NCBI GenBank assembly: GCA_002162955.1
Contig: MABD01000054.1
Coordinates: 33,043 to 86,985, forward strand
Length of the DNA stretch: 53,943 nt
Direction: 5' to 3'
Source: Gammaproteobacteria bacterium 45_16_T64
GTDB lineage: Bacteria; Pseudomonadota; Gammaproteobacteria; Pseudomonadales; Ketobacteraceae
Shown here: positions 1 to 53,943 of the stretch, piece after piece
Layout: every line of letters starts with the position of its first letter
Numbering within the stretch: position 1 is the stretch's first letter
Translations under genes and position numbers: made by a program
Notes under the pieces: generated by a model
What the model saw: only the letters and a program-made list of their open reading frames with translations
The model's database searches: none
What the model was told of the DNA's origin: nothing

Positions 1-2
1 TG

Positions 3-845
3 GCGATGCTGTGTCTTAGTATAAGCGGGTCTGTGTTTGCATCATCGACTCAAGAATCGATATCTTCTCCTTTTATTAGTGAAAAGACTGAGGCAAATCA
101 GCAGCTTATTATTAAGTATGTATTGCATGAGGCTGGTGTGTATGACTTGCTGCGGCAGATGCCGGATTTGATTACTCAGGAGATCGTGAACCTTAAAGCG
201 TCTGCAATGCCCTTGACTGAGGCAGAGCTCGCCCAGCTTCGATTGAATCTAAAAGGCCGGTTGCAGACCTCGGAGATGAAGCAAAGTATTGTGAGTTACC
301 TGCAGTCGCGTATGTCGGAGTCAGAACTTCTGGCAGTAAAACGGATGTTGCAGGCGCCAAATGTTATGCAATTTAAGCAGTTGCAAGAGGATGCTGACAA
401 TGAGGTTGCTCATGGGCATATGCGAAGTTATAAGGTGCAATTGCAGGAAAATGCCCCTAATAAATCACGTGTGGCCTTGGTGGAGCGACTGGATACTTCG
501 CTGGGTCAGACGCGATTAGAGACAGGAATTAAGGTTGAGCTAAGAAAAAACCTACTGGCGAATGTCTCGTGGATGAAGTCTAGTCAAGTGCTGCCGGAAA
601 ACGTGTTGGAAAAGGAATTGGCAGAGTATCGAGAGCGGGTGGGTGGACATATTAATGAAAATGCCCGTGTATTTTATCTATATCTGTTCAAGAAAACACC
701 CAGTAAAGATATCAGAGGCCTTATCAGCCGTTACTCCAACCCAGAGTTTGAAACCTTTATGGAAAACTGCGAGGGTGCCATTCTGAATAGCTTCAAAAAA
801 GCCCGTCGAGACGCCTATAGTGAGACGACCTTAGCGGGTAACTAA
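3..845 (+). CDS. Secreted protein of unknown function (5' end outside window)
   Basis: I do not recognise this family with confidence. The frame is open to the window edge. The first ATG in the window (base 6) sits in the middle of a hydrophobic run (LCLSISGSVFASS) that looks like the second half of a signal peptide, with cleavage probably after VFA. The true start is therefore probably upstream and the gene is 5'-partial here. The mature part is about 265 residues, mostly predicted helix, rich in Gln, Glu, Leu and Arg, with no cysteine cluster or catalytic motif; one Cys lies near the C-terminus (ENCEGA). The weakly repeated helical pattern (two stretches of the type ..ELLAVKRML.. and ..DIRGLISRYSNPEF..) recalls DUF2059-like periplasmic proteins, but this is only a resemblance. 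It converges on the HDOD gene, and a perfect hairpin overlaps its stop codon. Confidence 0.6.
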   Translation, partial: AMLCLSISGSVFASSTQESISSPFISEKTEANQQLIIKYVLHEAGVYDLLRQMPDLITQEIVNLKASAMPLTEAELAQLRLNLKGRLQTSEMKQSIVSYLQSRMSESELLAVKRMLQAPNVMQFKQLQEDADNEVAHGHMRSYKVQLQENAPNKSRVALVERLDTSLGQTRLETGIKVELRKNLLANVSWMKSSQVLPENVLEKELAEYRERVGGHINENARVFYLYLFKKTPSKDIRGLISRYSNPEFETFMENCEGAILNSFKKARRDAYSETTLAGN

Positions 846-851
846 GGTCGT
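825..851. terminator. 10-bp perfect hairpin over a stop codon, between convergent genes
   Basis: ACGACCTTAG (825-834) and CTAAGGTCGT (842-851) are perfect reverse complements around a 7-base loop. The right arm contains the TAA stop of the upstream gene. The position between two convergent genes suggests a transcription barrier or an mRNA 3' end stabiliser. There is no T-run on either side, so it is not a canonical intrinsic terminator. Confidence 0.5.
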
Positions 852-885
852 TCATAGTGGTCATGGTTCATTCATAGTCTATATG

Positions 886-2274
886 TTATTTCTCGAGACA
901 GCGGGCCATCGACATTAGGTCATCTTTGCCGTCTATAATCCGCTGTACGATGGCGTTAATATCTTCGGGTTCCAGTGTTAACTCTGCCAGTAGTTCTTCA
1001 TCAATGGGTTTCTTGGGGCCTTGCGCTAGCCCATGATTAATCATGGCTTGAGTACCTACATAGAGCAGTTGGCTGTACACTTTATTCTCGCCATTATATT
1101 CAGGAGAGTGTTGGCATCGGAGCGCATATACAACTTCCTCGGGCATATTCCAACATTCCATTAATGCACTGCCAATTTGATCTCTCGTCACCCCCAATAA
1201 ATGGTGCTCAATGTAGATATGGCATATATGTGGATTGGCTTCGATATAGCGATTGATCAGCGAAAAGTAGGGTGGAAAGATGTGGGCAAGCACAAGATAA
1301 CCGTAATTGTGCAGTAGACCACTCAAATAGGCCAATCCCATAGAAGGGCGTTTACTGGGCGACATCGCTTTTACCAAGCCCTCCATCATAGCGGCACTGC
1401 ACACTGCTTGATGCCAATAAGGCGTGATTCCGTGGGGCCCATCGGTGGGAATCTCTACGGTTTTACCCAGTGATAAACCTAAGGCTAGGTTGATAACCAA
1501 ATCAAACCCGAGCACTCTCACAACTGCATCGTGAACAGACTTTATAGTACCCGGTGCTGCGTAATAGGGAGAGCTGGCCCAGCTGACGACTTGAGCGGCT
1601 AAACTCGGGTCTTTTTCAACCACTTCAGCAAGCTCGCCGACACCCGCTTCTGGGTTAATACGCAGTTGAATAATACGCTCAGCGGTTTCTGGTAGGGGGG
1701 GCATCTCCAAGGTTTGTTCTAAGCGTTGTTGTATTCGCAGGGTGGTAAACTGCTCCACCGCCTGGTTGATTTGTGAAACCGAGCTGTCTTCTATATCAAG
1801 TGCAACTGCGGGAACACAATAATTGCCAGATTCAGCAGATTCCACTAGTTTCAAAAATTGCTGTTGGCTGAGTTCAAGGTAGGATTCAGAGTCACCCACT
1901 TCTAAGTAGAGTTGAGTGCAGGCTAATAGTGAGCTATCTACCACTGTAGGAATGTCGTTTAAGAGCGGAATTGCGGGGATACGCTCCGTTCCATGCTTTT
2001 CTGCAAGCTTACTGCTGGCCTCTTCTGTAAGCCCTTGAAAGTTCCTCCCCAGCGCCTCACATATGCGTGTAAGGTCTAGAAAGGTGTTTGCGGCCATCAA
2101 TAATTGGATTTTTCCGATACAGTCTTCCAGTATCACCATGGTGACGATAGAGCTTGCGCTAATTTCGCTAGCGCTACGCAATTGGTGCAGAGGTACTACA
2201 GTTTCGCTGCTAATCACTTTGAATTCTATGCCTTGTTCGGTTAGGCAGTTTTCTACTTGGCTTGAAATCGACAT
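886..2274 (-). CDS. YbaK-like/HDOD fusion protein (putative signalling protein)
   Basis: 462 residues. Residues about 1-150 resemble the YbaK/aminoacyl-tRNA deacylase-associated fold (start SSQVENCLTEQGIEFKVI, then HQLRSASEI). Residues about 185-390 are an HDOD domain: the opening LPPLPE-type motif (MPPLPETAERI), then SLAAQVVSWASSPYY, VRVLGFDLVINLALG, and LSGLLHNYGYLVL, in which the metal-binding HD pair of true HD hydrolases is not kept. HDOD proteins act as non-catalytic signalling or scaffolding proteins in motility, DNA uptake and biofilm control. The coupling to a YbaK-like module suggests ligand sensing, which is inference. The ATG at 2274 has a strong Shine-Dalgarno (AGGAGG, 5-6 bases upstream) that lies inside a competing hairpin pair (see 2281-2309). 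It is transcribed away from vgrG. Confidence 0.8.
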   Translation of the reverse strand: MSISSQVENCLTEQGIEFKVISSETVVPLHQLRSASEISASSIVTMVILEDCIGKIQLLMAANTFLDLTRICEALGRNFQGLTEEASSKLAEKHGTERIPAIPLLNDIPTVVDSSLLACTQLYLEVGDSESYLELSQQQFLKLVESAESGNYCVPAVALDIEDSSVSQINQAVEQFTTLRIQQRLEQTLEMPPLPETAERIIQLRINPEAGVGELAEVVEKDPSLAAQVVSWASSPYYAAPGTIKSVHDAVVRVLGFDLVINLALGLSLGKTVEIPTDGPHGITPYWHQAVCSAAMMEGLVKAMSPSKRPSMGLAYLSGLLHNYGYLVLAHIFPPYFSLINRYIEANPHICHIYIEHHLLGVTRDQIGSALMECWNMPEEVVYALRCQHSPEYNGENKVYSQLLYVGTQAMINHGLAQGPKKPIDEELLAELTLEPEDINAIVQRIIDGKDDLMSMARCLEK

Positions 2275-2280
2275 ATCGCC

Positions 2281-2309
2281 TCCTGAAATACTGTCTATTC
2301 AGGATAGAC
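2281..2309 (-). promoter_or_regulatory. Competing hairpins over the HDOD gene's ribosome-binding site
   Basis: Read on the minus strand, GTCTAT and ATAGAC (2309-2304 and 2298-2293) form a 6-bp hairpin whose loop presents CCTGA. The same loop plus its flanks, TCCTGAA (2304-2298), is fully complementary to TTCAGGA (2287-2281), which carries the start of the AGGAGG ribosome-binding site. The two pairings cannot coexist, so the leader could switch between an open and a masked start. The pairing is read directly; the function is inferred. Confidence 0.4.
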
Positions 2310-2398
2310 GGGAATTGTATGTAATGACAATAGGCCGACAGATAACCTAACCTTAGTTGGTATTGGGGGTGATGAAAAATCGTCGATTTTCTTACGAT

Positions 2399-2426
2399 GG
2401 ACGGGTCTTTGTAATAATCCCCGTCC
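2399..2426 (+). promoter_or_regulatory. GC-rich hairpin in the vgrG leader
   Basis: GGACGGG (2399-2405) and CCCGTCC (2420-2426) are perfect complements around a 14-base AT-rich loop, ending 23 bases before the vgrG ATG and just ahead of its AAAGGAAAG ribosome-binding site. A second perfect repeat, AAAATCG-T-CGATTTT (2376-2390), lies directly upstream and could be an operator. No clear -35/-10 pair was seen. Confidence 0.35.
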
Positions 2427-2449
2427 TCCAATAGAAAGGAAAGTCCACG

Positions 2450-4381
2450 ATGAACGCCCCCGCTAATGTTACGCGTTTAGTTTTTGAGTTGATCGGATGT
2501 GACACAGAAATCCGAGTTATTGGTTTTACGGGAGAAGAGGAAATCTCGGGGCTTTTTTCTTTTACACTGAATTTGGTGTGTGAAAACGATGTTCTCGACG
2601 TTGGTGCATTTTTATCAAAACCGGGATTGTTGACGTTTATTGATAGTCATAACTCACGGGTGTTACACGGGGAAATTATTCAAGCAAGCTACGTTAATCG
2701 CGGGCGACGCTTTACCCAATTCAGTGTGATGCTGGCGCCAAAACCGTGGTTTCTACTGAGTCGCAGTGGAAATAGAATTTTTCAGCAGCAGTCCGTCCCG
2801 GATATTATTAGCACATTATTGAGCGAAGCCGATATTCGTGGAAGTGATGTAAGATTGGATTTGCGGCATAGCTACCCTGCTCGTGATTACACCGTGCAGT
2901 ACCAAGAAAATGAGTGGGATTTTATTTGCCGCTTGATGGAAGAAGAAGGTATTTTCTATTTCTTTGAGCATAATCTGGATAAACACACGTTGGTGTTAGG
3001 TGATCATAATGCGTGTTTTGCTCCGTTGCCGGGTTCTCGTTCGATTGCTTATCACCCCATCACGGGTTTAGTGGCGGGGCAGGAATCTATTCATGCGATG
3101 ACTCTAGAGGAAACCATCGCAGCAGGGAAAGTGAGCTTACAGGACTTCTTTTTCGAAAAACCGTCTCTTTCGCTAATGACCAATGCCACAGTAAATAATC
3201 CTGGGGCAAGAGCTGATTTGGAGCAGTACTATTATCCAGGGAATTATCAGCACCCAACGGAAGGAAAACGTTATGCGTCGCTGCGTGCTGAGGCATTAAA
3301 TACGTTTACGGTATTGGCTGAAGCGAGCACTAGTAGTCAGCGTTTTATGCCGGGTTATGTGATTGGTGTTGAGGGACACCCAAGGGTAAGTATTAATCGC
3401 GATTATCTTATTACGAAGGTGACACATGAGGGACGTCAACCACAATCGTTAGAGGAGGGGGCGTCGACGGAAGCGTATTCTTACCTGGCCAAATTAACCT
3501 TTATTCCCAACGATGTAATCTATCGCCCCGCTCGAGTGCATCCGATTCCTTATATTGCAGGTACAGAGACTGCGGTAGTCACAGGGCCGGCAGGTGAGGA
3601 GATTTATACGGATGCCCATGGCCGTATTAAACTGCATTTTCATTGGGATCGAAAGGGAGGGTACGATGAAAAAAGCAGTTGTTGGGTTCGGGTGTCCCAA
3701 GGAGCCGCAGGAGGGCAGTGGGGCAGTATGTCGATCCCTCGTGTTGGAGAGGAAGTCATTGTCGCCTATGAGTCCGGGCACCCCGATCGTCCCGTAGTCA
3801 TTGGGCGAACCTATCATGGGCAGCATCCATCGCCTTACCCTCTTCCCGCGAATAAAACTCGATCTACGCTAAAAACTCTCAGTACGCCAAATGGTGGTGG
3901 GTTTAATGAAGTGCGCATTGAAGATAAAAAAAGCAGTGAGCAGATCTTTATTCACGCAGAAAAAGACGTGGATGTAAAAGTTAAAAACCACTGGCGAGAA
4001 ACCATCGAAAACGATGAGCATACTAAAGTCGAAAAAGAGAGTTTTACTAAAGTCGAAAAAGACCATCATAAAACAGTGGATGGTCAACACAATGTGAGTG
4101 TAGGTAAGTCGCAATCTCTACAAGTAGGCAAAGATAGTCAGATTAAAACCACCAAAAATTATAATATGCAGGCCCAAGAAATTCACTTGAAAGCCGGTAT
4201 GCAGTTAGTGATTGAAGCCGGTAGCGAAGTGGTCATGAAAGCGGGGAGCGGATTGATCACACTTAATCCTTCAGGAGTGACCATAAAAGGTGCGATGGTG
4301 AAAATCAATAGTGGTGGCGGTGGCGGTGGCGCAAAGTCGGCATCCCCTCAGGCGCCGACAGCACCTGAGCCGCCAGCCTAG
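2450..4381 (+). CDS. vgrG: VgrG, type VI secretion spike protein (orphan)
   Basis: 643 residues, usual length for a VgrG without an enzymatic extension. The N-terminal gp27-like part starts near residue 8 (LVFELIGCDTEIRVIGFTG) and includes the family signature QYQENEWDFICRLMEEEG around residues 150-170. The gp5-like OB region lies around 375-465 (DAHGRIKLHFHWDR, SCWVRVSQ, GSMSIPRVGEEV, GHPDRPVVIGR). After it come the beta-helix needle repeats with regular Lys/Val/Glu spacing (KVEKESFTKVEKDHHKTVDG). The tail is a run of seven glycines followed by a short Pro/Ala tail (SPQAPTAPEPPA), which may be an adaptor for cargo. No T6SS structural gene, PAAR or effector/immunity pair lies beside it, so the secretion apparatus must be encoded elsewhere. 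It converges on rsmD and their stop codons share CTAG. Confidence 0.95.
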   Translation: MNAPANVTRLVFELIGCDTEIRVIGFTGEEEISGLFSFTLNLVCENDVLDVGAFLSKPGLLTFIDSHNSRVLHGEIIQASYVNRGRRFTQFSVMLAPKPWFLLSRSGNRIFQQQSVPDIISTLLSEADIRGSDVRLDLRHSYPARDYTVQYQENEWDFICRLMEEEGIFYFFEHNLDKHTLVLGDHNACFAPLPGSRSIAYHPITGLVAGQESIHAMTLEETIAAGKVSLQDFFFEKPSLSLMTNATVNNPGARADLEQYYYPGNYQHPTEGKRYASLRAEALNTFTVLAEASTSSQRFMPGYVIGVEGHPRVSINRDYLITKVTHEGRQPQSLEEGASTEAYSYLAKLTFIPNDVIYRPARVHPIPYIAGTETAVVTGPAGEEIYTDAHGRIKLHFHWDRKGGYDEKSSCWVRVSQGAAGGQWGSMSIPRVGEEVIVAYESGHPDRPVVIGRTYHGQHPSPYPLPANKTRSTLKTLSTPNGGGFNEVRIEDKKSSEQIFIHAEKDVDVKVKNHWRETIENDEHTKVEKESFTKVEKDHHKTVDGQHNVSVGKSQSLQVGKDSQIKTTKNYNMQAQEIHLKAGMQLVIEAGSEVVMKAGSGLITLNPSGVTIKGAMVKINSGGGGGGAKSASPQAPTAPEPPA

Positions 4382-4977
4382 CAGTGTTGGTAAAGTACAA
4401 TATGCTTGGTCGATTGACTCTTGTCTTTCACGAGCTGCCATTGCTCGGGTAACGTTGATAGATCAATATCAATCTCTGCTTCCACATAGATATAGGTGCC
4501 CGGTTGGCTATACCCGTTACGAATCAATTGTTCACAGCAAGGTTGTAATAATTGTTGATTAAAGGGAGGGTCAAGAAAGATGAGCTGAAAAGGTTCGCTT
4601 ACCGAGGCAGATAAATATTGCAGTGCATCAATCTGATGTACATTACCACGAGTACATTCTAGGGTAGCCAAATGTTGCCGTATTTGATCGGCAGCCATTG
4701 CAGACTTTTCTATAAACTGAACGTTTTTTGCACCTCGGGATAGCGCTTCTAGACCCAGAGCGCCACTGCCAGCGAATGCATCCAATATGTTCACGCCTTC
4801 AATGTCATACATCAGCCAGTTAAACAGCGTTTCTCTGACTCGGTCTTGTGTCGGGCGTAAGCCGTCCATTGGCGTGAAGCTTAATTTTCTACTGCGCCAC
4901 TCACCACCAATAATGCGTAATTGGTGGTGGCTTGTTGAGTTGCTCTGGTTTTGTGACGACTTGCGTTTTCGGCCCAT
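4378..4977 (-). CDS. rsmD: 16S rRNA (guanine966-N2)-methyltransferase RsmD
   Basis: Methylates N2 of G966 in 16S rRNA on the assembling 30S subunit, using S-adenosylmethionine. Visible motifs are RIIGGEWRSRKLSF at the N-terminus, the SAM-binding loop ILDAFAGSGALGLEALSRGA and the catalytic LIFLDPPFNQ (DPPF, the N-methyltransferase NPPY-type motif). I take the ATG at 4977 (MGRKRKSSQ...), giving 199 residues, the normal size. An upstream in-frame ATG at 5079 would add 34 residues lying entirely inside the preceding peptidase gene. The chosen start follows that gene's TAA by one base (TAAGATG), so translation is probably coupled. Its stop codon overlaps the vgrG stop on the other strand. Confidence 0.93.
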   Translation of the reverse strand: MGRKRKSSQNQSNSTSHHQLRIIGGEWRSRKLSFTPMDGLRPTQDRVRETLFNWLMYDIEGVNILDAFAGSGALGLEALSRGAKNVQFIEKSAMAADQIRQHLATLECTRGNVHQIDALQYLSASVSEPFQLIFLDPPFNQQLLQPCCEQLIRNGYSQPGTYIYVEAEIDIDLSTLPEQWQLVKDKSQSTKHIVLYQHC

Positions 4978-4978
4978 C

Positions 4979-6523
4979 TTACTTTTTGCTTTCCGTTGTG
5001 ATGTCTTGTTTGCCAAGTGCAATGGTGATGAGTTTTTCGCTATCGAGGGTTTTGGTGAAAGCAGCTTTGATACTCTCAACGGTGACCTTTTCGAGCTGTT
5101 TAGGATAGTTTTCTAAATAGGTAAGCGGTAAGTTGTAGAAGCCGATTAATCCGAGGTAATTAACGATGCGACTATTGCTGGCGATATTAAGAGGGAAGTT
5201 GCCAAGCAAATGTTTTCGTGCGTCTTGTAGCTCTTGTTCTGTTGGCCCTTTGGTGGCAAATTCAGTCAAGATCGAATGCATAAGAGTTGTGGCTTCATCT
5301 CTGGATTCATTCTTAGTTTGTAGGCCCATCATAAATGGCCCCGTAACGGCCATAGGGGAGAAATAACTGTACACACTGTAGACGAGCCCCTTCTCTTGTC
5401 GAATGGTTTGGTTTAAACGAGAGGTAAAACCTCCCCCCCCCAGTATTTCATTACCCAATACAAGTGAATACCAACGATCATCGCCGCGTTGGATACCGAG
5501 GGCTCCCATTAATACGTGGGATTGGCTTGAGGGGAACTCAATAAAATGTTGTTGATCTTTAGTGAGCGTGGGTGGTGTCGGTAAGCGTGGTGCAGGGCTA
5601 CCTTGTTGAAGTCGCTCATCAATAATGTTTGCAATACTCTCTGCATCAGCACGTTGTATATCGCCAGTAATGGCAATGACCAGATTACTGGAAACATAGT
5701 AGTTAGCATAGAAGGCTTGTAGGTCTTTGATGGTAATTTCTTTTAGGCTAGCGGCTGTACCTTGTATGCGGTGGCCGTAGGGATGGGTGGCGTATAGTTG
5801 TTGGTAAAATTCACGGCTGACCAATTTTTTCGGATTTTGTTTTTCATGTTCAAGACCGAGGGTGAGTTGCTTGATTAAGCGTTGAAAACTGCCCTCAGGA
5901 AAACTGGGTGCAGATACAACACCGTAAAAAACATCTAGCGCCTGTTGTCTTAATTGTGGATCCGATAAGGTACGTAACGAGATAGTGGCCATATCGCGAT
6001 AGGACCCATTGTCCAATACTGCACCTAGACTTTCAAAGTGTGCGGCTAGCTCGTCTACGTTATGGGTCGTTGAGCCTTCGGTAATCATACCATTGGTTAG
6101 CAGTGCCAAACCGGGTAATGTTTTGGGGTCGCGTGCGCCACCGGCATTAAATACAAGCCTAACATCAAGCATTGGTACTTCGGGTGCTTCAACAAAGAGT
6201 ACCTGCGCCCCTTTTGTTGTGTTCCAGGATTGTATGTCGATATTGTGGGATTTAGCCGTGGCTTTTTCAATTATTTTTAGGGATGACAATTGTGTTTTAG
6301 GATCAAAACTTGGCGTGGTATCTGAGATTTCCGCGATGGTGTCGCTTACTTCTACTTGAGTTTCGGTATTCTCGACATTCTCAGTTGTGCTCGGTTTTAT
6401 ACCTCCAGGCATGTTGTAGAAAAGCACGATCATAATTGAGACTGTGATGATCATTATGTTGAGGGTTTTTCGGCTAAAGCGCTGGCGTTGTTCGGTAGTT
6501 TTAAAAGGAGATTTGTTGGTCAT
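4979..6523 (-). CDS. M16-family peptidase-like protein lacking the zinc motif (partner subunit)
   Basis: 514 residues. An N-terminal membrane anchor (residues about 21-38, LNIMIITVSIMIVLFYNM) is followed by two M16 (pitrilysin/insulinase-like) domains: DVRLVFNAGGARDP near 120-135, and the second-domain signatures FPSSQSHVLMGA, ILGGGGFTSRLNQTIRQEKGLVYSVYS and LLGNFPLNIASN. Where the active relative next door has HVLEH, this protein has LLTNG (residues 141-145), so both zinc histidines and the catalytic glutamate are gone. By analogy with two-subunit M16B enzymes such as mitochondrial processing peptidase, it probably forms the substrate-binding half of a heterodimer with the adjacent catalytic protein. 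It probably works at the periplasmic side of the inner membrane. It lies in an operon with the catalytic gene (42-base gap) and rsmD. Confidence 0.88.
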   Translation of the reverse strand: MTNKSPFKTTEQRQRFSRKTLNIMIITVSIMIVLFYNMPGGIKPSTTENVENTETQVEVSDTIAEISDTTPSFDPKTQLSSLKIIEKATAKSHNIDIQSWNTTKGAQVLFVEAPEVPMLDVRLVFNAGGARDPKTLPGLALLTNGMITEGSTTHNVDELAAHFESLGAVLDNGSYRDMATISLRTLSDPQLRQQALDVFYGVVSAPSFPEGSFQRLIKQLTLGLEHEKQNPKKLVSREFYQQLYATHPYGHRIQGTAASLKEITIKDLQAFYANYYVSSNLVIAITGDIQRADAESIANIIDERLQQGSPAPRLPTPPTLTKDQQHFIEFPSSQSHVLMGALGIQRGDDRWYSLVLGNEILGGGGFTSRLNQTIRQEKGLVYSVYSYFSPMAVTGPFMMGLQTKNESRDEATTLMHSILTEFATKGPTEQELQDARKHLLGNFPLNIASNSRIVNYLGLIGFYNLPLTYLENYPKQLEKVTVESIKAAFTKTLDSEKLITIALGKQDITTESKK

Positions 6524-6566
6524 GTTAACGGTCCATTTCTTGTACGAGCAGCGTGTGAGATTCGAG

Positions 6567-8018
6567 TTATTGCTTTGGCGTTAAAGTAGCAACGGTTTTA
6601 TTGTCGCGAATGAGATACTTTTGAGCGACGGATCGAATCTGTTCAGCAGTGACGGCTTTGAGGTGCTCCGCAAACGTATCCATTTCTTGCCAGGAGCGTC
6701 CTATGCTTTCCATACGTCCAATTTGATTGGCCTGACTTGAAATGGAATCTTGCTGATAGACAATGCCGGAAATAACTTGGGCTTGTACTCGCGCCATTTC
6801 TTCTGGGCTGGCAAGATCGGTTTTTAAGCGTTCGAGTTGTTCTGTCAGTGCGGCTTCGACATCTTCAACGGTATGGTTCTGGGTGGGAACACCACTGAGA
6901 AGAAATAAGGTATCTCCACGAGAGAAACCACCGTAGTTGGCACCCGCGCTAGCGGTAATCTGTTTGTTTCGTACCAATTCGGTTTCTATTCTGGCGCTGT
7001 AGCCGCCATCGAGTACGCCAGCCAACATGCGTAACGCATAGATTTCCCATTCTTCTTTCACGGTGTTTATGCCTGGTACGTTGTAACCGATATAAATTGA
7101 GGGAACATTGGCGGTGAGCTCGACATTAATACGACGCTCGCCAAGACCAGCCACTTCTGTTGGCGGAGCAACAGTGGGTAACGTTTTGGCGGCTATGGGG
7201 CCAAAGTATTGCTTTGCGAGGGCAAATACGTCTTTATGAGCAACATCACCGACAACAATTAGTGTTGCGTTATTAGGTGCGTACCATGTCTTGTACCAAT
7301 CTAATGCGTCTTTATAGGTAAGGTTATCAAGATCATGCATCCAGCCAATGATAGGATTGTGGTAACCGCTGGATAAATAAGCGGCAGCCATAAAACGTTC
7401 ATAAGTCCGAGAATTAGGGTTGTCGTCGGTACGCAAGCGGCGTTCTTCTTTGACGACTTCAATTTCCTTAACGAATTCATCTTCTGGAAAAATTGCGTTT
7501 GCCATACGATCTGCTTCCAACTCTATGCTGAGAGGCAGATTGTTAGCATTCATCATTTGATAATAACCGGTGAAGTCATAGGAGGTGAACGCGTTCTCTG
7601 ATCCACCATAGCTAGAAATCAATTTTGAAAACTCGCCAGTAGGAACCTTATGTGTGCCCTTGAACATCATGTGCTCTAATACATGAGATACCCCCGTGAG
7701 GCCCACCGGCTCATAGCTAGAACCAATGCGGTACCATACTTGGCTTACCATCACAGGTGCTCGGTGATCTTCTCGCACAATGATCTTAAGTCCGTTATCT
7801 AAGGTGTGGGTATAGGTTCTTTCACTGGGCGATGGGGTTGCGGTAACGGCCGGTTGGCTGTTGGCAAATACGTTAGAACACGCGAGAACACTAAAACCAA
7901 TAAGTAACGGGGTCTTAATGCTGCGTCGTATCAATGTCAAGCCACTGAACAGGGTGGTTAGGCTATTTTTCTGGCTGACAACTGACCTGCGTTTTTTGTG
8001 CGTTATTCGTTGCTTCAT
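6567..8018 (-). CDS. M16-family zinc metallopeptidase (catalytic)
   Basis: 483 residues. The inverted zinc motif HxxEH is present as HVLEH (residues 112-116: SHVLEHMMFKGT), with the downstream acidic helix (EVVKEERRLR) supplying the third ligand. Second-domain motifs YIGYNVPG, LAGVLDGGYSARIETELVR and the Arg/Tyr region fit the M16B family. The N-terminus is long and basic, then hydrophobic (TPLLIGFSVLACSNVFANS). It could be cleaved by signal peptidase I after VFA or lipidated at the Cys of VLAC; I cannot decide between these. It is the first gene of the minus-strand operon with the inactive homologue and rsmD, divergent from ftsY. I recall the same pair beside ftsY in Pseudomonas, but the substrate is unknown to me. 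Confidence 0.92.
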   Translation of the reverse strand: MKQRITHKKRRSVVSQKNSLTTLFSGLTLIRRSIKTPLLIGFSVLACSNVFANSQPAVTATPSPSERTYTHTLDNGLKIIVREDHRAPVMVSQVWYRIGSSYEPVGLTGVSHVLEHMMFKGTHKVPTGEFSKLISSYGGSENAFTSYDFTGYYQMMNANNLPLSIELEADRMANAIFPEDEFVKEIEVVKEERRLRTDDNPNSRTYERFMAAAYLSSGYHNPIIGWMHDLDNLTYKDALDWYKTWYAPNNATLIVVGDVAHKDVFALAKQYFGPIAAKTLPTVAPPTEVAGLGERRINVELTANVPSIYIGYNVPGINTVKEEWEIYALRMLAGVLDGGYSARIETELVRNKQITASAGANYGGFSRGDTLFLLSGVPTQNHTVEDVEAALTEQLERLKTDLASPEEMARVQAQVISGIVYQQDSISSQANQIGRMESIGRSWQEMDTFAEHLKAVTAEQIRSVAQKYLIRDNKTVATLTPKQ

Positions 8019-8129
8019 GATGTGTTAGATCCAACAAAATTGCTTTTTTCAATGTTTAGGGTGGAATGAAAGTGGTAGGATAACCGATCTTTGTGTTAAT
8101 GACAGTGTGAATAGGGTAGAGGTTCCATC

Positions 8130-9332
8130 ATGGCAGATATAGCGCAGCAACAAGCCGTTTTTTCTCGCTATTTTTCTCCGGACAAAAACGTAGTGGCAGT
8201 TGACTCATCCTCTGCGTTACAGGCAGCTTCCAGTGAAAAGCAGATTTTTGCACGATTTTTTGCCTCAGCGCCTGCGGCCGCCAATGATGCGATAGCCCAA
8301 TCGAGTGTAGAGCCTGCTGTTGTTAAACCCGCGGTAGAATCGATTGCCGTTGAGCAACCTCATATTGAGGAGACTGCGGAGCGGCCGGTATCCGCGGACG
8401 TGGAATCCCGATCGTTTTTTAAACGGGTACGCAGTGGACTTAGTCGTACGCGGTCGAGCTTTACCAAGGGTATGTCTACCCTATTGATTGGTAAAAAAGA
8501 AATTGATGATGAGTTATTTGAAGATATAGAGACACAGTTATTGGTATCCGATGTGGGTGTTGAAGCAACTACACGCATTATTGATGCCTTAACCGATCGT
8601 GTGAGTCGTCAGGAATTGTATGATTCTGATGCTCTGTACGTCGCATTGCAGGAAGAATTGCGTGCTATTTTGTCGAATGACATGTCGGAATTTGTCGTTG
8701 ATACGTCGAAAAAGCCGTATGTCATATTAATGGTGGGTGTTAACGGTGTCGGAAAAACCACCACTATTGGTAAATTGGCGAAGCGACTACAAAGCGAAGG
8801 CAAAACCGTTATGTTGGCGGCCGGTGATACATTCCGGGCAGCGGCGGTAGAGCAGTTGCAAGTATGGGGGGCGCGCAACGATATTCCTGTTATTGCTCAG
8901 CATCAGGGCGCGGATAGTGCGTCTGTTGTATTTGATGCAATGCAAGCAGCTCAAGCCAGAAATGTTGATGTGCTTATTGCTGATACGGCGGGGCGTTTAC
9001 ACAATAAATCCAATTTGATGGATGAGCTAGAAAAAGTACGCCGGGTGCTGGGTAAATTAGACAGTGAGGCTCCCCATGAAGTGATGTTGGTATTGGATGC
9101 AGGCACGGGTCAAAATGCCCTTAATCAGGTGCAGACATTTAATGATGCCGTGGATCTAAGTGCGATCACATTGACTAAGTTGGATGGTACTGCAAAGGGC
9201 GGCGTTGTGTTTTCGCTGGCGGCTAAGACCGATGTACCTATCAAATTTATTGGGGTTGGTGAGCAGATAGATGATTTACGTCCCTTTGACCCCGATGAAT
9301 TCGTTCAGGCGTTATTTGACGAAGATCAGTAA
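8130..9332 (+). CDS. ftsY: Signal recognition particle receptor FtsY
   Basis: SRP receptor GTPase that docks ribosome-SRP complexes at the inner membrane for co-translational insertion. 400 residues. The N-terminal acidic/alanine-rich A domain (about 1-95) contains a short internal repeat (VFSRYFS, then IFARFFAS). The NG domain follows: the four-helix N part from about 100 ([20 protein letters not shown]), P-loop [10 protein letters not shown] near 202-211, the [11 protein letters not shown] insertion-box element, DTAGR, and the [10 protein letters not shown] specificity motif near the C-terminus. It heads the conserved ftsY-ftsE-ftsX-rpoH order, 49 bases before ftsE. A small perfect hairpin (GCCAT/ATGGC, 9343-9359) lies in that gap. 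Confidence 0.98.
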
Positions 9333-9381
9333 CCTTAATAAAGCCATGAAACGAATGGCGGGATAATAACAAATACCTTCT

Positions 9382-10101
9382 ATGATTGCTTTTCAGCAGG
9401 TTTGTAAACGTTACGCAAATGGTAAGGACGCCTTGCAACAAGTGACCTTTCAGTTAGAGACTGGGGAGCTGGCGTTTCTTACGGGTCACTCTGGTGCAGG
9501 TAAGAGTACCTTACTTAAATTGCTGACATTAATTGAACGGCCTTCCCAGGGTCAGATCATGGTGGATAACCAGAATCTGAGCGCAATAACTCGTCCCGGT
9601 GTACCTTATTATCGGCGTAAGATTGGTATGGTTTTTCAAAATCATCAATTATTGTTTGATCGTACCGTATTCGATAATGTCGCATTGCCGCTCTTGATTA
9701 GCGGTTATAGTCGTAAGGACGCAGGGCGGCGGGTTAGGGCTGCATTGGATAAAGTGGGTTTGCTTAGTAAAGAAAATCTACTCCCTATTATGCTGTCCGG
9801 TGGTGAGCAGCAACGTGTTGGCATTGCGCGTGCGGTGGTTAACAAGCCACCAATATTGTTGGCGGATGAACCGACGGGGAATTTGGACCCAGCGTTATCT
9901 GCAGAGATTATGGATTTATTTCAACAGTTTAGTCAGGTAGGTGTGACTGTTCTCGTCGCGACTCATGATCTATCGCTGATTAATCGATATGACCACCGAT
10001 CATTGGTGCTGAAGGAAGGGGCATTGATGGAGGAAGTTGACCCCGACGATACATTGCAAAAGCCGGCAGATGAAAACCCGTATGCTTCGGAGGTGGGGTA
10101 G
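9382..10101 (+). CDS. ftsE: Cell division ABC-type ATPase FtsE
   Basis: ATPase of the FtsEX complex, which sits at the division ring and controls periplasmic peptidoglycan hydrolases through EnvC-type activators. 239 residues with all ABC motifs: Walker [10 protein letters not shown] (about 36-44), Q-loop in MVFQNHQLL, signature [14 protein letters not shown], Walker [13 protein letters not shown] and the H-loop in VATHDLS. The C-terminal tail beyond the ABC fold (about 215-239, [23 protein letters not shown]) is slightly longer than in E. coli. Its TAG stop directly abuts the ftsX ATG, so the two are translationally coupled. Confidence 0.97.
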
Positions 10102-11112
10102 ATGAAGCGTATCCAGCCAGGATCCAGTCCGGGAGGCGCAAGTCGGACCGCAGCGGCATCCCCGCGGGGGGCGAGCCAGCAAACCGTCACGTTGGCTCAA
10201 CGTTTTAAGAGTTATCGTAACCACCACAAGGTTGTAGCATTAGAGAGTCTTCAGCGATTACTCGCGACCCCTATTCCCACTATTATGACAGTACTGGTGC
10301 TTGCGATCGCAATAGCGTTGCCAGCCGGGTTATATGTCATGTTAAAAAATGCTCAAATATTGAGTCGAGATTGGGATGGTAGTGCACAGATATCGTTGTA
10401 TTTGCAGCAAGACTTTCCAATGGATAAAGGTAGGGCGTTTGCGCGCAAGCTTGAGAAGCGTGTGGATGTTGCGCGTACGCAGTACATTTCAAAAGCTCAG
10501 GCGTTGGAAGAGTTCCAAGTGTTGTCTGGTTTTGGTGACTTGCTGAGTGAACTAGATGAAAACCCGTTGCCATCGGTTATTGTGGTTTATCCCAGTAACC
10601 GAGATGTCGCTCAAGCTGAAGATTTACGTCAGGCATTGGATAAGTTTCAGCAAGTTGATGCGGCCCAGCTAGATGCGGAGTGGGTTCAACGATTACATGC
10701 GATGTTAGATCTCGCAGAACGATTGGTGTTTGCGTTGGGTGTCGGTTTGGGGTTGGCAGTGTTACTGGTGGTTATTAATACCATCCGTTTGGCCATTGAA
10801 GCACGCCGGGATGAAATCGTTATCGTTAAAATGGTTGGGGCTACAGATGCTTTTGTACGACGGCCTTTCTTATATTGTGGATTATGGTATGGATTTGCCG
10901 GTGGGCTGATCGCGCTAATTATCATCGAGAGCATACTCTTTTGGGTTGATTCTCCCGTGGGCCAATTAGCGAATTTATACGGTAGCAGTTTTGACCTATC
11001 TGGATTAGGGTTCGTAAATACGTTGATGCTTTTTTCTGCCAGTGCTTTTATAGGTTGGCTCGGGGCTTGGTTGGCGGTGGGGCAACATTTACGTGCGATT
11101 GAACCGCGATAA
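10102..11112 (+). CDS. ftsX: Cell division membrane protein FtsX
   Basis: Membrane partner of FtsE. 336 residues. A cytoplasmic N-terminal tail of about 45 residues is rich in Gly/Ser/Ala/Arg and encoded by noticeably more GC-rich DNA than its surroundings. TM1 is near 55-80 (TIMTVLVLAIAIALPAGLYVML). The periplasmic domain spans about 85-200 (AQISLYLQQDFPMDKG, YISKAQALEEFQVLSGFGDLL, NPLPSVIVV). Three C-terminal TM segments follow (VFALGVGLGLAVLLVVINTI; WYGFAGGLIALIIIES; LMLFSASAFIGWLGAWLAVG). The basic loop ARRDEIVIVKMVGAT before TM3 is the FtsX/permease hallmark. It starts right after the ftsE stop. Confidence 0.97.
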   Translation: MKRIQPGSSPGGASRTAAASPRGASQQTVTLAQRFKSYRNHHKVVALESLQRLLATPIPTIMTVLVLAIAIALPAGLYVMLKNAQILSRDWDGSAQISLYLQQDFPMDKGRAFARKLEKRVDVARTQYISKAQALEEFQVLSGFGDLLSELDENPLPSVIVVYPSNRDVAQAEDLRQALDKFQQVDAAQLDAEWVQRLHAMLDLAERLVFALGVGLGLAVLLVVINTIRLAIEARRDEIVIVKMVGATDAFVRRPFLYCGLWYGFAGGLIALIIIESILFWVDSPVGQLANLYGSSFDLSGLGFVNTLMLFSASAFIGWLGAWLAVGQHLRAIEPR

Positions 11113-11149
11113 GCGCGTATTAGGTGTAATTTTGGGAATGACCGTTGCT

Positions 11150-11178
11150 TTGACAGCTTCGTCATAATATGTCATAAA
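11150..11178 (+). promoter_or_regulatory. Possible vegetative promoter for rpoH
   Basis: A perfect -35 hexamer TTGACA (11150-11155) is followed after 17 bases by CATAAA (11173-11178), a 4/6 match to the -10 consensus. It lies just beyond the ftsX stop and would give a leader of roughly 190 bases for rpoH. This is a prediction from hexamers only. Confidence 0.3.
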
Positions 11179-11221
11179 GGTTGTCGCTACCCCATATGTT
11201 GCGGCGTTGACCGTTACATAT

Positions 11222-11243
11222 CAATGACCTAGAGACGTCATTG
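11222..11243 (+). repeat. 7-bp perfect inverted repeat in the rpoH upstream region
   Basis: CAATGAC (11222-11228) and GTCATTG (11237-11243) flank 8 bases. It lies between the candidate promoter and the CIRCE element. It may be a protein-binding operator or an RNA hairpin; nothing in the sequence decides which. Confidence 0.35.
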
Positions 11244-11319
11244 GGGGCGGTGTAAAAGTGACTGAATACACACAACGGTTAAATGTTAAGAAGGGAATCA
11301 TTGGGAACCAATTGTTGGA

Positions 11320-11346
11320 TTAGCACTCCTACAACAAGAGTGCTAG
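11320..11346 (+). promoter_or_regulatory. CIRCE element (HrcA operator) upstream of rpoH
   Basis: TTAGCACTC (11320-11328), a 9-base spacer (11329-11337) and GAGTGCTAG (11338-11346) match the CIRCE consensus TTAGCACTC-N9-GAGTGCTAA at 17 of 18 arm positions and at the exact spacing. It ends 28 bases before the rpoH ATG. CIRCE is the operator of the heat-shock repressor HrcA. A weak promoter could be embedded in it (TTAGCA at 11320, 18-base spacer, TAGACT at 11344), in which case bound repressor would cover the promoter. This predicts HrcA control of the heat-shock sigma factor itself. Confidence 0.8.
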
Positions 11347-11374
11347 ACTCAGCTAGAGTTTCTTGGAGAACACT

Positions 11375-12232
11375 ATGAATACAGCGTTACAACCCGCTAT
11401 GATCGCCGCTCCTGGTGCGAATATTGAGGCCTATCTACAGACTGTAGGTGGGGTTGCTATTCTTACTCATGAGCAAGAGCGCGAACTGTCGGAACGTTAT
11501 TTTTATCAAGATGATGTAGATGCTGCTCGTCAGTTAGTACTTGCACACCTGCGCTTCGTTGTACACATCGCAAAAAGCTATTCGGGTTATGGCTTGTCAC
11601 AGTCAGACCTTATCCAAGAAGGTAATGTCGGCCTAATGAAGGCGGTTAAGCGCTTTGACCCACAGGTTGGTGTCCGCCTTGTGTCATTTGCGGTGCACTG
11701 GATAAAAGCAGAGATTCATGAGTTTGTGTTGCGTAACTGGCGCATTGTTAAGGTTGCGACAACAAAATCTCAGCGTAAGTTATTTTTTAATTTACGTAGC
11801 AAGAAAAAACGCCTCGGTTGGATGAATCAGGCCGAAATCAAAGCTATTGCGGAAGATTTGGGTGTGAGCGTCAACGATGTTCGTGAAATGGAAGGCCGGT
11901 TGTCTGCCCATGACGCAACTTTTGATGCCCCAGTTGATGCTGATGAAGAAAAGGTCAGTACTGCGCCAGTGCATTACTTGGAGTCAGCCACTGAAGACCC
12001 TGCTGTCATGTTAGAGAATGACGACTGGGCAGAAAACAGTAACAATAAACTTTATAGTGCGATGGCAAATCTTGATGAGCGTAGTCGCGATATATTGGAA
12101 AAACGTTGGTTTGCTGATGAAAAGTCAACATTGCATGAGCTGGCAGCAGAGTATAATGTGTCCGCTGAACGCATTCGTCAGTTAGAAAAGAATGCGATGA
12201 AAAAAATGAAGGTAGCGATGCTTGAGGCGTAG
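11375..12232 (+). CDS. rpoH: Heat-shock sigma factor RpoH (sigma-32)
   Basis: Directs RNA polymerase to heat-shock promoters. 285 residues from the ATG at 11375, which has a GGAG ribosome-binding site 6 bases upstream; an earlier in-frame TTG at 11363 overlaps that site and is rejected. Region 2 is clear ([65 protein letters not shown]), followed by the RpoH box QRKLFFNLR that separates it from other sigma-70 factors. Region 4 ends with the helix-turn-helix [28 protein letters not shown] consensus-like CIRCE operator lies in its leader and an intrinsic terminator follows. E. coli rpoH is mainly controlled by translation and protein turnover, so an HrcA operator here would add a transcriptional layer. 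Confidence 0.98.
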
Positions 12233-12262
12233 TTTCAGCCTGCATTGTAAATAAGTAGTAAG

Positions 12263-12293
12263 AAAGGCTGATCTTGATGATTGGCCTTTTTTT
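12263..12293 (+). terminator. Intrinsic terminator after rpoH
   Basis: AAAGGC (12263-12268) pairs with GCCTTT (12284-12289), and the T-run continues to 12293. It lies 31 bases after the rpoH stop. Its position argues against the upstream ATG candidates (12274, 12277) for the next gene, since they fall inside the loop. Confidence 0.65.
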
Positions 12294-12318
12294 ATGGGGA
12301 AAAATAAGCGAGGGACAA

Positions 12319-12729
12319 ATGGATAAGAGCGCTGTTCGACAGGGGCTTAATTGGATTGCATTGGGGGCCGGTTTACTGGGGTTAGCGGTGATATTAGGGG
12401 CGTTCGGTGCACATGGGCTCAAAAGCATGGTGACGGCAGCAAAGCTCACGACCTTTCAGGCAGCAGTGCAATACCACTTTTATCATGGTGTCGGCATTGT
12501 CCTGATAGGATTGGTGCAATTGCATTTACCTCCGAACACGCTGCGGTGGTCTGCGAGAATGCTAGTGGGCGGCATTGTGTTATTTTCGGGTAGTTTATAT
12601 GCGATGACTTTTGTCGATATTAAGGGTTTGGGTATTGTGACCCCGATTGGTGGAGCGTTGTTTATTTTTGGTTGGTTGGCATTGTGTATCCACGTGGTAA
12701 AGCATCGTGCAAGCATAGCGATTGGTTAG
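12319..12729 (+). CDS. DUF423 family small membrane protein
   Basis: 136 residues from the ATG at 12319, which has a GAGGGA ribosome-binding site; the longer frame from 12274 would begin inside the rpoH terminator. It has four hydrophobic segments with the DUF423 signatures LGAFGAHGLK near residues 30-40 and the conserved QAAVQYHFYHGVG, then LFSGSLYAMTF and VTPIGGALFIFGWLAL. The family (E. coli YgdD) is an inner-membrane protein of unknown function; its place between rpoH and thiS gives no strong clue. Confidence 0.88.
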   Translation: MDKSAVRQGLNWIALGAGLLGLAVILGAFGAHGLKSMVTAAKLTTFQAAVQYHFYHGVGIVLIGLVQLHLPPNTLRWSARMLVGGIVLFSGSLYAMTFVDIKGLGIVTPIGGALFIFGWLALCIHVVKHRASIAIG

Positions 12730-12928
12730 TCTGTTATCAGGGAGGGGCTCTGACGTTTGCTGTGCTATTGGCGTCTTTTTCAGAAATTAGTGCCTTTTTC
12801 AGAATAGGGACACTTATTGTTCGAATAATTACAGGAAGTATTTGCGCTAAGGCCCGTGTTTCCGCGAAAATAGCGACCTTGATTCTAATAGTGGTAACGA
12901 TAGGGCTTCTAGGAGTAGGTAACCGGCA

Positions 12929-13144
12929 ATGGGTGAGCAACAGTTGAATATTCAGGTCAATGGCGAAGTAATGGCATTGCCGCCGATGTGTACGGTCTCT
13001 GTATTGGTGGAACAAATGTCGTTAACAGGTAAAAGAATTGCGGTAGAGCTCAATCGGGATATTGTTCCCAAAAGTGAGCATGCGAGTACGTCGTTAAAAG
13101 TCGGTGATGTTGTAGAAATCGTGCATGCTATTGGCGGTGGCTAA
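12929..13144 (+). CDS. thiS: Sulfur carrier protein ThiS
   Basis: 71 residues with a ubiquitin-like fold, ending in the required Gly-Gly (HAIGGG). The terminal glycine is adenylylated and thiocarboxylated to carry sulfur for the thiazole ring of thiamine. The ATG at 12929 has an AGGAG ribosome-binding site 13 bases upstream. It lies 92 bases before thiG, its direct partner. The 199-base upstream gap (12730-12928) holds no recognisable TPP riboswitch and no convincing gene, only an 11-base direct repeat CTTTTTCAGAA (12775 and 12794). A weak GCAG/CTGC hairpin follows the gene. Confidence 0.95.
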   Translation: MGEQQLNIQVNGEVMALPPMCTVSVLVEQMSLTGKRIAVELNRDIVPKSEHASTSLKVGDVVEIVHAIGGG

Positions 13145-13236
13145 TACGCTGTGTTTGCAGGGTCTACTCTGCATGTGATTTTGAGATTAAGACGTTATTG
13201 AGCTAAGACATTATAGAGACAGTTTAAGGTATAGAT

Positions 13237-14019
13237 ATGACAGACACGAAAATAACAATTGCCGGCATTGAATATAACTCGCGATTGTTAGTGGGAACCG
13301 GTAAATACAAAGATATGGCAGAGACAGGCCAGGCGATTGAAGCAAGTGGTGCTGAGATTGTCACGTTTGCTGTACGCAGGACTAATTTAGGGCAAAATCC
13401 AGGCGAACCGAGTCTATTGGATGTTGTGTCTCCTGATAAATATACTTTACTACCGAATACTGCCGCTTGTTATACAGCAGATGATGCGATCCGAACCTGT
13501 CGTTTAGCCCGTGAATTACTTGACGGTCATGATTTGGTAAAGCTTGAAGTATTAGGGGACGAAAAAACACTGTTTCCTAACGTGGTTGAGACCCTAACGG
13601 CGGCAGAGACGCTCATTAACGATGGCTTTAAGGTCATGGTCTACACTTCTGATGATCCTATTATTGCCAAGCAGTTAGCTGATATGGGGTGTGTGGCAGT
13701 GATGCCATTAGCCGCACCAATAGGCAGCGGCTTAGGAATTCGTAACCCTCATAATATTCGGATGATCTTGGAAGATGCAACGGTTCCTATCATTGTGGAT
13801 GCTGGCGTAGGAACTGCGTCTGATGCAGCGATTGCAATGGAGTTAGGTTGTGACGGTGTGTTGATGAATACCGCGATTGCAGCAGCGCAGAAGCCAGTGC
13901 TGATGGCATCGGCCATGAAAAAAGCGATCGAGGCGGGAAGAGAAGCTTACTGTGCTGGCAGAATGCCAAGAAAAATGTATGCCAGCGCATCCTCCCCTAT
14001 TGATGGCACATTTTTTTAG
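13237..14019 (+). CDS. thiG: Thiazole synthase ThiG
   Basis: 260 residues, a TIM barrel that condenses deoxyxylulose phosphate, dehydroglycine and ThiS thiocarboxylate into the thiazole phosphate. Landmarks are [13 protein letters not shown], the Schiff-base lysine region [32 protein letters not shown] and the phosphate-binding [21 protein letters not shown], then GVLMNTAIA. It starts at an ATG with an AAGGT ribosome-binding site 7 bases upstream and forms a probable operon with thiS and trmB. Confidence 0.97.
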
Positions 14020-14045
14020 AACGGTTGTTGATAAAAGTGAGTGGT

Positions 14046-14795
14046 ATGAACGACAAGAATAGGTCACAAGAGCGCCCTTCCGAAACATCTGTCGCAGGTG
14101 TTGATAAACCGCGAAGAATAAGAAGTTTTGTTCGACGCCAAGGTCGTTTAACGGAAGGCCAGCAGCGAGCATTGGATTTGTACTGGGATCAATATGGGCT
14201 GACGATTGAAGGTGGCCGTCTTAGTTATGCCAGCGTGTTTGGACGGGAAGCCCCCGTTATCTTGGAAATCGGTTTTGGCAACGGTAAGTCTTTGGTTGAA
14301 ATGGCAAAAAATCAGCCAGAGAAAGACTTCATCGGCATTGAGGTTCATCGTCCTGGGGTGGGGTCATTGATAAACGAAGCCCACACTCAAGGTGTGCATA
14401 ATATCCGGGTATACCATGATGACGCGATTGACGTGTTGGCGATGTGTATTCCTGATAATAGCTTGATGGGTTTTCAGTTGTTTTTCCCTGATCCATGGCA
14501 TAAAGCTCGCCATAACAAGCGGCGTATTGTGAAGCCAGAGTTTATTCAGGCGATACATCAAAAACTACAATCTGGCGCAACAGTGCATATGGCCACTGAT
14601 TGGCAACATTATGCAGAGCAGATGTTGGCGGTGATGAGCGCTGATGAGACCTTTATCAATTCTGTAGCAGCAGAGGTTTTGGTGGAAACCGGAGGATATT
14701 CGCCACGGCCAGACTATCGGCCAAAGACGAAATTTGAAAGTCGCGGAGAGCGTTTAGGTCACGGTGTATGGGATCTTATTTTTACAAAATTGTAA
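14046..14795 (+). CDS. trmB: tRNA (guanine46-N7)-methyltransferase TrmB
   Basis: Makes m7G46 in the variable loop of tRNAs using SAM. 249 residues from the ATG at 14046 ([12 protein letters not shown]); the frame opens at a TTG (14025) with no better support. Motifs are the SAM loop [30 protein letters not shown], the catalytic-site [18 protein letters not shown] and the C-terminal [19 protein letters not shown]. It sits 26 bases after thiG. The 217-base stretch downstream is the structured leader of the next gene. Confidence 0.96.
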
Positions 14796-14862
14796 TTGAT
14801 TAAAATACATTCGAAAAACATAGTACAATAGTCAGCTAGTATAATAATGAAAAAGATACGCG

Positions 14863-14964
14863 GATGCTATGAAGTAGAGGGAACTGCTTCGTAGATTACT
14901 GAAAACGATGTATCGATAAAAATGATAATAACCATAAATAATGACAAGATGCATTCATAGCATC
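14863..14964 (+). promoter_or_regulatory. Structured leader with competing pairings before the large protease gene
   Basis: Three pairings share the same bases. An 11-bp hairpin with two G-U pairs joins CTATGAAGTAG (14867-14877) to CTGCTTCGTAG (14884-14894) over a 6-base loop. An 11-bp perfect long-range match joins GATGCTATGAA (14863-14873) to TTCATAGCATC (14954-14964). A 5-bp hairpin joins GATGC (14948-14952) to GCATC (14960-14964). The first two exclude each other, as do the last two. The arrangement resembles a conformational switch; no known riboswitch core was recognised. Confidence 0.4.
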
Positions 14965-15012
14965 ATATTCTTACTAAGGGAATAGTGGGGGTGTTGGGGA
15001 AAAGAGGGTTTC

Positions 15013-17925
15013 ATGCTAAATATTGCGGTGCGTTTTATCGGGGTAGCCCCCTATCTATGTCGACTTTTGTTGTTGTCCTTACTGTGGATAACCCATTCTA
15101 GCTACGCCCATGTTCCTGCAGATTTTTCCATTGGTGCTCCAGACCCGTTCCAGCAATGGAAGGTGCTGGAAACTGAAAATTTTAGAATTAACTATCAGTC
15201 GGAACATCAAGCGTACGCGCAAAAAATGGCTGCTATTGCTGAAAACGTGCATACTAAAACCACAAAATTGATGAATTGGGTGCCTGAGAATAAAACCGAG
15301 ATCATCATCAACGATAGTATCGACATGTCGAATGGGGGCGCCAGCACGTTACCCTATAATCGTTTCTTTATCTTAATGAATACACCAACCGAGGGTCAGC
15401 TACAAGATAACGGTGGATGGTTAGAGTTGGTGTTCACTCATGAATATATACATATATTGCATCTTGATCAGGCATCGAAATTTCCTGCGTTGGCGAGAAA
15501 TATAGTCGGTCGTTTATTTTTTACGTTTCCACAAATATTTAACCCAAAATGGATTACTGAAGGGTTGGCAGTATACGGGGAAACAGAAAAGGAAAAAGGC
15601 TTTGGCCGAGGCCAAGGCAGTACGTTTCATAGCATGATGCGTGCTGAAGTTGCTAATGGGTTGCGTTCACTGTCTGAAATTAGTTTTCAAGGGTATCGCG
15701 GTACCGACTGGCCATCGGGTCAGGTCTATTTGTATGGCTATTATTTCTTCGAGTTTCTTGAGCATCGATATGATAAAAAATCTATCATCAAGTACATTCA
15801 AAATTGGAATAAGAATATTGTGCCGTGGCGTATGGACGCACGTTCTAGGCAAGTGCTTAGTGTTTCATCCGGCGAATTATGGAAGCAATACCAAGAGTAT
15901 CTGGAAGCGAAATTCAGACCGGAAATAGATGCGCTAAAGGCTAAATCTCCCATTGTCACCACGCTCATTCAAACACCCAGGATAAACAGTAATCCTCGAT
16001 TGAGTGCAGAAGGCAATCTCTATTTCTATCAGAGCGATGGGTCTGAAGAGCCAAGTATTCAGTGGATTGATAAGAATAATCAGATACATCAATTAGCTAC
16101 CGTACAAGGTTTTAGCCAGTTTGATTGGAATGATAGCTCAGGCTTATTGTTAGCCCGTGGTGAGATTTGTGATAATACCAATGTCTATGCCGATCTATAT
16201 CATTGGGACGTATCTATTGATCGATGGCAACGACTAACCGAGTGTGCACGCTATCCTCGGGCGGCTTGGAGATCGGATGGGGAATTAATTGCAGCAGTGC
16301 ATGTAGAGCAAGGAAGGGCAAATCTTGAGTTGTTGGATAAAACCGGAAAATTAATTCGTCGATATCCGCCGTTGGCAGAAGGGGATAGCATCGGTGATGT
16401 TGATTGGTTTGTGTCTGACGGGGCGGCTGCGGAGCATCTTGCAGGAAATATTGTAGCGGCGGTAAAACGAAAGAAAACCGGATGGAATTTAGAAGTATTT
16501 GATCCTTCAACTGAACAATGGCAAAAATTAACGCTAAACGGTGATCTCGAATCAAAACCTAAGTTCAGTGAAAATGGAGAATGGGTATATTTTGTATCGG
16601 ATAAATATAATAATCATAACGTAAGGAAAGTTCGGGTGACCGGAGGAGCTGTTCACACGTTATCTAATAGCGAAACGTACGTGAAAGATTTTGTCGCCTT
16701 AGATAAGCAGCTTGTATTAATGGAATATACGGCGAACGGTTTTACGATAACGTCGCAACCGGAAAAAGGTGTGAGTGCAGAACACTATGAGGCAAAGGAC
16801 GCCGAACCTACACTTGTGCAAAGCTTTGAAAATTCCACATCTTACAATCCAGCACAATATAGCGATATTAAAGACTATAGCCCGTGGCCATCGATACGCC
16901 CTCGTTCGTGGTGGGCGGCTATTTTGGCCGACGGTGATGAAAATCGATCGTTGCAGCTGTTTATTGACGGCTCTGATGCACTTGGCTTTCATCAGTGGCA
17001 ATTGGCCCCTACTTATTACTTCGACAAAAATGAATTAGGTGGAAGTGGAAGCTACATTTTTTATAATCGATTTGCACTGCTAGGTTCTAGAACCATAGAT
17101 GCAATACAAGAGGCTGTTGATGGTCTGCCCGAGATTTATGAAGTGGAAGATCGTGTACAGCTTATCTATATGCAACCGTTAAATAGTTTGGAAGAGAGTT
17201 TTCGATTACACGCTGGAGTTGCTCGAGAGTCGGTGGAAAGAATTATTGAGAATGGCAATAACCTCGATGCAGAAGATAACATCGTAGGGTTGTCTATGAA
17301 ATTCTCGAATGTGGAATTCTATACTCATTCAGTAAGCCAGGAAGATGGTCGAACCATTAGTTTAAGTTTCGAGAAATACAATGCATTTGGCAATGGAGTG
17401 CATGAGGGACCTGTGATTACTATGGATTGGCGGGAATACGTTAGTCTTATGGGTAACCATGTCTTGGCGTTACGATGGGTGCAGGGTAAGGCTTCTGGTG
17501 ACGCTAAGGAATTCGAGTTAGGAGGTAACATTGATCAACTTGATGCGCTAGCGGGAAATATTGGTTTTGGTTTGGCGAATTTTGGTTTGCGTGGTTACGA
17601 TAGGAATCAGGCGGAATTGGAAGGCCATCAGGTGAGTTTGTTTTCCGCTGAATGGCGAGCGCCAATAAAGGAATTCTTCGACGGCTTTATGGCACCACCG
17701 ATTGGGTTAGGAAAAACCTCAATGAGTCTGTTTGTTGATACGGGCAGTGCTTGGGATGCTGGTGAAAGTCATCGGTATTATACTGGTGTAGGGATTGAAC
17801 TTAAGCCACAGATATTGGTGGGACTAGACAATTTTCAGTTGGATACGCGTGTTGGTTTTGCCTATGGCCTTGATAAAGACCTTGGTAGTGGCAGTATCTA
17901 TTTTAGATTGGGCGCTAGATTCTGA
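15013..17925 (+). CDS. Exported HExxH metalloprotease-propeller-barrel protein
   Basis: 970 residues. A signal peptide (about 1-35, ...LLLLSLLWITHSSYA) precedes a peptidase-MA-like domain with the zinc motif HEYIH (143-147) and a downstream glutamate in WITEGLAVYGE (E183), the usual gluzincin-type third ligand. Residues about 310-600 carry repeated short blades of the TolB/PD40 type (NPRLSAEGNLYFYQSDG, YPRAAWRSDGELIAAV, KPKFSENGEWVYFVSDKYNN). Residues about 640-970 look like a transmembrane beta-barrel of the surface-antigen kind: alternating hydrophobic strands, SLFSAEWRAP, SLFVDTGSAWDAG, and a terminal strand ending in Phe (IYFRLGARF). It is therefore probably an outer-membrane protein displaying a protease. 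No substrate can be named. It stands alone behind a 217-base AT-rich leader and converges with hemW (4 bases apart). Confidence 0.75.
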   Translation: MLNIAVRFIGVAPYLCRLLLLSLLWITHSSYAHVPADFSIGAPDPFQQWKVLETENFRINYQSEHQAYAQKMAAIAENVHTKTTKLMNWVPENKTEIIINDSIDMSNGGASTLPYNRFFILMNTPTEGQLQDNGGWLELVFTHEYIHILHLDQASKFPALARNIVGRLFFTFPQIFNPKWITEGLAVYGETEKEKGFGRGQGSTFHSMMRAEVANGLRSLSEISFQGYRGTDWPSGQVYLYGYYFFEFLEHRYDKKSIIKYIQNWNKNIVPWRMDARSRQVLSVSSGELWKQYQEYLEAKFRPEIDALKAKSPIVTTLIQTPRINSNPRLSAEGNLYFYQSDGSEEPSIQWIDKNNQIHQLATVQGFSQFDWNDSSGLLLARGEICDNTNVYADLYHWDVSIDRWQRLTECARYPRAAWRSDGELIAAVHVEQGRANLELLDKTGKLIRRYPPLAEGDSIGDVDWFVSDGAAAEHLAGNIVAAVKRKKTGWNLEVFDPSTEQWQKLTLNGDLESKPKFSENGEWVYFVSDKYNNHNVRKVRVTGGAVHTLSNSETYVKDFVALDKQLVLMEYTANGFTITSQPEKGVSAEHYEAKDAEPTLVQSFENSTSYNPAQYSDIKDYSPWPSIRPRSWWAAILADGDENRSLQLFIDGSDALGFHQWQLAPTYYFDKNELGGSGSYIFYNRFALLGSRTIDAIQEAVDGLPEIYEVEDRVQLIYMQPLNSLEESFRLHAGVARESVERIIENGNNLDAEDNIVGLSMKFSNVEFYTHSVSQEDGRTISLSFEKYNAFGNGVHEGPVITMDWREYVSLMGNHVLALRWVQGKASGDAKEFELGGNIDQLDALAGNIGFGLANFGLRGYDRNQAELEGHQVSLFSAEWRAPIKEFFDGFMAPPIGLGKTSMSLFVDTGSAWDAGESHRYYTGVGIELKPQILVGLDNFQLDTRVGFAYGLDKDLGSGSIYFRLGARF

Positions 17926-17929
17926 TAGC

Positions 17930-19087
17930 TTAAATAAATAGCTGTAATAGTGTGTTGAGGTGCTCTCTACCTAAATCAGTCGGGCGCCATGATGTCAGGT
18001 CTTCTTCTAGAAGGCCTTGTTCAAGCGCTCGCTGTAGGGCTTGATGAGTTAAATCTGGAATAGTTTGATTGTGGGTGCGTTGAAAGAAATGGGCTTTATC
18101 AACCCCTTGATTGAGACGAAATGCATTCATAAAGAACTCCATTGCGAGTTCTTCCTGTTTGACTACGGATGATTGACTCAAGTAGGTTTTATGTGGGTTG
18201 AGGTAGTCACGCGGCGTACGGGTCTTTTGTGTTCTTATAATCTCTTTTGTATTGCTAAGTGTTATTTTGCCGTGAGCGCCAGCGCCAATACCAATATAGT
18301 CGCCAAATTGCCAATAATTGACATTATGCTGACATTGATGACCCGGCTTTGCGTAGGCAGATATCTCGTATTGTTCGAACCCCTGTTTTTTAAGAAAGGC
18401 TTGGCCTGCCTCCTGAATATCCCATAGATTGTCATCTTCTGGCAGTGTTGGCGGTTTGGTGTAGAAGACGGTGTTGGGTTCGATGGTTAGTTGATACCAG
18501 GATAGATGGCTTGGGTTCAATGCCACCGCACGTGATAAATCGTTGAGTGCCTCAGAGACTGTTTGATTGGGCAGGCCGTACATAAGATCTAGGTTTAGTT
18601 CCTTAAATCCTGCTTGGTGGGCGATGTTCGCGGCGCGAGTGGCTTCATCTTGATTATGTATACGGCCAAGTGTAATCAGTTGGGTTGGTTGAAAGCTCTG
18701 AATACCAATGGATAAACGGTTAATGCCGGCCTTAAAATAGTCGCTAAATTTATCTTGCTCAAACGTACCAGGGTTGGCTTCTAAAGTGATTTCAGCCGTT
18801 GGGTTGACGGGTACCAATTCTCGTACACCCGCCAGCAATCGATTCAATGCTGTTGCAGATAGAAGGCTGGGCGTGCCACCACCAAAAAAAATCGTATCGA
18901 TAGCACGCCCTTGTACAAACGACGTATCTATTGTGAGGTCTTCAAGCAATGCTTGAACATAGTCATCCTCAGGAATGTTGTTCTCTTGATGACTATTAAA
19001 ATCACAGTAGGGACATTTCTTAATGCACCAAGGGATGTGGATATACAGTGATAGTGGTGGTAACACATCGCTTGTAAGATTGTGCAT
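17930..19087 (-). CDS. hemW: HemW, radical SAM heme chaperone (HemN-like)
   Basis: 385 residues. The radical SAM cluster is CIKKCPYC (C21, C25, C28), with the HemW/HemN hallmark CDFNSH just after, GGGTPSLL and EANPGTFE. The first HemN position that distinguishes true coproporphyrinogen dehydrogenases is not evident, and the gene neighbourhood (next to rdgB) is that of HemW, a heme-binding protein proposed to deliver heme to respiratory enzymes. The C-terminal HemN_C domain spans about 300-385 (EELAMEFFMNAFRLNQGV). It is the last gene of the minus-strand metX-metW-DUF4426-rdgB run, 15 bases after rdgB. Confidence 0.93.
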   Translation of the reverse strand: MHNLTSDVLPPLSLYIHIPWCIKKCPYCDFNSHQENNIPEDDYVQALLEDLTIDTSFVQGRAIDTIFFGGGTPSLLSATALNRLLAGVRELVPVNPTAEITLEANPGTFEQDKFSDYFKAGINRLSIGIQSFQPTQLITLGRIHNQDEATRAANIAHQAGFKELNLDLMYGLPNQTVSEALNDLSRAVALNPSHLSWYQLTIEPNTVFYTKPPTLPEDDNLWDIQEAGQAFLKKQGFEQYEISAYAKPGHQCQHNVNYWQFGDYIGIGAGAHGKITLSNTKEIIRTQKTRTPRDYLNPHKTYLSQSSVVKQEELAMEFFMNAFRLNQGVDKAHFFQRTHNQTIPDLTHQALQRALEQGLLEEDLTSWRPTDLGREHLNTLLQLFI

Positions 19088-19102
19088 TATTTCAATCCGA
19101 AG

Positions 19103-19705
19103 TTATTGTGCTTGCTGTTGGAGTTGTTTCATTAGCGATGCCAATGCTTGTCCTCGATGGCTGAGCTTATTTTTTATTTCTGGACTTAGTTGCGCTGCAA
19201 CACATTGTTCAGAGGGTACAAAAAATACAGGATCATAGCCAAACCCGTTTTCTCCTCCGGGTGTTTGAGCGATATAGCCTTCCCATGTACCTTGGCAGAT
19301 TAGCGGGGTGGGGTCGTCGGCGTGACGTAAATAGACGATCACACATTGGAACCGAGCGTTTCGTTGTGCTTCTGGAAATGTGGACACAGCATCTAAGAGT
19401 TTATTCACATTGTCCTTGTCGGTAGCGTCAGGTCCAGCATAGCGGGCGCTATAGATACCTGGTTGGCCATGTAATACATCGACCTCTATACCTGAGTCAT
19501 CAGCTAATGCTGGGCGCCCAGTGATACGAGCAGCATTTCTTGCCTTTATCAGGGCGTTTTCAACGAAGGTTAGTCCGGTTTCTTCGGGTTCGGGTACTTC
19601 AAGGGTCTTTTGTGCTACACCGATATAACCAAGAGGGCTGATTACTTGGTTGATTTCTTTGAGTTTGCCTTTGTTGCCGCTAGCAATTACGATTTCAATG
19701 GTCAT
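19103..19705 (-). CDS. rdgB: XTP/dITP diphosphatase (RdgB/HAM1)
   Basis: Hydrolyses non-canonical purine nucleoside triphosphates (dITP, XTP) to monophosphates, keeping them out of DNA and RNA. 200 residues, normal length. Motifs are the N-terminal VIASGNKGKLKEINQVI, ETGLTFVENALIKARNAA, ALADDSGIEVDVL (metal-binding DDSG), PGIYSARYAG, GFGYDPVF and the C-terminal KNKLSHRGQAL. It sits 14 bases after the DUF4426 gene. Confidence 0.96.
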   Translation of the reverse strand: MTIEIVIASGNKGKLKEINQVISPLGYIGVAQKTLEVPEPEETGLTFVENALIKARNAARITGRPALADDSGIEVDVLHGQPGIYSARYAGPDATDKDNVNKLLDAVSTFPEAQRNARFQCVIVYLRHADDPTPLICQGTWEGYIAQTPGGENGFGYDPVFFVPSEQCVAAQLSPEIKNKLSHRGQALASLMKQLQQQAQ

Positions 19706-19719
19706 AGAGAGTCCGAAAT

Positions 19720-20175
19720 TTAGTCTTTGTCGATAAAAAATAACTGGTCAAAGGAGACCTTGAGCCCCCGGTAATCTGGGATAGGCTGAACATCAATAGA
19801 AAAGCTAAGCCGTTCACCGTCATCAATGAAAAATTCTGATAGGTAGTAGATAGCGCTGCCTTCGGAGATTACATTGAATTCCAATGTGCGCTGTTGTCCT
19901 ATCATGTTACTCACAGTGCCCTTTAATTGCGCGAGTACACCTTCAATCTTTCCTGACGATTGCTTTTTTTGGACTGCGATATTAAGCATGCCTCTACGTC
20001 GACTACGGGTAATTCCCGATGCGGTAGCAACGTCGGGCGTAAGCATTGTCGTATTGATTGCGCTGTAATGAACAATGTATTTGTCATCTTCAATTTTTTG
20101 CTCGGCACTAAGCTGAACACAGAATAGCGAACTAACAAGAAGCAGGACGCTTGATAAAAGGGACGATTGTTTCAT
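19720..20175 (-). CDS. DUF4426 periplasmic protein
   Basis: 151 residues from the ATG at 20175 (MKQSSLLSSVLLLVSSLFCVQLSAEQ), which gives a clean signal peptide cleaved near LSA. A longer frame from 20259 would overlap metW and bury the signal peptide. The mature protein is a small beta-rich domain (YIVHYSAINTTMLTPDVA, YYLSEFFIDDGERLSFSIDVQP) matching the DUF4426 pattern that accompanies metW and rdgB in pseudomonads. Function unknown; export to the periplasm is inferred from the signal peptide. Confidence 0.82.
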   Translation of the reverse strand: MKQSSLLSSVLLLVSSLFCVQLSAEQKIEDDKYIVHYSAINTTMLTPDVATASGITRSRRRGMLNIAVQKKQSSGKIEGVLAQLKGTVSNMIGQQRTLEFNVISEGSAIYYLSEFFIDDGERLSFSIDVQPIPDYRGLKVSFDQLFFIDKD

Positions 20176-20215
20176 AGCATTTTTCCAGTTTGATCTAGCA
20201 CTAACATGTTGAGGG

Positions 20216-20833
20216 TTATTCGTGGTGTCGAGTAATATGATAAATGGCGGTTTCGCCAAATAGATTGGGCATCAACTTTGACGCTAAGCTGGCGTTGGCG
20301 TTGGCATCTATTACGGTTCGATCCAAAATGCTTAACGATTTGCGGTGGCATAATGCTTCGAAGTCCTTAAATGTACATAGATGAATATTCGGTGTGTTAT
20401 ACCAGGTGTAGGGCAAATTTTTTGATACTGGCATTCTGCCCTTAGTGAGCAGATAAAAACGACAACGCCAATGGGCGAAATTGGGGAAGGTAACAATGCA
20501 CTCCTTGCCAATTCTTAGCATTTCGTCAATAACATGATCGGGGTAATGCACTGCTTGCAGAGCTTGGGTCATTACTACCATATCAAAGCTATCGGTTTTA
20601 AAATTACTTAAGCTCTCGTCCATATTATGTTCGATAACATTGACGCCCTTACGTACGCACTCAACAATTTGATCCGGGTTGATCTCTAATCCGTAACCGT
20701 GGATATTTCGGTGTTGTTTAAGCTGATCTAGGAGTGTTCCATCGCCACAACCTAAATCCAATACTCTGGATTCAGGTTCGATCCAGTCAATAATGGTATT
20801 CAGGTCACTGCGTAATGCCTTTTGTGCATTCAT
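20216..20833 (-). CDS. metW: MetW methyltransferase-like protein
   Basis: 205 residues. The SAM-type fold is visible ([63 protein letters not shown]), followed by the MetW-specific [26 protein letters not shown] and [19 protein letters not shown]. MetW is encoded with MetX and is reported to be needed for full MetX activity in some gammaproteobacteria rather than being a proven methyltransferase. Its start overlaps the metX stop by 4 bases (ATGA), so the two are translationally coupled. Confidence 0.94.
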
Positions 20834-21993
20834 TGGTTAATCTCCTGCGCGATGCCATCCATGTAGGCGGTAAATAGCGCTGTATAACGAGGGATATCCA
20901 GTAGAAATGAATCATGACCCTGTGGACAATCAATTTCCGCATAGGAGACTTCTTTATCGGCCTCAATTAATGCATCAACTATTTCTTGTGATCGCTCGGG
21001 GGAAAATCGCCAATCGGTCGTAAAAGACATCACCATAAAGCGACATTTGGCACGGCTCAGAGCCTGAGTTAGATCATTATTGTATTCGGCTGCGGGATCA
21101 AAATAATCCAATGCGCGTGTCATTAACAAATAAGTATTCGCATCAAAATTCTTTGAAAACTCTTCACCTTGATAGTTGAGATAACTCTCAACTTGGAACT
21201 CGATGTCATAATCGAACTTTAGCTCTCCGGCACGTAACTCGCGTCCAAACTTCTCGCGCATCGCTTCATCAGACAGGTAAGTTATATGGCCAAGCATGCG
21301 CGCAAGAATTAAGCCGGTTTTTGGAAAGCTATCGGTTTCGTAATAGTGGCCACCATGAAATTCAGGGTCACTCAGTATGGCTTTACGGGCAATTTCATTA
21401 AACGCAATATTCTGAGCCGATAAAATGGGTGCTGCGGCAATGACGACGGAATGACGCAGGCGTTCAGGATAATCGATGGCCCACTGAAGTGCTTGCATGC
21501 CACCCAGGCTACCACCAACAACTGCAGCCCACTGTTTTATTTCGAGTAAGTCTGCCAAACGTGCTTGGCTTTCAACCCAGTCTTTTGATGTCACAATGGG
21601 AAAATCTGGACCGTAGGCCTTCTGTGTCTCTGGGTTAAGGCTCTTCGGTCCAGTGCTACCATGACAACCGCCGAGATTATTGATGCTAACGATAAAGAAC
21701 GTATTGGTATCTAATGGTTTATTGGGCCCTATACAGGCATTCCACCAACCTGGCCGTTTATCATCGACTGAATGGTATCCTGCGGCGTGGTGGTGGCCAC
21801 TTAAGGCATGGCAAATCAGCACTGCATTGCTTTTCTCTGGATTGAGGGTGCCATAGGTTTCGTAAACAATTTCATATTCCGGCAGTGTTTTACCACACTG
21901 TAGCAATAGAGGGGTGTCGAAATGCTGGGCCTGTGGGACAACGACGCCAATCTCTTGTTCAGAAGGCGCTACCGGTTTTTTTGGGTCAGACAT
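20830..21993 (-). CDS. metX: Homoserine O-acyltransferase MetX (probably succinyltransferase)
   Basis: 387 residues, alpha/beta-hydrolase fold, first committed step of methionine synthesis. The nucleophile elbow is [12 protein letters not shown] (S162), and the catalytic His lies in [11 protein letters not shown] near the C-terminus. Other family blocks are [29 protein letters not shown] and RALDYFDPA. MetX proteins paired with MetW are typically succinyltransferases despite their acetyltransferase-like sequence, so the acyl donor is inferred. It heads the minus-strand operon and diverges from the porin gene. The 205-base gap between them contains GACGG-TGTG-CCGTC (22040-22053) and a TAGC/GCTA hairpin (22103-22125), but no SAM riboswitch that I can recognise. 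Confidence 0.95.
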
Positions 21994-22198
21994 GCAAGCA
22001 GATACTCAACTGCAGAGGGTGAATAATGTAATCGATCTTGACGGTGTGCCGTCGAAAACGGTCAATGTAGAATGCGCTAATTTTAACGCTAATAGGCAGA
22101 GAAGCCTAGCACCTTGAAGCTAGCTCGATATCGGCTTTACTTAGAAGATGAGAAGAGGTTTCTATTGTACGATAATTGAACGGTTTGTTGAGGCATCT

Positions 22199-23776
22199 AT
22201 GGCTCTGTGTAGAGTGAATATTGACCGATGGGGGAGGCTGGCTATAAGTATTTTGGCGTGGCTACTGTTTTCTATTACGTCGGCACATGCTCTGGATAGC
22301 CGGGATGAGAGGCTAGAGGCGCTTGAAGCAAAAATAAACATGCTTAATCAGCGTCAAATAGCATCCTCGGAACTATTGGAGGAGTTGGCTAACCGCGTTG
22401 AAATCACCGGTTATGTGAGTTTGCGTGGGGGACAGTTGAGTGAAGACGGTTATACCTCACTTGGTGCGATAGAAGATGAGTGGACCTTTTCCAGTGAAAC
22501 GACCTATGGCATTCAAATTGAGGCTCCGCTTGCACAAAATGCGACGGTATTATTGCAGTTTTCCGGTGATAGCTTGGAAAGCCAAGCTGAAGTCGATTGG
22601 GCTTTCTTAGAATATGAAGTGTTTCCAGGGTTAACTTTTCGAGGTGGTCGATTAAGAGTCCCTGGTTTTATGATGTCTGAGTATAGGGAAGTTGGTTATG
22701 CCTATCCCTGGGTGCAGCCACCACTAGAAGTTTACGGTGTGACACCCTTTCTTCGCTACGAAGGTATTGATTTACGTTACTTTGTGTCTGTTGGTGATAT
22801 TGATCTTCGGGTTAATCCATTCATAGGGAGTACGAGAAATCAGGATCTTACCGTAGGGAAAATCAAATATGCAGAGCAAAACAGCCATTTTGGTGGTGTT
22901 GATTTCCAGATTAACTATCGCGATATCACGGCTCGATTCAGTTACTCAAAATATTCTTTTGATATTGTGAAGGCCACCTGGGATGACTCTATGGAGCTGC
23001 TTATCGAAGGCCAAGAAGTGGTGCCGGGGGTGGATGTGCCTGGATTGCATGATGTTCTCGATGCATTGGCAAATGAAGCGATTCCTCAAGTTCAGGCGGG
23101 TATTCAGACACAAATTGATGACGGGTTTATTGATCCAACGGTGGGAGCGGGTTTGATCGCGGCGTATTCGGCGGAAGCGAGCTCTTTGTTAGCTCAACGA
23201 GCAACCTACGTCAATGACTCGCTGATGGGAGGGTCACAAGATGCAGAGTACTTTAGCCTTGGCATCAGTTATGACACAGAGCAATGGGTTATGCTTGCGG
23301 AGGTCACGAGCGGAGGTATCGGTGGGGCATTTCCTGATGCTCGTGGAGGTTATGCGACCATAGGATATCGCGTTGGGAATTGGATGCCTCATCTAACCTA
23401 TGCGCGGATAGATGCTACGGATGAAGATGAGCGTGAACCACTGAATGAATTAGAGGTTAACCAAGCGCTGTGGACGGATCCCACTTTGGCACAGGGTTTG
23501 GCGGGAGCCGAATATTTGATAGAGCTTGTCAATGATACTCGCCTATTAAGTGGTCCAGAACAGCGATCTTGGATTGTTGGATTACGCTGGGACCCCATTG
23601 CGGGTATTGCAATAAAGGCGGAGTATCAACGGATTTTTCTACCTGGGGACAGTTACGGATATATCCTGCCCAAAAGCATTGTGGACGGGTCGGGTGATGC
23701 AGTAGGGGGCTCGGGGTTTCAGGAAAAAGTGGACACAGCGACGGTGGTGAAACTGTCACTGGATTTGGTGTTTTGA
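22199..23776 (+). CDS. Outer-membrane porin-like beta-barrel protein
   Basis: 525 residues from the ATG at 22199, chosen because GAGG lies 6 bases upstream and the following sequence is a good signal peptide (RLAISILAWLLFSITSAHA); an ATG at 22148 would put 17 residues ahead of it. A short coiled coil follows (DERLEALEAKINMLNQRQ), as in trimeric porins that reach into the periplasm. The rest is a beta-barrel: alternating strands from VEITGYVSLRGGQ to the terminal VVKLSLDLVF ending in Phe. An unusual helical insertion of about 70 residues (around 280-350, LHDVLDALANEAIPQVQAGIQTQIDDG) sits in one loop. Its stop codon overlaps the start of the PstS-like gene (TGATG), tying it to the signalling operon. 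Confidence 0.8.
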   Translation: MALCRVNIDRWGRLAISILAWLLFSITSAHALDSRDERLEALEAKINMLNQRQIASSELLEELANRVEITGYVSLRGGQLSEDGYTSLGAIEDEWTFSSETTYGIQIEAPLAQNATVLLQFSGDSLESQAEVDWAFLEYEVFPGLTFRGGRLRVPGFMMSEYREVGYAYPWVQPPLEVYGVTPFLRYEGIDLRYFVSVGDIDLRVNPFIGSTRNQDLTVGKIKYAEQNSHFGGVDFQINYRDITARFSYSKYSFDIVKATWDDSMELLIEGQEVVPGVDVPGLHDVLDALANEAIPQVQAGIQTQIDDGFIDPTVGAGLIAAYSAEASSLLAQRATYVNDSLMGGSQDAEYFSLGISYDTEQWVMLAEVTSGGIGGAFPDARGGYATIGYRVGNWMPHLTYARIDATDEDEREPLNELEVNQALWTDPTLAQGLAGAEYLIELVNDTRLLSGPEQRSWIVGLRWDPIAGIAIKAEYQRIFLPGDSYGYILPKSIVDGSGDAVGGSGFQEKVDTATVVKLSLDLVF

Positions 23777-24234
23777 TGATGATTACGTATAAACGTCTTT
23801 TCCTCACACTGTTAAGTATGCTATTTATGATGAGTGTTTTTAGCGTCGTTCTGGCGGAACCTGACGAGGAAGATACGTTCTATATTATTGTCAATAAGAA
23901 TAATTCTATCGAGACCATCACTATTGGACAGCTAAGCCGAGTTTTTACCAAAAAAACGAAGAAGTTTGACAATGGGGTTGCTGCGCTACCCATTGCGCAA
24001 AGAGCCAGCAGGTCTGTGACCCAGTTATTTAATCTCCGTGTTTTGAAAAAAAATGCGAAGCAATTAAAGTACTACTGGTCTAGAAAGATGTTTTCCGGTT
24101 CGAGCAAGCCGCCGAAGGCATTGTCATCTGATATGGAGGTCGAAAAATTCGTGGCAAGTTTACAAAATGCCATTGGTTATGTGAGTCAGCTGCCAACATC
24201 GACACAAGTAAAAGTGTTAACGGTAGAACCGTAA
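23776..24234 (+). CDS. Small PstS-like periplasmic binding-domain protein
   Basis: 152 residues from the ATG at 23776 (or 23779), overlapping the porin stop by one base. The signal peptide is about 25 residues (RLFLTLLSMLFMMSVFSVVLA). The mature domain of about 125 residues has the PBP-like layout of phosphate-binding proteins: FYIIVNKNNSIETITIGQLSRVFTKK, then LPIAQRASRSVTQLFN, WSRKMFSGSSKPPK, and the closing NAIGYVSQLP seen in PstS-like half-domains. It is too small for a complete two-lobed binding protein and no ABC transporter is present. It is more likely a sensory or accessory periplasmic protein for the kinase 44 bases downstream. That role is inferred from position. Confidence 0.72.
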   Translation: MMITYKRLFLTLLSMLFMMSVFSVVLAEPDEEDTFYIIVNKNNSIETITIGQLSRVFTKKTKKFDNGVAALPIAQRASRSVTQLFNLRVLKKNAKQLKYYWSRKMFSGSSKPPKALSSDMEVEKFVASLQNAIGYVSQLPTSTQVKVLTVEP

Positions 24235-24278
24235 AATCTCAAGAGTGTTTCTGCGAAATAAGGTAATAGTGTAATAGT

Positions 24279-27200
24279 ATGAGTGGAATTCGTGATCTTT
24301 CGATACGACTAAAAGTTATCTTGGTAGCAGTCATTGGTGTTGTTGGTTTTTTGGTCGTAATGTGGGTTAATTTAAACTATTACCAAGAAACTAACGTGAA
24401 ATTGGATAGCTTAAAAGAGGCAGAATATCCCGTCTTGCGGGGAGCCTATGAGTTACAAATCTCGTTAGCCGATATAGAACGCACCTATGAGTCCAGTTTT
24501 TTGGAATCCGATCTCGATACTCTGAATGAAGGGCGCCAGATTGTAGAAGATACTATCGAAGGCATTGGTGAACTAAAGCGAATCGCTCCTCATCTTGGAG
24601 AACGATTGGACCTTTTAATTAACAATTTCAAAACGTACTCAGATTCCCTTGATAGCTATACACAGGATTTTATTGACGGAAATCTAGACGAAGACATCAT
24701 GTTCGAAGCATTTGAAGAGGTGAGTCGAAAAAGAAGCCTATATGAACGGGATCTTCGGGCGTTCACGGAAACGCTAGGCTATGACTTCGGTGATGCTATT
24801 CAAGGCATGCAGAATCAGGGTGTGATTGCAGTACAGCGAGAAATGGCGGTGGGTGCTGTACTTATTGTCAGCATTGTTTTTATCGCTTATATCTTAGTAA
24901 GGGATATCTTGTCTGCCCTCAACAAGGCAGTGTCTGTTGCTGACGCGATTGCCAAAGGAAACCTTGATATCAAGGTAAGTAGTCGGCGTGATGATGAAAC
25001 CGGTCGCCTCCTACATGCCTTACGTACAATGCGTAATCGCCTTAAGGAGCAACGACTAGATGAGGAAAAGCGCGCAAATAATCAAATGCGCCTATCCCGT
25101 TTAAATGATGCGATGCGAGGTGAACTCACCTTGGAGGCGTTATCAAATCAAGTACTCAGCTGTATGGCGAGTGAACTGAATGTACTTGTCGCTCGATTAT
25201 TTGATGTCGAAGAGATGAAATTACAGTACATTTCTGGCTATGCATTTGAACAATCGAATAATGATAAAAATACTTATGCCTTTGGTGAGTCATTGGTAGG
25301 TCAGTGCGCGTTAGATCGTGAAGTCATGGTTGTGGATCAAGTTCCAGAAAATTATATATCGATTTCTTCTGGTGTCGGTCGAGCGGTGCCAAAGCGACTC
25401 ATAATTATTCCGCTAATACATGATGGAAAGCTTAAAGGTGTTATTGAACTAGCCTCTTTCGCTGAATTTGACGAAGACATGATGTCCTATATCAAAAGTG
25501 GCAGCGAAGGTGTGGCGATTGCAATGAATGCTGCGAAATCACGATTTAAGCTATCGAATATGTTATCTAAAACCCAAGCTCAAGCCGCTGCAATGGAAAA
25601 TCAGAAAGAGGAGCTTAGGGTAACCAATGAGGAATTAGAAGAACAAGCGAGAGAGCTTAGAAACTCCGAAGAAAGCTTGCAAGCGCAGCAAGAAGAGTTA
25701 CGTGTTATGAATGAAGAACTCGAAGAAAGAACGCGTATGCTGGATCATCAAAAACAAGAAATTCTAAAGAAAAATAGTGAACTAGAAAAATCCAGAGAAA
25801 TATTGGTTCAAAAAACGGATCAATTGGAAATGAGTGGCAAATATAAATCTGAATTTTTGTCGACGATGTCACATGAGTTAAGAACGCCACTCAATAGTAT
25901 TCTCATACTATCTCAAGGCCTGATTAATAATAAGAGCAAAAATTTAGCAGATAAAGAAGTCGAGCATGCTCGGGTGATCCACTCCTCAGGGGAAGATTTG
26001 TTATCATTAATCAATGATATTCTGGATTTATCAAAAGTAGAAGAAGGGAAGCTTGAACTTATTATTGATGAAGTACCAACCGTTGAATTCTTATCTGTTA
26101 TCAAGCAACAGTTTAGCTATGAAGCAGAGACCAAAGGCGTTGCACTGATTACAGACGTCTCTGGTGCACCTGAGATGTTGTGCTTAGACAAACATCGTTT
26201 AAATCAAATTCTTAGAAATTTCCTATCCAATGCGTTTAAATTTACTGAGACTGGCAGCGTGACGTTGTCAATTTCTAGTCAAGATGAATATCTTGTTCCT
26301 ACCAGAAAAGGTTTGGAACCTGGAAATTATCTTGTTATCAAGGTAACGGATACAGGAATTGGCATTCCGGAAGAGAAGCAGCAATCAATATTTGAAGCCT
26401 TTCAACAGGCTGACGGAACTACAAGCCGCCAGTACGGAGGCACTGGATTAGGATTGACGATATCAAGAGAGTTATCTCGCATTATGGGAGGGGAGATAAC
26501 AGTCTATAGCGGCGGAGAAGGTAAGGGGTCAACATTTGCTTTGTTCTTACCATTAACCCCCGAAAATTATCATCAGGAGCCGACCGAGATAATTGCGGTT
26601 GATAGAAATTTAATGGAAGAGTCGATTACCTCTGTGGCTGATGAAGTTTCACTACAGCCTCTGAAAAGAGAAGAGCGGTCGGTTCTTATTATTGAAGATG
26701 ATGAGAATTTCGCCAAAATACTTGCTGATCTGGCAGTGGATTTTGGTTTGATACCTTGGGTTAAACATAGCGGGGAAGATGCGCTATTGATCCTGCAAGA
26801 AAAATTGCCCGGTGCAATAATACTGGATCTTGGATTGCCAGGGATTAGTGGTAAGAATGTTCTAGAAATTCTAAAGAAAAGCGAAAAAACAAAGAGTATT
26901 CCGGTGCATGTGATTTCTGGAAGAGAAGATTCGGATAGCATACTTGCGCTGGGCGCAACTGATTATCTTAATAAGCCAGCAAATAAGAACAGCATTCAAG
27001 CGTTGCTAAAACAAATCAAACATGAAGCGACAATATCGGCCAAACGCCTACTAATTATTGAGGATGACCCGGTTCAGCAAAAAGCACTTAACGAGTTATT
27101 CTCAGTAAAGGATATCTACTTTGATGTTATTGATAATGGCGCTCAAGCGGAGGAATTGTTGCGAGAAAATGATTACGATTGTATTGTGATGGATCTGCGA

Positions 27201-27845
27201 TTGCCGGATTCTTCAGGGCTCGATGTCCTTAAGAAACTACGATCTCTAGAGAAGAACAATCATGTGCCGGCTATTATTTATACTGCAATGGATGTTAGTC
27301 GGGAATTGGAAGCTGAACTGAGAAAAGTGGCCGATCGTATTATTCTAAAATCGGGCAATGCAATGGATAGATTGCTGAATGAAACATCACTGTTTTTGAA
27401 TTGGGTGGATTCACAGCAGATAGATGAGCGTGAGAAAGTCATCGATGATGGGCAGAGTGATAATTTAGAGGGTAGGCATATCCTAATGGTGGATGACGAT
27501 ATGAGAAATATCTATTCTCTATCAGCTGGACTGGAAGACTACGGTGTGATTATTAGTACGGCATCTACTGGAAAAGAAGCGCTGGATTTTCTGAGTAAAA
27601 ATAATACGATAGAACTTATTCTCATGGATATTATGATGCCTGAAATGGATGGATACGAAGCCATTACTCGTATACGGGCACAAGACAAATATGCAAAGAT
27701 TCCTATTATTGCGTTAACAGCGAAGGCAATGAAAGAAGACAAATCACGTTGTATCGAAGTGGGGGCAAGTGATTATTTTCCGAAACCAGTGGATGTACCA
27801 AAGCTGCGGAGTGTTATGAAGGTATGGCTAAAACAGAAACAGTAG
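24279..27845 (+). CDS. Hybrid histidine kinase with HAMP, GAF, coiled coil and three receivers
   Basis: 1188 residues. TM1 is at about 13-31 and TM2 at about 188-208, enclosing a helical periplasmic domain like those of chemoreceptors. HAMP follows (about 210-260, ALNKAVSVADAIAKGNLDI), then a GAF-like domain (about 275-425). Next is a long coiled coil with repeated EELRVTNEELEEQ / EELRVMNEELEER units (about 440-520), the pattern seen in kinases linked to CheB/CheR. The HisKA phosphoacceptor is H532 (SHELRTPLNS), followed by HATPase N, G1 and G2 boxes (NFLSNAFKFT, DTGIGIPEE, GGTGLGLTISREL). Three receiver domains have phosphoacceptor Asp at D850 (LDLGLPG), D972 (MDLRLPDSSG) and D1117 (MDIMMPEMDG). 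All catalytic residues look intact. cheR follows after 16 bases. Confidence 0.92.
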   Translation: MSGIRDLSIRLKVILVAVIGVVGFLVVMWVNLNYYQETNVKLDSLKEAEYPVLRGAYELQISLADIERTYESSFLESDLDTLNEGRQIVEDTIEGIGELKRIAPHLGERLDLLINNFKTYSDSLDSYTQDFIDGNLDEDIMFEAFEEVSRKRSLYERDLRAFTETLGYDFGDAIQGMQNQGVIAVQREMAVGAVLIVSIVFIAYILVRDILSALNKAVSVADAIAKGNLDIKVSSRRDDETGRLLHALRTMRNRLKEQRLDEEKRANNQMRLSRLNDAMRGELTLEALSNQVLSCMASELNVLVARLFDVEEMKLQYISGYAFEQSNNDKNTYAFGESLVGQCALDREVMVVDQVPENYISISSGVGRAVPKRLIIIPLIHDGKLKGVIELASFAEFDEDMMSYIKSGSEGVAIAMNAAKSRFKLSNMLSKTQAQAAAMENQKEELRVTNEELEEQARELRNSEESLQAQQEELRVMNEELEERTRMLDHQKQEILKKNSELEKSREILVQKTDQLEMSGKYKSEFLSTMSHELRTPLNSILILSQGLINNKSKNLADKEVEHARVIHSSGEDLLSLINDILDLSKVEEGKLELIIDEVPTVEFLSVIKQQFSYEAETKGVALITDVSGAPEMLCLDKHRLNQILRNFLSNAFKFTETGSVTLSISSQDEYLVPTRKGLEPGNYLVIKVTDTGIGIPEEKQQSIFEAFQQADGTTSRQYGGTGLGLTISRELSRIMGGEITVYSGGEGKGSTFALFLPLTPENYHQEPTEIIAVDRNLMEESITSVADEVSLQPLKREERSVLIIEDDENFAKILADLAVDFGLIPWVKHSGEDALLILQEKLPGAIILDLGLPGISGKNVLEILKKSEKTKSIPVHVISGREDSDSILALGATDYLNKPANKNSIQALLKQIKHEATISAKRLLIIEDDPVQQKALNELFSVKDIYFDVIDNGAQAEELLRENDYDCIVMDLRLPDSSGLDVLKKLRSLEKNNHVPAIIYTAMDVSRELEAELRKVADRIILKSGNAMDRLLNETSLFLNWVDSQQIDEREKVIDDGQSDNLEGRHILMVDDDMRNIYSLSAGLEDYGVIISTASTGKEALDFLSKNNTIELILMDIMMPEMDGYEAITRIRAQDKYAKIPIIALTAKAMKEDKSRCIEVGASDYFPKPVDVPKLRSVMKVWLKQKQ

Positions 27846-27861
27846 GGCGAGGTTAGGATCA

Positions 27862-28689
27862 GTGCCAAAATATCAGAACGATGAAGATTATGATATTCAT
27901 GCGTTATTAGAAGTGATTTTTCTGAAGTGGGGCTACGACTTTCGGGGATATTCCAAGGCGTCGCTAACTCGGCGTATCTTTTATTTTTTGCAAGAAGAGA
28001 GAATCGATAGAATCCCGGATCTGCAATATCGTATTGTACGTGATAAGAGCTTATTTTCCCGGTTTATTAAGGATGTGACCGTCAATGTTACGGAAATGTT
28101 TAGGGATCCTGTTTTTTATCAATCAGTAAAGGAGAATATTGTTCCACAACTGAAGACCTATCCACACATCAAAATTTGGCACGCGGGTTGCGCGACCGGT
28201 GAAGAGGTCTACTCGTTGGCCATTTTGCTGGAGCAGGAAGGGTTGTTGGAGCGTTCCACAATTTATGCGACGGATATCAATCGTTCTGTGTTGGATCGGG
28301 CTAAAAAGGGAATATACAGTGATAGCTATTTACAGCAATATGAAACCAATTTCGAGAATGCTGGGTTAAAAGGACATTTATCAGACTATTTTGAAAAGGG
28401 CTATGATCATGTGATTGTCGATTCAGCGTTGCGTAAGAATATCGTTTTTACGGAGCATGATTTGGTGATTGATCATGTATTTGGCGAGATGCAGCTGATA
28501 TTTTGTCGAAATGTATTGATTTACTTCACCCGAGGTTTACAAAGCAAGGTGATAGACCTCTTTAGCGAAAGTTTGGATTTTGGAGGATGTTTATGTTTAG
28601 GCATCAAAGAAACGTTGGATTTCTACGAACACAAAGGAAAATTCAAGACATTGGACCCCAATAACAAAATTTATCAGCGCACTCGATAA
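27862..28689 (+). CDS. CheR-type protein methyltransferase
   Basis: 275 residues beginning with GTG at 27862, 16 bases after the kinase stop, with AGGA a few bases upstream. The all-helical N-domain (about 1-80) contains YDFRGYSKASLTRRI and the family signature FIKDVTVNVTEMFRDPVFYQSV. The SAM domain has WHAGCATGEEVYSLAILLEQ, YATDINRSVLDRAKKGIYS and LIFCRNVLIYFTRG. CheR normally methylates receptor glutamates. No receptor lies in this cluster, so the target may be the Glu/Gln-rich coiled coil of the adjacent kinase (inference). It is distinct from the pilK-type CheR at the end of the window. Confidence 0.93.
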   Translation: MPKYQNDEDYDIHALLEVIFLKWGYDFRGYSKASLTRRIFYFLQEERIDRIPDLQYRIVRDKSLFSRFIKDVTVNVTEMFRDPVFYQSVKENIVPQLKTYPHIKIWHAGCATGEEVYSLAILLEQEGLLERSTIYATDINRSVLDRAKKGIYSDSYLQQYETNFENAGLKGHLSDYFEKGYDHVIVDSALRKNIVFTEHDLVIDHVFGEMQLIFCRNVLIYFTRGLQSKVIDLFSESLDFGGCLCLGIKETLDFYEHKGKFKTLDPNNKIYQRTR

Positions 28690-28692
28690 CCG

Positions 28693-29280
28693 ATGAACAC
28701 TGTTCCGAAGACACCATCTTGTATTGTCGTAATAGGGGCTTCGTGGGGGGGTATTCAAGCACTTCGTACCTTATTAACACAATTGAGGTCACCTTTTTGT
28801 TTTGCGGTTGTCATAGTCATACATCAAGATAGGCAACGGGCGAGTCAATTGCCTCAATTACTTAATGATACAGCGGCCTTTCGGGTGGTTGAGGCGGCAG
28901 ATAAAGAGCCCATTGTGGCAGGTAATGTGTATATTTCGACCCCTAATTACCATTTGTTAGTGGAGCAGGATGGAACCTTGTCCCATACTATTGATAAGCC
29001 AGTGAATTATTGTCGCCCCTCGGTAGACGTATTGTTTCAAACGGCGGCAGATGCGTTTGGTGATCGTGTGGTTGCGGTGGTGCTAACGGGAGCCAATCAT
29101 GATGGTGCTGCGGGTGCTCAGCGAGTAAAGCAGCGTGGAGGTAAGGTGTTTGTACAAAATCCGAAAGAAGCAGAAGCGAAAGCGATGCCGCTAGCAACAA
29201 TTAGGGATACTGAGGTAGACTTTATTGGTAGTTTGGAGGCGATAATAGACAAACTTAATGGTATCGGGCAGCATGTCTAA
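28693..29280 (+). CDS. CheB-type methylesterase without receiver domain
   Basis: 195 residues, a bare CheB esterase/deamidase domain. The catalytic triad is visible: S17 in GASWGG, H44 in VIHQDR and D137 in LTGANHDGAAG; YISTPNYHLLV and RPSVDVLFQTAAD are other family blocks. Classical CheB carries an N-terminal receiver that switches it on by phosphorylation. Here the receiver is absent, so control must come from a partner, perhaps one of the three receivers of the kinase. It starts 3 bases after cheR and ends 39 bases before the c-di-GMP protein. Confidence 0.92.
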   Translation: MNTVPKTPSCIVVIGASWGGIQALRTLLTQLRSPFCFAVVIVIHQDRQRASQLPQLLNDTAAFRVVEAADKEPIVAGNVYISTPNYHLLVEQDGTLSHTIDKPVNYCRPSVDVLFQTAADAFGDRVVAVVLTGANHDGAAGAQRVKQRGGKVFVQNPKEAEAKAMPLATIRDTEVDFIGSLEAIIDKLNGIGQHV

Positions 29281-29319
29281 CAAGGGGTGTCATGATAATA
29301 GGTCAGGTTATTCTCAACG

Positions 29320-31431
29320 ATGAATGTTGATCAGCGAATTTTACTTGTCGATGACAAGCGAGCGAATTTGGTTGCGCTAGAAAGTCTGCTGGAAGAACTG
29401 GATGTGGAGATTCTCTGCGCTACGTCTGGCCCTGAAGCTCTTAGCTTATTATTGAAGAACGATGTATCTCTGGTCTTGCTGGACGTACAAATGCCCGATA
29501 TGGATGGGTATGAAGTTGCTGAGCTAATGCGTTCTCGAAAGCAAACTGGGTCTATCCCCATTATCTTTGTTACTGCTATTAATCACGAAGAAACCCATGT
29601 GTTCAAGGGTTATGAAAGCGGTGGTGTCGAGTTCCTATCTAAGCCTATTGACCCCTTTATATTGATCAGTAAGGTTAAAGTATTCTTGGAGTTGGACCGT
29701 CAAAAGCGCTTATTGCTGCTTTCGCTACAAGAGGTTCAGCAGCTCAAGAATCGAAATGACTTATTGTTACGCTCGGTTGGCGAAGGCATCGTAGGTATTG
29801 ATTCTCAAGGTGTTATTACTTTCTCAAACCCTGCAGCAGAAATGGTGCTGGATTATGAGGTCAATGAGCTGGAAGGGCTGTCTATAGGCCAGTGCGTTAT
29901 GGTGACGACAGTTGATCCTGGTGATTTCGAATGGGAAAAATCCAAAATATATCAGAGTTGTAGTACTGGTAAGAAGCATCATTCGGATGTCGGGGTATTT
30001 AGAACAAAACTCAATAAGATGATCCCTGTGGAATTTACTGCGACTCCCGTGAGTATTCCCGACGGCGAATTCACTGATGTAGTATTAATATTTAAAGATA
30101 TTACAGAACGGAAGAAGATTGAAGATCAGTTAAATTATATGGCGCAGTACGATGCATTGACTGGGCTTGGAAACCGCAATTTATTCAATGATGCGCTGGA
30201 AAGTAGCATTTTGCGTGCTAATCATAGCAAGGATAGCTTTGCGTTGATGTTTATTGACCTGGATCGCTTTAAACAGGTTAACGATTCTCTCGGTCATGAG
30301 GCGGGTGACTCATTACTTAAAGACGTTACGGACCGACTGAATTCCTGTGTGCGAAACTCAGATGTTGTGTGTCGCCTAGGTGGTGACGAATTTACGATTA
30401 TTTTAGAGGGACAGAATATTTTTTCTGCTGCAGAGCGGGTCTCGGAGAAGGTTCTGCGATTTCTCTCAATACCGTTTAGTGTCGAAAATCAAAAGATATA
30501 TATTGGCGCTAGTATTGGTATTGTGTTCTATCCAGATATGGCAGACGATGCGAATGATCTGGTGAAAAAGGCTGATATGGCGATGTATCAGGCAAAAAGA
30601 GATGGGCGCAATTGCTATAAAATTTTCGAATCAGGAATGAAGCAACAAGTAGAGACTGCATTAGACCTTGAGAGCAAGCTACGCCGAAGTAGCGAAATAA
30701 TGGATTTCTTTTTGAATTTTCAGCCTAAAGTACGTATTTCTGATGGTCAGATAACCGGCGTCGAAGCTCTATTGCGTTGGAAGCCTTGTGAGGATTTGAT
30801 CTCCCCTGTTGTGTTTATACCATTAGCGGAAGAAACCGGATTGATTCAAGTGATTGGGGAGTGGGTTATTGATGAAACATGTCGACAGCTCAAAGTATGG
30901 AATGATCGCTATCGACTGCCAGAAGGCTTTTCTGCATCCATTAACTTATCGGTTAAACAACTAAATGATGATAGTGTTGTGCACTTTCTTGAGAGAACAC
31001 TTAAGAAGTATGAGATACCTGCATCAATGGTCGAAATGGAAATCACTGAAACCGTAGTTATGGAGAAAACGGATCAGAATTTAGAAGTCTTGTTTGATAT
31101 TCATGCATTGGGTGTGAGCATTGCACTTGATGATTTTGGTACAGGCTATTCGTCAATGAGCTATTTGACGCAGTTACCACTTAATGTGCTGAAAATTGAT
31201 CGTTCGTTTATTAATGATATGGAATCGGTACAGGGGGCAGCTATCGTCAAAGCCGTGGTGGCTTTAGCTAAAGGATTGTCTTTAAAAGTTGTCGCAGAAG
31301 GTGTGGAAACAGAGGCTCAGCTTATCCGATTAAAAGAGCTGGCCTGTGATTATGTACAAGGATTTTATTACAGCAAGCCATTACCTGAAAATGACTTAGC
31401 AATTCGTTTAGCGCAGGACTTTCCTCGCTAG
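29320..31431 (+). CDS. REC-PAS-GGDEF-EAL response regulator (c-di-GMP turnover)
   Basis: 703 residues. Receiver at 1-125 with D55 (LLDVQMPDMDG), PAS at about 145-265 (LLRSVGEGIVGIDSQGVITFSNPAAEMVL), then GGDEF with an intact active site (GGDEF at 354-358) and an upstream RxxD inhibitory site (RNSD). The EAL domain is also intact (EAL at 482-484, DDFGTGYSSMSYL, VVAEGVET). It can thus in principle both make and degrade c-di-GMP, with the balance set by phosphorylation and the PAS ligand. It is the likely output of the upstream kinase. It ends 8 bases from the end of the convergent dynamin gene. Confidence 0.94.
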   Translation: MNVDQRILLVDDKRANLVALESLLEELDVEILCATSGPEALSLLLKNDVSLVLLDVQMPDMDGYEVAELMRSRKQTGSIPIIFVTAINHEETHVFKGYESGGVEFLSKPIDPFILISKVKVFLELDRQKRLLLLSLQEVQQLKNRNDLLLRSVGEGIVGIDSQGVITFSNPAAEMVLDYEVNELEGLSIGQCVMVTTVDPGDFEWEKSKIYQSCSTGKKHHSDVGVFRTKLNKMIPVEFTATPVSIPDGEFTDVVLIFKDITERKKIEDQLNYMAQYDALTGLGNRNLFNDALESSILRANHSKDSFALMFIDLDRFKQVNDSLGHEAGDSLLKDVTDRLNSCVRNSDVVCRLGGDEFTIILEGQNIFSAAERVSEKVLRFLSIPFSVENQKIYIGASIGIVFYPDMADDANDLVKKADMAMYQAKRDGRNCYKIFESGMKQQVETALDLESKLRRSSEIMDFFLNFQPKVRISDGQITGVEALLRWKPCEDLISPVVFIPLAEETGLIQVIGEWVIDETCRQLKVWNDRYRLPEGFSASINLSVKQLNDDSVVHFLERTLKKYEIPASMVEMEITETVVMEKTDQNLEVLFDIHALGVSIALDDFGTGYSSMSYLTQLPLNVLKIDRSFINDMESVQGAAIVKAVVALAKGLSLKVVAEGVETEAQLIRLKELACDYVQGFYYSKPLPENDLAIRLAQDFPR

Positions 31432-31439
31432 AGTAGAGC

Positions 31440-33431
31440 CTAGTAACGTGCTTTGCTATCGAATGACTTTAACACCGGGGGCTTATTCTGTGTGATCTTA
31501 ACAACATCAATAGGGGCCGGCTTACGTAGCATATTGAGAATATCGTCTGCTTGAGATAGTTGTTTATTAATATCATCAAGCATCGCATTAATTTGGGTGA
31601 TTTTGCTCTTTGCGTCATCGCCATCACTAGAAATAGATTTTAGCTTAATGACTTGTTCATCCAGTAGCCGCTTTTGCTGTTGAACATTTTGAAAGATAGG
31701 CAGCAATACATCGTTTAACCAGGCTAATCCATCGTTACGCATGAGAAGGTATATATTACTGACCTCTGTGGCGATAGTGGTAAAGAAGCGTTTAGATGTA
31801 GATTTTTGCTCAGTTAGCATCTTTTTCAGATTGCGCCTAAAACTGCCCGATTTATTACGTAAATCATCCAATCTGATGATGTACTTTTTACAATCAAAGC
31901 GAGGATAGTCTATGGGAGCTAAGCCTTGTTCTGATTCGTAATTGGCGTAGACCTCCGCTATCATTTTTTGCACATTATTTTTGTTGTCACTAAACATGAC
32001 CATATCTTCACGGATGCTATCAAAAAAGCTATCCATCGCATTGTTCATTCCTACGACGGTCCAAGATGCCGCAAGCGCTTGGCCAGCAGATTGGCGGTAC
32101 AGGTCTAATTTTGGCTTCTCAACATAGGAAAGCATGGAGGCACCTTCGCGTACGACACCTTTCTGGCTGGATTTAAGTAAAATCAGCTTTTTGTGATAAA
32201 ACGCTTGTTCTGCTTTGGTCTGATCCGCTAATGCGCTGAGCTGGCTGGTATGGTTTTGAACATCACCTTGTAGGATGTGTTGTTGTTCGAGTAGGCTTTC
32301 TTTACGACGCATGATCATTTTACGGCTACCGTGTAGCATCGCGAGAATATCTTTGACCACCCGGTTTTTTACCATAATTTCTTTACGCCGAATGACGTCA
32401 TTGGAAAGAAGGTTTTCTAACGCAGGCAAATTACTCTTTTCTAGGCGGTCTTTGTCGCCATCTATTTGGGATAATAGACCTTCCTTTGCTGAAACCGTAA
32501 TAATTTCATCGGGAGCAATGCTGAGTAGCCGGGCACATTGTGACTGTATTTCTCGAATGATTTGACGGTTGTAGCCATCAGCTTCAAGCTCATCCCAGAT
32601 AGAATCAACCTTGTTGAGCACCGCATAAACACCGGTATTTTCTTGTAGATTCAGGTCTCGAATGTGGCGATTCCAAATTTCTAAATCGGTGCCGCTTACC
32701 CCTGTCGAGGCGCTTAGTAATAGCAGAATCGCGTGAGCTTCAGGTAATAAGCTAAAAGTGAGTTCAGGCTCACAGCCCAGTGCATTAAGCCCGGGCGTAT
32801 CGATAATGGTGAGACCTTGTTCTAGCAGGGGATGGCGAAAGCTAATCATGGCGTGACGCCATGCGGGGATATAGACCTTATCTTGATCATCCTCCACGGG
32901 TTCGAGGATATTGACTTGAAACCCCATGGCGGCTGCATCTTCTCTGTTCACCTTTTTTACCGATGCGACTTCAGAGAACGCTTTTTTCATTAACTCAGGA
33001 TTATCCTGGTCGATAGGAACATAGACCCAATTGTCAGGGATTTTACGAAAATTAGCTAACCCAGAGCTGCCCAAACGGGTTTCGATGGGCAGTAGGCGTA
33101 TATAGCTTTTTTCATTTTTGTCATCATAATACAGCTCCGTGGGGCACATGGTTGTGCGTCCACCACCGGAGGGCAAGACTCGAGTACCAAAATGGGCAAA
33201 GAACAGTGCATTGATGAGTTCAGTTTTACCGCGTGAAAATTCGCCCACAAATGCCAGAATTATGCGGTCTTCTTTGAGCATTTCGAAGGCTTTCTGAAGC
33301 CTTTCATCCATTTCAGCAGACTGTAAGCGATTGGCTACCAGCCAGCCACGGTAACGCATCAGCTGTTGGAGAATATCTTTTCTCCATCTGACGTAGGCGT
33401 CTACCTGACGTGTTAAGCGGCTTGTATCCAT
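31440..33431 (-). CDS. Bacterial dynamin-like GTPase
   Basis: 663 residues. G1 is GEFSRGKT (63-70), the dynamin-type P-loop; G3 is DTPGLNALG, G4 is NKVDSIWDE. Between G1 and G3 lies a long insert. The C-terminal half is helical and coiled (MRRKESLLEQQHILQGDVQNHTSQLSAL cut short here, then LLDEQVIKLKS and ITQINAMLDDINKQLSQADDIL). No transmembrane paddle is obvious, so membrane association would be through an amphipathic helix. Bacterial dynamins remodel or protect membranes and some act in stress or phage response. The specific role here cannot be read. It converges on the c-di-GMP gene and precedes yggT on the same strand. Confidence 0.85.
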   Translation of the reverse strand: MDTSRLTRQVDAYVRWRKDILQQLMRYRGWLVANRLQSAEMDERLQKAFEMLKEDRIILAFVGEFSRGKTELINALFFAHFGTRVLPSGGGRTTMCPTELYYDDKNEKSYIRLLPIETRLGSSGLANFRKIPDNWVYVPIDQDNPELMKKAFSEVASVKKVNREDAAAMGFQVNILEPVEDDQDKVYIPAWRHAMISFRHPLLEQGLTIIDTPGLNALGCEPELTFSLLPEAHAILLLLSASTGVSGTDLEIWNRHIRDLNLQENTGVYAVLNKVDSIWDELEADGYNRQIIREIQSQCARLLSIAPDEIITVSAKEGLLSQIDGDKDRLEKSNLPALENLLSNDVIRRKEIMVKNRVVKDILAMLHGSRKMIMRRKESLLEQQHILQGDVQNHTSQLSALADQTKAEQAFYHKKLILLKSSQKGVVREGASMLSYVEKPKLDLYRQSAGQALAASWTVVGMNNAMDSFFDSIREDMVMFSDNKNNVQKMIAEVYANYESEQGLAPIDYPRFDCKKYIIRLDDLRNKSGSFRRNLKKMLTEQKSTSKRFFTTIATEVSNIYLLMRNDGLAWLNDVLLPIFQNVQQQKRLLDEQVIKLKSISSDGDDAKSKITQINAMLDDINKQLSQADDILNMLRKPAPIDVVKITQNKPPVLKSFDSKARY

Positions 33432-33566
33432 GCTTTGGGAAATGCTCCTCTTAAAGTAGGCTTATCTTACGTCCTCAGCCTAAGAAGTCTGTGATCTGTA
33501 TTGAGTTTGTGTGGTATTCCGTTGTATTTAGAATAGCTTAGCAGGAAATTAATTGCATGCTTACTA

Positions 33567-34127
33567 TTAAAATGGACCTTGTCCAAGGCCAAATAGAATC
33601 TTGATTGCGGTAATAAGCATAATTACCAGCATGGGGGAAAGGTCCAGCCCACCCATAGCAGGGATCAGCTTGCGAGCAGGTGCAAGCACTGGTTCGGTAA
33701 TTTGCTGCATGAGGGCGGCGAATGGATTATAAGCGCCTTGAGAAACCCAGCTAAAAATAATGCCGATGAATATGCAAAAGAGGTAAAAATTTAATACCGT
33801 ATTTGCTGCGGAATTCAGTGTGGTGATAGCCAATGTAACAGGGGATAATCCGGCGATTGATCCATAGGATATCAAAATAATAATGATAATCTTCACCAAC
33901 ACTAACGTTATCATTAGCACAATGCTGGCGACGTCAATACCACCAAATCCTGGAATAATTCTGCGCAAAGGCTTTAGAATTGGGGTTGTGACTTTTACGA
34001 TAAACTGCGATACCGGGTTATAAAAATCGGCGCGAACCAGCTGTAAAATGAAGCGTGCCAAAACAATCATGATATAGATATCAAATACGTATTTGAGTAT
34101 GAAGATGAGAGCGCCAGCTGGGTTCAT
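33567..34127 (-). CDS. yggT: YggT family inner-membrane protein
   Basis: 186 residues with a duplicated two-helix unit: FDIYIMIVLARFILQLVRADFYNPVSQFI in the first half and FYLFCIFIGIIFSWVSQGAYNPFAALMQQ in the second, each followed by a proline-rich signature (PILKPLRRIIPGFGG; PVLAPARKLIPAMGG). YggT proteins are linked to osmotic or ion-stress phenotypes and to cofactor transport or envelope functions, but the mechanism is unsettled. It belongs to the conserved yggS-proC-yggT order; a 150-base gap with a long hairpin separates it from proC. Confidence 0.93.
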   Translation of the reverse strand: MNPAGALIFILKYVFDIYIMIVLARFILQLVRADFYNPVSQFIVKVTTPILKPLRRIIPGFGGIDVASIVLMITLVLVKIIIIILISYGSIAGLSPVTLAITTLNSAANTVLNFYLFCIFIGIIFSWVSQGAYNPFAALMQQITEPVLAPARKLIPAMGGLDLSPMLVIMLITAIKILFGLGQGPF

Positions 34128-34198
34128 GATTGAGTGATTCCTTAAATACCTATGTGTTCACAGTATATAGTTATAACTTGCTGAATTGTTAGCTAAAA

Positions 34199-34262
34199 GT
34201 GAATTCATCAGGGCCATCTCGTCGCACTACCTCGGCTCTGAGCCTGTTGCTGATGAATTCGC
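34199..34262. repeat. Long palindromic element between proC and yggT
   Basis: GAATTCATCAG (34201-34211) and CTGATGAATTC (34250-34260) are perfect 11-bp inverted repeats enclosing 38 bases. One further G-U and one G-C pair extend the stem to 34199 and 34262. The loop holds its own short GC-rich repeats (GGCTC/GAGCC). The compact, GC-richer centre in an AT-rich gap looks like a mobile miniature or REP-type element, or a processing hairpin in the proC-yggT mRNA. On the minus strand it is followed by ACTTTT, a poor terminator tail. No second copy was seen in this window. Confidence 0.5.
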
Positions 34263-34277
34263 AATTATAGCATGGCC

Positions 34278-35087
34278 TTAAGAAGCGAGTTCTTTCGAGC
34301 GATCGTAGGCACCTTTCAACGCTGCCGCAAATATTTCCTCTAACCCCTTATCCTGCATAATATTGATTGCTCGTTCCGTGGTGCCAGCAGGGGACGTGAC
34401 CCGCCGTCTAAGCTCTGCAACATTGACATCGCTCGTAATAGCAAGTTGAGCGGAACCTAGAGCGGTCTGTAATGTGAGTTGTGAGGCGACATCGTCGGGT
34501 AAGCCGAGGTCCCGCCCTGCGTTCATCATGGCTTCCATTACCAGTAAAAAGTATGCAGGTCCACTGCCGGAAACGGCGGTGACGGCGTCTATTTGATCTT
34601 CATTCTCGACCCATAATGCTAAGCCTACCGCAGAGAGTATTTGTTTGGCTAAGTCCCGTTGTTGATCTGACACATTCGTATTGGCAAACAAGCCTGTTGC
34701 GCCGGACTGTACTAATGCCGGTGTATTCGGCATACAACGTACGAGGGGGGCTGATTTTCCTAGCCAAGCTTCTAAGTTTGCTAAGGTAATACCGGCAGCG
34801 ATACTGACAATAAGGGGAGAGCGCTGCTCAACAATAGTGTGTAGAGGGGCCACTACATCGCCCATTACCTGGGGTTTAACGGCCAGTACGATGACATCTG
34901 CGTGAGAGCATGCTTGGATATTGTCCCGGGTCGTGTTGACGCCTAATTTTGTCCGATTACTCAGTAAGATGTCTTCATTTAGGTCTGTCATGGTAATTTG
35001 GGTTGGATCGTAGCCTTTGGCGATAATGCCGCCAGCGAGACTGCTGGCCATATTACCGGCACCGATAAAGGTGATTTTAGCGCTCAT
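34278..35087 (-). CDS. proC: Pyrroline-5-carboxylate reductase ProC
   Basis: Last step of proline synthesis: NAD(P)H-dependent reduction of pyrroline-5-carboxylate. 269 residues. The dinucleotide-binding loop is ITFIGAGNMASSLAGGIIA at the N-terminus; ADVIVLAVKPQVM and VRCMPNTPALVQSGATGL are typical. The C-terminal catalytic/dimer domain has AVSGSGPAYFLLVMEAM and the family signature RRRVTSPAGTTERAI. It lies 26 bases after yggS. Confidence 0.97.
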   Translation of the reverse strand: MSAKITFIGAGNMASSLAGGIIAKGYDPTQITMTDLNEDILLSNRTKLGVNTTRDNIQACSHADVIVLAVKPQVMGDVVAPLHTIVEQRSPLIVSIAAGITLANLEAWLGKSAPLVRCMPNTPALVQSGATGLFANTNVSDQQRDLAKQILSAVGLALWVENEDQIDAVTAVSGSGPAYFLLVMEAMMNAGRDLGLPDDVASQLTLQTALGSAQLAITSDVNVAELRRRVTSPAGTTERAINIMQDKGLEEIFAAALKGAYDRSKELAS

Positions 35088-35113
35088 ATCTTTTCCTGTA
35101 ATTCGCGAGGTTA

Positions 35114-35833
35114 TTATGTCGTGGACGATTGGGTGGATCTGGGGCCAAACAGGGCTGTTCCGACTCTAACAATGGTGGAGCCTTCTGCAACGGCAGCTTC
35201 AATATCGCTGGACATGCCCATGGACAAACTATCGAGAGGCGGAATATTAGCGGATAGCTGCTGGTTAATTTGTTTCAATAACTGCTGCATTTTTGCAAAG
35301 GGCTGTCGTTGATCGTGGGTATTATCTCTTGGCTCAGGGATGCACATCAATCCTCGGAGTCGGAGTCGGGGTAACTGTGCAATGGCCTTGGCGGCATCCA
35401 CAACTTCGTTTGCGCTAAAGCCTGATTTTGACGATTCATTATCAATATTGACCTGCAGACAGATATTCAGCTCGGGCAGCTGCGGGGGGCGCTGATTACT
35501 TAGCCGGTTGGCTAGCTTTAGTCGGTCGACGCTATGTACCCATTGAAACTTTTCGGCGATGCTACGAGTCTTGTTTGACTGAATTGGGCCAATGAAGTGC
35601 CAACAGATATCACAATCAATAAGCTGTTGTTGTTTTTCGAGGGACTCTTGCAGATAGTTCTCGCCGAACTGGGTGACCCCTAGTTGGTACATTTCTCGTA
35701 TTTCAGAGATGCTTCGTGTTTTGCTAACCGCAAGTAGTGTCGGGTGAGATTGTTGGTGCTGACGACACACTTGCTCAATTCGGTTTGTGACCTGCTTTAG
35801 ACGGTCTGGGATCTGCTGCTCAGAAATTGTCAT
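35114..35833 (-). CDS. yggS: PLP homeostasis protein YggS
   Basis: 239 residues, single-domain alanine-racemase-like barrel binding pyridoxal phosphate through the lysine in LLAVSKTRS (about residue 39). Other signatures are FGENYLQE, WHFIGPIQSNKTR, QVNIDNESSKSGF, LRGLMCIPEP and SMGMSSDIEAAVAEGSTIVRVGTALFG. It binds and buffers PLP rather than catalysing a known reaction. It diverges from pilT across 221 bases of AT-rich DNA in which I see no confident promoter or operator. Confidence 0.96.
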   Translation of the reverse strand: MTISEQQIPDRLKQVTNRIEQVCRQHQQSHPTLLAVSKTRSISEIREMYQLGVTQFGENYLQESLEKQQQLIDCDICWHFIGPIQSNKTRSIAEKFQWVHSVDRLKLANRLSNQRPPQLPELNICLQVNIDNESSKSGFSANEVVDAAKAIAQLPRLRLRGLMCIPEPRDNTHDQRQPFAKMQQLLKQINQQLSANIPPLDSLSMGMSSDIEAAVAEGSTIVRVGTALFGPRSTQSSTT

Positions 35834-36054
35834 AATACTATGATAAATAAGAATAAAATTGATAGGTTGTAGCTTTAGTGAGACTATTTTAACGCAAAAC
35901 CAAGGTAATTGCTGGCTGAAGGCGTTTTAGTATGTGATTTAGCGCTAGATAAGGCAGAATCATTGGCTCATTACTGTGTGGAACCGCAATCCGGGTGCTA
36001 ACCTAATAGGGTGCACCAATAGACCAAATAGAATAGTGATAGGTTAAATACTTT

Positions 36055-37089
36055 ATGGATATTACTGAATTACTTGCGTTTAGCGTTAAGAATGGCGCGT
36101 CAGATTTGCATCTATCTGCAGGATTACCCCCGATGATCAGGGTTGACGGTGATGTACGTAGGATAAATTTGCCGCCCATGGATCATAAACAAGTACACTC
36201 CTTGATTTATGACATCATGAACGACAAACAACGTAAGGATTACGAAGAATTTTTAGAAACTGATTTCTCGTTTGAAGTGCCTGGTGTTGCACGTTTTCGT
36301 GTTAACGCTTTTAACCATAATCGTGGTGCGGGGGCTGTGTTTCGTACGATCCCATCAAAAGTACTAACGATGGAGGATTTGGGCCAGGGTCAAGTGTTTA
36401 GAGATATTTCAGATTTGCCGCGAGGTATTGTGCTGGTGACGGGGCCAACAGGGTCTGGTAAGAGTACAACTATGGCAGCGATGATAGATTATATTAATGA
36501 AACGCGATACGAGCACATTCTTACCATCGAAGATCCGATAGAATTTGTGCACGAGAGCAAGAAGTGTTTGGTAAACCAACGAGAAGTACATAGAGACACT
36601 TTGGGGTTCGCCGAAGCCTTGCGATCGGCGTTACGTGAAGATCCAGATATTATTCTTGTGGGCGAGATGCGTGATTTAGAAACCATTCGTTTGGCGCTGA
36701 CGGCAGCAGAAACGGGACACCTTGTGTTTGGCACATTGCATACCACCTCAGCCGCGAAAACGATTGACCGTGTGGTTGATGTCTTTCCGGCGGCAGAGAA
36801 GTCAATGGTACGTTCAATGTTATCTGAATCATTGCAGGCAGTAATTTCTCAGTCATTACTTAAGAAAAATGGCGGTGGTCGAATCGCAGCCCATGAAATT
36901 ATGATTGGCACGCCAGCAATTCGAAACTTGATTCGAGAAGATAAAGTTGCCCAAATGTATTCCGCGATTCAAACTGGCGGTAATTTAGGTATGCAGACGT
37001 TGGATCAATGCTTGCGAGAACTATTGAACAAAGGGCTTATTTCGCCTGAAGGCGCAAGAGAAAAAGCGAAGAGTCCAGAAAACTTTTAA
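36055..37089 (+). CDS. pilT: Type IV pilus retraction ATPase PilT
   Basis: Hexameric motor that depolymerises the pilus and powers twitching. 344 residues, the same length as the pseudomonad protein, so the ATG at 36055 is kept although its ribosome-binding site is weak. The N-terminus NGASDLHLSAGLPPMIRVDG is followed by Walker A GPTGSGKST, the Asp box TIEDPIEFVHE, Walker B DIILVGEMRDLETIRLALTAAETGH, the His box GTLHTTSAAKTIDR and the retraction-specific C-terminal AIRNLIREDK (AIRNLIRE motif). It is followed after 36 bases by pilU. Confidence 0.98.
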   Translation: MDITELLAFSVKNGASDLHLSAGLPPMIRVDGDVRRINLPPMDHKQVHSLIYDIMNDKQRKDYEEFLETDFSFEVPGVARFRVNAFNHNRGAGAVFRTIPSKVLTMEDLGQGQVFRDISDLPRGIVLVTGPTGSGKSTTMAAMIDYINETRYEHILTIEDPIEFVHESKKCLVNQREVHRDTLGFAEALRSALREDPDIILVGEMRDLETIRLALTAAETGHLVFGTLHTTSAAKTIDRVVDVFPAAEKSMVRSMLSESLQAVISQSLLKKNGGGRIAAHEIMIGTPAIRNLIREDKVAQMYSAIQTGGNLGMQTLDQCLRELLNKGLISPEGAREKAKSPENF

Positions 37090-37125
37090 TTATAATTATA
37101 AACTGCAGTAAAGAAGAGGTGAACA

Positions 37126-38259
37126 ATGGACTTTGAAGGTCTACTGAAACTCATGGTGGAAAAGGGGGCATCGGATCTATTTATTACCGCCGGTGTTGCT
37201 CCCAGTATGAAGGTCCATGGTCGTATTGTTCCGGTAACGAAAACCCCCTTGAGCCCTGAAAAAACCCGAGAAACCGTATTGGGCGTCATGAACGAGTCTC
37301 AGCGAAAAGAGTTTGTTGAGACTCGAGAGTGTAATTTTGCGATCAGTGCTCGGGGTATTGGACGTTTTCGTGTAAGTGCATTTTATCAGCGCAACCTTGT
37401 GGGCATGGTACTTCGACGTATTGAAACCAGTATTCCGCGTATCGATGATCTTGGACTACCGTCAACGATTAAAGACCTTGCAATGACCAAACGGGGCATC
37501 GTAATTTTTGTGGGAGCGACAGGTACTGGTAAATCAACCTCCTTAGCTTCAATGATTGGCCATCGAAACCATAATAGTAAAGGCCATATTATTAGTATCG
37601 AAGATCCTATTGAATATATTCATCAGCATGCGGGATGTATTGTAACGCAACGGGAAGTAGGTCTTGATACAGAGAGTTTTGACATCGCACTCAAAAATAC
37701 CTTAAGACAGGCCCCTGACGTTATCATGATTGGGGAGATTCGTACGCGAGAGACGATGGAGTATGCGGTTGCGTTTGCGGAAACGGGTCACTTGGTGCTG
37801 GCGACGTTACACGCCAACAACGCTAACCAAGCACTTGATCGTATTGTACATTTTTTTGCTGCTGACCGTCATGGCCAGTTGTGGATGGACCTGTCGTTAA
37901 ATTTACGAGCAATGGTGGCGCAACAGCTCATTCCTACCCCTGATGGTAAAGGGCGACGGGCGGTGGTCGAAGTGTTGTTAAATACGCCGTTGATGGCAGA
38001 TCATATTCGTAAGGGTGACGTGCATCTATTAAAACCGTTGATGATTAAGTCCCGTGAATTAGGTATGCAGACATTCGATCAGGCTTTGTATGATCTATAT
38101 TCTTCCGGGGAAATTACCTATGAAGATGCATTAGCCCACGCTGATGCGCCTAATGACTTACGGTTAATGATTAAGTTGGGTAATGAAGGTGGGTTGGATC
38201 AGCTTGAAGATGCAACCAAAGGCTTATCATTGGAAGACGATGACTCATTGAATTTTTAG
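37126..38259 (+). CDS. pilU: PilT paralogue PilU, accessory retraction ATPase
   Basis: 377 residues. Same core as PilT: GASDLFITAGVAPSMKVHGR, Walker A GATGTGKST, SIEDPIEYIHQHAGC, Walker B-region DVIMIGEIRTRETMEYAVAFAETGH and TLHANNANQALDRI. The C-terminal acidic extension (EGGLDQLEDATKGLSLEDDDSLNF) is typical of PilU. It assists PilT-driven retraction under load. The operon with pilT is clear from spacing. A tetraloop hairpin lies 8 bases past the stop. Confidence 0.97.
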   Translation: MDFEGLLKLMVEKGASDLFITAGVAPSMKVHGRIVPVTKTPLSPEKTRETVLGVMNESQRKEFVETRECNFAISARGIGRFRVSAFYQRNLVGMVLRRIETSIPRIDDLGLPSTIKDLAMTKRGIVIFVGATGTGKSTSLASMIGHRNHNSKGHIISIEDPIEYIHQHAGCIVTQREVGLDTESFDIALKNTLRQAPDVIMIGEIRTRETMEYAVAFAETGHLVLATLHANNANQALDRIVHFFAADRHGQLWMDLSLNLRAMVAQQLIPTPDGKGRRAVVEVLLNTPLMADHIRKGDVHLLKPLMIKSRELGMQTFDQALYDLYSSGEITYEDALAHADAPNDLRLMIKLGNEGGLDQLEDATKGLSLEDDDSLNF

Positions 38260-38267
38260 AATATTCC

Positions 38268-38285
38268 CACAAAGGTAGCTTTGTG
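38268..38285 (+). terminator. Hairpin after pilU
   Basis: CACAAAG (38268-38274) and CTTTGTG (38279-38285) pair perfectly around the tetraloop GTAG. No T-run follows, so it may mark an mRNA 3' end or a factor-assisted stop rather than an intrinsic terminator. The rest of the 151-base gap to the next gene shows nothing else clear. Confidence 0.35.
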
Positions 38286-38410
38286 CGCCAATAGGTGTTG
38301 CAAAGTTACCACCATCACACAGTATCAAATACATCTTCGTTAGCCCTTTTGTGATTAGGAAGCAAGCAAACTAGCCTTAAATATACTATGTATTTGAGAG
38401 GGTTGTTGTG

Positions 38411-39586
38411 ATGTTTGATTCAATGTTACAGGGAATGCCATTGTTTGCTCGTAAGAGAGTTGAAGAGACAATGGATAATATTTCCGTTGTGTTAAAGATG
38501 ACAAATCCTAAAGTGTTCGCGTCGATGGCTCCATCGGCGGTACGGGGCTTAGTACTTAAACAAGGTAAATCCAAAGACCATGTGTTAATGGAAAGTCAGC
38601 ATCCGGTACATTTTGACCTACGATATACCATGGACTTCCCGGAAATGGATCGGTTGTACCGCAGAGCGGTTGATAATCAATGGAATGCAGATCGAGACTT
38701 GGATTGGTCTATTGATGTTGATCCGATGAATCCAGAAAAGCCGATAATTTCTAATGAATTTTTCTCCCAAGAGCTCTTTGAAATATTACCGGTGTCACTT
38801 AATTCGAAGCAAAAAGCAGAGCTCAATTACAATTTTGCCTGCTGGATGCTAAGTCAATTTATGCATGGAGAGCAGGGGGCACTGTATGCATCTGCGCAAG
38901 TTACCGAGAGTGTACAGTGGATGCAGGGGAAATTCTTTGGTGCTACTCAGGTTATGGATGAGGCGAGGCATCTTGAGGTATTTAATCGCTATTTGACGAA
39001 AAAGCTCAATAAAACCTATCAGATTAACGATAATCTCTTTGTCATCTTAGACAACTTACTTATGGACAAACGGTGGGATTTCAAGTTTTTGGGTATGCAA
39101 ATAATGGTCGAAGGGTTAGCCCTGGGTGCGTTTAGAACCCTGCATAACATGAGCCAAGAGCCGCTATTGAAAGAACTATTGAAATTGGTGATTCGTGATG
39201 AAGCGCGGCATGTTCACTATGGTGTGCTGGCATTACGTGATCACTTTCGTGAAAACTTGTCTCCTGCAGAAATAAGAGAGAGAGAAGATTGGTGTTTTGA
39301 AGTTGCACTACTTATGCGAAACCGTTTCTTGGCCCATGAAGTATATGAAGAGTGGTTTGAGGGTATGATTTCAAGAAAACAGTGGAACGAGGTAATGACG
39401 CGTTCTCCGGCAATGTTACATTTTAGAAAGACGATGTTCGATAGATTAATTCCTAATCTTGAATTCATTGGGTTGTTGTCTGATCGCATAAAACCTTACT
39501 ACGAGCGAGAGGGACTACTTGTTTTTTCGGGTGGGAAAAATGCAAGTCAACTCAGTGAAAGCGATATGGTGGCCGATCTACATTGA
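38411..39586 (+). CDS. Ferritin-like di-iron protein of unknown substrate
   Basis: 391 residues from the ATG at 38411 (a GTG directly before it is equally possible); GAGAGGG lies 8 bases upstream. The four-helix di-iron pattern is visible: an early glutamate in FMHGEQGAL, ExxH in MDEARHLEVF, a second early glutamate in MVEGLALGAF and ExxH in IRDEARHVHYG. Two E..ExxH sets of this kind are the carboxylate-bridged di-iron signature shared by ribonucleotide reductase R2, AurF-type oxygenases and fatty-acyl desaturases. An oxidase or oxygenase function is therefore likely but the substrate is not evident. No ferredoxin or reductase is adjacent. It lies between pilU and a diguanylate cyclase, in an accessory block. 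Confidence 0.78.
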   Translation: MFDSMLQGMPLFARKRVEETMDNISVVLKMTNPKVFASMAPSAVRGLVLKQGKSKDHVLMESQHPVHFDLRYTMDFPEMDRLYRRAVDNQWNADRDLDWSIDVDPMNPEKPIISNEFFSQELFEILPVSLNSKQKAELNYNFACWMLSQFMHGEQGALYASAQVTESVQWMQGKFFGATQVMDEARHLEVFNRYLTKKLNKTYQINDNLFVILDNLLMDKRWDFKFLGMQIMVEGLALGAFRTLHNMSQEPLLKELLKLVIRDEARHVHYGVLALRDHFRENLSPAEIREREDWCFEVALLMRNRFLAHEVYEEWFEGMISRKQWNEVMTRSPAMLHFRKTMFDRLIPNLEFIGLLSDRIKPYYEREGLLVFSGGKNASQLSESDMVADLH

Positions 39587-39783
39587 TCTGGAATCCTAGG
39601 TGTTAGGTTTTTGTTATAGTTTTATGTTCCTTTAGACTGTGAGGAAATAAGAATGGAGGGTTAAGCACACAAGGTAGTCGTTTCCAATTTCTGTCTATAC
39701 TTAATGAATATAGAAGAGGCTATTCGGTGTAATATCTCTTCGTTCTGATTTTTAATTACGAATGGATCAAACGACTTCGTACC

Positions 39784-41718
39784 ATGAATTTAAGAGAATC
39801 TCTTGGTATCCTATTTATTATCGTTGTTGTTATCTATGGATTTGGCAGCAACTTTTCTTCAAAAAACGTAGACGCCAATTATCTAAATAACATAACTGTG
39901 TCTAACGATATGCCGTTTCTAGCACTAGCGAATAATGTGGAAGTGTATTCTGATAGGACCAAAAACTTAGCATTAGAAGAGCTAACATCTACATTTTATA
40001 GTGAACAATTCGCTCGGCTTAGTTCTGAAAATTCTGGATTTGGTTACACTCAAGACTGGGTATGGTACCGGATAGGACTCAGAAATATTGAACTTGAAAA
40101 AATAACCTTGATTTTAGAAGTTAGATTCCCTTTGTTAGATCATGTAGAAGGGTATGTCGTTAGTCAGGATACGAAGAAGATGACGATTGTCCAACGATTC
40201 GATTTTGGTGATCGTTTTGTGTTTGACGAAAGGGTAATAAAAACGCCTTATTTTACACAACCAATATATTTCGAAGAAGAATACGTCACATTATATTTGA
40301 AGGTTAATACAAAAAGCCCAACAATGCTGCCTATCTATTTAGGTAGTTACGATGCATATATAGAGAACGCAACTTATCGTCAATGGATAATGGGAATTGT
40401 CTATGGCATAGCTATTGCTCTGGTGTTTTATAATATCGTGCTCTATTTATCACTTAAAGATAGGGTGCATTTATACTATGCATTATTTACATTAAGTTTG
40501 TTTATGTATTTCGCATGCGTTGATGGTTTTGCCTACCGTATTTGGCCAACGAATGTGATCTGGCAAGAAAAAGCGCATATCTATATTATCTACTTAACGC
40601 TCATATTCTCGATACTATTTTCGCGTCTTTTTTTAGGTATAAATGAAAAAATCACTCATGCCTTTAGATCGACCAATGGACTTATATTTATCGTTACTTT
40701 TTCCATGTTGGCGACACCATTTTTAGAACAAATGCATGCGTCGATTATCATGAGTTTAGTTGTAGTTTTTATTATTACCTATGAGTTATTTTTAGGGATA
40801 TCTCGTATGAAAGACGGCGCTCCCATGGCTGATTTTTATGTGGTTATTTGGGGGTCACTCATTGTCGTCACAATATTTAATGTATTCGCATCGTTTAGCT
40901 TTCTTTTTCCTTTTGAGCAGATGCTGTCATTCATGAAAGCAATTTCGGTTGTACAGTTGATTCTTCTTTCTATTGGGGTGGGATATAAGATCAATGCAAT
41001 GCGCGATAAGCAAATTAGAGCTGAACAGCACGCTAGACGGTTTTCCCAAGAGGCGAGAAAGGCGGAAAAAAAAGCACTAGATGCACAAATTGAATCAAAC
41101 AAGCAATTAGAGAATCGGGTTTCTGAGAGAACATTACAACTTCAGGAAGCAATGGAAGAATTGAGCCATGTGAATAAGAAGCTGACAACACTTAGTGAAG
41201 TCGATGGCTTAACGGGGTTGTATAATCGTCGTAAGATAGAATCAGAATACGATCGCATTGTGTTGGAGGTGATTCAGCGAAATAAAAGGATCGGTTTTCT
41301 ATTTGTCGATATCGATCACTTTAAGCGCTTTAATGACACCTACGGCCATGATGTGGGTGATGAGTGTTTACGTCAGGTTGCAACAATGATGAAGCAATTT
41401 GGTGAGAAGTATCATTTGGCCATTGGGCGATTAGGTGGTGAAGAATTTGTGCTTATCGATATGTACTCGGATGTCTCACAGCTTACGAGGATAGCAGAGA
41501 ATTTTCGTGATGCAGTTGCGAAAGAGAAGCTCATTCATAATGGAAGGGAATTAGCGATTACGGTTAGTGTTGGAGGTTATATACCCTCGAAAGACAATCA
41601 ACAAAATCGATCTTTTGTCATGCGGGAGGCAGATGACGCACTCTATCATGCGAAAGAGCAAGGTAGAAATTGTGTGGTGATTCGTCAGCATACTTCTCCA
41701 GATGCAGTTCGAACCTAA
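39784..41718 (+). CDS. 7TM-DISM diguanylate cyclase
   Basis: 644 residues. An N-terminal signal/anchor helix (LGILFIIVVVIYGFG) precedes a periplasmic 7TMR-DISMED2-like beta domain (about 40-190, with DWVWYRIGLRNI and LEVRFPLLDHVEGYVV). A seven-helix membrane domain spans about 200-405 (IMGIVYGIAIALVFYNIVLYL onward), then a coiled coil (about 415-475) and a GGDEF domain. The active site is GGEEF (551-555) with LTGLYNRRKIE and FVDIDHFKRFNDTYGHDVGD upstream, so it should make c-di-GMP. The RxxD inhibitory site is absent (KYHL at that position), suggesting no product inhibition. DISM receptors are thought to sense small molecules such as carbohydrates. The 197-base gap upstream shows no firm promoter. 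Confidence 0.9.
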   Translation: MNLRESLGILFIIVVVIYGFGSNFSSKNVDANYLNNITVSNDMPFLALANNVEVYSDRTKNLALEELTSTFYSEQFARLSSENSGFGYTQDWVWYRIGLRNIELEKITLILEVRFPLLDHVEGYVVSQDTKKMTIVQRFDFGDRFVFDERVIKTPYFTQPIYFEEEYVTLYLKVNTKSPTMLPIYLGSYDAYIENATYRQWIMGIVYGIAIALVFYNIVLYLSLKDRVHLYYALFTLSLFMYFACVDGFAYRIWPTNVIWQEKAHIYIIYLTLIFSILFSRLFLGINEKITHAFRSTNGLIFIVTFSMLATPFLEQMHASIIMSLVVVFIITYELFLGISRMKDGAPMADFYVVIWGSLIVVTIFNVFASFSFLFPFEQMLSFMKAISVVQLILLSIGVGYKINAMRDKQIRAEQHARRFSQEARKAEKKALDAQIESNKQLENRVSERTLQLQEAMEELSHVNKKLTTLSEVDGLTGLYNRRKIESEYDRIVLEVIQRNKRIGFLFVDIDHFKRFNDTYGHDVGDECLRQVATMMKQFGEKYHLAIGRLGGEEFVLIDMYSDVSQLTRIAENFRDAVAKEKLIHNGRELAITVSVGGYIPSKDNQQNRSFVMREADDALYHAKEQGRNCVVIRQHTSPDAVRT

Positions 41719-41802
41719 TATCAAGGGTATACATTTGTTGCGCTAGTATTTATAAAACCGGATGACAAGACTTTTCATGTGATCAAAATTGCAACGGCTA
41801 GG

Positions 41803-41847
41803 GAGTCTATGATATAGATGAGAAAGCAAGCATATTGAGAGTCTATG
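41803..41847 (+). promoter_or_regulatory. Direct repeats before the AraC-type gene
   Basis: GAGTCTATG occurs at 41803-41811 and again at 41839-41847, in the same orientation and 36 bases apart; the first copy runs into a small palindrome, CTAT-GAT-ATAG. AraC-family regulators commonly bind direct repeats, so these could be autoregulatory sites. Confidence 0.3.
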
Positions 41848-41885
41848 TGAATCATTATTAAGATTGCTTTTGGGGGGGATATAAA

Positions 41886-42932
41886 GTGAAATTGAATAAG
41901 CAAACCCCTGTGCCTATATTATTTATTCCCAATCTCGTTCGTTTTTCTCAACTTGAGAATATTCCGATACAGCCAATACTGGATGAGCTCGGTATAAAGA
42001 CCGACTTACTGCATATTGAAACGCTAACGATACCCTACACCGTGTTATGCGAATTGATTAGTAAGATGTTGGAGCAATCAGGTGATCCATTGCTTGGCTT
42101 GAGATTTGGTGAAAGTTTCGTATTTGAATATTTGCCAGAGATGGGTACTTTTATCAGTACTTCTGAAACCCCTAGGGTTGCTCTTGAGGCGTTGTCATGG
42201 GTTAGTGTTTTGATGGCCCCATTTTTGGCGTTAGAGATCACGGAAAAAGGTGGCTTGGCTTATTTACATTGTGACTTGCCAAACGAAACCCCGGAGCCTG
42301 TTATGCGGTTTTTTGTTGAGTCAGTATTCTCAACGATCCTATTCTTAGGTAATGCATTTATACGCGATGCTTATGTGATTGAAAAAGTTGTTCTGGGGTA
42401 TAAATTACAGGGTCCGTTATTGTCTTACCAACAATTGTTTAGCTGTACGATTGAAGCAGGGGCGCAAGCAAATATGTTATTAGTGCCGTCTTCCGTATTG
42501 GACCTTTCGATGAACCCTCCAATGCCTGAATTGCATAAACAGGCTGAAGACTTGATGGAGGAACGATTGAGTCGAGTACAAAAGCGCGGGGATTTTATCG
42601 ATCAAGTAAGAACATTATTGATGGAACATGACCGCCCTGTTGGCATTGGTCATATCGCGAAACTATTGGATGTTACTACAAGAACATTACAACGAAGGTT
42701 AAAGGAAAAGAATACGTCTTTTTCGGCACTACAAGATAATGCTAAATTTCATTACGCAAAAAAGCTACTGGTAGAAACTCACGAATCGATGGATGTGATT
42801 AGCCAGTTATTGGGGTTTTCAGATAGGCGAAGTTTTTCGAGAGCATTTTCGCGCTGGAGTGATGAAGCACCCAGCGACTATAGAAAACGTCTGCTGGGTG
42901 TGAGCCGAGTACGAAAGAATACGCTACGTTAG
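41886..42932 (+). CDS. AraC-family transcriptional regulator
   Basis: 348 residues starting with GTG at 41886, preceded by a run of Gs ending in GGGGGA 8 bases upstream. The N-terminal about 200 residues match the OruR/ArgR-like Arabinose_bd type of ligand domain (LGIKTDLLHIETLTIPYTVLCEL, SGDPLLGLRFGE). The C-terminal HTH_18 DNA-binding domain is clear: IGHIAKLLDVTTRTLQRRLKEKNTSF and DVISQLLGFSDRRSFSRAFSRWSDEAPSDYRK. The ligand and targets are unknown; the neighbouring di-iron enzyme or cyclase are the obvious candidates. Its end overlaps the convergent pyrC' end by 9 bases. Confidence 0.9.
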   Translation: MKLNKQTPVPILFIPNLVRFSQLENIPIQPILDELGIKTDLLHIETLTIPYTVLCELISKMLEQSGDPLLGLRFGESFVFEYLPEMGTFISTSETPRVALEALSWVSVLMAPFLALEITEKGGLAYLHCDLPNETPEPVMRFFVESVFSTILFLGNAFIRDAYVIEKVVLGYKLQGPLLSYQQLFSCTIEAGAQANMLLVPSSVLDLSMNPPMPELHKQAEDLMEERLSRVQKRGDFIDQVRTLLMEHDRPVGIGHIAKLLDVTTRTLQRRLKEKNTSFSALQDNAKFHYAKKLLVETHESMDVISQLLGFSDRRSFSRAFSRWSDEAPSDYRKRLLGVSRVRKNTLR

Positions 42933-44237
42933 TTGGTAGACGAGCCGCCCCTGACAAATGGTTGCATGGTTTTGTCCCATGATGGTGTGATTAAGTAGTG
43001 GTGTATTTTTCCCTTCCGAATGTAATAGCTCTGGTGCGAGGGTCCACTCGGTATTGGGGTCAAAGATGCTGATGTTTGCGGTGGTATTTATGGCAACCTT
43101 TCCGGCATCAAAATTAATGATATTTGCCGGTGCATTGGTGAGGCATGATACCCATTGTAGAGGGGTTAGGACGCCATCGCTGACCAATTTATAGGTACTT
43201 GTGAGTAATGTTTCGATGGCCGATATACCTGCTTCAGTTGCGCTAAAGGGTGCAGACTTGGCCGCAGTTTCATGGGGTTGGTGGTCTGAGGTGATAGTGG
43301 AAATTACCCCTGATTGGAGGGCGTTGATTAAGGCTCTCTGATCCGATTCGCTGCGAAAGGGTGGATTGACATGAAATTGGCTATTAAACCCATCAACCGA
43401 TTTTTCGGTAAAGAGTAACTGGTGGGCGGCGATATCGGCGGTGACTGGTAGGCCTCGCTGTTGGGCGCTGGCAATAAGTTCGACGCTTCGTGCACAGGAT
43501 AGTTGACCAAAATGCGCCGTTACGCCAGTTTGTTCTACCAGCAGCAAATCACGGGCGAGGGCAACAGTTTCCGCTGATCGTGGGATACCGGGTAAGCCGA
43601 GGCGGGTAGAGGTGAAGCTTTCATGTACAATGCCGTCACCTTGTAGGCTAAGGTCTACGGATTGAAAAAATACCGTTAAGTTAAATGTGGCAGCATATTC
43701 GAGGCAGCGTAATAGCACCCTATTGTCTTTCACGGCGCGGCGTAATTGTGATACGCCAACGCAACCAGCGCTATGTAGAGAGTGCATTTCGCTAAGCTGT
43801 GAGCCTTGTAAGCCTTGTGTCATTGCGCCAATGGGGAGGACTTGGGCATAACCTGATTGGTGTGCTCTTTCTTGAATCAGCGCAGCGACCGCAGCACTAT
43901 CGATAACAGGTTGTGTATCAGGTGGACAGCAAAGGTGTGTGATACCACCGGCGGCGGCCGCTTTGGTTTCTGTATGAATGGTGCCTTTATACTCTTCGCC
44001 AGGTTCTCTTACTCGGGCGCATAAATCTACGGCGCCAGGAAGTACCCATTTGCCAGAGGCATCAATAGTAATATCTGCCGGTTTGGCGTTTTTTGAGCCT
44101 GCTGGGGAAATTTCTTGGACCAGCCCATCGGCGATATAGATATCCGCTAATGCATCATGGTCTGATGCAGGATCAATAAGGCGCCCGCCCGTTATTTTGA
44201 TAGATTTAGATAGTGAAGTCGTGGGTGAAAAATTCAT
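42924..44237 (-). CDS. pyrC': Inactive dihydroorotase-like subunit PyrC'
   Basis: 437 residues, type I dihydroorotase fold ([53 protein letters not shown]). The zinc-binding HxH of the active family (D-x-H-x-H-x-R-E-P-G) is replaced: D71-L-C73-A-R75-V-R-E-P-G, so both metal histidines are lost. In Pseudomonas the matching pyrC' encodes a non-catalytic subunit needed to assemble the aspartate carbamoyltransferase dodecamer, and a separate active dihydroorotase lies elsewhere; the same is expected here. Its start overlaps the pyrB stop by 4 bases. Confidence 0.93.
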
Positions 44238-45247
44238 GCGCCCTGCTCCCCAGATGTTGTTAGATTGGAGAGGGTGGCGGTTTGACCGCTCATGGCCATC
44301 GATAGCACGGCCATTCTCACGGCGATACCATAATTTACTTGCTTAAGGATGACGGACTGAGGGCCATCGGCAACGGCGGTTTCTATCTCGACTCCTCGAT
44401 TGATGGGGCCAGGGTGCATAACAATGGCATCGGGTTTGGCAAAGGCGAGCTTTTCTGATGTAAGGCCATAAAGTCGATAGAATTCGTGTTCACTGGGTAG
44501 TAGGGCAGAATTCATTCGTTCTTTTTGCAAACGCAACATGATCACTACATCGACGTCTTTAAGACCTTGTTCCATATTGTAGAAAACCTTCGCACCGAGG
44601 CTTTCCATATCGTAGGGGATTAATGTTTTGGGGCCAATAACCCTGACTTCACCCGTTTGCAATCCATTCAGTGCATGTACTTGGGAGCGTGCCACACGTG
44701 AGTGAGTAATATCACCGACGATGGCGACTTTTAGATTCTTAAAGTCTCCTTTGTGTTTGCGAATCGTATACATATCCAACATGGCTTGTGTTGGGTGGGC
44801 GTGTCGGCCATCTCCCGCGTTGATAATGGCAACATCTGGGCAAACTTGGCTGGCGATAAAATGGGGTGCCCCGCTATCTTGATGGCGCACAATAAACATA
44901 TCACTATCCATGGCTTCTAAATTCCACAGCATATCCATCAGCGATTCACCTTTTGACGTAGCTGATGCACTGATATTGATATTGAGAACATCCGCTGACA
45001 GCCGTTTTGCTGCAAGCTCAAACGTGGTTCGAGTACGGGTGCTGGCTTCAAAGAAAAGGTTCACCACGGTCTTGCCTCTTAACAGCGGTACTTTCTTAAC
45101 GGCTTGTTGGCCAACGCTAGAAAAAGACTCTGCGGTATCAAGGATTTCTGTAAGCAGTTCATGACTGAGGTTTTCAGTTGTGAGAAAGTGCTTCAGGTGA
45201 CCTGTCTCGTTAAGCTGTAGTAAGTGCGGTGGTATTGCCAGGCTCAT
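44234..45247 (-). CDS. pyrB: Aspartate carbamoyltransferase catalytic chain PyrB
   Basis: Makes N-carbamoylaspartate from carbamoyl phosphate and aspartate, the committed step of pyrimidine synthesis. 337 residues. Carbamoyl-phosphate loop [16 protein letters not shown], then [13 protein letters not shown], the [12 protein letters not shown] motif, MLRLQKERM and [12 protein letters not shown]. No regulatory chain (pyrI) is present; as in pseudomonads the partner is the inactive dihydroorotase overlapping it. It lies 49 bases after pyrR. Confidence 0.97.
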
Positions 45248-45296
45248 GGTTTTCTCTATGGTTGTGCGGATGATATCAGGATAGGTAATGGCCTTG

Positions 45297-45800
45297 TTAA
45301 TCTACTTGAATAATTTCGAGGCGCAAGTTATCAGGGCCGCGCAATTTTACTCGTTGTTGGGGGGTTAAATCCAATCGTTCTCCAATAACATCAGGTTGAA
45401 TGGGCAAATGCCGACAGGGAACGTCCACTAATGTCGCCAAAATCACCGATGCGGGGCGCCCGTAGTCAAATATTTCATTGAGAGCGGCACGAATGGTGCG
45501 ACCGCTGCTCATAACATCGTCAATCAGAATGATGTGTTGCCCATCGGTTGAAAAGGGGAGGTCCGAGGCTTTCACCGCTGGATGTAAACCCTTTTCGGTA
45601 AAATCATCGCGATAGAAGGTGATATCCAGTAACCCTAGTGGCTGCGATAAGCTCAGTGCATGGTGTAGCTCCTTCGCAATCCACGCCCCGCCAGTATGAA
45701 TACCAATCATGGCAGGGTTGGCAATTTGTTTGGCAGCCAAAAATTGTTGTAGTTTTTGGCTCATCTGCGTGATGAGTGAGCCGACGTCAGGGGTAGGCAT
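45297..45800 (-). CDS. pyrR: PyrR, pyrimidine operon regulator/uracil phosphoribosyltransferase
   Basis: 167 residues. The PRPP-binding loop [21 protein letters not shown] is intact, as are [13 protein letters not shown] and the PyrR-type DITFYRDDF. In Gram-positives PyrR attenuates transcription by binding pyr mRNA; in gammaproteobacteria its role is less settled and it may act mainly as a uracil phosphoribosyltransferase or regulator of pyrB. No attenuator was recognised in the 49-base pyrR-pyrB gap. It sits 12 bases after ruvX. Confidence 0.95.
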
Positions 45801-45812
45801 AGCGATATCCTG

Positions 45813-46247
45813 TTAGGGTTTGGATTCAGAGAACCAGCTTTCAAGAATAAGTACTGCTGCAACGCTATCAATGTAGCGATTAGATTTTGCGGCGCGGCCG
45901 CTGTACTGCTGGATTTGGTCTCTAGCATCATAGCTAGAGAGGTGTTCGTTAATGGTAAACAGCGGTAGTCCGAAGCGGCCGTGTAATCGGTTACCGAATT
46001 TGCGCGCACGGGCCGATAATGCGTTCTCGGTACCGTCTTCATTGAGCGGTATGCCTACGACAAAAGCATCGGGCTGCCATTCATCAATTAACGCAGCAAC
46101 AGTCTGCCATTGAGGTTGACCCTCTTTTGCGGGTAATTCTGGCAAAGCACTGGCGGTTTGGGTTAGCTGTTGACCGATCGCGATGCCAATTTTTTGGGTA
46201 CCAAAATCGAACCCCATTAGGGTCATAATATCTTTTTGTTCTGGCAT
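45813..46247 (-). CDS. ruvX: RuvX/YqgF putative Holliday junction resolvase, rRNA processing nuclease
   Basis: 144 residues with an RNase H-like fold: the first catalytic Asp lies in MGFDFGTQKIGIAIGQ, followed by FVVGIPLNEDGTEN, a glutamate in TINEHLSSYDAR, and the terminal acidic site in YIDSVAAVLIL. YqgF proteins process the 5' end of pre-16S rRNA in E. coli and resemble RuvC resolvases. The ATG at 46247 is used, although MTLMGFDFG (residue 8) is a possible alternative. It is between algH and pyrR in the conserved order. Confidence 0.94.
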   Translation of the reverse strand: MPEQKDIMTLMGFDFGTQKIGIAIGQQLTQTASALPELPAKEGQPQWQTVAALIDEWQPDAFVVGIPLNEDGTENALSARARKFGNRLHGRFGLPLFTINEHLSSYDARDQIQQYSGRAAKSNRYIDSVAAVLILESWFSESKP

Positions 46248-46289
46248 TAATAGGCTCGTCTAGATGGGGAATAGGGGGACGGGCTGGCG

Positions 46290-46859
46290 TTAGGAGTGCC
46301 CAACATCGGGAGATATTAGGCTAAGGTCTATACCTAATAGCTGCGTTGCGGCTTCCCAGCGTTTTTCTTGTGGCGTGGAAAATAATACTTCGGGGTCGGC
46401 CTTGACGGTTATCCACGTATTGGATTGCATTTCTTCCTCAAGTTGGCCGCCACCCCAGCCTGCATATCCAAGAGCGACAATGCTATCTTTTGGACCTTTA
46501 TTGTTGGCTATATCGTCGAGGATATCTCGTGAGGTCGTCAAGCAGATACCTTCCTCCATGATAACAGTGGATTGCCAGTCCTGAGGGAGTCGGTGTAGCA
46601 CAAAACCCATTTCAGTTTGCACAGGACCACCCTCTAATACAGACTGATGGTCAAATTGCTCATCGTAATTTTCGATATCAAGGTGTTCAAACACTTCGCC
46701 TAGCGATAGGTTTAGGGGTCTATTAATCATGATACCCATTGCGCCGTTTTCGTTATGCTCACAAATATAGGTGATGCTATGGGAGAAATTAGGATCCTCC
46801 ATAGCAGGCATGGCAATCAGGAAATGGTTTTTTAAGCTGGCGTTAGAATTAGTGTCCAT
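46290..46859 (-). CDS. algH: YqgE/AlgH family protein
   Basis: 189 residues from the ATG at 46859 (MDTNSNASLKNHFLIAMPAM), preceded by TGAGGCT as ribosome-binding site. The open frame reaches back to 47108, but that part lies inside tonB and is not coding. DUF179 motifs are NHFLIAMPAMEDPNFSHSI, ICEHNENGAMGIMINRPL, VLEGGPVQTEMGFVLH and LGYAGWGGGQLEEEM. AlgH was first implicated in alginate gene control in Pseudomonas; the molecular function remains unclear. 42 bases separate it from ruvX. Confidence 0.95.
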   Translation of the reverse strand: MDTNSNASLKNHFLIAMPAMEDPNFSHSITYICEHNENGAMGIMINRPLNLSLGEVFEHLDIENYDEQFDHQSVLEGGPVQTEMGFVLHRLPQDWQSTVIMEEGICLTTSRDILDDIANNKGPKDSIVALGYAGWGGGQLEEEMQSNTWITVKADPEVLFSTPQEKRWEAATQLLGIDLSLISPDVGHS

Positions 46860-46962
46860 AGCCTCAGTATTGGGCCAAATGCAGATGGTTTCAAGCCCGA
46901 TATACGGAGTTGGGCTAGCAATGTGTAAAGAGGCTGAGTTATTGAGTATTTTATGTCTAAAA

Positions 46963-47844
46963 TTAGAAGCTAGAGAGGTAGTTACCTTTCTTGAACTGCC
47001 AAGTTCTAATAATCTCAAGGATATCTGTGGTATCAGCAATTTCTTTTGGAAAAGGGGCGAATGGTGTTGAGCGCTGGACAATTCGAACGGCTGCGTCGTC
47101 CAATACACGCTTGCCAGAAGATTTTAATATGCGAATTTCATGCACAGTCCCATCTGCTTTAACTGCGACCATCAAGCGTAAGCTGCCGAAAATGTCGGCG
47201 CGCTTGAGTTCTGGTGGGTAGTATAGGTTGCCAAATCGTTCGATACGCCGCCGCCAGGCGTCTAAATAAGCCGCATCTTGAGAAGCCTTGGTATTTGCAG
47301 CGGTGAGTTGCCGTTTGCGGGGGCGTTTCGAGTGTACTTGTTTTTTCTTGTCCAGCTGAGCTTCCAAGCTGGCAATTTCTAGACTGCGTTGTAGCATTGC
47401 GATGGCGGACACTTGTTCAGTTTGTTCCAGCTCTTTTTCTTCAGCGTTTTTGATGGTCTTGAAGATACTTGTACTGGAGGTGCTGAGTTTTTTCTTGCCT
47501 GCGCTTTCGATGGGTTTCTGACTGGCCTGTTGCTGGATTGGGTCAATTTTCCTGACAACGTTGTCTTCGAAGGTTGCTGTTTCGGTGGTGGTTATGACGG
47601 CTTTTTCTTCTAAAGTGCCGCTACCTTGTTGGTTTACTTGTGCTAGAAAGTCAGCATCTTCAGGGGCTTGCTCACTTTTATTATACGCTAGCGTAATTTC
47701 CAGCGACTCTGCACTGGGTTCGCTTGGGGTAAAAGAAAAACCAACGCCCAAGATGATAATGCCATGTAACACTGACGCAAGGAAAAGCGTGAAGCTAAAG
47801 CGGTCATTCGCGGTGACTTGGGGGGGGCGAGCAGTGTCAGGCAT
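46963..47844 (-). CDS. tonB: TonB-family energy transducer (TonB3-like)
   Basis: 293 residues. One N-terminal membrane helix (LFLASVLHGIIILGVGFSF, about 18-36), then a long periplasmic spacer that is Lys/Glu/Gln/Ser-rich and coiled rather than proline-rich, and a C-terminal TonB domain (about 205-293: GSLRLMVAVKADGTVHEIRILKSSG, DDAAVRIVQRSTPFAPFP, IIRTWQFKKG). No exbB/exbD is next to it. In P. aeruginosa the TonB at this position (tonB3) is reported to be needed for twitching, which fits the flanking pil genes. It starts 22 bases after gshB. Confidence 0.93.
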   Translation of the reverse strand: MPDTARPPQVTANDRFSFTLFLASVLHGIIILGVGFSFTPSEPSAESLEITLAYNKSEQAPEDADFLAQVNQQGSGTLEEKAVITTTETATFEDNVVRKIDPIQQQASQKPIESAGKKKLSTSSTSIFKTIKNAEEKELEQTEQVSAIAMLQRSLEIASLEAQLDKKKQVHSKRPRKRQLTAANTKASQDAAYLDAWRRRIERFGNLYYPPELKRADIFGSLRLMVAVKADGTVHEIRILKSSGKRVLDDAAVRIVQRSTPFAPFPKEIADTTDILEIIRTWQFKKGNYLSSF

Positions 47845-47866
47845 TAATAAATACTCAAACTTCGTG

Positions 47867-48823
47867 TTATTGGCGAGCGGCTAAGCGTCGTTCAATGGCG
47901 TCCATTAATAGTCCCGCGATATTAAGAGAGGTCGCGGCATCGATTTCTCGTATGCAAGTCGGGCTGGTGACATTAATTTCCGTCAGATAATCGCCAATTA
48001 CATCTAAGCCGACGAAGATTAACCCTTTTTCCACTAATGTTTCGCGTACTTGCTCGCAAATCCAACGTTCTCTGTCGGATAATGGTCTAACTTCGCCAGT
48101 TCCGCCAGCGGCAAGGTTTCCTCGAGTCTCACCCTCGGCAGGAATACGAGATAATCCATAGGCCACTGGTTCGCCATCAATCACCAAGATTCGTTTGTCT
48201 CCCTGATTGATATCAGGAATAAACTCCTGTGCCATCGCTGGAGTTTTGCCATGATTAGTGAGAGTTTCGATAATAACGCTAAGGTTCTTATCGTTAGCAC
48301 CTGTTCGGAAAATCGACGCACCGCCCATTCCATCTAGCGGCTTAAGGATAATATCTTGGTGGGTGTTTGCAAATGCCTTGATAACATCAGCATTGGCACT
48401 AACGGTCGTCGGTGTACAGCATTGCGGAAATTCAGTAGCAAAAATCTTTTCGTTACAGTCCCGTAAGCTCTGCGGTTTGTTGACGATTAATGAACCTGCC
48501 TGTTCTGCAATGTCCAATATATAAGTGGAATAGATGAATTCCATATCAAAAGGGGGGTCCTTGCGCATTAAAATAACGTCGCAATCGGACAGTGGGTGCA
48601 CTTGCTCTTCACCTAGCTGATACCAGGAATCAGGGTTCTTCAGAGGGGTCAATGCGCAGCTTTTGGTCATTGCTTGACCGTTTTCGATATAGAGGTCTTG
48701 CTGCTCGATATAACGTATATCCCAATTTCTGTTATCCGCCTCCCATAACATCGCTAATGTACTATCCTTCTTGTATGGAATGGATGATATTGGATCCATC
48801 ACAACGCCCAGTTTGATTGTCAT
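47867..48823 (-). CDS. gshB: Glutathione synthetase GshB
   Basis: ATP-dependent ligation of glycine to gamma-glutamylcysteine. 318 residues from the ATG at 48823 (MTIKLGVVMDPISSIPYKKDS); a frame extension to 48874 adds 17 residues unlike the family. Motifs are MRKDPPFDMEFIYSTYIL, NKPQSLRDCNEKIFA, the ATP-grasp region ILKPLDGMGGASIFR, QEFIPDINQGDKRILVIDGEP and the C-terminal VGLDVIGDYLTEINVTSPTC. It diverges from pilG across about 300 bases of AT-rich, heavily palindromic DNA. Confidence 0.96.
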   Translation of the reverse strand: MTIKLGVVMDPISSIPYKKDSTLAMLWEADNRNWDIRYIEQQDLYIENGQAMTKSCALTPLKNPDSWYQLGEEQVHPLSDCDVILMRKDPPFDMEFIYSTYILDIAEQAGSLIVNKPQSLRDCNEKIFATEFPQCCTPTTVSANADVIKAFANTHQDIILKPLDGMGGASIFRTGANDKNLSVIIETLTNHGKTPAMAQEFIPDINQGDKRILVIDGEPVAYGLSRIPAEGETRGNLAAGGTGEVRPLSDRERWICEQVRETLVEKGLIFVGLDVIGDYLTEINVTSPTCIREIDAATSLNIAGLLMDAIERRLAARQ

Positions 48824-48940
48824 AATTTTTGAACCTATATGGTGAAAGAGTGTGTGGCGGAGAAATTGAACCAAAAGAGTATACGATTTTTCATATAACT
48901 CAAAGCTGCTAGCTTATTTGGTTATAAAAGAAACGGCCAA

Positions 48941-49085
48941 ATAGTATTAAAAATACTATAAACGACAATAGTTTATAGATTGTGCCCAAAATCTATGATT
49001 ATAATTGTCCCGTTCTGGGAGTTAGTCGAAAAATTAAAAATACTTGCCATTGGCGAAGTATTTACAACGATATTATAACTATATC
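48941..49085 (+). promoter_or_regulatory. Chain of overlapping inverted repeats between gshB and pilG
   Basis: Five perfect inverted repeats occur in 145 bases. ATAGTATT-AAA-AATACTAT is at 48941-48959. CTATAAAC-N7-GTTTATAG is at 48956-48978. ATAGATT-N8-AATCTAT is at 48975-48996. AAATACTT-N10-AAGTATTT is at 49038-49063, with an inner GCC/GGC pair. GATAT-N7-ATATC is at 49069-49085. The first three share arm bases (CTAT, then ATAG), so only alternate ones can fold together. The first and fourth share the AATACT/AGTATT sequences and could pair with each other. This may be the pilG leader or an operator array. Confidence 0.5.
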
Positions 49086-49125
49086 TTACAGGCTGATTTA
49101 AAGCTTACATAAAAAGGCAATGTCG

Positions 49126-49509
49126 ATGGAAGACAACTTCGAAAGTTTAAAAGTTATGGTAATTGATGATAGTAAAACTATTCGTCGAACCGCAGAAACC
49201 TTACTCAAAAAAGCTGGGTGCTCAGTCATCACTGCCACCGATGGCTTCGATGCGCTGTCAAAGATAGCGGATACCCAGCCCAATATCATTTTCGTAGATA
49301 TTATGATGCCTAGATTAGATGGATATCAGACCTGTGCGTTAATTAAGAACAACAGTGCTTATAAGGCCACTCCCGTGATTATGCTATCGAGTAAAGATGG
49401 GTTGTTCGATAAAGCCAAAGGGCGAATTGTTGGTTCAGATCAATACTTGACCAAGCCATTTAGTAAAGAAGAGCTGCTTGGTGCGATCCGAGAGCATGTG
49501 ACTTCATAG
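49126..49509 (+). CDS. pilG: Twitching motility response regulator PilG
   Basis: Single receiver domain, 127 residues from the ATG at 49126 (MEDNFESLKVMVIDDSKTIRR), chosen because AAAAAGG lies 8 bases upstream and the protein then starts like pseudomonad PilG; an ATG two codons earlier (49120) is possible. It has the acidic pair IDDS, phosphoacceptor Asp in IIFVDIMMPRLDGYQ, and the conserved Ser/Lys of MLSSKDGLFDKAKG and DQYLTKPFSKEE. In the Pil-Chp system PilG is phosphorylated by ChpA and promotes pilus extension and cAMP production. A 118-base gap precedes pilH. Confidence 0.96.
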   Translation: MEDNFESLKVMVIDDSKTIRRTAETLLKKAGCSVITATDGFDALSKIADTQPNIIFVDIMMPRLDGYQTCALIKNNSAYKATPVIMLSSKDGLFDKAKGRIVGSDQYLTKPFSKEELLGAIREHVTS

Positions 49510-49627
49510 TAAATGTTGCCCCCTATTAAATTTCTATTGCCAAGCACTGACTATGCAGGCGAAACTAAGTTTTCTAAATTATACTTATCTAATTCGAATA
49601 GTTCGTTAGCCTGTTACTGGAGGGTAT

Positions 49628-49993
49628 ATGCCTCGTGTACTCATAGTAGATGATTCTCCTACTGAGACTTATAAGTTTAAAGAAATTCTGGAAAAACACG
49701 GATATGAAATTATCACCGCAGAAAACGGTGCTGATGGTGTGTCTGTTGCTCGTCAAGAGCTACCCGATGTCGTACTGATGGATGTGGTAATGCCTGGGCT
49801 TAACGGCTTTCAAGCCACACGACAAATCAGCAAAGCAGAGGAAACTAAACATATCCCTGTCATCATTGTGACCACTAAAGATCAAGAAACAGACAAGGTG
49901 TGGGGTCGACGCCAGGGTGCGAGCGATTATCTGACGAAACCAGTTGAAGAAAGCGTATTAATGGAAACCATTAAGCGTGTCATGGGCGCGTAG
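49628..49993 (+). CDS. pilH: Twitching motility response regulator PilH
   Basis: 121-residue receiver: VDDSPTETYKFKEIL, phosphoacceptor Asp in DVVLMDVVMPGLNGFQ, Thr in IIVTTKDQETDKVWGRRQG and Lys in DYLTKPVEE. PilH is the second receiver of the Pil-Chp pathway, thought to act as a phosphate sink or to favour retraction. The ribosome-binding site is TGGAGGG, 5 bases upstream. It sits 5 bases before pilI. Confidence 0.96.
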   Translation: MPRVLIVDDSPTETYKFKEILEKHGYEIITAENGADGVSVARQELPDVVLMDVVMPGLNGFQATRQISKAEETKHIPVIIVTTKDQETDKVWGRRQGASDYLTKPVEESVLMETIKRVMGA

Positions 49994-49998
49994 CCGCC

Positions 49999-50538
49999 AT
50001 GAGCGATATTTCTCCTGCATACCTCAAACTTGTCGAGTTAGCTTCTCGTAGTCGTCAGAATGCTGATGACCTTCCAGCGCAAGCAAAAGCCAAAACATTT
50101 TGGACAGGTGTTGGTTTTACCCTCGATGGTAATCAATACGTTGCTTCGATGGATGAAATTTCAGAAATTCTTAGTGTACCTCGATTTACTCAGGTACCAG
50201 GTGTACAAACTTGGGTTCGAGGTATATCGAACGTCCGAGGTCGATTGATGCCAGTGATGGACCTACTCACGTTTCTAAACAAAAAATCTGACATGCAATG
50301 GAAACGGCGCCGTTTGCTGGTGATAGAGAGCGGAGAATTGTACAGTGGATTAGTCGTTGATCGTGTGTTGGGTATGCAGCATTTTACAGAAGATAGTTTT
50401 GTTGAAGAGTTACCTGCAAGTTATGGGGTGACCAAAGACTATCTGCGAGGAGGTTATACTTCCGAAAAAGGCGTGTGGGGCCTGTTTAGTTTATACAAAC
50501 TTGCCAGTGACCCACGATTCCTTAACGTAGCGTCATAA
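49999..50538 (+). CDS. pilI: Twitching motility CheW-like coupling protein PilI
   Basis: 179 residues with one CheW domain (about 33-170): WTGVGFTLDGNQYVASMDEISEIL, VPGVQTWVRGISNVRGRLMPVMDLLTFL, RRRLLVIESGELYSGLVVDRVLGMQHF. It links the PilJ receptor to the ChpA kinase. In Pseudomonas pilJ follows closely, whereas here 441 bases with a terminator intervene. Confidence 0.95.
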   Translation: MSDISPAYLKLVELASRSRQNADDLPAQAKAKTFWTGVGFTLDGNQYVASMDEISEILSVPRFTQVPGVQTWVRGISNVRGRLMPVMDLLTFLNKKSDMQWKRRRLLVIESGELYSGLVVDRVLGMQHFTEDSFVEELPASYGVTKDYLRGGYTSEKGVWGLFSLYKLASDPRFLNVAS

Positions 50539-50631
50539 GTACGGTATATCGAGAAGAGCATTTCGAATCGGTTGATTTGGGATCAGAATATTAAGTTTGT
50601 ATTGAAGGTTTACTATTCGGTATGAATTTAA

Positions 50632-50668
50632 GGATAGCGTTGATAGGTTCGATATATTAACGCTATTT
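50632..50668 (+). ncRNA. Long hairpin in the pilI-pilJ gap (candidate structured RNA)
   Basis: GGATAGCGTTGATA (50632-50645) pairs with TATTAACGCTATTT (50655-50668) over a 9-base loop: 14 pairs including an uninterrupted Watson-Crick core ATAGCGTT/AACGCTAT and three G-U pairs. It lies about 80 bases upstream of an intrinsic terminator, so the pair would fit a small RNA of roughly 140 bases or a folded 3' tail of the pilGHI transcript. No convincing promoter of its own was found. Confidence 0.35.
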
Positions 50669-50746
50669 ACATTGTGCACTGACCGATGACAATCGTGTTG
50701 GTGAGCAAAATGACAGAATTAAGAGCGATATGGCTGTATTCGTATA

Positions 50747-50774
50747 AAAACATCTACTTTGGTAGGTGTTTTTT
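50747..50774. terminator. Intrinsic terminator between pilI and pilJ
   Basis: AAAACATCTAC (50747-50757) pairs with GTAGGTGTTTT (50762-50772) around the loop TTTG, with one G-U pair, and the T-run continues to 50774. On the reverse strand the matching A-run also gives a T-tail, so it could act in both directions. It separates pilGHI transcription from pilJ. Confidence 0.8.
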
Positions 50775-50810
50775 GTGTTGTATGGCGACTTTTTACTGTC
50801 GAGATTGAAT

Positions 50811-50846
50811 GATTAAGCCTAGATTTAGTAATGAGTCAGCTTAATC
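50811..50846 (+). repeat. 8-bp inverted repeat upstream of pilJ
   Basis: GATTAAGC (50811-50818) and GCTTAATC (50839-50846) are perfect complements 20 bases apart, beyond the terminator and 133 bases before the pilJ ATG. It may be a regulator site for a separate pilJ promoter. A TTGACA hexamer at about 50935 has no good -10 partner. Confidence 0.3.
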
Positions 50847-50979
50847 GCTAGATCGTTAGTTTAGAAAGAATCATATCACTGGCGTTTTTTTGTAGGGCAC
50901 AGCTATTTTGTGTACCCAATGGGAATCGCTTTTGACATTAACAATAATAGTATTGCACTGAACGGCCAGGAGTCCGCCT

Positions 50980-53046
50980 ATGTCGTCTAGCACTGGGAAG
51001 CTGGATACCAGCACTAAATCGTCAAATCTCGTACCGGTTTATATCATCGGCCTCATCGTTATGATGGGACTTATGTTAGTAAACTTCTTTTTGGTTGCAG
51101 ACCATACCGGGAAGTCGGCCAAGTACATCACCAAGGCAACGGAGCTGAAGGTTCTTTCTCAGCGTATCGCAAAGAATGCCCTGGAATCCGCCGCAGGTAA
51201 CGCAGACGCGTTTGCCTTCTTGGAACAAGCTCGGGTTGAGTTTGGTTTAGCATGGGACCAAATCAAGAGTGGAGATGCAGAGGAAGGCTTTAGTGCTGAC
51301 TCGGTCTTTGTATCAACAGGTAATCAAGAAATAGCAGCGGTTGATAAGGTATGGAAAAGCGTATCTCAAAATGCTGATGTTATCTTGCAAGGCCAGCAGA
51401 CAGTGGTAAACCTGCACGATGTGGCAAAAGCATTGGGTGATACGATTCCGGTACTACAGGAAGAATATGATCTGGTGGTAGAAACCTTATTGGATAATCG
51501 TGCCCCGGCGAGCCAAGTCGCGGTAGCACAGCGGCAATCACTGCTTGCTGAAAGAATCGTACGAAGCGTTAACAAGGTATTGGAAGGTGGTGAAGATGCG
51601 GTAATGGCCGCTGACAGTTTCGGCCAAGATACCCAACGTTTTGGTCGGGTATTGACCGGTATGCTTGAAGGGGATGCTGCGTTAAACATCAGTCGCGTAC
51701 GTGATTCCGATGCGGTTGATTCGCTAAATGAGATTGCTGATCTGTTCGGCGAAGTAAATGACAGTGTGGACGAGATTCTAGAAAGCTCCCCTGAGCTGTT
51801 CCAGGTCAGACGTGCTGCGGATGACATCTTTGTTGATTCACAGACATTGCTTGATGAAACGGAAGCACTGACTAATCGATTCGAAGAAACCACCATTTCA
51901 GGTGTGTGGTCTACCACTACTGGGGTTATCTTTGCGGTTGCCGCATTGGGTTTCTTATTGTTGATCTTCTTTAGCTTTATCGGTCAAACACGCCGAAGCC
52001 TAGTAGAGGAAGAGCAACGTCGTGAAGAGGAAGAAAAAGCTAACCAAAATAACCAGGAAGCGATCCTTCGACTACTGGATGAATTGGGTGACTTGGCAGA
52101 TGGTGATTTAACCATTCAAACGACCGTAACCGAGGATTTCACTGGTGCGATCGCAGACTCCATCAATTTTACCATTGACCAACTTCGTAGCTTGGTATCG
52201 ACCATTAACGAAACTGCAGTACAGGTATCGTCGGCAGCCCAAGAAACGCAGGCGACAGCGATGCATCTTGCTGAAGCATCAGAGCACCAGGCACAAGAAA
52301 TTGCCGGAGCTTCTGCAGCGGTAAATGAAATGGCCGTATCTATCGACCAAGTATCTGCAAACTCTGCAGAATCAGCAGCGGTTGCGGACCGATCGGTATC
52401 GATCGCGAACAAAGGTGCTGAAGTGGTACAGAATACTATTCATGGTATGGATACTATTCGTGAGCAGATTCAAGAAACCTCAAAACGTATTAAACGATTG
52501 GGTGAATCATCTCAAGAAATCGGGGATATCGTATCCTTGATCAACGACATCTCTGACCAAACGAATATCTTGGCATTGAACGCGGCGATACAGGCATCGA
52601 TGGCTGGGGAAGCCGGACGAGGTTTCGCAGTTGTTGCGGATGAAGTACAGCGACTTGCAGAACGTTCATCAGCGGCGACAAAGCAGATCGAAGCACTGGT
52701 TAAAACCATTCAAACGGATACCAACGAAGCGGTTATCTCGATGGAACATACCACGGCGGAAGTGGTACGGGGAGCTCGATTGGCACAAGATGCGGGTGTT
52801 GCTCTGGAAGAAATCGAGAATGTATCCAGTAACTTGGCTGACTTGATCCAGAACATCTCGAACGCAGCGCGTCAACAGGCAGCATCAGCGGGTCATATCT
52901 CGAATACGATGAACGTTATTCAAGAAATTACCTCTCAGACATCTGCCGGTACCACCGCGACAGCTACCTCGATTGGTAACTTGGCTGAATTGGCGGTACA
53001 GATGCGTAACTCCGTAGCGGGTTTCAAACTACCTGAATCTGCTTAA
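50980..53046 (+). CDS. pilJ: Twitching motility chemoreceptor PilJ
   Basis: Methyl-accepting receptor of the Pil-Chp pathway. 688 residues; ribosome-binding site AGGAG 7 bases upstream. TM1 about 17-38 ([22 protein letters not shown]), then a long helical periplasmic region with PilJ-type N-terminal domains (about 40-305) and TM2 about 308-330 ([21 protein letters not shown]). HAMP and a methyl-accepting signalling domain follow, with the hairpin tip [35 protein letters not shown] cut here by position (about 520-555). The usual receptor tip reads [20 protein letters not shown] is the PilJ variant. It couples to PilI and ChpA to sense pilus or surface signals. Confidence 0.95.
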
Positions 53047-53062
53047 CTTTTTCTGGAGTTAG

Positions 53063-53926
53063 ATGCCAGTGCCTGCACATAAGTGGAGCATGAAAGAATC
53101 CCTTAAGATGGATGATGAACAATTCATCCTCTGGCAGGCATTGCTCGAAGATAGAACAGGAATGCAAATATCCGCTCAACGGAAGTCATTTCTTGAGACC
53201 AGCTTGGCGATACGAATGCGTGAAGTGGGTTTGCAAGATTATGATGCCTACTACGAAAAGCTGATGTCAGGTTTGACGGGTGAAGTAGAGTGGGCCACGT
53301 TAGTGGATCGATTGACGGTACAAGAAACCAGTTTTTTCCGACATACCAGTTCGTTTGAGCTAGTCCACAATTATTGTGATACGCGTCTTAAAGATGGCGC
53401 TACTAGCGTAGACGTATGGAGTGTGGGGTGTTCTACCGGCGAAGAACCCTATTCATTAGCGATGATGCTGAACGGGTTGACGGAAGAGTATCCTGGAAAA
53501 TACTGGGGTATTACAGCGACAGATATAAGTTTACCTGCGTTGAGCAAAGCTCGACAGGGAATTTATAGCAAGCGTAAATTGGACTTGATGAGCGATGAGT
53601 ACAAAGCACGATATTTCAGTGATGTGCCTGAGTCTCGGAAAGTACAAGTAAACCGTGAATTAAAAGATCGTATCTGTTTTGCACAAGTTAACGTGTTGGA
53701 ACTAGAGTCTGCCCCCATGGCTGGGCTAGATGTGATCTTCTGTCAAAACCTTCTGATTTATTTTCGACGTTGGCGCAAGCGAGATATAGTAACGCATCTT
53801 GCCGAGCGATTGGCACCAGGTGGTCTAATGGTGCTGGGTATTGGTGAGGTGTTGGATTGGAGCCATCCAGATATGGAACGGGTTCCCTATGAAAATACGT
53901 TGGCATTTGCCCGACGAAACGGCTGA
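53063..53926 (+). CDS. pilK: PilK-type CheR methyltransferase
   Basis: 287 residues; GGAG lies 5 bases before the ATG. The helical N-domain has LLEDRTGMQISAQRKSFLETSLAIRMRE and the hallmark LTVQETSFFRHTSSF; the SAM domain has VWSVGCSTGEEPYSLAMMLN, TATDISLPALSKARQGIYSKRKL and VIFCQNLLIYFRRWRKRDI. It should methylate PilJ. 16 bases separate it from pilJ. The last 17 bases of the window include GGGAG, probably the ribosome-binding site of the next pil-chp gene. Confidence 0.92.
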   Translation: MPVPAHKWSMKESLKMDDEQFILWQALLEDRTGMQISAQRKSFLETSLAIRMREVGLQDYDAYYEKLMSGLTGEVEWATLVDRLTVQETSFFRHTSSFELVHNYCDTRLKDGATSVDVWSVGCSTGEEPYSLAMMLNGLTEEYPGKYWGITATDISLPALSKARQGIYSKRKLDLMSDEYKARYFSDVPESRKVQVNRELKDRICFAQVNVLELESAPMAGLDVIFCQNLLIYFRRWRKRDIVTHLAERLAPGGLMVLGIGEVLDWSHPDMERVPYENTLAFARRNG

Positions 53927-53943
53927 TATTAACGCCGGGAGAT

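Follow-up and report, generated by a model that had tools for sequence, protein, structure and literature searches.

A predicted HrcA operator overlaps a sigma-E-like promoter motif upstream of rpoH in Gammaproteobacteria

Results

A CIRCE element lies directly upstream of rpoH

The window, by which we mean the whole 53,943-nt stretch of DNA analysed, comes from a genome of 6.49 Mb in 58 contigs and carries rpoH (Table 1), whose product matches TIGR02392 at 401 bits (cut-off 323) and also matches NF005143; an alternative TTG start of the same reading frame is found at 11363. An ftsX-like gene precedes rpoH, and ftsX is likewise found directly before rpoH in E. coli EC1515, so that the promoters of the two species can be compared between regions that share a neighbour (10102-11374 in the window). 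Scanning the window with the CIRCE consensus TTAGCACTC-N9-GAGTGCTAA returned a site at 11320-11346 in which 17 of 18 arm positions agree with the consensus and the spacer is 9 nt. The site reads TTAGCACTC-CTACAACAA-GAGTGCTAG, its sole mismatch being the last base, and 28 nt (11347-11374) separate it from the rpoH ATG at 11375. The arms, the exact spacer and the distance to the start codon had all been described in the first-pass annotation, with which both the coordinates and the sequence agree. As is expected of CIRCE, the element stands ahead of a heat-shock gene, here over a predicted promoter. It is the only match in the window at up to 3 mismatches, where dinucleotide shuffles predict 0.02, and a plain binomial estimate puts the chance of a site with at most 1 mismatch in the 262-nt rpoH upstream region at ~2e-7; on these figures a chance match was rejected.

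Table 1. Features of the rpoH region, in window coordinates
Feature	Position	Strand	Details	Basis
ftsX-like gene preceding rpoH	10102..11112	+	336 aa	open reading frame; named by reading and E. coli gene order
Possible distal sigma-70-type promoter	11150..11178	+	TTGACA-N17-CATAAA	TTGAC and CATAATATGTCATAAA in 5/5 genus genomes
Predicted sigma-E -35	11304..11310	+	GGAACCA, 5/7 to GGAACTT	GGAAC in 5/5 genus genomes; class enrichment
CIRCE, predicted HrcA operator	11320..11346	+	arms 11320-11328 and 11338-11346; spacer 11329-11337	17/18, genus conservation, hrcA co-occurrence
Predicted sigma-E -10	11327..11331	+	TCCTA, 16 nt after the -35	TCnnA enrichment at rpoH sites
Probable ribosome-binding site	11365..11368	+	GGAG	read from sequence
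rpoH, heat-shock sigma factor sigma-32	11375..12232	+	285 aa	TIGR02392 above cut-off

The first-pass annotation had taken this palindrome for an HrcA operator, a reading that calls for hrcA in the genome and for the palindrome in close relatives. Both were found. HrcA is encoded at an hrcA-grpE-dnaK locus (PF01628, E 1.4e-60; TIGR00331, 317 bits, cut-off 197), and the element is present before rpoH in all five genomes of the genus. The genome also has groESL and a gene for RpoE (TIGR02939, 316 bits, cut-off 236). A genome-wide search for other CIRCE sites at up to 3 mismatches yielded three in all, before rpoH (1 mismatch), before groES (2) and at a weak third position (3), and none upstream of hrcA or dnaK. 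The groES element (L002 1501-1527) follows a sigma-70-like TATTAT whose last T also belongs to the operator, and a perfect sigma-32-like motif is found 79 nt further upstream. The third site (L003 1501-1527, G000:C35:312314-312340) adjoins no chaperone gene and is probably a chance match; the nearest forward reading frame, ~257 nt away (L003 1785-2825), reads like an AraC-type regulator.

The site before rpoH is widespread and follows hrcA

The RpoH nearest to that of the window belongs to Gammaproteobacteria bacterium 42_54_T18 (90% identity), followed by a Ketobacter RpoH (73%). Among 80 named rpoH loci, 12 have a CIRCE element with no or one mismatch, with Ketobacter, Haliea, Halioglobus, Parahaliea and Luminiphilus among the titles; the Gilvimarinus locus has one with 4 mismatches, and the Pseudomonas, Marinobacter, Halomonas, Acinetobacter and Endozoicomonas loci of this set have none at up to 5. 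In 57 relatives, CIRCE (at most 2 mismatches, anywhere in the genome) was found in 29 and hrcA in 28. We then turned to the class, which in GTDB takes in the former Betaproteobacteria, with a sample of 140 genomes, 103 of them with hrcA and 134 with RpoH. Across 131 genomes and 134 rpoH loci, scanned over 450 nt upstream at up to 3 mismatches, CIRCE precedes rpoH in 91 of the 99 genomes with hrcA versus 5 of the 32 without it (Fisher p 4e-16, a value that ignores kinship); six genomes without an RpoH match, together with G000, G034 and G048, stand outside this table. With the reversed pattern as a control, none of the 134 loci scored within 2 mismatches, and a single locus did when 4 were allowed. 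The exceptions are eight genomes with hrcA and no rpoH site (G142, G110, G173, G176, G076, G193, G147 and G065) and five with a site and no hrcA (G113, G127, G154, G160 and G068). When both samples are pooled, 118 of 187 genomes have both, 9 hrcA only, 7 the site only and 53 neither; G036 is counted here as hrcA-only with its rpoH at a contig end and the upstream region missing. In G081 and G126 (L167 and L168; L158, L248 and L258), which have two or three RpoH-like genes, CIRCE is found at only one of them.

Kinship was taken into account on a FastTree phylogeny of RpoH, from which G054 was left out. On this tree at least 33 changes are needed for hrcA and 37 for the site, counts that do not separate gain from loss. 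Nine independent pairs on supported branches differ in hrcA; on average the site follows in 6.7 of them and opposes in 0.0 (median p 0.016, range 0.008-0.125, for this one protein and FastTree). Remnants of the element persist in genomes without detected hrcA. A remnant TTGGCACTC-N9-GATGCTAA precedes rpoH in G115 (L181), two loci (L112 and L113) retain pieces of the left CIRCE arm at the sigma-E -10, and a further locus (L096), in a genome that is only 54% complete, retains the whole left arm. Because these remnants persist, loss of the operator rather than its gain is suggested.

Since hrcA is present, the site is conserved before rpoH and the two co-occur across the 187 genomes, the identification of the element as an HrcA operator is well supported by comparative sequence evidence. 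The first-pass annotation had left it undecided whether the arrangement had been described in this lineage. A lineage-specific oddity can be rejected, as the arrangement is common in the sampled class; CIRCE before rpoH had also been predicted in Geobacter sulfurreducens in 2004, as discussed below.

The operator overlaps a sigma-E-like promoter motif

In all five genomes of the genus an invariant GGAAC precedes CIRCE at a fixed place. In the window it belongs to the motif GGAACCA-N16-TCCTA (11304-11331), whose putative -10 straddles the end of the left CIRCE arm, taking 2 bases from the arm and 3 from the spacer. To see whether such a motif is general, we aligned 115 CIRCE sites before rpoH (61 perfect, 39 with 1, 8 with 2 and 7 with 3 mismatches), drawn from 170 loci (L085-L114 and L125-L264) with 20 further loci excluded. 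The columns 5′ of these sites read GGAACTT, and the start of the spacer favours T-A-A, its third base being A in 79%. The class form is therefore GGAACTT-N16-TCnnA, where the left CIRCE arm supplies TC as its final two bases; the window carries a weaker version of this form. The consensus of sigma-E promoters has this same form. A -35 call (at least 5/7 to GGAACTT at five allowed offsets) was obtained at 88 of the 115 rpoH sites, against 4 of 115 at five shifted offsets and 2 of 36 groES sites among the matches listed; TCnnA was present at 91 of 115 and, among the matches listed, at 6 of 36, respectively. The 41 control loci comprised these 36 groES sites, picked among the matches listed rather than at random, 4 hrcA sites and 1 unclassified; the four hrcA sites (1 with a -35, 2 with TCnnA) are too few for a comparison. 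Being enriched at rpoH sites and rare at groES sites, the sigma-E-like motif goes with rpoH and not with CIRCE as such.

The same motif was scored at rpoH loci with and without the operator. A score of at least 7 was reached at 68 of 115 loci with CIRCE (2.4 in shuffles) and at 20 of 55 loci without it (0.75 in shuffles), the shuffles here and in the sigma-32 scans preserving single-base composition only. Its presence at loci without CIRCE, and in E. coli and Pseudomonas, indicates that the predicted sigma-E motif outlives the operator. In E. coli EC1515, TGAACTT-N16-TCTGA is located before rpoH, 93 nt from the ATG; we take this to be promoter P3, which is sigma-E dependent. The window resembles P3 in having a GGAACTT-like-N16-TC motif before rpoH and after ftsX, and differs in having CIRCE and in its box, which stands 43 rather than 93 nt before the ATG. 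Like P3, the predicted promoter has a GGAACTT-like -35 (5/7), a spacing within 15-17 nt and a TCnnA -10, in a genome with rpoE. The best CIRCE match in this one E. coli region has 8 mismatches, in line with the earlier remark that E. coli rpoH lacks such a site, and E. coli among the control genomes gave no PF01628 match. Pseudomonas rpoH has an AlgU (sigma-E) promoter; in Pseudomonas loci GGAACTT-N16-TCAAT is found ~46-49 nt before the rpoH ATG, near the position of the window's box, but the Pseudomonas rpoH loci examined lack CIRCE.

Several observations weigh against a sigma-E reading. The window's -35 agrees at only 5/7 positions, its TCCTA departs from the E. coli optimum, and across the class the -35 is absent from 27 and TCnnA from 24 of the 115 rpoH sites, so some rpoH genes presumably use other promoters. 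It is conceivable, and in our judgement improbable, that HrcA acts at rpoH as a roadblock to or repressor of a sigma-70 promoter and that the sigma-E-like motif is weak or unused here. The modest -35 would fit this explanation, as would the TTGACA-N17-CATAAA block conserved upstream in the genus and the groES operators, which abut a sigma-70-like TATnAT, so that HrcA pairs with sigma-70 promoters elsewhere (by eye, groES sites are often preceded by TATnA, the next base being the first T of CIRCE). It would not account for the fixed spacing between the GGAAC box and CIRCE in genus and class, nor for the persistence of the box at rpoH loci without CIRCE. Furthermore, a sigma-70 consensus scan of 11050-11400, in which a -10 must end in T, gave no promoter, either over the site or elsewhere in that interval.

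It is very unlikely that the palindrome acts instead at the level of the rpoH mRNA, forming a hairpin that controls stability or translation. The arms of an RNA made from the distal promoter can pair as a 9-bp hairpin (z -2.0), but transcription from the predicted sigma-E promoter would begin within the site, leaving out the left arm, and once that arm is removed the leader folds no more stably than shuffles (z 0.70). Base pairing is also poorly kept among the 115 sites, where 30 of 72 changed arm pairs are broken and 4 are changed on both sides, and the presence of the site tracks hrcA. No Rfam family was found at E <=1 in 11100-11600. With neither such a match nor a fold better than shuffles, the leader up to the coding region does not qualify as an RNA thermometer, which would be expected to mask the ribosome-binding site or to belong to a known family. 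The thermometer of E. coli rpoH reaches into the coding region. The broken arm pairs, the leader fold and the Rfam result together lend little support to a hairpin or thermometer. Least credible of all is a chance match or a decayed relic that is functionless in this genome, for although the site has one mismatch and a few genomes without detected hrcA still carry a site, the chance expectation for the upstream region is as low as given above, hrcA is intact, and the arms are conserved around a variable spacer in all five genus genomes.

Sigma-32-like motifs at the heat-shock genes

In the window's own genome, sigma-32-like motifs score 13/13 at groES and 12/13 at hrcA, grpE and dnaK. The best score at rpoH is 9/13, which is at chance level (shuffle p 0.39), and a sigma-32 promoter was rejected there. 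At a threshold of at least 11/13, a motif is present at 22 of the 36 groES control loci among the matches listed and in 11 of the 115 rpoH regions, against 0.4 in shuffles for each; from the latter, RpoH may act on its own gene in some genomes. The hrcA motif (12/13) is found in 5/5 genus genomes and was not found at 10 hrcA loci outside the genus, which score 8-10/13. The score hinges on HrcA starting at residue 19 (the family match begins at residue 23); a scan ending at the upstream ATG gives at best 8/13 in the window's genome, and hence no sigma-32 motif.

Discussion

Taken together, these comparisons make it probable that a working HrcA operator covers part of a sigma-E promoter at rpoH, overlapping its -10 and expected start, where HrcA and sigma-E would compete in a GroE-dependent manner. 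In Bacillus the dependence of HrcA on GroE is established. We infer the same dependence here, as we do HrcA binding, the use of sigma-E and the competition between them. With GroE free, HrcA would be active on CIRCE and would exclude sigma-E polymerase from rpoH; bound there, it may also block transcripts arriving from the distal promoter. Under stress, unfolded proteins would occupy GroE, HrcA would come off the DNA at rpoH, and sigma-E polymerase would transcribe the gene. The output of rpoH would then be set both by cytoplasmic folding load, via HrcA, and by envelope stress, via sigma-E. RpoH would in turn act on groESL, dnaK and, in this genus, hrcA, restoring repression.

In the wiring thus predicted for the genus, rpoH is a target of both HrcA and sigma-E, groESL of both HrcA and RpoH, and dnaK and hrcA of RpoH, while HrcA itself responds to GroE. 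The first-pass annotation had proposed a cascade from HrcA to RpoH to the whole regulon. Its first step, an operator on rpoH, is well supported by the sequence comparisons, but a one-way scheme appears insufficient given the overlap with a predicted sigma-E promoter and the sigma-32-like promoter predicted at hrcA, which would close a loop.

A wider proposal, which we regard as evenly balanced, is that HrcA control of rpoH, by way of an operator that has bases in common with the sigma-E -10, is ancestral in the class, and that E. coli and Pseudomonas reached their state, a sigma-E promoter without HrcA, when hrcA was lost and the operator then decayed. At these common bases envelope stress and GroE load would be read by direct competition, with an RpoH-HrcA loop in the genus. 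The textbook account of sigma-32 control rests on E. coli, which is without HrcA. If the proposal holds, many lineages of the class would set rpoH transcription by a chaperonin-sensing repressor in competition with sigma-E polymerase, and rpoH control in E. coli would be a derived state. It predicts that rpoH expression will rise in an hrcA deletion and that both rpoE and the bases which operator and promoter have in common will be needed. Genomes with and without hrcA would offer a natural series for the rewiring of the heat-shock response after loss of a regulator. An arrangement shared by many related bacteria and absent from E. coli makes its function worth testing.

Parts of the arrangement have precedents. 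In the class I heat-shock genes of Bacillus, as cited in PMC3989490, HrcA and CIRCE control dnaK and groESL. The operator and the repressor family are the same here, whereas the window's target is the sigma-32 gene and the predicted overlapping promoter is of sigma-E rather than housekeeping type. Closer still, CIRCE upstream of rpoH is already in print for one delta-proteobacterium: in the excerpt consulted, a CIRCE element was predicted in 2004 at -51 from the rpoH start codon of Geobacter sulfurreducens, one of that paper's genomes, which also has hrcA and CIRCE before groESL (PMC545781). The excerpt mentions no sigma-E promoter at the rpoH site, and it places CIRCE at hrcA-grpE-dnaKJ as well (PMC545781), where the window's genome has none before hrcA at up to 3 mismatches. 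In the literature searched, no account was found of a CIRCE element that overlaps a sigma-E promoter at rpoH; two papers outside that search, Permina and Gelfand 2003 and one on Geobacter RpoH, may bear on its novelty. The terms HrcA, rpoH and CIRCE do not occur in PMC5343134.

The arrangement is also found beyond the class. In a phylum sample of 60 genomes, for which the coordinates of CIRCE and of rpoH-like genes were compared by hand, the element is located just before an rpoH-like gene in 5 of the 45 genomes from outside the class (G200, G208, G211, G214 and G230), all in one genus (g194, 5/8 of its genomes). With Geobacter sulfurreducens, these indicate that the predicted layout is not confined to the class. 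Elsewhere, at G237:C138:35390-35478, two CIRCE-like sites are found 35 nt apart in one genome.
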